A stretch of 26,322 nucleotides of DNA, taken from positions 1-26,322 of IMG/VR virus record IMGVR_UViG_3300007554_000022. One strand, given 5' to 3'. Shown in pieces: positions 1 to 26,322 of the stretch. Source of the DNA: a virus. A program made the position numbers and the translations under genes. Position 1 is the first letter of the stretch; every line of letters begins with the position of its first letter. The notes beneath the pieces were generated by a model. That model searched no databases. It had not been told where the DNA came from and was given only the letters and a program-made list of their open reading frames with translations.

Positions 1-1
1 A

Positions 2-760
2 GAAATTGAAGAGTTTATGGGTGATGTTGAAACATTCAACATGGAACGTGCTAAAAGACGTTTTCTTAACTCATTAATTCAAGGTGCCGCATTCAAGGGT
101 GGACACATGTTTAACTTAGTATCTACAGAGTTAAATCAAATTGACCCTCGTTTGATGAATCTATACACTGTAACACAAGCGTTAATGGAACACGCATATT
201 GGTTGTACCCTGATATGGAAGGTATGGCCGGTGGAGGTGGTGGTCAAATGGGTCAAGAAGAAATTGATACTGAAACTGACCCACCAACAGTAAAGGCGAG
301 AGCAATGACTTTCCCCCTTTTAGTACACGAATTGGTTAAAGGTGTTTATGAAGTATTTGGTACTCATGGATTACCTGATGACCCAAGACAACAAGAAATG
401 GTTATGAAGGCTGAAGATACTTTACCAGCTGAGATTTGGGACTCTCGTTTAGGTCCAATCTTCTGGGAAAAATTCATGGCGGCATATCCAATGGAATTGT
501 TTGAGGATGATATGAAACACATCCAACACTACCTGTTTATGAGATTCTCCAAATTAAATGCAGAGGAATTTTTCAGAGTGGCTAAACTTATCCTTTCAGG
601 TAACCCACAAGGGAATCAATTCATTCAAAGAATGGTTGATGAAATTGTTAAAGAATTAAATGAGTACGAGGCTGAACAAGCTTACTCATCAGACGACGAT
701 GATTTAGGTGATGATGACCTTGATGATTTATTAGGTGGCTTGGGGATATCAAGAAGCTAA
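2..760 (+). CDS. Conserved-looking phage protein of unknown function, 5' end outside the window
   Basis: The reading frame is open from the first complete codon at position 2, and the first ATG is at 17, so the true start is probably upstream and the visible 252 residues are a C-terminal part. The sequence is mostly helical and soluble. A Gly/Met-rich linker follows the first quarter (about residues 75-85 from the ATG at 17), and the end is a strongly acidic tail with runs of Asp. It sits directly before the large terminase gene, 12 nt from that ATG, which is where T4 has gene 16 (small terminase). I cannot see a helix-turn-helix or the short length expected of gp16, so I do not assign that role. 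A virion or packaging-related role is inferred from position only. Confidence 0.75.
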   Translation, partial: EIEEFMGDVETFNMERAKRRFLNSLIQGAAFKGGHMFNLVSTELNQIDPRLMNLYTVTQALMEHAYWLYPDMEGMAGGGGGQMGQEEIDTETDPPTVKARAMTFPLLVHELVKGVYEVFGTHGLPDDPRQQEMVMKAEDTLPAEIWDSRLGPIFWEKFMAAYPMELFEDDMKHIQHYLFMRFSKLNAEEFFRVAKLILSGNPQGNQFIQRMVDEIVKELNEYEAEQAYSSDDDDLGDDDLDDLLGGLGISRS

Positions 761-772
761 TTAATCTAATTG

Positions 773-2542
773 ATGTCTAATTTAACAAAAGAACAAGTTT
801 TAATTGAATATGTTAAATGTCAGAAAGACGTACAATACGCCTTAAAGACCTATCTACAGACTTACGATAACACAGCGTCTCGTTACGTACCGTTAGAGTT
901 ATTCCCTGACCAATTATCATTATTACAGGATTACGAAGAGTATAACGAAAACATTGCGTTAAAATATCGTCAGGCGGGTGTATCAACCGTAACCGCAGCT
1001 TGGATATCAAGAAAATTAGTTTTTGCTAAAAAACTTAAACCAGAAAAAATTCTTATTATCGCGAATAAATTGGACACCTCTTTAGAGATGGCTAATAAAA
1101 TTCGTGCATTTGTTGGTCAATGGCCAAGTTGGACAGGTGTTGATTTTGCACCTGAAAAAAACTCTCAAAAACATTATAAGTTAACTAATGGTTGTGAGGT
1201 TAAAGCCGTTGCAACATCTAAGGATGCCTTACGTGGATTTACCCCTACGATTCTTGTATTTGACGAAGCGGCGTTTATTGAAGCCGATAGTGACTTCTGG
1301 GCGGCTTGTATGGCATCACTATCTACGGGTGGTAAGGTAATCGTTGTGTCTACACCTAACGGATACGACCCAATTTATTACGAGATTTACGACCAAGCAT
1401 TGAGGAACATGAATGACTTCAAGATTACCGAGATGTATTGGTTTAGAGACCCTCGTTACGCCAGAGATTTATATCTTGTTAAGACTGACGATATTATCCA
1501 TTATTTGTTAAACAAAGAAGAATATAGTGAAAAGGATATTATCAGTTGGGAGGAAAAACCATTTAAAGAACGTGATTACGAAGAATTAAAAGAATTAATG
1601 AATCAAGGTTACAAACCAAGTTCCACATGGTTTGAGGCAATGGTTAAGAAATTAAAATACGACAAACGTAAAGTTTCTCAGGAGTTGGAATGTAACTTCT
1701 TGGGTTCAGGTGATAACGTATTTGATTCTAAATTAATGCAAACTGTTCGTGAGAATATGATTCGTGAACCTGGTAATAAGATGATGGGCAACGCTTTATG
1801 GATATGGAAGGAACCTGTTGTTGGTCATAAGTATGTGATGGGTGTCGATGTTAGCCGTGGTGATAGTGAGGACTTTAGTTCATTCCAAATCATTGACTTT
1901 GATGAGAGGGAACAAGTCGCTGAGTTCGTTGGTAAATTACCTCCAGATACAATGGCCGAGGTTTGTTACAAATGGGCTAATATGTATTCTTGTTTTGTCG
2001 TAATTGATATCACTGGTGGTATGGGCGTCTCTACATCAAGAAAATTACAAGAAATGAATTTCAAGAACTTGTATGTGGATGGTGTGGATAGTACCAACAA
2101 ATGGAAGTATGACCCAAAAGCCGCTGAAAAGATTCCTGGTATTAACTTTAACAACAAACGTGTTCAAATCATTGCTTCTTTTGAGGAGGTGATGAGACAC
2201 GGATTTAGAATCTATAGTAGTCGTTTGTATAACGAGATGAATACTTTTGTTTATATCAACGGTAGACCTGACCACCAAAAAGGTCACCACGATGACTTAA
2301 TCATGTCAATTGCCATGGCAACTTATGTTGCCGAATCATCGTTCGCAAACTTAACCAAAGTTACCGAACACACAAAAGCTATGATTGAGTCTTGGTCGGT
2401 TAATTCAAATACACAATCACATGAAGCTATTAGTTTTAATCCTGTAATACCACACGCTCAAGAAAGGATTCGTCAATATGGGGGTCAAAATATCAGTAGA
2501 GAAGATTACCAAAGATACGGTTGGTTATTTGGTGTTAGATAA
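773..2542 (+). CDS. 17: Terminase large subunit (T4 gp17 family)
   Basis: This is the ATP-driven DNA packaging motor and headful nuclease that docks on the portal. The 589-residue product has both expected domains. The N-terminal ATPase carries a Walker A-like RQAGVST (about 66-72), a Walker B LVFDEA (about 161-166) with its catalytic Glu, and a coupling motif STPNG (about 193-197). The C-terminal RNase H-like nuclease has acidic residues at D359 (GVDVSRGD), D412 (VVIDITGG) and the HHDD stretch at 505-508. Length is close to T4 gp17 (610 aa). A TTG three bases earlier could extend the frame by one residue, but the ATG at 773 is preferred. No Shine-Dalgarno precedes it. Gene order (17, then portal) matches T4-like phages. 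Confidence 0.96.
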   Translation: MSNLTKEQVLIEYVKCQKDVQYALKTYLQTYDNTASRYVPLELFPDQLSLLQDYEEYNENIALKYRQAGVSTVTAAWISRKLVFAKKLKPEKILIIANKLDTSLEMANKIRAFVGQWPSWTGVDFAPEKNSQKHYKLTNGCEVKAVATSKDALRGFTPTILVFDEAAFIEADSDFWAACMASLSTGGKVIVVSTPNGYDPIYYEIYDQALRNMNDFKITEMYWFRDPRYARDLYLVKTDDIIHYLLNKEEYSEKDIISWEEKPFKERDYEELKELMNQGYKPSSTWFEAMVKKLKYDKRKVSQELECNFLGSGDNVFDSKLMQTVRENMIREPGNKMMGNALWIWKEPVVGHKYVMGVDVSRGDSEDFSSFQIIDFDEREQVAEFVGKLPPDTMAEVCYKWANMYSCFVVIDITGGMGVSTSRKLQEMNFKNLYVDGVDSTNKWKYDPKAAEKIPGINFNNKRVQIIASFEEVMRHGFRIYSSRLYNEMNTFVYINGRPDHQKGHHDDLIMSIAMATYVAESSFANLTKVTEHTKAMIESWSVNSNTQSHEAISFNPVIPHAQERIRQYGGQNISREDYQRYGWLFGVR

Positions 2543-2553
2543 TATTTATAAAT
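2541..2553 (+). promoter_or_regulatory. Variant copy of the GATATTTAT promoter-like motif
   Basis: AATATTTATAAAT begins just at the end of the terminase stop codon and lies 22 nt before the ATG at 2563. It matches the core TATTTATA but has AA in place of the initial GA, so it is weaker evidence than the exact copies. Confidence 0.45.
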
Positions 2554-2562
2554 AAAATTAAG

Positions 2563-2727
2563 ATGGGACTAGTACAACGTAAAAAATCAGGAAACAAATT
2601 TAATGGTTCAAAATTAAATGTTGAGGGTAAGGGTATTAGTACCGTTAAACCTGGCGGTAACAATATAATAAACAGACAAAGAGGTAGTGATAATACAGGT
2701 GAAGTCAATAGACCAACCAACTCTTAA
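2563..2727 (+). CDS. 54-aa basic small protein, unknown function
   Basis: An ATG-to-TAA frame of 54 codons fills the gap between terminase and portal. It is preceded by an A-rich leader and a variant promoter motif, and followed after 37 nt by the portal gene. The product is Gly/Asn/Lys/Arg-rich (starts MGLVQRKKSGNK), with no hydrophobic segment, no cysteines and little predicted secondary structure. I do not recognise a family. Its tight placement and its own upstream motif suggest a real late gene, possibly a small DNA- or head-associated protein. That role is inference only. Confidence 0.6.
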   Translation: MGLVQRKKSGNKFNGSKLNVEGKGISTVKPGGNNIINRQRGSDNTGEVNRPTNS

Positions 2728-2740
2728 CTATTTAATTATT

Positions 2741-2749
2741 GATATTTAG
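2741..2749 (+). promoter_or_regulatory. Putative late promoter, GATATTTA copy before portal
   Basis: GATATTTAG, same orientation as the gene, 24 nt before the portal ATG at 2765. It differs from the consensus GATATTTAT at the last base. Confidence 0.6.
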
Positions 2750-2764
2750 AATTAGATTTACTAC

Positions 2765-4597
2765 ATGGAAAATAATAATAAACAATATACTGTTTGGCAG
2801 AGGTTAACACAAGCCTTTGGTCCTAATGCGTTATTAAATCAGGACTACCCAACTTATAAATTAGATAAGAAAGAATTACTTAGAACCACGTCTAAGCAAG
2901 AGTATGAGATGGAGAAACTCCAAGCTCAACAAACTTATTACTTAGCGAACAACTGGACTAAGATTGAAAGTAATTTATATACACAAGCCGTTTATTATGA
3001 ACCAACTCGTTTGGCATCATTTTATGACTATGAATCTATGGAATATACCCCTGAGATATCTGCGGCGTTAGATATCTACGGTGAAGAATCCACAACTGCT
3101 GACCAAAATGGTTACATGTTACAGATTTATTCTGAATCAAAACGAATCAAATCAATTCTTGTTGATTTATTTAACAACGTATTAGATATTAACACCAACT
3201 TACCTATGTGGACAAGAAACACTTGTAAGTATGGTGATAACTTTGTTTACTTGAAACTCGACGCTGAGAAAGGTGTTGTAGGTTCAATGCAATTACCAAA
3301 CATAGAGATTGAACGTCTTGAAAGAGGTATGGCCGCTAAGTCAGCGAATGTTGACGAACCGAAAGAAAACAAAGGTCTACGTTTTAAATGGAAAGCCAAG
3401 GATATGGAATTTAATTCTTGGGAAATTGCTCACTTTAGATTGTTAGGTGATGATAGAAAACTTCCTTATGGTACGTCTATGTTAGAAAAGGCAAGACGTA
3501 TTTGGAAACAACTTTTATTATCTGAAGACGCGATGTTGATTTATAGAACATCAAGAGCACCTGAAAGAAGGGTTTTCAAGGTGTATGTTGGAAACATGGA
3601 CGACAAAGATGTTGAACCATATGTACAACGTGTCGCTAACAAATTCAAAAGAGACCAAGTGGTTGACTCAAAGACTGGTAATGTCGATATGAGATTTAAC
3701 CAAATGGCTGTTGACCAAGATTATTTTATCCCTGTTAGAGACCCTGCAGCACCAAGTCCGATTGACACATTACCAGGTGCACAGAACCTAGCGGAGATTG
3801 CCGACATCGAATACATCCAAAAGAAATTATTAACAGCTCTTCGTGTCCCTAAGGCGTTCTTAGGTTTTGAAGAAGTTGTTGGTGATGGTAAGAACTTATC
3901 CCTTATGGATATTCGATTTGCGAGAACAATTAATAGAATCCAAAAATCGATGATTGCCGAGTTAAACAAAATCGCAATCATTCACCTATTCTTATTAGGT
4001 TTTGAGGATGAGTTATCAAACTTTACATTAGCTTTAACAAACCCATCTACACAGGCGGATTTATTAAAGATTGATGTATGGAAAGAAAAATTATTAGCTT
4101 ATAAAGATGCTGTTACCGCAATCGAAGGTATTGCACCTGTATCTGTAACATGGGCTAAAAAACATATTTTAGGTTTCTCTGATGAAGAGATTAAACTTGA
4201 CCTACAACAACAACGTATTGAGAAAGCCGTTGGTGCTGAATTAACTAACACTGCAACAATCATTTCTCATACAGGTGTATTTGACAACATTGACAAACTT
4301 TACGGTTCTAAATCAGGTTCTACTGAGAACGCAGGAGGAGCCGGAGCACCACCACCTCCAGGTGGAGACATGGGGGGTGACTTAGGGGGTGACTTAGGGG
4401 GTGGAGCACCACCGCCGCCACCACCATCAGAAGGTGGAGGTCCTGAATTAGCTCCTGAATCAACAGAACGAGATAACTTAAATATTTTATTAGAATCTGA
4501 CGGTTTATTTGAGGAAGATTCCTTTATTGATTTATCTAAAGCAAGAAATTCTTTAGGTATTATGGAACAACAATTAAGTAAACTTCTAAAAGATTGA
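2765..4597 (+). CDS. 20: Portal vertex protein (T4 gp20 family)
   Basis: This is the dodecameric portal through which DNA is packaged and to which the neck and tail attach. The 610-residue product has the length and layout of gp20. It has an N-terminal region with a tyrosine-rich YEPTRLASFYDYESMEY segment (about 79-95), a central clip/stem region with DPAAPSPIDTLPGAQN (about 328-343), and the following IEYIQKKLLTALRVPKAFLG helix region, characteristic of the family. Residues about 520-565 form a low-complexity Gly/Pro/Asp linker encoded by a 12-bp tandem repeat, followed by a 40-residue helical tail. The linker and tail go beyond what I would expect in T4. The gene ends in TGA, which overlaps the next promoter motif. 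Confidence 0.93.
   Translation: MENNNKQYTVWQRLTQAFGPNALLNQDYPTYKLDKKELLRTTSKQEYEMEKLQAQQTYYLANNWTKIESNLYTQAVYYEPTRLASFYDYESMEYTPEISAALDIYGEESTTADQNGYMLQIYSESKRIKSILVDLFNNVLDINTNLPMWTRNTCKYGDNFVYLKLDAEKGVVGSMQLPNIEIERLERGMAAKSANVDEPKENKGLRFKWKAKDMEFNSWEIAHFRLLGDDRKLPYGTSMLEKARRIWKQLLLSEDAMLIYRTSRAPERRVFKVYVGNMDDKDVEPYVQRVANKFKRDQVVDSKTGNVDMRFNQMAVDQDYFIPVRDPAAPSPIDTLPGAQNLAEIADIEYIQKKLLTALRVPKAFLGFEEVVGDGKNLSLMDIRFARTINRIQKSMIAELNKIAIIHLFLLGFEDELSNFTLALTNPSTQADLLKIDVWKEKLLAYKDAVTAIEGIAPVSVTWAKKHILGFSDEEIKLDLQQQRIEKAVGAELTNTATIISHTGVFDNIDKLYGSKSGSTENAGGAGAPPPPGGDMGGDLGGDLGGGAPPPPPPSEGGGPELAPESTERDNLNILLESDGLFEEDSFIDLSKARNSLGIMEQQLSKLLKD
4373..4403 (+). repeat. 12-bp tandem repeat in the portal gene
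   Basis: The unit GGGGGTGACTTA occurs at 4373-4384 and 4385-4396, with a partial third copy to 4403. It encodes repeated Gly-Gly-Asp-Leu. It is flanked by two copies of GGAGCACCACC (near 4343 and 4402), which encode the proline runs. Confidence 0.85.
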
Positions 4598-4608
4598 TAT
4601 TTATTATA
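4596..4608 (+). promoter_or_regulatory. Putative late promoter overlapping the portal stop codon
   Basis: GATATTTATTATA starts on the second base of the portal TGA stop (4595-4597) and lies 21 nt before the ATG at 4617. Exact match to the core GATATTTAT. Confidence 0.7.
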
Positions 4609-4616
4609 AAAACACG

Positions 4617-5336
4617 ATGATGAACTTTGGAATTATTAAATCAAGAATAGAACACACTCTTTTAGAATCTTACAAAAAAGGTACTTTTAAAGAGGATATG
4701 AAGAACTTTAAAAAATTAGTTTTAGAGAATAAAAACATCTCTAAATTATATTACCTATACGATGATTTATCATCAAACAAAGGACTTCATTCAGAGATAG
4801 TTAATGATTACATTAATGAAAGTGTTACCATTTACGAAAACACTTTAAATAAAGTTACAGGTAACGATATTAATAAAATTCTTGGTTGGGTAGGTTCCCC
4901 AAAAATTGATAACAGCTACGAAGTTATTGATAATTTGTTCAGTACAAATATCTTAACAATCGAGAACAGAATCCAAAGTAAAAAAATCATTTCTGAAACA
5001 TTAAAGAAAAAACCTAACGTAGTTAAGGAGTCAGTAAACATTCCTTTAAGTACTATGGTTAATGTTGCAAACAAAACAATTTCTAATTACATAGATTCAT
5101 TAAACGAATCTGAAAAAGCTGAACTTACTAAATTATTATCTGAAAGTGATGATAAATTAGAGAGTGAGTTTAATGTTGTTAAAGAAAGTGTTATTGGTAA
5201 ATTAACAGAAATGAAAAATTCTGAATCTGACAAATCAACTCAATCAAGAATTGAGGAGACTTTAAATAAGGTAATTTCGGAAAAGTACGACAAATTATCG
5301 TACTTCAAATTGAAGAATCTTAACGAGAATATTTAA
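4617..5336 (+). CDS. Candidate prohead core/head protein in the gp67/gp68 slot
   Basis: 239 residues, almost entirely helical, Lys/Glu/Ser/Asn-rich, no cysteine and no membrane segment. I do not recognise a family by sequence. In T4 the genes between portal (20) and protease (21) encode the prohead core proteins gp67 and gp68, and this gene occupies that interval. The N-terminus (NFGIIKSRIEHTLLE) is a short amphipathic helix ending in L-L-E at residues 15-17, which fits the L/I-x-E cleavage rule of T4-type prohead proteases. A core-protein role is inference from position, helicity and that site. Two adjacent ATGs (4617, 4620) could serve as start. The stop TAA overlaps the stop of the reverse-strand bS21 gene in the shared TTAA. 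Confidence 0.75.
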   Translation: MMNFGIIKSRIEHTLLESYKKGTFKEDMKNFKKLVLENKNISKLYYLYDDLSSNKGLHSEIVNDYINESVTIYENTLNKVTGNDINKILGWVGSPKIDNSYEVIDNLFSTNILTIENRIQSKKIISETLKKKPNVVKESVNIPLSTMVNVANKTISNYIDSLNESEKAELTKLLSESDDKLESEFNVVKESVIGKLTEMKNSESDKSTQSRIEETLNKVISEKYDKLSYFKLKNLNENI

Positions 5337-5527
5337 TCGTTATTTGATTTAAATTTCTTTTGGACGTATTTTGCCTTCATCAGTTGTTGTCTTTTCTTAA
5401 CTGATTTCTTAACAAATTCCTTACGGTTGTTCAATTCTGAACTCTGTCTTGTCTTTATCACCTTGCTTTTATATATTTTCAAGGCTTTCTCTATACTTGT
5501 CGATTTTTCTACTTTTACAATTAACAT
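5333..5527 (-). CDS. rpsU: Ribosomal protein bS21 homologue, phage-encoded
   Basis: The 64-residue, highly basic product matches the bS21 pattern throughout. It has a short N-terminal strand MLIVKVEKS, a first helix SIEKALKIYKSK (11-22), then ELNNRKEFVKKS (31-42), then KKRQQLMKAKYVQKK (44-58). Length matches Bacteroidota bS21. bS21 sits on the 30S platform beside the anti-Shine-Dalgarno tail of 16S rRNA. In Bacteroidota ribosomes it helps sequester that tail, and from memory a Tyr near position 54 takes part. Tyr54 is present here (KAKY). It is the only reverse-strand gene inside the head cassette, convergent with the preceding gene and divergent from the next. No Shine-Dalgarno precedes its ATG, unlike what is reported for host rpsU genes in this phylum. 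Phage bS21 genes are known from metagenomic phages. Confidence 0.85.
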   Translation of the reverse strand: MLIVKVEKSTSIEKALKIYKSKVIKTRQSSELNNRKEFVKKSVKKRQQLMKAKYVQKKFKSNND

Positions 5528-5550
5528 ACTTAGTTATATTAGGTTTTTGA

Positions 5551-5580
5551 CTCTATAAGTAAATATTCGTATATTTTTAA
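5551..5580. promoter_or_regulatory. Divergent AT-rich promoter-like region with a palindrome
   Basis: Between the reverse-strand bS21 gene and the forward gene, AAATAT (5561-5566) and ATATTT (5571-5576) form an inverted pair around TCGT. Read on the minus strand the left half gives GAATATTTACTTATAG toward bS21. Read on the plus strand the right half gives GTATATTTTTAAAAAA toward 5590. Both resemble degenerate copies of the GATATTTATATAA motif. Confidence 0.4.
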
Positions 5581-5608
5581 AAAATAAACATGGAAATTAT
5601 GAGTATTA

Positions 5609-6079
5609 ATGAAAAAAGGGAAAACCTCTCACATTCATGGGTTTAATTTTGCAAAAGTTACCTATGGAACAGTTGACTCGGTTAATTTAAAGTCAATTTA
5701 TCTAAACATTCAAACTTGGGTGGAACCTATTAAAGAATGTGATAATTGGACTAGGACAGTTCTCAATATGAGCAGAGCCATAAAACACTCCGTATATGAA
5801 TCCGTTAACACAGACTTGTTTGATAACAAATTTATAGTTGATTTAGATTTACGTTCAAGTGGTATTAGTGAAGGTAAAAAATCATTTATGAATCTTGAAG
5901 TTAACTTTTATTTAATCCCCGATGATGTGGATTTTAAATCAAAAGAAATCAAAGACTCACTAAAAAGTATCACACAAAGGATTGTTGATGAGAATTTTAT
6001 AGGGAACGACTACTTTAATTTTTATTTAACTAAAAAAGGTAAAACAAAAGAAGATTCACTACAATTAGAGAATGTTTGA
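5609..6079 (+). CDS. Unknown protein in the head cassette, start uncertain
   Basis: 156 residues from the ATG at 5609, with alternating hydrophobic patterns suggesting beta structure (for example FIVDLDLRSS, MNLEVNFYLIP) and a C-terminal helical part. I do not recognise a family. An ATG at 5590 sits better placed behind the A-rich leader and promoter-like element, but it opens a different frame that ends at 5646 after 18 codons. That frame would join the long frame if the six-A run at 5612-5617 were one base shorter. The real N-terminus may therefore be MEIMSINEK followed by GKTSHIHG, through a sequencing indel, a genuine frameshift, or slippage. Otherwise translation simply begins at 5609. 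A head-related role is inferred only from its place before the protease gene. Its TGA stop overlaps the next promoter motif. Confidence 0.7.
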   Translation: MKKGKTSHIHGFNFAKVTYGTVDSVNLKSIYLNIQTWVEPIKECDNWTRTVLNMSRAIKHSVYESVNTDLFDNKFIVDLDLRSSGISEGKKSFMNLEVNFYLIPDDVDFKSKEIKDSLKSITQRIVDENFIGNDYFNFYLTKKGKTKEDSLQLENV

Positions 6080-6087
6080 TATTTATT
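6078..6087 (+). promoter_or_regulatory. Putative late promoter before the prohead protease gene
   Basis: GATATTTATT starts on the second base of the upstream TGA stop (6077-6079) and lies 25 nt before the ATG at 6103. Exact core match. Confidence 0.7.
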
Positions 6088-6102
6088 TAGAAAACATTTG
6101 AT

Positions 6103-6828
6103 ATGAGTTTAAGAATTTTAAATCCTACTGAGACTGGTAAAGGTATTTTAGTAGAATACGATGCAGGATATATATCGCCAACTGAGGAGCATAACGCAAC
6201 TCTGATTAGAGAATCTAAAGGTATGTTAGACCACTCAAAGCCGTTTGAATTTTACGCGGTTTTACAGAAGTATAACACACCAAACAGAAACGGAAGAATA
6301 TACCCTGAACGTATTCTAAAAAGAGAAGCTGAGAACTATAAAAAAATGATTGAGAAAGGAGTTGCTCTTTCAGAGTTAAACCACCCTGAATCATCGTTAA
6401 TTGACCTTGATAGAGTATCTCACGCGATTACGGAGATATGGTGGGAAGGACCTGTGTTAATGGGTAAATTAAAACTATTAACAAGTCCAGGTTTCCACGA
6501 GAGAGGTATAGTATCTACCAAAGGTGATATGGCGGCAAACTACTTAAGACAGGGGGTAACATTGGGTATCTCATCAAGAGGGGTTGGGTCACTTAAAAAA
6601 GTTGGTGAACAGAATGAAGTACAAGACGATTTTGAATTAATATGTTTTGACTTAGTATCATCACCATCAACACCAGGGGCATATTTATTCAGTCAACCTG
6701 AAGAAAGATTTAATTTTGAAGAAAACCTTGAAGAAGAACAAAAAATGAAAGTACAAAGACAAGTTGGTGAAAATGGTAACAAATCACTTGACTTAATGAA
6801 AAAGTTGAACGATTATTTAGGGTATTAA
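6103..6828 (+). CDS. 21: Prohead core protease (T4 gp21 family, serine protease)
   Basis: The T4 gp21 protease matures the prohead by cutting scaffold, core, internal and capsid proteins after L/I-x-E sites. The 241-residue product shows the family hallmarks: NRNGRIYPE (about 61-69), the catalytic-His motif ELNHPE with His94, and the nucleophile motif GISSRG with Ser157/Ser158, in a herpes-protease-like order. A conserved acidic stretch with FDLVSSPSTPGA (182-193) follows. Its own N-terminus contains L16-V17-E18, a possible self-cleavage site. It lies between the core-protein slot and the scaffold gene, as in T4. A 69-codon gene follows after 12 nt and probably shares its transcript up to the terminator near 7084. 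Confidence 0.93.
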   Translation: MSLRILNPTETGKGILVEYDAGYISPTEEHNATLIRESKGMLDHSKPFEFYAVLQKYNTPNRNGRIYPERILKREAENYKKMIEKGVALSELNHPESSLIDLDRVSHAITEIWWEGPVLMGKLKLLTSPGFHERGIVSTKGDMAANYLRQGVTLGISSRGVGSLKKVGEQNEVQDDFELICFDLVSSPSTPGAYLFSQPEERFNFEENLEEEQKMKVQRQVGENGNKSLDLMKKLNDYLGY

Positions 6829-6840
6829 AAAATTTAAATT

Positions 6841-7050
6841 ATGGACGAAAAATATTTCATTGCAAAAGTAACCACTGATTTGGTTGACGAGAACTCGGGC
6901 AAAATCAAGAAACTAAGAGAAGAGAAGTTGGTTAGAGGATACAATCCTACTGACGTTGAAGCTAAAGTAACTAAAGTTTACGAAAACTACACTCAGGATT
7001 GGAGAATCACCGCAATTGTTGAAAGTAAAATTGATGAGGTGATAGATTAA
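6841..7050 (+). CDS. 69-aa small protein, possibly DUF4494-like
   Basis: The product starts MDEKYFIAKVTTDLVDENSGK and continues with a KKLREEKLVRGYNPTDVEAKV segment. The layout is a strand, a Lys-rich turn, then a helix that begins with a Thr-Asp-x-Glu-Ala-like motif. That resembles the small DUF4494 proteins seen in Bacteroidota and their phages, but I have only a remembered pattern to rely on. The gene starts 12 nt after the protease stop, is preceded by an A-rich leader and no clear motif copy, and is followed by a strong terminator. It is therefore probably the last gene of a protease-containing transcript. Function unknown. Confidence 0.7.
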   Translation: MDEKYFIAKVTTDLVDENSGKIKKLREEKLVRGYNPTDVEAKVTKVYENYTQDWRITAIVESKIDEVID

Positions 7051-7078
7051 AATAAATTTTAATTTTCAATAATTTAAC

Positions 7079-7107
7079 TAAAAGGGGTCAATTCGACCCC
7101 TTTTTTT
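7079..7107 (+). terminator. Intrinsic terminator after the protease transcript
   Basis: Stem GGGGTC (7084-7089) pairs with GACCCC (7095-7100) around a five-base loop. It is extended by A-T pairs and followed by a seven-T run at 7101-7107. Confidence 0.9.
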
Positions 7108-7124
7108 ATTTTTTGCTATTTGGG

Positions 7125-7136
7125 TAATATTTATAT
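7125..7136 (+). promoter_or_regulatory. Upstream promoter-like motif copy before the scaffold gene
   Basis: TAATATTTATAT shares TATTTATA with the consensus but lacks the initial G. It lies just after the terminator and about 98 nt before the scaffold ATG, so a transcript from here would carry the inverted repeat at 7148-7191. Confidence 0.4.
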
Positions 7137-7147
7137 GTAAATAAAAA

Positions 7148-7191
7148 CCCGTTATCAAATCAGTTAAAATTAAAACTTTTTTGATAATGGG
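7148..7191 (+). repeat. Inverted repeat (12-bp arms) upstream of the scaffold gene
   Basis: CCCGTTATCAAA (7148-7159) is complementary, with one G-T wobble, to TTTGATAATGGG (7180-7191), around a 20-base AT-rich loop. It lies between two copies of the promoter-like motif and touches the second one. In RNA it would form a stable leader hairpin; in DNA it could be an operator-like site. Confidence 0.7.
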
Positions 7192-7192
7192 A

Positions 7193-7205
7193 GATATTTA
7201 TATAA
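7193..7205 (+). promoter_or_regulatory. Putative late promoter before the scaffold/capsid genes
   Basis: GATATTTATATAA, the full consensus, 32 nt before the scaffold ATG at 7225. It is likely to drive scaffold and major capsid protein together, because no motif copy lies between those two genes. Confidence 0.75.
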
Positions 7206-7224
7206 CAAAAACAATAAAAAACGC

Positions 7225-8685
7225 ATGGCGAAAGAAAAATCTTTAGTTGAGGAGGCAATCATCCAAATGAAAAATTTGGAAGAAGCTGTTGCCGAGAATG
7301 CAAAAGGAATACTTGCTTCTACTATGAAGGAAGAAATCAAAGAACTAGTAAAAGAATCTCTTACTGAACAAGAGGATGAGGTTGAAGTAGATGCTGAAAT
7401 GGACGAACCTGAAATGATGGAACCTGAAATGGGTGACGACGAAGAAGGTATGGAAATGGATGCTGATAACATCGACGATATGGGTGACGAAGAAGAAGAC
7501 ACCATTGACCTTACAGGTGAAGAAGACGATGACGAAATCTTACGAGTATTTAGTTTGATGGGACCCGAAGATAATATCGTGGTTACCAAAGACGAATCTG
7601 GAAACATCAATCTTAAAGATTCTGAAAAAGAATACATGATTGTTGGAGAAGGTGATGACGAGTTTGAGTTTGACATGGACGAGTTAGACGAAGAATGGAA
7701 CGAGTCTGACGAATTAGACATGATGGAAGATGATAATATTGACGATATCGTATCTAAAGTTTTTGCTGACGATGAAGAAGAGTCTGAAGACGAAGAATTT
7801 GAGTTTGAAGATGAATTTGAAATGGAAGAGCAAGGAGAAGATGATATGGGTGTTGAAGATGATGATATCATTTATGAAATCGAATTTGATTCTGAAGAAG
7901 GTTCTGACGAAGAACTTGACGAAATGTATGACGACGAACTTGAAGAAGAATACGAAGAAGGTGAAGACGTTATGGAGTCTAAAATGACCGTAAAACCTAA
8001 GGGTGTCGGAATGGGTTCACCAAACAAAAAAATATATTCAAACAAACCTAACATGGAGGGTGGCTTTAAAACTGTTAAGAAAAAAGCTGACAAGACTATG
8101 GGTACAGGTAAAGCTAAGTTTGAATACAAAGAAGGAGAGAACCTTGACGGTAAAATGAAAAACGTTAAAAAGGTCGAGACAAAAGAAGCATCAAGAACTT
8201 TAGGTGCTGGTTCTAACTTTAGAAAGGGTGGTTTACCAAAACCAAGAGCTCACTCTAAAGCAAACACCGCGATTAAAGAAAATGTAGATGCTACAGAATT
8301 ACACGTTCTTAGAGAAAAAAATGAAGAGTACAGAAAAGCACTTAACGTGTTTAGAAATAAATTAAACGAAGTAGCAGTATTCAATTCTAATTTGGCTTAC
8401 GCAACTCGTTTGTTTACTGAACATTCAACATCTAAACAAGAGAAAATTAACATCTTGAGAAGATTTGATAGTGTTGAGACTCTTAAAGAATCTAAGAATC
8501 TTTACAAGTCAATCAAAGAAGAACTTTCAACTACGACTAATAACAATCAATCTATTAATGAATCAATTGAACGTAAAATTGAAAACGTACAATCTACAGG
8601 TTCATCAATTAATTTGATTGAGTCTAAAACTTATGAAAATCCTCAATTCTTAAGAATGAAAGACTTAATGGCTAAATTAAAATAA
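7225..8685 (+). CDS. 22: Prohead scaffold/core protein (T4 gp22-like)
   Basis: 486 residues. The first ~45 form Lys/Glu-rich helices ending in L46-T47-E48-Q49, an L-x-E site for the prohead protease. Residues about 48-255 are extremely acidic low complexity (Asp/Glu runs), and about 255-345 are Lys/Gly-rich. The C-terminal ~140 residues are helical and carry the scaffold-like pattern KLNEVAVFNSNLAYATRLF followed by QEKINILRRFDSVETLKESK. That last pattern is what I recognise from T4-like scaffold proteins encoded just before gp23. T4 gp22 is shorter (about 270 aa); the extra length comes from the acidic block. The scaffold would fill the prohead core and be degraded before packaging. A serine-rich open frame antisense to the acidic block is a composition shadow. 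Confidence 0.87.
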   Translation: MAKEKSLVEEAIIQMKNLEEAVAENAKGILASTMKEEIKELVKESLTEQEDEVEVDAEMDEPEMMEPEMGDDEEGMEMDADNIDDMGDEEEDTIDLTGEEDDDEILRVFSLMGPEDNIVVTKDESGNINLKDSEKEYMIVGEGDDEFEFDMDELDEEWNESDELDMMEDDNIDDIVSKVFADDEEESEDEEFEFEDEFEMEEQGEDDMGVEDDDIIYEIEFDSEEGSDEELDEMYDDELEEEYEEGEDVMESKMTVKPKGVGMGSPNKKIYSNKPNMEGGFKTVKKKADKTMGTGKAKFEYKEGENLDGKMKNVKKVETKEASRTLGAGSNFRKGGLPKPRAHSKANTAIKENVDATELHVLREKNEEYRKALNVFRNKLNEVAVFNSNLAYATRLFTEHSTSKQEKINILRRFDSVETLKESKNLYKSIKEELSTTTNNNQSINESIERKIENVQSTGSSINLIESKTYENPQFLRMKDLMAKLK

Positions 8686-8721
8686 AAATAAACTAAAAAA
8701 TAAAAACAAAAAAATACTAAA

Positions 8722-10551
8722 ATGGGAGCATTATTAGAATCAGGTCTTGTTGGTAACATCGGTCTTAAGCACCTTAAAGTTATCAAAGAAGATACTATCA
8801 ACAAATGGGATAAATTAGGATTCCTAGAAGGTCTTAACGGCCACCTAAAAGAAAACGTAGCTCAGTTATATGAAAACCAAGCTTCTTTCTTAATTAACGA
8901 GGCAACTGCTGACGGTTCATCAGGTTCATTCGAAACTGTTGTATTCCCAATCGTTAGACGTGTTTTCTCTAAATTGTTAGCAAACGACATCGTTTCTGTA
9001 CAAGCTATGAACTTACCTATCGGTAAATTGTTCTACTTTGTACCTAAAATTCAAGGTTACTCAGGCGGTACTGCAACACAAAGTGGTGAGCACTACGCAC
9101 CTGTAGGTTCTCCAGGTAACTACCCTGGTAATCCTAACGCAGGTTACACTGGAGCAGGAGCTTTCCAAAAAAATCTTTACGATTTATTCTACGAAGGTAA
9201 CGAACCAGCTTTAGACCCACCAGGATTATTTGACTACTCTAAAGGACGTTGGTCAGCTATTACTGCAAACACAGTAATCCAAGCTTGGCAAGGTAGTTCT
9301 TTAGTGAACGCAGAAATCGGTGAAGGTGAAATTATCCCTTCAGGTAACACAAGAAAAGTTATCGTTAAATTATGTGGTTTCGCACAAGCAGGTACTGGTA
9401 AAATGATTGGTCCTGATGGTTCAGAAATTGACACTGAGTCTTTCTTATCTGACTTAGTTATTTACACAGGTGCTGGTTTAACAGTTGCGGCTGATTCACC
9501 ATGTACTGTATCAACAGGGGCTTTATTGTTCAGAGTTGTTACTCAACAATATGGTCAAGGTATCGTAGCACCTAACTACAACACAACTCAAACTACATGG
9601 CCTTCAACAGGTAATGGTGGTTCTTACAATGACGTATGTGACGTAGAAGGTTGTATCTACTTAGAAGTTGACTTATCTTGTCCTGTATGTGCTAACTGTG
9701 ACGCAACATCTTTAGATGGTTACACAGGTACTACTATTGAAGAAGCTGCTTCAGGTACATCATTCGCTGCGGCTTGGAGACGTTACGAAGAGTTAGAATT
9801 TGAAGACAAAATTGGTGAAGTTTCTTTCGACCTTGAGTCAGTTACAGTATCTGTAACAGAAAGAAAACTAAGAGCACAATGGTCTCCTGAATTAGCTCAA
9901 GACGTAGCTGCATTCCATAACATCGACGCTGAGGCTGAGTTAACAGCATTGTTATCTGAGCAAGTTGCAGCTGAGATTGACCGTGAAATTTTACGTGACT
10001 TACGTAAAGGTGCGGCTTGGAACCTACGTTGGGATTACAATGGATGGAGAAGAATCTCTGGAAATATGACTTACACTCAAAAAGACTGGAACCAAACATT
10101 GATTACAGCTATCAACCAATTGTCAGCACAAATCCACAAGTCAACACTTCGTGGTGGAGCTAACTGGATTGTTGTATCATCTGAGGTTTCTGCAATTTTT
10201 GATGACTTAGAATACTTCCACGTATCTAACGCTTCACCTGAGCAAGACCAATACAACATGGGTATTGAAAGAGTTGGTACATTAGCAGGTCGTTACCAAG
10301 TTTACCGTGACCCTTACTTCCCAGCTAACCAAGTGTTAATTGGACACAAAGGAACGTCATTGTTAGACACAGGTTACATCTACGCACCGTATGTACCTCT
10401 ACAATTAACTCCTACAATGTACAACCCATTCAACTTTACACCTATCAAAGGTATTATGACACGTTACGCTAAGAAAATGGTTAACAACCGTTTCTACGGA
10501 CGTATCACAGTTGACGGTGTTCGTACATTCGACTTAAGAGAATTGAGATAA
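8722..10551 (+). CDS. 23: Major capsid protein precursor (T4 gp23 family)
   Basis: 609 residues, longer than T4 gp23 (521). The N-terminal ~60 residues form a helical scaffold-facing segment. The sequence FLINE then ATADGSS places a predicted prohead-protease cut after E60, matching the T4 gp23 cut after E65. The following SSGSFETVVFPIVRRVF and MNLPIGKLFYFVPK segments, and the C-terminal GIERVGTLAGRYQVYRDPYF and MTRYAKKMVNNRFYGRI parts, are typical HK97-fold gp23 sequence. Between about 100 and 345 is a large Gly-rich insertion containing a cysteine cluster (C306, C311, C320, C323, C326). The start follows a very A-rich leader with no Shine-Dalgarno, and a strong terminator closes the unit. 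Confidence 0.96.
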   Translation: MGALLESGLVGNIGLKHLKVIKEDTINKWDKLGFLEGLNGHLKENVAQLYENQASFLINEATADGSSGSFETVVFPIVRRVFSKLLANDIVSVQAMNLPIGKLFYFVPKIQGYSGGTATQSGEHYAPVGSPGNYPGNPNAGYTGAGAFQKNLYDLFYEGNEPALDPPGLFDYSKGRWSAITANTVIQAWQGSSLVNAEIGEGEIIPSGNTRKVIVKLCGFAQAGTGKMIGPDGSEIDTESFLSDLVIYTGAGLTVAADSPCTVSTGALLFRVVTQQYGQGIVAPNYNTTQTTWPSTGNGGSYNDVCDVEGCIYLEVDLSCPVCANCDATSLDGYTGTTIEEAASGTSFAAAWRRYEELEFEDKIGEVSFDLESVTVSVTERKLRAQWSPELAQDVAAFHNIDAEAELTALLSEQVAAEIDREILRDLRKGAAWNLRWDYNGWRRISGNMTYTQKDWNQTLITAINQLSAQIHKSTLRGGANWIVVSSEVSAIFDDLEYFHVSNASPEQDQYNMGIERVGTLAGRYQVYRDPYFPANQVLIGHKGTSLLDTGYIYAPYVPLQLTPTMYNPFNFTPIKGIMTRYAKKMVNNRFYGRITVDGVRTFDLRELR

Positions 10552-10573
10552 TCAATCTCCTAAGGGAAATATT

Positions 10574-10601
10574 AAAAGGGACGAGTAATCGTCCCTTTTT
10601 T
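10574..10601 (+). terminator. Intrinsic terminator after the major capsid protein gene
   Basis: GGGACGA (10578-10584) pairs with TCGTCCC (10589-10595) around a GTAA tetraloop. It is flanked by AAAA/TTTT and ends in a six-T run. Confidence 0.93.
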
Positions 10602-10609
10602 ATTTTAAG

Positions 10610-10618
10610 GATATTTAT
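10610..10618 (+). promoter_or_regulatory. Putative late promoter very close to the next start codon
   Basis: GATATTTAT only 14 nt before the ATG at 10624. If transcription starts 7-10 nt after the motif, the mRNA would be nearly leaderless. Confidence 0.65.
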
Positions 10619-10623
10619 GTTAT

Positions 10624-11040
10624 ATGGGTAATTTACGTCAATTAATTAAGGAGCATTTATTATTAGAGAAAAGAATTGCTCAGTTAATGTCATCATTTAA
10701 AGTACAATACTCATTTGAGGTTGATAGAACAACCCACGCCTACCACAGAAAAACAAGAACAGGAATCTCAGATTATAATGAAAAAGAAATCTCAAATGCC
10801 GAGATTAAATATATTGTTGAATTATCTTTACGAGACATTGCTGAAAAAATTGCCCAACATAATATTATTCATGACGAATCATTTGTTGTTAAATCTGTTG
10901 ATAAAGAAATTGCTATCGCCATAGTCCCAAAACATGTTGAGGATAATTTTTGGAAATTAATTATTGTTACAGTATTTAGAGAGTCTTTAAATAATCCATT
11001 TAGAGTTGGTGAAGACCAATTAGTAATTTGGGTTGATTAA
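10624..11040 (+). CDS. Small protein with a cleavable-leader-like N-terminus, possible BrnT/DUF4258-like fold
   Basis: 138 residues. The N-terminus NLRQLIKEHLLLE is an amphipathic helix with L-I-K-E and L-L-L-E sites (E10, E15) suited to prohead protease cleavage. After it comes a compact domain with HAYHRKTR (about 38-45), a helix AEIKYIVELSLRDIAEKI, then strands FVVKSVDKEIAIAIV and WKLIIVTVF. The order His-x3-Arg, helix, then strands ending in an I/V-x-T-V strand recalls small RelE/BrnT/DUF4258-type RNase folds, but key residues cannot be verified by eye. It begins the accessory cassette just after the capsid gene. A role as a head-packaged effector is inference. Otherwise it is simply an unknown protein. 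Confidence 0.7.
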   Translation: MGNLRQLIKEHLLLEKRIAQLMSSFKVQYSFEVDRTTHAYHRKTRTGISDYNEKEISNAEIKYIVELSLRDIAEKIAQHNIIHDESFVVKSVDKEIAIAIVPKHVEDNFWKLIIVTVFRESLNNPFRVGEDQLVIWVD

Positions 11041-11042
11041 AT

Positions 11043-11175
11043 AAAAAAACGGGTGGTTGTATCTGAATCGTTCCTCCCCCGTTCAAATAAGTCAGTTTAG
11101 ACTTACCCATGTAATTAAATACAATGTATCTGAATCGTTTCCTTTAATTACCACACAAAGGTACGACTTTTTTTT
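11043..11175. ncRNA. Structured non-coding segment with twin hairpins sharing one loop
   Basis: Hairpin 1 has stem AACGGG (11048-11053) with CCCGTT (11078-11083) and inner GG/CC pairs. Hairpin 2 has stem GTAATTAAA (11111-11119) with TTTAATTAC (11143-11151). Their stems are unrelated, yet both loops carry TGTATCTGAATCGTT followed by CC. A small third hairpin, TAAGTC/GACTTA, lies between them (about 11088-11105). A T8 run on the plus strand at 11168-11175 could end a plus transcript. On the minus strand, hairpin 1 is followed immediately by seven T's, the form of an intrinsic terminator, and TACCTTTG (minus, 11156-11163) matches the Bacteroidota -7 box. No matching -33 box is seen. Either a leader/trailer element or a small minus-strand RNA is possible. 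Confidence 0.5.
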
Positions 11176-11184
11176 GATTTATGC

Positions 11185-11197
11185 GATATTTATATAA
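11185..11197 (+). promoter_or_regulatory. Putative late promoter of the leader-protein cassette
   Basis: GATATTTATATAA, the full consensus, 28 nt before the ATG at 11213. It probably serves the three genes to 13683, which are closely spaced (21 and 2 nt). Confidence 0.72.
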
Positions 11198-11212
11198 TAA
11201 AAAATCAATATC

Positions 11213-12013
11213 ATGAATAAATTATTTTTAATTAATGAGGATGAGAAGAAAAGAATCTTAAGTCTTCATGAATCTGCAACAAAAAAACAATACCTAAAAG
11301 AAGAAGATTCTGTTATGGAGCCTGATACAAATCAAGAAATATCTGAAATTGACGCTGGTATGTTAACAACTGCAACTATATTAGGTGGTCCTCTTGGTAC
11401 TATTATAGCGGCATTTAATGCAGGTCAATCAGGTGACAAAGCTCGTGCAATATTCCAAAAATGTCGTACATCTAAAGGTAAACTTGGTAAAAGAAAAATG
11501 AATGATAGTTATTTGGCTAAAATTGCCGATAATATAAATAAAGCTGTTGAAGGTGTGGGAACTAACGAAGGGTTAATTAAATCATCTTTTCAGTTAGTTT
11601 CAAGTATTGCCGACTTATGTGCATTATCTAATATCTATTTAACTAGACACAGTGAAAATCTATATGACGCTCTTGACGGTGATATTGATTCTGATAGCGA
11701 ATGGAAATCATATGTGTTTTTACCTTTATTAGATAATGCTGTTAAAAACAGTAAAATAGAAATGGACGCTATGACTAAACAAGCGGAAGAAGATAAGAAA
11801 TTAGCACCTAAAGCTGCGGCTTGTAAATGGGTTATTCAAAAACCTGATGGTAGTACAGTTCCTGATGTTGCTGGTTATAGAAAATCAGGTTGGAAGTGTC
11901 CTAAAGATGGTACAACAACTAGTAACACTAAAACAAGTCAAACTGTAAAGAAAACCTCAACCGTATCAACACCTAAGAGTGGTGGTGTTAACTATTCTGA
12001 TTACGGTATTTAA
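11213..12013 (+). CDS. Annexin-like-repeat protein with a cleavable-leader-like N-terminus
   Basis: 266 residues. The leader (residues 1-30) has the pattern INEDEKKRILSLH ending Y-L-K-E at 27-30, like the next gene's leader. Residues about 48-72 are a Gly/Ala/Thr hydrophobic stretch (TTATILGGPLGTIIAAF), possibly membrane-active. Residues 106-175 follow the annexin-type repeat order: INKAVEGVGTNEGLI, then a long helix, then ENLYDALDGDIDS. The G-x-G-T-N-E core and the closing D-G-D-I fit the consensus. The C-terminal third is Lys/Thr/Ser-rich with CKWVIQKPDG and GWKCPKDGT. Annexin-like repeats occur in phage and bacterial proteins without a settled function. Being packaged in the head and acting at the envelope on entry is inference from the leader and neighbours. 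Confidence 0.75.
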   Translation: MNKLFLINEDEKKRILSLHESATKKQYLKEEDSVMEPDTNQEISEIDAGMLTTATILGGPLGTIIAAFNAGQSGDKARAIFQKCRTSKGKLGKRKMNDSYLAKIADNINKAVEGVGTNEGLIKSSFQLVSSIADLCALSNIYLTRHSENLYDALDGDIDSDSEWKSYVFLPLLDNAVKNSKIEMDAMTKQAEEDKKLAPKAAACKWVIQKPDGSTVPDVAGYRKSGWKCPKDGTTTSNTKTSQTVKKTSTVSTPKSGGVNYSDYGI

Positions 12014-12034
12014 CATTTATTAAAATATTTTAAA

Positions 12035-12448
12035 ATGAAAAAAAGATTAATTATTAGCGAATCAGATAGAGAAAGTATCTTAAAATTACATAACGATAGA
12101 AAAAACTCTTTATTAAAAGAACAGGCATCAACCCAACAACCTGTACCTCAACAACCTACGTCGGAAAGATTTTTAACTGCGAAATGTCCTGGTAAAGACA
12201 CTAAACCTGGTCAAACATGTAACGAAAAAGTTTTAAAATTACAAGTTAAGATTAATGATAAGTGTCCTACAGATAAATTACCTACCAAATTAAAAGAAGA
12301 TGGTGTAATTGGTAATAACACAAAAAATGCCATGACCGCGTGTGACTCTTTTATTCGAGTTAATGTTACTAATACACCTGTGGTTAACACACCGAGTGAT
12401 AACGCTTCGTCAAACAACTCATTAACTATTGATTCATTAAGTGTTTAA
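12035..12448 (+). CDS. Peptidoglycan-binding-domain protein with a cleavable-leader-like N-terminus
   Basis: 137 residues. The leader KKRLIISESDRESILKLH ends in S-L-L-K-E-Q (cut predicted after E29). A Gln/Pro linker follows, then residues about 50-105. That region holds the PG_binding_1-type pattern VLKLQVKIN, then LKEDGVIGNNTKNAM: an L-Q in helix 1, then DG-x-I/F-G-x-x-T in the turn before helix 3. Cysteines at 51, 62, 77 and 103 could form two disulfides, suggesting a role outside the cytoplasm. The tail is Asn/Ser/Thr-rich. No catalytic domain is attached, so binding rather than cleavage of peptidoglycan is the likely activity. It is translated between two other leader-bearing proteins. 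Confidence 0.8.
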   Translation: MKKRLIISESDRESILKLHNDRKNSLLKEQASTQQPVPQQPTSERFLTAKCPGKDTKPGQTCNEKVLKLQVKINDKCPTDKLPTKLKEDGVIGNNTKNAMTACDSFIRVNVTNTPVVNTPSDNASSNNSLTIDSLSV

Positions 12449-12450
12449 GA

Positions 12451-13683
12451 ATGGGTAACATTATCAACGAAGAATTGTACAGAATGAAATACCTTTTTGG
12501 TTATCAAAGAGGTGTTGTGATTAGCGAACAAGACGACCCATTCGAAGACCAAGCTTTACAACAATATAATTGGAAAGGTAAGAAAAAGGGTTTAATGGAT
12601 TTGACTAATCCTCAAGGTATGTATGCGTTTAACGTTGGTTATGAAGGTGGTAAATATACATTAACAAGTGCCTCTGAAGCAATTAGAGTGACTAGTAAAG
12701 GTGAAGAAAAAACTACAACTACACCACCTGAGATTGTTAAAGAACCTGTTTTAAGTGAATTAAATTTAGTTGGTAGTGCATTCCCATACCCTGACAACAT
12801 GGTTAAACCAAAATTTGATAGTTTCCCTGAAGCTAAAAAAGTTTATGACCAATTCATCCAATCAATATTAGACTTCCTTAAATCGGCTGATTTAACCAAG
12901 ATGGGTAAATTCACCATTCAAGGTACGGCAGACTCCGCAAGACCTACTTTAGATATCCCTAAAGGTTATTCTAAATTAGACCACCCTGGTGAGTTATATG
13001 ACGGTAAAAAAGACCCTAATGAAATGAACCAATACTTAGCCGACACAAGAGCAAGTGAATTAGGTAAAATCATCGTTCAAGATGTCTTAGATAAAACAGG
13101 TGTTGATATTTCTAAAAACATTGTTTATGAAAAAGGTATTAACTATTATGGTCAACAAGGTAAACGAGGTTTTGAATACAAAAACGTAACGGTAACCCCA
13201 TCACAAAAAACGGTTAGTGTTAGCCAACCGGATAAAATAGTATCAACAGTCCCATCAGTGTCTTCAGGTTCTACATCAACTGAAGGTCCTAAAGTAGTTG
13301 AAACATTCTTTGACCTTTCACCTTGGGGTGGTAGTTTAGTACCAATGAAAAGATTAAAGAATGGTGATTATGCAATAACCACTAAATACATATTAGATAA
13401 TAAATTATTTGTTAAAGGTGGTGGTGGTCTTTTAAATCTTTGGGACGTGTCAGGTCTTAACGAAATTGGTGAAGTTAAAGGTGAGATAAAAGATGGTGAG
13501 TTATTAGTTAATGGACTTTCTTTTGGTACTTTAATGAGTACTGATACTCAAGAAGCTGAATACCAATATCAAGCAGAATCTACTACTAAGTTTGTAAGTA
13601 AAAGTAGACCAATGATTACGGGTATTAGAGATGGTGAGGCGATTATACGATTAATTAGATTCGCCTTAACAACAAGAAAATAA
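12451..13683 (+). CDS. OmpA-like-domain protein with a cleavable-leader-like N-terminus
   Basis: 410 residues. The leader INEELYRMKYLFGYQRG ends in V-I-S-E-Q (cut predicted after E26). After a variable region, residues about 105-235 resemble the OmpA C-terminal peptidoglycan-binding fold. The segment FTIQGTADSA (154-163) corresponds to the strand with the conserved Asp (D161). NQYLADTRASELG (193-205) corresponds to the N-x-x-L-x-x-x-R-A helix with the conserved Arg (R200). The C-terminal 130 residues form an unrecognised beta-rich part. The gene starts 2 nt after the previous stop, so the two are probably co-translated. OmpA-like domains bind the peptide stem of peptidoglycan; a role at the cell wall after delivery is inference. 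The stop is 1 nt from that of the convergent CAP gene. Confidence 0.78.
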   Translation: MGNIINEELYRMKYLFGYQRGVVISEQDDPFEDQALQQYNWKGKKKGLMDLTNPQGMYAFNVGYEGGKYTLTSASEAIRVTSKGEEKTTTTPPEIVKEPVLSELNLVGSAFPYPDNMVKPKFDSFPEAKKVYDQFIQSILDFLKSADLTKMGKFTIQGTADSARPTLDIPKGYSKLDHPGELYDGKKDPNEMNQYLADTRASELGKIIVQDVLDKTGVDISKNIVYEKGINYYGQQGKRGFEYKNVTVTPSQKTVSVSQPDKIVSTVPSVSSGSTSTEGPKVVETFFDLSPWGGSLVPMKRLKNGDYAITTKYILDNKLFVKGGGGLLNLWDVSGLNEIGEVKGEIKDGELLVNGLSFGTLMSTDTQEAEYQYQAESTTKFVSKSRPMITGIRDGEAIIRLIRFALTTRK

Positions 13684-13684
13684 T

Positions 13685-14215
13685 TTATCGACTAAAGAAT
13701 CCTGTAACGTACACACCTTTTTGACCTTCCCAAACACCTTCTGTACAAGAAAAATCTCCGTATGGGTAAGTTTTTAAAATTGCGTTTTTGTGTGACTTTG
13801 AACTATAAAAGTTATTTAAGATATGGTTAGCTAACTCTTCATAAGTTGTTTTACCATACTTGAAAGTTGCAAATGTACAAATTTCTTCAGAATTTCCTGT
13901 AATCATTTTGGGTTTATTGAAACGAGCCAATCGGTCATTAATATCACCAAGTAAAACACCTTGATGAACTTTATCGTTTTTATGTGTACATACCGAGTAT
14001 TTTGACATGTAAGATGATTGGTACTCAGCACATTTAAAAGTAACAGGATTTGAATTTTTCAAAACAGAACTATCCAAAGTTCTTTGGTTACATAATTCTA
14101 AAACTAATGAGTTTAAGTATCCAATATCAATTGGATTAATAATCACATCTTCTTTAGCCTGTGAAAAGCTAAAATTGTGTACAATTAAGAATACTAATAC
14201 GAATAACAGTCTCAT
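13685..14215 (-). CDS. Secreted CAP-domain (SCP/PR-1-like) protein
   Basis: 176 residues with a clear signal peptide (MRLLFVLVFLIVHNFSFSQA, cut probably after A20) and no later membrane segment. The rest follows the CAP pattern: a helix with C62-A-E-Y-Q-S-S-Y-M, H78 in VCTHKN, E110/E111 in SEEICTF at the G-E-N position, and H142 in SSKSHKNAIL, then the closing strand YVTGFF. Paired cysteines (C42, C62, C76, C113, C157) fit an exported protein. CAP proteins act outside the cytoplasm with varied or unknown activities. This is a reverse-strand insert between forward late genes. It has a host-type promoter of its own at 14220-14250, unlike its neighbours. It may be cargo expressed independently of the late programme. 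Confidence 0.83.
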   Translation of the reverse strand: MRLLFVLVFLIVHNFSFSQAKEDVIINPIDIGYLNSLVLELCNQRTLDSSVLKNSNPVTFKCAEYQSSYMSKYSVCTHKNDKVHQGVLLGDINDRLARFNKPKMITGNSEEICTFATFKYGKTTYEELANHILNNFYSSKSHKNAILKTYPYGDFSCTEGVWEGQKGVYVTGFFSR

Positions 14216-14219
14216 AAAA

Positions 14220-14250
14220 CAAAGATATATAAAATATCTCAGTTTACAAA
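14220..14250 (-). promoter_or_regulatory. Bacteroidota housekeeping-type promoter of the CAP gene
   Basis: On the minus strand TTTG (14250-14247) is followed after exactly 19 nt by TATCTTTG (14227-14220), matching the -33/-7 consensus TTTG-N19-TAnnTTTG. The ATG begins 4 nt after the -7 box, so the transcript would be leaderless or nearly so. A GATATTTTATA variant of the phage motif lies in the spacer. Confidence 0.6.
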
Positions 14251-14251
14251 A

Positions 14252-14497
14252 TTATTCTTCAGGTTTTTCTTCTTGAGTTTGTTCTTCCGTATTTTTTGAT
14301 AAAATTCTGACAACTTTTGAAACCACTTCAGACTCACCTAACGTAAACGTACCTGACTTAAACGAATGAACTAAAGCTTGGATTGCAAAATACTTAGCTT
14401 CGGACTCAGTCATTGTGTCTAAAATCATTTCTAAATGTTCTTCTGAGTACAACGGTACTGTATTAAATAGGTTTCCGAATAGTTGTCCGCTTTCCAT
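14252..14497 (-). CDS. 81-aa helical protein, unknown function
   Basis: The product starts MESGQLFGNLFNTVPLYSEE, continues with helices including EAKYFAIQALVHSFKSGTF, and ends in a Glu/Gln-rich tail (NTEEQTQEEKPEE). It has no cysteine and no membrane segment. I do not recognise a family. It lies upstream of the CAP gene on the same strand with a 36-nt gap that contains that gene's own promoter. On the minus strand TATAAATATC, the reverse of the forward late motif and a match to T4's TATAAATA, is 20 nt before its ATG. A single element may therefore serve both divergent genes. Confidence 0.68.
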   Translation of the reverse strand: MESGQLFGNLFNTVPLYSEEHLEMILDTMTESEAKYFAIQALVHSFKSGTFTLGESEVVSKVVRILSKNTEEQTQEEKPEE

Positions 14498-14515
14498 AAT
14501 ATTTGATGTTTACTT

Positions 14516-14528
14516 GATATTTATAATA
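14516..14528. promoter_or_regulatory. Putative late promoter between divergent genes
   Basis: GATATTTATAATA reads toward the forward gene (ATG 30 nt downstream, at 14546). Its complement contains TATAAATA and reads toward the reverse gene starting at 14497. No other candidate promoter lies in this 48-nt interval. Confidence 0.65.
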
Positions 14529-14545
14529 ATAATAATAAAAAATGT

Positions 14546-15238
14546 ATGTTAAGTAAAACCATTAATAAGATATTAAATGAAGTAACCTCATCAAAGACAG
14601 GTGCTTCTGTTGGTTATTACGTACCACCGTTTCAACCAGGTCTACATGAATTTGAACATAACGATTTAAAACCATTTGTTACACCTGTGTCAGAATTTAC
14701 TAGCCCTGAATTAGCTCACGATAGTTATGATGGTAAAGTACACTCAAACAAGGGTAAAGTATCAAAAATTGAATCTAAAGCTAAGAAAGGCGCTAAACAT
14801 GTTGAAGATAATTATGACTTTATTACTATTGGTGAATCGGAGTGGATTGATATAGAAAAGATTCCGTTAAATGAAGATTTAGGTGTATGGTTTGGTACTA
14901 AGAAGAAACCTAAAGGTTCTAAACAACCAAAAGGTCCTTGGGTTAACATATGTCGTAAAGTCGACGGAAAACACCCCCCGTGTGGACGACCTGACACCGA
15001 TAAAGGTGCTTATCCTAAATGTCGTGCAGCAGGTGTTGCAGGTAAGATGAGCGACTCACAAAAGAGAGCCGCTTGTCAACAAAAACGCAAAGCGGAAAAG
15101 AAAGACACTCAAACAGGTAAAGGACAAAAACCTGTAATGACTTCGTACAAACCAAAGAACGAGTCTATTAGACTATCTGAGAATCAATTAGAGAGTCTTG
15201 TTAAGTCAATTGTTAAAGAATACTTAAACAAACCTTAA
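14546..15238 (+). CDS. Cys/Lys-rich protein with leader-like segments at both ends
   Basis: 230 residues. The N-terminus LSKTINKILNE (cut predicted after E12) is a short leader like those of neighbouring genes. The C-terminal 26 residues contain IRLSENQLESLVKSIVKE, the same leader pattern placed at the other end. The middle (about 110-200) is very basic, with KGPWVNICRKVDGK, HPPCGRPDTDKGAYPKCR and MSDSQKRAACQQKRKAEK. These cysteines could form a metal-binding knuckle. This block resembles a small family found in T4-like phages and giant viruses that I remember as DUF5872-like, function unknown. A DNA-associated protein packaged in the head is a reasonable inference from charge and leader. Its TAA overlaps the convergent stop of the next gene in TTAA. 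Confidence 0.75.
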   Translation: MLSKTINKILNEVTSSKTGASVGYYVPPFQPGLHEFEHNDLKPFVTPVSEFTSPELAHDSYDGKVHSNKGKVSKIESKAKKGAKHVEDNYDFITIGESEWIDIEKIPLNEDLGVWFGTKKKPKGSKQPKGPWVNICRKVDGKHPPCGRPDTDKGAYPKCRAAGVAGKMSDSQKRAACQQKRKAEKKDTQTGKGQKPVMTSYKPKNESIRLSENQLESLVKSIVKEYLNKP

Positions 15239-15651
15239 GACTTAGAAACTTTATCTAAAATAGATGATAATGAGTACACAATTTGTGAACGTATTTCTGA
15301 CTCATAATCTTCTCTGATTTTTTCAGTTTTAGAATCGTAAATTTTTCGTAATTTATCCCATTCATCAAATGTCAATCTAACATCGTAATGGTATACGTGG
15401 TTTGTGATACTAACTTGTGTATCATCTAAAACAACAAACAAACCCAAAGGCTCATTTTTAATATATCGTTTTAATGATACAGGTGCAATAAGGAATACCG
15501 ACTCAGGATGATTAATTAATTTTCGACAAATAGAAAGACAGATTGTTTCATTTTTAGTTAACTCTCTTTTTTGGTTTAAAGGATTATTCCTAAACCATCG
15601 TTTAGTTTTTACTGAGAGTCTTTTAAACCATCTTTTTAGTAATTTTTTCAT
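15235..15651 (-). CDS. 138-aa basic protein of unknown function
   Basis: The ATG at 15651 is chosen over a TTG at 15675 because it follows an A-rich leader and leaves room for a promoter. The N-terminus is strongly basic and Trp-containing (MKKLLKRWFKRLSVKTKRWF), then a mixed alpha/beta region with SVFLIAPVSLKRYI and GLFVVLDDTQVSIT, then helices to the end. No cysteine motif, signal peptide or L-x-E leader pattern is evident. I do not recognise a family. It is the last gene of the leftward block, separated by a terminator from the gene upstream, and it appears to have a host-like -7 box of its own. Confidence 0.65.
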   Translation of the reverse strand: MKKLLKRWFKRLSVKTKRWFRNNPLNQKRELTKNETICLSICRKLINHPESVFLIAPVSLKRYIKNEPLGLFVVLDDTQVSITNHVYHYDVRLTFDEWDKLRKIYDSKTEKIREDYESEIRSQIVYSLSSILDKVSKS

Positions 15652-15672
15652 GTTGGGTATTTTTTGTTCGTA

Positions 15673-15680
15673 CAAAGTTA
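15673..15680 (-). promoter_or_regulatory. Host-like -7 box before the 138-aa gene
   Basis: The minus strand reads TAACTTTG, matching TAnnTTTG, 21 nt before the ATG. Nineteen nt upstream is TTTT rather than TTTG, so the -33 box is imperfect. It lies immediately after the terminator at 15695-15731. Confidence 0.42.
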
Positions 15681-15694
15681 AGTAAAAAACCCGT

Positions 15695-15731
15695 ATAAAA
15701 AAATAACCCCACTAAAAAAAGTGAGGTTATT
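15695..15731 (-). terminator. Intrinsic terminator for the leftward transcript, possibly bidirectional
   Basis: A 12-bp stem is formed by 15702-15713 (AATAACCCCACT) and 15720-15731 (AGTGAGGTTATT), with one mismatch or wobble and an A-rich loop. On the minus strand it is followed by a seven-T run. On the plus strand a T-run begins only after five more bases. Confidence 0.88.
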
Positions 15732-15754
15732 GTAAATTTTTTTTAACAATTGGA

Positions 15755-16237
15755 TTAACAGTATGGTGATGAACATCTTTTTTTACCGTCAAGTCCTGGT
15801 TTGGTACCTTTACATACTTGAACAGCGTATCCGTTAGCGTAAGCTGATGGGTAAACATCAAATTTTGATTTAGCTGCTGCTTTACCACGAGCACATAACT
15901 TAGTACCCGGTTTTTTACGACCTTCCATCATAACCATATCTTTATCATCAACATTCATTGATAACTCCATCCCATCTTTTTTGGTTTCATTCATTAAGAA
16001 ATCAAAAACTTGGTCTAAGTTATTCTTAGCCTCAGCAATATGGTCTTGAGCCCAATCATGACCGTTAGAAAGAATTTCCTCAACCATATCACGGTCTAAA
16101 TCTAACAATAAATCACACTGTCTTCTCATTTGTTCTAAATTAGAGAAGAACATATATCGTTCAGATTCTTGTTCAGATAATATTTTTTTAATAATCTGAC
16201 TTAATTCAGATTCATTCATTCTAACTACTTTTTTCAT
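15755..16237 (-). CDS. Leader-bearing protein with a basic Cys-containing C-terminal domain
   Basis: 160 residues. The leader VVRMNESELSQIIKKILSEQ (predicted cut after E22) is the clearest example in the window of the shared pattern. A helical middle (about 28-110) follows. The last ~55 residues (GTKLCARGKAAAKSKFDVYP, then SAYANGYAVQVCKGTKPG and a final CSSPYC) form a basic domain. I remember this block as recurring in T4-like phage proteins, without a known function. It may be related in role to the other Cys/Lys-rich protein at 14546-15238. The start ATG lies 2 nt after the stop of a 53-codon gene, and a strong terminator follows. A virion-internal DNA-associated protein is inference. Confidence 0.78.
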   Translation of the reverse strand: MKKVVRMNESELSQIIKKILSEQESERYMFFSNLEQMRRQCDLLLDLDRDMVEEILSNGHDWAQDHIAEAKNNLDQVFDFLMNETKKDGMELSMNVDDKDMVMMEGRKKPGTKLCARGKAAAKSKFDVYPSAYANGYAVQVCKGTKPGLDGKKRCSSPYC

Positions 16238-16239
16238 AA

Positions 16240-16401
16240 TTAAGAATTTAAACCGTTACCACCGATAACTACGGCATTTAATTGAGTAACTGCGTTACCA
16301 TAACCATCAGTGTAAACTGGATGGGGTGTAGGTTGAGTTTCTGCAACATCGTTACAGATTCTACACTCTTCGTATTCTGTGTTTGCGTCTCTTTCGTCCA
16401 T
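16240..16401 (-). CDS. 53-aa small acidic protein, unknown function
   Basis: An ATG-to-TAA frame of 53 codons lies between two well-supported genes and follows a full-consensus promoter motif 24 nt upstream. The product starts MDERDANTEYEECRICNDV and continues with a proline/tyrosine/asparagine-rich segment. One C-x-x-C pair (C13, C16) is present, too little to call a zinc finger. The stop is 2 nt from the ATG of the next gene, which suggests coupled translation. I do not recognise a family. Confidence 0.65.
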   Translation of the reverse strand: MDERDANTEYEECRICNDVAETQPTPHPVYTDGYGNAVTQLNAVVIGGNGLNS

Positions 16402-16412
16402 GATTGTGTTTT

Positions 16413-16425
16413 TTATATAAATATC
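16413..16425 (-). promoter_or_regulatory. Putative late promoter, full consensus, minus strand
   Basis: The minus strand reads GATATTTATATAA, 24 nt before the ATG at 16401. It starts next to the stop codon of the upstream gene (16427). Confidence 0.72.
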
Positions 16426-16426
16426 A

Positions 16427-17908
16427 TTAAGGTTCCAAATACTTCATATTAGTGATTTGAAATTTGATTTGCCTTTTATAAGTGTTTATTTCACCACTAC
16501 TTTCTACTTGAATATCAATAAAGTATTCGTTAGGTATCTTATCACGAGTATCAAAGATAAAGTAATACTCATTAGGGGTTCTGTTAATTTTAGTCCACCC
16601 TTGAACCTCAACCTCAGTCTGACCTTCTCTAACATACACACGATAAGAAGCGTCAACAGCGGGTAAAAGTTTATTTGCGGTGTAGGCTTGTTTAATAACA
16701 ACACCAACTTTTCTAATGTCCGAATTTAAAATCTTCTCATCTTGTTTAATACCATAAAAATCAAACCCGTAAATCTTAGGGTCAACTGATACGGTACCAA
16801 TTTGAATTGAGTTTTTAAATGGTTGTAATGTAAATTCGTTGTATTGAATTGGTAATGGAAACCCGTTGTAATTTAAGTTCGTCCATTTGTCAGTAAACAT
16901 ACACGGAGTCTTATAACCAATCATTGGCGGTATAACAACTTCGTAAACACCTTTAGTTCTTTGACATGTAGGTAAGTTAATTAAACCTGGTACTTCATTA
17001 CCCGCAGCGTCAATAATTGTTACATTAGGTGTGTTATCCAAGTTGATTGGATTACCGTGTTCGTATAGATATAGGTATAACTTATTAACTTTACCAAGTG
17101 TAAATAAGTTTCTATCATCCTCGATTAAATCGTTGTAGGTAGTTTCTAAAAAAGGTTCGTAGAATGTTTGAGTGTGTCTTGTAAAGAACTGAACTTCGTA
17201 AGTATTTGATAAACCTCTTAAATTTTCAACCTGAGGAACGTAAGCGATTCCCCAACCTGAAACATTAGTTAAAGTTCCGTTGATAATAGAATTGATTTCA
17301 TTAGTCATGTCAAAAGCAATGTTCTCATTACCAAACTCAAAATGTTGTGTGTCAACGATGGTTAACGCACTGAAAGGTACATTACCCGTATTTTCATTGT
17401 TGTAAACACCAGGTTCTGTCCAAACACCAATAGTTGTTGTTTGATGCCAGTTAGATGGTCTGTCTGAAAACGCCTTGTCTTCTTCACTATTTTGGTAAAC
17501 CAAATCTGCAAAGTCATAACCAACACCCTCATCCCATACTTGTGGTAAATTGGGGTCGTTATTGATATACGGTATTCTAAATAAAATTAAATCAAATGAT
17601 GTCGCTCTTAAACGTCCTTGTGATGTTGACGTATTTAACAATTCTAAATCAAATGTTGATGTGTTGACCATTCTAAGAGTATGAGTCATATTGTCCGTAC
17701 AACCTGTTGTGATTGTTCCGTCCTGAATTTTCTCTAATAATAAAGAAAGGTCTAAATCAAATATGAAACGGCTAAACCCGTTTGGGTATTGTGTTGACGT
17801 ACCGGCAGTACCATAAAATAATTCCATAACAGGGTTTCTACCTGTGTTGGTGAAACTATTTGAAATTATAGTATTGTTTTTACTAAAATAGGAATTGTTA
17901 ATTGACAT
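16427..17908 (-). CDS. Probable virion surface/tail protein with a DNRLRE-like N-terminal domain
   Basis: 493 residues, beta-rich throughout, with no membrane segment or signal peptide. The N-terminus (TIISNSFTNTGRNPVMELFYG, then FSRFIFDLDLSLL) has the order seen in DNRLRE-type jelly-roll modules: 'unfound neighbour' Asn-Gly residues followed by an R-x-x-x-x-F-D-L strand. A second part (about 285-490) looks like tandem immunoglobulin-like or bacterial beta-sandwich modules. It lies next to a gp5-like baseplate gene and behind its own late promoter motif, so a tail, baseplate or fibre component is likely. An enzymatic role is not supported by any visible motif. Confidence 0.75.
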   Translation of the reverse strand: MSINNSYFSKNNTIISNSFTNTGRNPVMELFYGTAGTSTQYPNGFSRFIFDLDLSLLLEKIQDGTITTGCTDNMTHTLRMVNTSTFDLELLNTSTSQGRLRATSFDLILFRIPYINNDPNLPQVWDEGVGYDFADLVYQNSEEDKAFSDRPSNWHQTTTIGVWTEPGVYNNENTGNVPFSALTIVDTQHFEFGNENIAFDMTNEINSIINGTLTNVSGWGIAYVPQVENLRGLSNTYEVQFFTRHTQTFYEPFLETTYNDLIEDDRNLFTLGKVNKLYLYLYEHGNPINLDNTPNVTIIDAAGNEVPGLINLPTCQRTKGVYEVVIPPMIGYKTPCMFTDKWTNLNYNGFPLPIQYNEFTLQPFKNSIQIGTVSVDPKIYGFDFYGIKQDEKILNSDIRKVGVVIKQAYTANKLLPAVDASYRVYVREGQTEVEVQGWTKINRTPNEYYFIFDTRDKIPNEYFIDIQVESSGEINTYKRQIKFQITNMKYLEP

Positions 17909-17920
17909 CTAAGTGTTTTA

Positions 17921-17932
17921 CTTATAAATATC
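17921..17932 (-). promoter_or_regulatory. Putative late promoter overlapping the upstream stop codon
   Basis: The minus strand reads GATATTTATAAG, 24 nt before the ATG at 17908. Its first two bases are the GA of the TGA stop of the baseplate gene (17931-17933). Confidence 0.72.
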
Positions 17933-19568
17933 AATTAATTCGGATATTTTGATTTAAGATGGTATTTTCTGCGTTAGCTAGAATTGTGTCAATCTCGACT
18001 GACGTTTGACCATTACCAGCGGCAACCGGTATTGGTGGTACAGTGGCTGTTGCGTGAACATGTCCTGTGATATACGAAAACATTTTACGTAGTAGTACAA
18101 TAATTTCATCACCTCTAACCATAGGGTATGTTTTAGATTCAATACTATTATTATCACCAACAAAATAAGGTGCACTACTTTGACCATCACCCGATTGTTT
18201 AATTCCGTATAAAGACTCACTTAAACTAATCTTACCTTTCGGTCCTTCAGAATCTTGTGATAGTATGAACACTTTCTGAGCCCCCATAACACCATAACTA
18301 ACTGACGAAGGTAAAAAGTCACTTGGCGTGTACTTCTCAAGTACTGGTGTGTATTGTTGACCTAAAATAGGTTTATTATTTTTGTTTTCCCAAACCAAAA
18401 ACCACCCACGTTTAACCAAACCTGTGTTAATGGTTATTTTGGACATAAACTTCAAATAATTGTTTAACTCGGCAATATCGTTGGAAGTTGTTGATGCTGA
18501 AAATTTAACCCCCGTTTGATAGGTTAATTTAGACGGTGTTACAACAAATGGGAAAATATTGGTGACAGGTTCATTTTTTAAATTGTTTGGAATTGCGTAT
18601 TCCGGCATGTCAATAAACATATTAAAGACACCACTAATAAATTTGTTTATTATAACAATCGATTCATCAAATGATTTTTGATTAAACTGAATATCAAACA
18701 TTTTTACATAATCAGCACCCTCACTTAATTTATTAATACTATCAATTTTAAAGTTTTTTGAATTAACTTTTTCTGAAGGTATCACATTATATAAACCAAC
18801 AGTCCCATTAAAAACATCTTGAGTATTTTCTAAATTTAGTATGTTCCAAATCACCATCTTTTTGGTAACTTTAATATTTTCTTTTAACCTAACTACACTC
18901 TCAACCTCACCCAAAACTTTTCTTTGACCAAAATTAGTTAATTGAATAAAGGCTCTGTTAGGATTACCTGATGGTAACACTTCAGGTTTTAAGTCTAATG
19001 TTTTACCGGCTCTAATTAAAACCTCATCTTTTTTAACAATAATATCTGCAGTACCTCTACCTAATAAAGCGTTATCTCCTGGTTCGGGGAATATACCCAC
19101 ACTTTTACTATCACGATAAACACCATTCTCATTCTTTAATGATTGTTGAGATTGGATTCTATCACCCGCGGCTAAATATTTTTTAGCCCCTTGATAAAAT
19201 TCCTGAGGTAAATTCATTGGTGAAGAGAAAGGTCCTTGGATGTAGAATTTGTTATCAGAATCCGCATTTTTGTTCATATAAATGATATGAACGTATTCAC
19301 CTGGTAATGGTGTTTGGCTAAAAAATAATGGTATAAAAGATAAAAAAACTAATGGGTCGATACTTGTCCATTTATATGCTGGTTTTAAATCAATTACATT
19401 ACCCTCATCATCAATTTCTAAATAAGAATTATCAACACCGCTAATCAAATCCAATAAGTTCTTAGTCTCGGGTATAACTCTCAAACGACCTAACATCATT
19501 GGGTCTTGATTGTCATAAACAACACCGGGAAAAATTATTTGATGTCTATTTTGATTATCTAATTTCAT
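17931..19568 (-). CDS. Baseplate hub protein, gp5-like OB-fold
   Basis: 545 residues. The N-terminus IIFPGVVYDNQDPMMLGRLR (residues 11-30) is the start of a gp5/VgrG-type OB fold: G-x-V then D-P-x-x-x-G-R-L/V-R. Further on, GRGTADIIVKKDEVLIRAG (around 170-190) is a repeat-like strand pattern common in baseplate hub proteins. Near the C-terminus, MFSYITGHVHATATVPP includes the G-H-x-H pattern also seen in such proteins. I see no lysozyme domain of the T4 gp5 type, so cell-wall cutting would need another protein. It overlaps the next gene by ATGA, pointing to translational coupling within a leftward baseplate operon. Confidence 0.82.
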   Translation of the reverse strand: MKLDNQNRHQIIFPGVVYDNQDPMMLGRLRVIPETKNLLDLISGVDNSYLEIDDEGNVIDLKPAYKWTSIDPLVFLSFIPLFFSQTPLPGEYVHIIYMNKNADSDNKFYIQGPFSSPMNLPQEFYQGAKKYLAAGDRIQSQQSLKNENGVYRDSKSVGIFPEPGDNALLGRGTADIIVKKDEVLIRAGKTLDLKPEVLPSGNPNRAFIQLTNFGQRKVLGEVESVVRLKENIKVTKKMVIWNILNLENTQDVFNGTVGLYNVIPSEKVNSKNFKIDSINKLSEGADYVKMFDIQFNQKSFDESIVIINKFISGVFNMFIDMPEYAIPNNLKNEPVTNIFPFVVTPSKLTYQTGVKFSASTTSNDIAELNNYLKFMSKITINTGLVKRGWFLVWENKNNKPILGQQYTPVLEKYTPSDFLPSSVSYGVMGAQKVFILSQDSEGPKGKISLSESLYGIKQSGDGQSSAPYFVGDNNSIESKTYPMVRGDEIIVLLRKMFSYITGHVHATATVPPIPVAAGNGQTSVEIDTILANAENTILNQNIRIN

Positions 19569-19777
19569 TTTTTAGTTCTTGATTTATACTCTTTTAATAC
19601 TGTGTTATATGTTACTTCTAATTTATCTAAATGTTCTGTTAATTTGATTAACGACTCTTTAGTATAATTAAAGTCTTCTTGGATAAAGTCCATGGCAAAC
19701 TCTAAGTCTTTATTAGAATGTGACTTGTAGTCTTTAACAATTCGTAAAACTTTTTCAGCTTGTTCTTTTTTATTCAT
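19565..19777 (-). CDS. 70-aa helical protein between baseplate genes
   Basis: A GTG at 19801 would extend the frame into the upstream gene. The ATG at 19777, directly after that gene's stop, is preferred. The product is entirely helical and Lys/Glu-rich (MNKKEQAEKVLRIVKDYKSH, then FAMDFIQEDFNYTKESLIKL), with a heptad-like pattern suggesting a coiled coil. Its TGA overlaps the ATG of the gp5-like gene. A small baseplate-assembly or chaperone role is inference from coupling only. Confidence 0.68.
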   Translation of the reverse strand: MNKKEQAEKVLRIVKDYKSHSNKDLEFAMDFIQEDFNYTKESLIKLTEHLDKLEVTYNTVLKEYKSRTKK

Positions 19778-19778
19778 A

Positions 19779-21686
19779 TTATAATTTTTTACCGTAAGCA
19801 CTTGATGGTACAGTAAGTCCTGCTGGTGTCATGGTTAAAGCTCCAATCGCAATCTGAACTTTTCCATTTTCAGCTTCTTCATTACTCATCGCTTTCATTT
19901 GACCAAATATTTTTAATATATCTAAATTTGGACTACCGTCAGGCATAGGTCCTGTTGGTATTCCCAATTTTTGCATTTCTTCGATTGCTCCGATAAACGC
20001 TCTTGATTCTGAATATCCATCTAATAACTGAGAACCAAATAATATTGGTAATGGTATACTATTACCAAATCCCGTCCCCGCAATTTTTAGTAACCACAAT
20101 ATTTCATCAATAACACTTTTACATTTTCTCCAATCAGATATAAATTCAGCAATCACTAAAAGTAATTGTATTAACTTTAATATGATAATATATTTTTTAC
20201 TTAACTTTTCTTTCGCAATATCTTGAATAATTGATTGTAATAAGTTCTTAATATCTTTTTTAATTAAATTAAATAATTCTTGAACGAATATCGCACCAAT
20301 TTTTGATGTTAAATTAATAAAGAATGTTCTAAATTGTTTTGCAAAATCCATCAATGAATTTATTGAGTCCATAAACGTATTACCAATCGACTTTAACATT
20401 ATGAAAATCGGTAATAATACTTTTGGTGAAATGACACTCATTAAAATTCCGTTAACCATTAACTTAACAAAATTAAGGTCTAATTCTGCTTTGATATTAC
20501 CTTCAATAGCGAATCCCGCCCACGCAGGATTATTCACCATAGTTTCAGTCAATGAATCCGCCGCAGCAACCAAATCACTATCAGGTACAAAATTTAATTG
20601 ACCTAACCCATCAATAATTTCTTCAAAATTAACGGGTAATTTAACATTCTCACAACTCAAAAACTCAACAACACCATTCTTAACATTAGTTATTCTTTGT
20701 TCAATATTTCTTAAGTCAATTTCATTAAATTCAAAAAAAGAATCGTCAATACCGTCTAATTCTGCAATTTTAGCAATACCACTAACATCAATTTCTTTAG
20801 TATTGTCAAAACATAAACCCAATACTCTTTGGATTATTGCTGAGAATTTAGATACGTCATCAGTTTGAGTAATACCAACATTTCCCGATATTGATAAACA
20901 ACCACTTAATGATTCCATTATGTATGCCATAATATTTGTGAAATCAACAACCTTGATTGTTTTGTAATAATCTTTAAGAAAGGTACCAACTTTATTAATG
21001 TTATTGACTCTATTATATAGTGTTACTTTGTACCAAGGGCCGGTTTCACCAATATTATTAAATTCGACGTATTGAATATCAAATAGGTCTTGACCTGACG
21101 CTCCTTTATATGGTTGACCATTATCTACGGTATATGGGTTACCCGTCTGAATTAACTGATATAATTCTTTATTCATTGAGAATGGTGGTACTTGGACTAC
21201 TATAGGTGCCTTTTCATACAAAACTTTACCATCATCACTATTTGGGTCTTTTTTTAGTAAATTAATTAAATCGATTGAACTTACTTTAATATATAAAACT
21301 TGTTGTGTAAATGTTTGTTGTTCATCACAACCAACAGCATTAAGAGCTTCTTCATTAAGTAATTCAGCAATTTTTGGTTCGATATTCTTAATAGTTTTTA
21401 GTAATAACTTTTTAACGTAGGCGATTGAATTACTACCCTTACCACCAGTAACATTGTTAATATCTAACAACTGCTCAAACTGAGTTTTAATTTCTCTTTG
21501 AAATCTTTTTTGTTGTTCCTTAACTTGATTTAATGACTTAGTTAAATCTTGTTTCTTATTCTCGAAAGATTCACCGGCACTCTTAACCGTGTCGTCATAT
21601 TGCGTCTTTAACTCCTTATAAGCCTTAGACGCCTCAATTTTCTTCTGAGCTTCTTTATAATCAAGATTAAGGTCAACTGATGCCAT
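19779..21686 (-). CDS. Large tail/baseplate-associated protein of unknown function
   Basis: 635 residues. Residues about 12-75 form a coiled coil (Lys/Glu/Gln-rich). A mixed region with PIVVQVPPFSMNKELYQLI (about 161-180) and GPWYKVTLYNRVNN follows. From about 405 to 530 it is strongly hydrophobic and helical (for example LMVNGILMSVISPKVLLPIF and IILKLIQLLLVIAEFI), then a Gly/Pro-rich end with PLPILFGSQLLDGYSESR (545-562). The hydrophobic helices could be buried in a tube or tip, or could insert into a membrane during infection. Neither is proven. Position in the gp5-like operon points to the baseplate or tail tip. I do not recognise a T4 counterpart. Start ATG overlaps the upstream TAA by one base. 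Confidence 0.72.
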   Translation of the reverse strand: MASVDLNLDYKEAQKKIEASKAYKELKTQYDDTVKSAGESFENKKQDLTKSLNQVKEQQKRFQREIKTQFEQLLDINNVTGGKGSNSIAYVKKLLLKTIKNIEPKIAELLNEEALNAVGCDEQQTFTQQVLYIKVSSIDLINLLKKDPNSDDGKVLYEKAPIVVQVPPFSMNKELYQLIQTGNPYTVDNGQPYKGASGQDLFDIQYVEFNNIGETGPWYKVTLYNRVNNINKVGTFLKDYYKTIKVVDFTNIMAYIMESLSGCLSISGNVGITQTDDVSKFSAIIQRVLGLCFDNTKEIDVSGIAKIAELDGIDDSFFEFNEIDLRNIEQRITNVKNGVVEFLSCENVKLPVNFEEIIDGLGQLNFVPDSDLVAAADSLTETMVNNPAWAGFAIEGNIKAELDLNFVKLMVNGILMSVISPKVLLPIFIMLKSIGNTFMDSINSLMDFAKQFRTFFINLTSKIGAIFVQELFNLIKKDIKNLLQSIIQDIAKEKLSKKYIIILKLIQLLLVIAEFISDWRKCKSVIDEILWLLKIAGTGFGNSIPLPILFGSQLLDGYSESRAFIGAIEEMQKLGIPTGPMPDGSPNLDILKIFGQMKAMSNEEAENGKVQIAIGALTMTPAGLTVPSSAYGKKL

Positions 21687-22063
21687 TATTTACCCATTTT
21701 ATAATTTTCGTCTTTATTCATATCCTTTTCAATAAGACTCTGTAACACGTCATCATCCATGCCTAAATCGGCAATAGAGAACGATTCGTTATTGCTACTT
21801 GAATTGGATTTTTCCCAAATTGACGATTGTAATTTAGATAGTGTTAATTTCTTCTCAACACAGTCGTTGATTATCTTTTGTTGTTTCTCAATAACAGGTC
21901 CGATTAGTGTCATATCTTCGGGTTCCTTCATCATCGATAACATCTTATTCTGTATACGAATTGCTGTATTTCTCTGCTCAACTAATTCGTTGTATATTTC
22001 TTGCATAAGAGACAACATGGACTCTTTTGTAAGATTAATCTGTTTTTTCTGAGGTCTTGCCAT
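21686..22063 (-). CDS. 125-aa helical protein, unknown, baseplate operon
   Basis: The product is helical and coiled-coil-like: basic N-terminus MARPQKKQINLT, long helix SMLSLMQEIYNELVEQRN, a Met/Lys-rich middle, and an acidic C-terminal stretch ADLGMDDDVLQSLIEKDMN. No cysteine pair, no membrane segment. It is the first gene of the leftward run of baseplate-type genes and overlaps the next one by one base (TAATG). A weak copy of the promoter motif precedes it. Candidate roles are a tail chaperone or a small baseplate component, without sequence proof. Confidence 0.68.
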   Translation of the reverse strand: MARPQKKQINLTKESMLSLMQEIYNELVEQRNTAIRIQNKMLSMMKEPEDMTLIGPVIEKQQKIINDCVEKKLTLSKLQSSIWEKSNSSSNNESFSIADLGMDDDVLQSLIEKDMNKDENYKMGK

Positions 22064-22064
22064 A

Positions 22065-22076
22065 CTAATAAATATA
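22065..22076 (-). promoter_or_regulatory. Weak promoter-like motif before the baseplate genes
   Basis: The minus strand reads TATATTTATTAG, about 12 nt before the ATG at 22063. It lacks the initial GA of the consensus. Confidence 0.35.
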
Positions 22077-22088
22077 AAAGTAGATATT

Positions 22089-22838
22089 TTATTTAACCAT
22101 CTTTTGTATTAGACCTGTATACATAACCTTATACCTCTTCATTGACCCCCTAATTTCTTTGGTGGTTAAATTAGTCATTTCACGTAATGTCAATAAGATA
22201 ATATTTTTATTAAATTTGTTATTGTCATTACCAATAAAGATTTGTTCATAGTCTTTAAAAATATCATATAAAGCGTGTCCTAACTTTAACTCATTTTCAT
22301 TTAATGGTTCCGTTTCTAAGAAATTATCTAACTCTTCTAAAAACCTTTTAATCACTTTTTCGGAATCTAAAGTATCACCGTCAATATGATATGCAAAATC
22401 TTCACTATTTTCTAAATTTGAAGATATGTCTTCGTAGGATATTTTACGATTAATTTCTTTTTGGTCTTTGATGATTTGACCCATCAAATAGTTCTTACAT
22501 ATTGTACCAAAGTAAGAGTAAGCCTTCTTTTCTTTAGAAGGCTTAAACTTTTCTATTTTGGTCATTAAGAATGAGTGAGTATCCACATGTATCTCTTCAA
22601 AGTCCATGTCTTTTCGGTACAATTTGTATCTTCTAATAATTGAAGATATCATTTTGTCTAAAGGTTTCCTCAAAAACTCATTATAAATTTTATTTCGTTC
22701 TTCGTAAGTGGTTGCTTCTAAAAATCTAATAACAGCTTGTTCCTCGGCAACGTCGAAATAATTTACTTGTTTTGGTTTTCTACCTTTCTTTTTTAACTCA
22801 ACATTTGTTTCACTTGTTAAATTATTACTTTCAATCAT
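22089..22838 (-). CDS. 55: Late transcription sigma factor (T4 gp55-like)
   Basis: The product is 249 residues; T4 gp55 is 185. The central part follows sigma region 2. RKPLDKMISSIIRRYKLY (57-74) begins it. DFEEIHVDTHSFLMTKIEKF (79-98) and AYSYFGTICKNYLMGQI (106-122) are the aromatic F/Y-S-Y-F-x-x-I-x-x-N-Y/F-L motif of core-binding and promoter-opening helices. The last 32 residues (TLREMTNLTTKEIRGSMKRY onward) look like a helix-turn-helix, reminiscent of region 4. T4 gp55 lacks a proper region 4 and relies on gp33 and the sliding clamp. The N-terminal 25 residues are basic (KKKGRKPK). It would direct RNA polymerase to the late promoters, which I suggest are the GATATTTAT sites. Confidence 0.8.
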   Translation of the reverse strand: MIESNNLTSETNVELKKKGRKPKQVNYFDVAEEQAVIRFLEATTYEERNKIYNEFLRKPLDKMISSIIRRYKLYRKDMDFEEIHVDTHSFLMTKIEKFKPSKEKKAYSYFGTICKNYLMGQIIKDQKEINRKISYEDISSNLENSEDFAYHIDGDTLDSEKVIKRFLEELDNFLETEPLNENELKLGHALYDIFKDYEQIFIGNDNNKFNKNIILLTLREMTNLTTKEIRGSMKRYKVMYTGLIQKMVK

Positions 22839-23650
22839 TAGACCTGTTGAGGTTCAAACTTTATGGCTCTGTCATGAATAAAGAAATATTCTTTTTTAGC
22901 CGAGTCAATCCAGAATTTAACCTCTTCTTCAGTTAATCTGTCTTCACCATTTTTGTAGTTCCAAAAAATAGAACCATCACGTAAGTTAGTGTGTTTATAA
23001 CCAATACGAGGAATTGACATTACTCTGATTGAGTTGTGAGTTAATCTTAAAAGTAATTCGTATCCGAATGTAAGTTTGAATGATGGTTTAAATAAACCAA
23101 AGTCTAAAAACGCCGACTTCTTAATTACCATTCCTGATGTTTGGAAGTTTTGGTAATCGTGTAAAGTTTCGTTGGTTAAGATACCCATTTCAGGTGTAAA
23201 GTTCGCGGCAAATGTCGCTTCGTTTGTAAAACCTGCGAATTTACCTTGAGCGTCAGTATCAACCACGATAGGTAAAAATACTTGAGTATCAGGATACGCT
23301 TTTGAATACATATCAACATTTTTAAACCAAATACTTGAGTACTCATCATCAATCTCAAAAAATGAAATCCACTCTGATTTAGCCTCTCTAGCACCATGAT
23401 TAATTTGTGCGGAATAATTGGGTTCTTTGTCCCAAGAAATCATTCTCACATTTAAATCACCAAAGTCAAAACCTTTAATGTAATCAACCAAGTATGTTTC
23501 AGGTGTGTGGACAATAATCAACTCACTGAAACCCATTTTTTGAATCTTTAACGATTCAATACATTTTTCAAAATATTCAGTAAACCCGTTAGATTTTCCT
23601 GATTTAATCGGTAAAATAACCGAAACGTCAAATTTGTTTGTACTTTCCAT
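22838..23650 (-). CDS. Glycosyltransferase, GT-A / family 2-like
   Basis: 270 residues from the ATG at 23650, preferred over a TTG at 23692 that would overlap the upstream gene. The start FDVSVILPIKSGK is the first strand of a GT-A fold. The segment KSEWISFFEIDDEYS (91-105) is the metal/sugar-nucleotide site with D101-D102 in place of a canonical D-x-D. Family-typical downstream parts include FQTSGMVIKKSAFLDFGLF and GYELLLRLTH. It would transfer a sugar from an activated donor to DNA, a virion protein or a host glycan; the acceptor cannot be read. It is followed by a GT-B enzyme gene 4 nt upstream on the same strand, and overlaps the sigma gene by one base (TAATG). Confidence 0.82.
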   Translation of the reverse strand: MESTNKFDVSVILPIKSGKSNGFTEYFEKCIESLKIQKMGFSELIIVHTPETYLVDYIKGFDFGDLNVRMISWDKEPNYSAQINHGAREAKSEWISFFEIDDEYSSIWFKNVDMYSKAYPDTQVFLPIVVDTDAQGKFAGFTNEATFAANFTPEMGILTNETLHDYQNFQTSGMVIKKSAFLDFGLFKPSFKLTFGYELLLRLTHNSIRVMSIPRIGYKHTNLRDGSIFWNYKNGEDRLTEEEVKFWIDSAKKEYFFIHDRAIKFEPQQV

Positions 23651-23654
23651 AATA

Positions 23655-24716
23655 TTATTCAATTGTTTGTAGTTTAGATAGTTGTTCTTCAAAAGATTCT
23701 ACTCGTTTATTAATGTAACCCTCAAATAGAGAAACTGCCACTTTTTCAAACTCTTCTTTTGTTGATTGATTCTCAACAGTTTTTAACATCTCATCAATCA
23801 TTGTTGGGTTGATGTTATCCTCTAACCAATTTTGGACGAAGTCTGCAACAAAATCAACTATCTGTACTTTGTTGTTAATCCAAATACCGTTATCCTCATT
23901 AATCCAAGTAGGGACCATGTTAGGTGCTAAACCCAAAACAGGAACACCTGACTTCATTGCTTCTAATGGGAATGTACCATAAGAACTTGTCTCATCTACC
24001 CAAACGGCCAAACAAGACTCTCTAAGTGCGTTTCCAAATTCTTTTTCAGATAAACCTCTCATATCTCTAAAAGTAACCCACCTATATTGGGGGAACTTAA
24101 TGTAGAAAGACTTAATCATATTGATAGCATCTCTTTGTTCTCTTGTATGAACAGCGATGATTGGTTTCGCGGGTAACTCTCCTTTGTAAAAATTATCTGA
24201 GATAAAAGGTTTCAAAATATCATAAGAAACATTCTTCATAATCTCTTCAAGATATTCTTGTTGTCTTTCCGATGTTGTAATACATTTAAAGAAACCTAAT
24301 TGTGACCAAGTTTGACCTGGTTGTAATGTTTCTAAAATGTGGTCATAAGCCTGACTCAATACAATTTTTCCACAAGGTAATTTAGAAATTTGTGACATCA
24401 CAAAACCATATAACTCAGGGATTACAATTAAGTCTTCAGGTGAAACCTCAAGATTTTGACCCTCAATTGCTTTATGTGGTAGTGTTGTCATATATTCCTC
24501 ACCCAACCAAGTTGAAACTCCAAAATAATCTGGTTTCTCATGTAAGATAATTGGGTTATACCCCGCGTTTAAAAGTGCCATACCCAAGTTGTAGATGTAA
24601 GCAACTGATGCTTTGGCGTTACCTCTTGTATCCTGAACAATAAGATAAATTCTTGAAGTTTTATCTTTCATGTTCTGAATAGATTTTTCTAATTTAGAAA
24701 TTTGCTCTTGATTCAT
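23655..24716 (-). CDS. Glycosyltransferase, GT-B / GT4-like
   Basis: 353 residues with two Rossmann-like halves. The N-terminal half begins RIYLIVQDTRGNAKASVAYI (22-41). The C-terminal half contains PIIAVHTREQRDA (185-197) and the donor-binding segment VDETSSYGTFPLEAMKSGVP (240-259), with the two glutamates of the E-x-n-E pattern at E242 and E252. It lies in the same operon as a GT-A enzyme and a NeuD-like acyltransferase, suggesting a small glycan-modification pathway. Substrate unknown. No signal peptide or membrane anchor, so cytoplasmic. Confidence 0.82.
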   Translation of the reverse strand: MNQEQISKLEKSIQNMKDKTSRIYLIVQDTRGNAKASVAYIYNLGMALLNAGYNPIILHEKPDYFGVSTWLGEEYMTTLPHKAIEGQNLEVSPEDLIVIPELYGFVMSQISKLPCGKIVLSQAYDHILETLQPGQTWSQLGFFKCITTSERQQEYLEEIMKNVSYDILKPFISDNFYKGELPAKPIIAVHTREQRDAINMIKSFYIKFPQYRWVTFRDMRGLSEKEFGNALRESCLAVWVDETSSYGTFPLEAMKSGVPVLGLAPNMVPTWINEDNGIWINNKVQIVDFVADFVQNWLEDNINPTMIDEMLKTVENQSTKEEFEKVAVSLFEGYINKRVESFEEQLSKLQTIE

Positions 24717-24720
24717 AATT

Positions 24721-24993
24721 TTAATATTTGTTTAATAATTGTTTGTTTATTAAAGTGTTAAATGCCAATTTAAATGGTATTGTAATCTCGGAACTTTTAT
24801 CACCTAATGTTTCATCAATATCCCCACCCTCCATAAGGACTTCAATCATTAATTTTATGGTGTCGTATTTTACAATACTAATGTGAGCTTCACTTGGTGT
24901 TTCACCTGATGAGGGAGTTTCGTTTTTAATTTGGATATACTCATCAATTTTGTCTAAATCCAAATAATAATATTCTCCTAAAATTTTTAACAT
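24721..24993 (-). CDS. 90-aa protein of unknown function
   Basis: The product starts MLKILGEYYYLDLDKIDEYI and is acidic, with a loop rich in Ser/Glu/Pro (TPSSGETPSEAH) and a C-terminal helical region. No catalytic or metal motif is evident. Its ATG overlaps the end of the HAD-like gene by 7 nt, and 4 nt separate its stop from the GT-B start. It is therefore part of the same leftward operon. I do not recognise a family. Confidence 0.65.
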   Translation of the reverse strand: MLKILGEYYYLDLDKIDEYIQIKNETPSSGETPSEAHISIVKYDTIKLMIEVLMEGGDIDETLGDKSSEITIPFKLAFNTLINKQLLNKY

Positions 24994-25589
24994 ACCTTTA
25001 GTTCTTTAAGTACTTCTTCAAGTTCCTTTATTGTGTTTATTTTATATTCCGACTCAACGTCTTGATTAAAATCTGTGACATATTTAATTAATATTTTGTC
25101 GGAAGGATGATTTAATAATAAGGCAGGGTTTGACGTAAGTAAAATATCAATTTCGTCCCACATTGAATTTAATGTTGACGTGCTATAAAATTTAACTTTC
25201 TCAAATTCACAACCAAACTTAGATAAGAAAAATAACGATGCTGGTTTTGATTTTCCTATCTCATCAGATACGATGATAAAATCATTATTATCTCGTAATC
25301 TATGATAAATGTCATTTAAATCATTGAACGTAGAATATTCTGCTGATTGAGAATGTCCAAATATTTCCATCGGAAATTCTTCATATAAAAATGAATATAA
25401 TTCCTCATCATCTCTAAATGTGAAATGATTTTTAATTTCTAAAGAATTAATAGGTGTGGTGATTTTATATTCAAAATCATCCGCATCTTCAATACCTTCA
25501 GTTTTATCAATCATAAACTTTTGATAAGTTTGTTCTATCTTACCTAAAGTATTCCGTAAGACTCCGTTAATTTCAATACCTATTCTCAT
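24987..25589 (-). CDS. HAD-like protein with degenerate catalytic motif
   Basis: 200 residues. The start IGIEINGVLRNTLGK has the shape of HAD motif I (D-x-D-G-V) but with Glu6 and Asn8 in place of both aspartates. FIIVSDEIGKSKPASLFFL (104-122) matches motif II (strand, Ser/Thr) with a following Lys. WDEIDILLTSNPALL (144-158) sits where motif III/IV (D-D or D-x-x-x-D) would be, and has only D148 with T152-S153 at the usual acidic spot. This suggests an HAD fold without phosphatase activity, or an atypical enzyme. It overlaps the acyltransferase stop by ATGA and lies in a sugar-modification operon, so a binding or regulatory role in that pathway is possible. Confidence 0.7.
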   Translation of the reverse strand: MRIGIEINGVLRNTLGKIEQTYQKFMIDKTEGIEDADDFEYKITTPINSLEIKNHFTFRDDEELYSFLYEEFPMEIFGHSQSAEYSTFNDLNDIYHRLRDNNDFIIVSDEIGKSKPASLFFLSKFGCEFEKVKFYSTSTLNSMWDEIDILLTSNPALLLNHPSDKILIKYVTDFNQDVESEYKINTIKELEEVLKELKVC

Positions 25590-26188
25590 ATTAATATTCT
25601 TTTAGATGGTGTACCAACGTAAGTACCTGGTTCTATGATATGTTTTACAACACCGGCATTTAAACCAAGGGTAACATCATCACATATGTTTATCTTCTCT
25701 TTTATTGATGCGTTGGTACCAACATAAACTCTATCACCAATAACACAATTGCCCGATACGATGGACCCTGGCATCGCACTAAAATAATCACCAATAATAA
25801 CGTCGTGACCTATTTGTGAGCCTCTATTTAATATCACATGATTACCCAATTTAATGTTTGTTGTTAATATTGTATTCGAACCTATAAAACAACCCTCACC
25901 AATCTCAATGTCATGAGACATAATTTGTGATGATGAATGAATGTGAGTGAAAAATTTAGTTTGTTTAGGTAATCTTTTTATAACATTTTCTCGGTCTTTA
26001 GGGTTAGCTATTGCGACAATAACTTCATACTCGTTAGGATTTAATTTTGATAATGGTAAACAATCGGTATTTTTTTCGTTGTACCATTCATCATCAACAA
26101 AAAATTTTAACCCTATTCTTTCCATTAAATCTAAAGAGTGGTAAACTTCACTCGCATGACCACCATATCCGATTATACCCTTTTTCAT
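25586..26188 (-). CDS. NeuD/PglD-type sugar O-/N-acyltransferase
   Basis: 200 residues. The N-terminal Rossmann-like part starts KKGIIGYGGHASEVYHSL, the G-x-G-G-H-A signature of NeuD/PglD enzymes. From about 83 on there are hexapeptide repeats (for example IEIGEGCFIGSNTI and VIGDRVYVGTNASI), which fold into a left-handed beta helix. H128 in NRGSQIGHDV is at the position of the catalytic His. The end VGTPSKRIL closes the helix. The enzyme would transfer an acetyl or other acyl group from a CoA donor to a nucleotide-linked or finished sugar, fitting the glycosyltransferases downstream in the operon. It overlaps the upstream partial gene by ATGA. Confidence 0.88.
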   Translation of the reverse strand: MKKGIIGYGGHASEVYHSLDLMERIGLKFFVDDEWYNEKNTDCLPLSKLNPNEYEVIVAIANPKDRENVIKRLPKQTKFFTHIHSSSQIMSHDIEIGEGCFIGSNTILTTNIKLGNHVILNRGSQIGHDVIIGDYFSAMPGSIVSGNCVIGDRVYVGTNASIKEKINICDDVTLGLNAGVVKHIIEPGTYVGTPSKRILI

Positions 26189-26322
26189 TTTTTATAAATT
26201 TCAAATTTAGATAAATCAGGATAAGGTAATTCCAAATCATCAATTTGTTTTTTATTACCATTTAAATCGTAGAATTGTGACATCATTAATAATCCTCTCG
26301 CAGCCAACTCGGGCATCATATA
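26185..26322 (-). CDS. C-terminal part of an unknown protein, cut by the window edge
   Basis: An open frame enters from the right edge and ends in TGA at 26185-26187, overlapping the ATG of the acyltransferase gene. The 45 visible residues (PELAARGLLMMSQFYDLNGN, then LELPYPDLSKFEIYKK) do not show a motif I recognise. Coupling suggests the same sugar-modification operon. Confidence 0.6.
   Translation of the reverse strand, partial: YMMPELAARGLLMMSQFYDLNGNKKQIDDLELPYPDLSKFEIYKK

What the first reader, a model, noticed from the sequence alone, without database searches (positions are those of the whole stretch)
5333..5527. Ribosomal protein bS21 gene embedded antisense inside the head cassette
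A bS21 homologue with Bacteroidota-like length and Tyr54 sits on the opposite strand between portal/core and protease genes. In Bacteroidota, bS21 helps hide the anti-Shine-Dalgarno tail, and host rpsU is reported to use a Shine-Dalgarno for self-control. This copy has none. A phage bS21 free of that control could displace host bS21 and change which mRNAs are translated. Head-cassette genes here start behind A-rich leaders, so the protein could favour them. Its location among late genes suggests late synthesis or packaging.
Basis: partly seen in the sequence, partly recalled or inferred. Interest (0 to 1): 0.75.

Follow-up and report, generated by a model that had tools for sequence, protein, structure and literature searches.

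The report
Phage copy of ribosomal protein bS21
A virus of Bacteroidota bacteria carries its own copy of a small ribosomal protein, on the opposite strand inside its capsid genes; this arrangement was published in 2022, but the missing Shine-Dalgarno signal and the late-type promoter box reported here may help explain how the copy stays switched on late in infection.

Summary
ORF 5333-5527(-) encodes a 64-aa bS21 (Pfam PF01165, 35.1 bits against a cut-off of 27; best solved relative Flavobacterium johnsoniae bS21, 7jil) with Tyr54, inside the head cassette of a T4-like Bacteroidota phage contig. It is not chance: all 70 related loci with enough DNA carry it, antisense, dN/dS about 0.1. It is not new either. 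Chen et al. 2022 (PMC9723584) described this antisense bS21, its Tyr54, late expression and the packaging idea; McNutt et al. 2023 supplied the Shine-Dalgarno (SD) autoregulation idea. The window is one more member.

What I add: none of 57 distinct phage upstream regions has an SD match of 7 nt or more, against 23 of 94 host copies; the nine nearest host copies all have strong SDs. A late-promoter-like box (ATATTTATA) precedes head genes and, in variable form, bS21. Residues 21, 23, 24, 27 and 28 differ almost uniformly from hosts. Head-gene leaders are A-rich but look like ordinary host leaders, so preferential translation has no sequence support here. Best reading: a late-made replacement that escapes the host's feedback. 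Displacement, mRNA selectivity and packaging remain untested.

The parts
5333..5527 (-). bS21 gene (64 aa, Tyr54, phage residues S21 V23 I24 R27 Q28)
   Evidence: Pfam PF01165 and PDB 7jil matches; orthologue tree; dN/dS and residue table
5333..5336 (.). TTAA: overlapping stop codons of X and bS21 (convergent genes, no terminator-like hairpin between)
   Evidence: sequence; same spacing in 136 of 141 loci; terminator scan
5559..5568 (-). GAATATTTAC, weak late-box-like element about 39 nt before the bS21 ATG; stronger forms in relatives
   Evidence: in the window itself below the 9/10 threshold, so only suggestive
5528..5558 (-). bS21 leader, A-rich, no Shine-Dalgarno
5545..5578 (+). TTTTGAC-N18-TATATTTTT, promoter-like element for Y, divergent from bS21; related sequence in most relatives
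4617..5336 (+). X, all-helical protein of unknown function, convergent with bS21
   Evidence: conserved beside bS21 in relatives; model pLDDT 85 but pTM 0.53; no family
5609..6079 (+). Y, conserved alpha/beta protein of unknown function, divergent from bS21
   Evidence: alignment; model pLDDT 88; no clear PDB match; one uncharacterised viral structural match
4596..4605 (+). GATATTTATT late-type box before X
   Evidence: 97% of X upstream regions at 9/10 or better
6078..6087 (+). GATATTTATT late-type box before protease
   Evidence: 46% at 9/10, 94% at 8/10
7193..7202 (+). GATATTTATA late-type box before the scaffold-like gene 7225-8685
   Evidence: 94%
2765..4597 (+). portal protein gp20
   Evidence: PF07230 E 6e-77
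6103..6828 (+). prohead protease gp21
   Evidence: PF03420 E 8e-23
22089..22838 (-). possible late sigma factor (gp55-like)
   Evidence: weak: phrog_234 E 0.0023; 2.8e-4 and 6e-5 in two 300-kb relatives

Best explanation
This is a phage version of Bacteroidota bS21, made mainly late in infection, that enters host 30S subunits and keeps them competent for SD-less mRNAs while the phage makes capsid protein. Its Tyr54 end should hold the 16S tail in the closed, SD-blind state as the host protein does. Because its own mRNA lacks an SD, it is not subject to the host rpsU feedback (in which bS21-free ribosomes read the SD on rpsU); by filling vacant subunits it would also keep host rpsU translation low. 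Shown here: identity, conservation, Tyr/His54, absence of SD, fixed residues at 21-28, late-type boxes in the cassette and in variable form before bS21. Inferred: incorporation, feedback escape, repression of host rpsU.
For: bS21 family matches. Phage copies form one clade (100/99 support) nested in Flavobacteriales sequences. Position 54 is Tyr or His in all 131 64-aa phage loci. None of 57 distinct phage upstream regions has a 7-nt SD match, host 23/94 (Fisher p 8e-6, not corrected for relatedness); nine host copies nearest the phage clade all have SD duplexes of -13 to -16 kcal/mol, no phage copy is below -9.8. Phage genes show SDs at shuffle level. A late-type box is enriched about 15-fold upstream of genes in a 322-kb relative and stands before X, scaffold, portal and protease genes; a perfect copy lies 27-29 nt before bS21 in the outer clade. 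Published: late metatranscriptome signal (PMC9723584); a different phage bS21 enters E. coli ribosomes (PMC6375957); bS21 loss or Y54A raises translation of SD-bearing rpsU (PMC9976891).
Against: No ribosome or infection data for this phage. The late box before bS21 is weak in the window itself, and only 30% of phage bS21 upstream regions reach 9/10. The Pelagibacter phage bS21 left only about 5% activity in E. coli ribosomes (PMC6375957). Cultured Flavobacterium phage immuto has the cassette without bS21, so the gene is dispensable for this way of life. Many sampled Bacteroidia rpsU genes lack a strong SD, so feedback escape need not be the general reason.
Confidence: 0.5

Rival explanations
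1. Selective translation: the phage-specific residues in the helix-1/loop segment (21-28) make ribosomes prefer phage late mRNAs over host mRNAs.
For: S21, V23/I23, I24, R27, Q28 are nearly fixed in phage copies and rare in hosts; Chen et al. noted the same region (PMC9723584); Francisella bS21 homologues change the proteome (PMC9578407).
Against: Phage leaders show no feature beyond the ordinary host pattern, so no sequence basis for a preference was found. The residues may reflect ancestry: phage copies group with divergent host paralogues, though this is unresolved.
Confidence: 0.2
2. Plain supply: the phage adds bS21 so that every 30S stays complete during heavy late synthesis, without changing selectivity or escaping a feedback.
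For: bS21 is loosely bound and exchangeable (PMC6375957); purifying selection and Tyr54 retained.
Against: Does not explain the uniform change at residues 21-28 or the loss of the SD relative to the nearest hosts.
Confidence: 0.2
3. The protein is packaged in the virion and acts at the start of the next infection.
For: Place among head genes; suggested in PMC9723584.
Against: No evidence here; the sequence holds no L/I-x-E site of the T4 prohead-protease kind (motif from own knowledge); genomic place alone does not show packaging.
Confidence: 0.05
4. The locus matters mainly as antisense RNA: convergent transcription of bS21 and X regulates one of them.
For: Stop codons overlap with fixed spacing in 136 of 141 loci and no terminator-like hairpin lies between.
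Against: The protein is under strong purifying selection; fixed spacing can be simple compaction and inheritance.
Confidence: 0.05

Closest known systems
bS21-encoding Bacteroidetes phages of Chen et al. 2022 (PMC9723584)
   Same: bS21 on the reverse strand in the TerL-portal-protease-MCP region, two hypothetical neighbours, Tyr54 or other aromatic, changes around residues 21-28, Bacteroidetes-type bS21; relatives of the window have genomes near 300 kb
   Different: The window is another IMG/VR contig; assignment to clades a-e was not done. SD absence on the gene and late-type promoter boxes do not appear in the text searched.
F. johnsoniae bS21 / rpsU (PDB 7jil; PMC9976891)
   Same: 64 aa, Tyr54, alignable over residues 1-57
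   Different: Phage residues at 21-28, divergent C-terminal tail, no SD upstream
Pelagibacter phage HTVC008M bS21 (PMC6375957)
   Same: Phage bS21, shown to enter E. coli ribosomes
   Different: Alphaproteobacterial type, different phage; translation was impaired in E. coli
Phage Mel-JY01 RpsU (PP395634.1)
   Same: bS21 inside a related T4-like head cassette
   Different: Sense strand, between protease and scaffold region, different sequence
Flavobacterium phage immuto (NC_055915.1)
   Same: T4-like head cassette in a cultured Flavobacterium phage
   Different: No bS21 annotated between portal and protease, and no bS21 match to this query in the record

Membership tests
bS21 (Pfam PF01165) | Score above the curated cut-off over most of the profile | tested here: met
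   35.1 bits, cut-off 27, positions 2-54 of 55
bS21 equivalog (NCBIfam TIGR00030) | Score above 28.95 bits | tested here: not met
   21.2 bits; a divergent bS21 homologue, not filed under this equivalog
Bacteroidia-type bS21 | Tyr54, the residue that stacks on A1534 of 16S rRNA | tested here: met
   Residue present; the contact itself not tested
Bacteroidia-type bS21 | Incorporation in the 30S platform | not testable with these tools
   needs ribosome proteomics or cryo-EM
bS21-phages of Chen et al. 2022 | bS21 antisense inside the TerL-portal-protease-MCP region | tested here: met
bS21-phages of Chen et al. 2022 | Aromatic residue at 54 and change at residues 21, 23 and 28 | tested here: met
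bS21-phages of Chen et al. 2022 | Late expression | not testable with these tools
   only indirect: late-type boxes
Feedback-regulated rpsU of Flavobacteriales | Extended SD upstream | tested here: not met

The most novel reading that the evidence does not exclude
A one-way takeover: the phage bS21 gene lacks the SD, so its synthesis never slows, while its Tyr54 keeps ribosomes blind to the SD on host rpsU, so the host cannot resupply its own bS21 and the ribosome pool converts to the phage form late in infection.
Probability: 0.22. Interest if true: 0.65.

Novelty: new member of a known kind. Interest (0 to 1): 0.33.

Why it matters
bS21 is the commonest ribosomal protein found in viruses and its benefit to them is unknown. 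The SD contrast between phage and nearest host copies turns escape from autoregulation into a direct test in a genetically tractable host (F. johnsoniae). The late-type boxes give a sequence basis for late timing. The fixed residues 21-28 name the positions to swap.

Tried and rejected
An unsupervised motif search drifted to A-rich leaders; replaced by counts and consensus scoring. A degenerate pattern for the Y promoter found nothing in the window. Searching genome contigs with the phage protein found only one endosymbiont copy, so hosts were sampled by family search. The idea that phage bS21 descends from divergent host paralogues rather than main rpsU: the best tree supports it (96/91), but the alternative is not rejected (AU p 0.50). 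Reading the upstream ATG in some clades as an N-terminal extension: rejected, since it is TTG, out of frame or followed by a stop in relatives. The weak VMAP-M14 match is below its cut-off and taken as chance. Fold search of Y gave no clear solved relative; X was not fold-searched because its pTM was low. No structure of the bS21 itself was predicted, as the two jobs went to its neighbours.

Full report
What is there. The window is a 26,322-base virus record. ORF 5333-5527 on the minus strand encodes 64 aa that match Pfam PF01165 above its cut-off and, among solved structures, best F. johnsoniae bS21 (7jil, E 1.6e-8). It scores below the NCBIfam equivalog cut-off, so it is a divergent bS21. 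Tyr54 is present. Neighbours are terminase, portal, X, Y, prohead protease, a DUF4494-like gene, an acidic scaffold-like gene and a Gp23 capsid protein.

More than chance. Searching viral contigs with the protein gave 578 candidate places. Of 80 loci fetched with the protease, all 70 with at least 900 nt upstream carry bS21; these are the nearest relatives, so this says it is fixed in the group, not beyond it. X and Y are on the opposite strand in every locus (151 and 153; the two searches overlap in loci). The overlapping X/bS21 stop codons have the same spacing in 136 of 141. Median dN/dS is 0.11 over 224 pairs.

Already known. Chen et al. 2022 (PMC9723584) describe the same arrangement, the aromatic residue 54, divergent residues near 21-28, Bacteroidetes hosts, late metatranscriptome signal, ribosome substitution, preferential translation and possible packaging. 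McNutt et al. 2023 (PMC9976891) show that bS21 loss or Y54A raises translation of the SD-bearing rpsU, and discuss these phages. The passages of Chen et al. that my term search returned do not mention strand-specific reads; if the RNA reads were unstranded, signal over bS21 and over the opposite-strand neighbours cannot be fully separated. I could not check the libraries.

Shine-Dalgarno. I compared the 19 nt upstream of bS21 starts with the 16S tail. Matches of 7 nt or more: phage 0 of 57 distinct regions; hosts of one Bacteroidota order 14 of 64 and of the class 9 of 30. By duplex energy, nine host copies nearest the phage clade are all -13 to -16 kcal/mol, no phage copy is below -9.8, and the window is +2.0. 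The 57 are related, so the Fisher value (8e-6) overstates independence; one loss on the phage branch would explain them. Many hosts also lack a strong SD, so the contrast holds for the nearest Flavobacteriales, not for all Bacteroidia.

Leaders. In 30 window genes and 302 predicted genes of a 322-kb relative (G235), SD matches are at shuffle level, and A peaks at -3 and about -11 to -13. PMC9976891 reports the same kind of pattern for host genes. So the A-rich leaders are real but do not mark phage mRNA.

Promoters. In G235, ATATTTAT occurs upstream of genes about 15 times more than expected, and TATCTTTG, like the Bacteroidota -7 element (own knowledge: TAnnTTTG), about 14 times. The first resembles the reverse complement of the T4 late box (own knowledge). 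Scoring KATATTTATA at 9/10 or better: X 97%, scaffold 94%, portal 54%, protease 46%, against 3-8% in shuffles; terminase and capsid genes near zero, Y 15% against 7%. bS21 reaches 30% against 7%: perfect at -27 to -29 in the outer clade (L124, L134, L141, L152, L155, L161), TATATTTAC-like around -32 to -54 in the window's clade, and GATAT(A/T)TGTA around -14 in another, which would give a nearly leaderless mRNA. In the window the box is weak. That these are late promoters is inferred from the genes they precede and from a weak late-sigma match. Y has a different, host-like promoter that diverges from bS21.

Protein differences. All 131 64-aa phage loci (near-copies included) have I24, R27 and Q28; 129 have S21 and 119 V23. 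Hosts have mostly R/K21, F/Y23, D/E24, G27, V/T28. Position 54 is Tyr (116) or His (15).

Origin. Phage copies form one clade, 100/99, inside Flavobacteriales. The nearest sequences in the best tree are divergent extra host bS21 copies, three of which sit next to a sigma-70-like gene, but grouping with main Flavobacteriaceae copies is not rejected (AU p 0.50). With 64 columns the tree cannot settle this.

Neighbours. Y is a confident alpha/beta model without a clear solved relative and with one uncharacterised viral match; it has no relative in the phage collection by sequence. X is helical. Which one is the published bS21_CN could not be told. Cultured Flavobacterium phage immuto has the cassette without bS21; Mel-JY01 has a bS21 in the cassette on the sense strand.

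Verdict. Confirmed and known, with three useful additions: SD absence across the group, late-type boxes, and fixed residues. Mechanism steps beyond the sequence are inference.

Noticed in passing
L234, L235, L237 (1.4-kb stretches of Flavobacteriales genomes): Extra, divergent host bS21 copies lie directly next to a sigma-70-like gene, mostly without a strong SD; one genome (G096) holds three bS21 copies. Possible host ribosome heterogeneity.
   Followed up: partly
window 5590-5612 and the same place in relatives: Before the Y start there is another ATG, usually 10 nt upstream and out of frame, in most relatives; in the window it would open a short overlapping reading frame of about 18 codons.
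   Followed up: no
window 7080-7104 +: Strong terminator-like hairpin between the 69-aa DUF4494-like gene and the scaffold-like gene.
   Followed up: no
window 6841-7050 +: 69-aa protein matches DUF4494 (PF14902) just above its cut-off.
   Followed up: no
G235 record (L268-L284): Two distinct upstream box classes, ATATTTATA and TATCTTTG, suggest separate phage-type and host-type promoter sets across the 322-kb genome.
   Followed up: partly
window 22838-24716 -: Two glycosyltransferase-like genes next to the possible late sigma gene.
   Followed up: no
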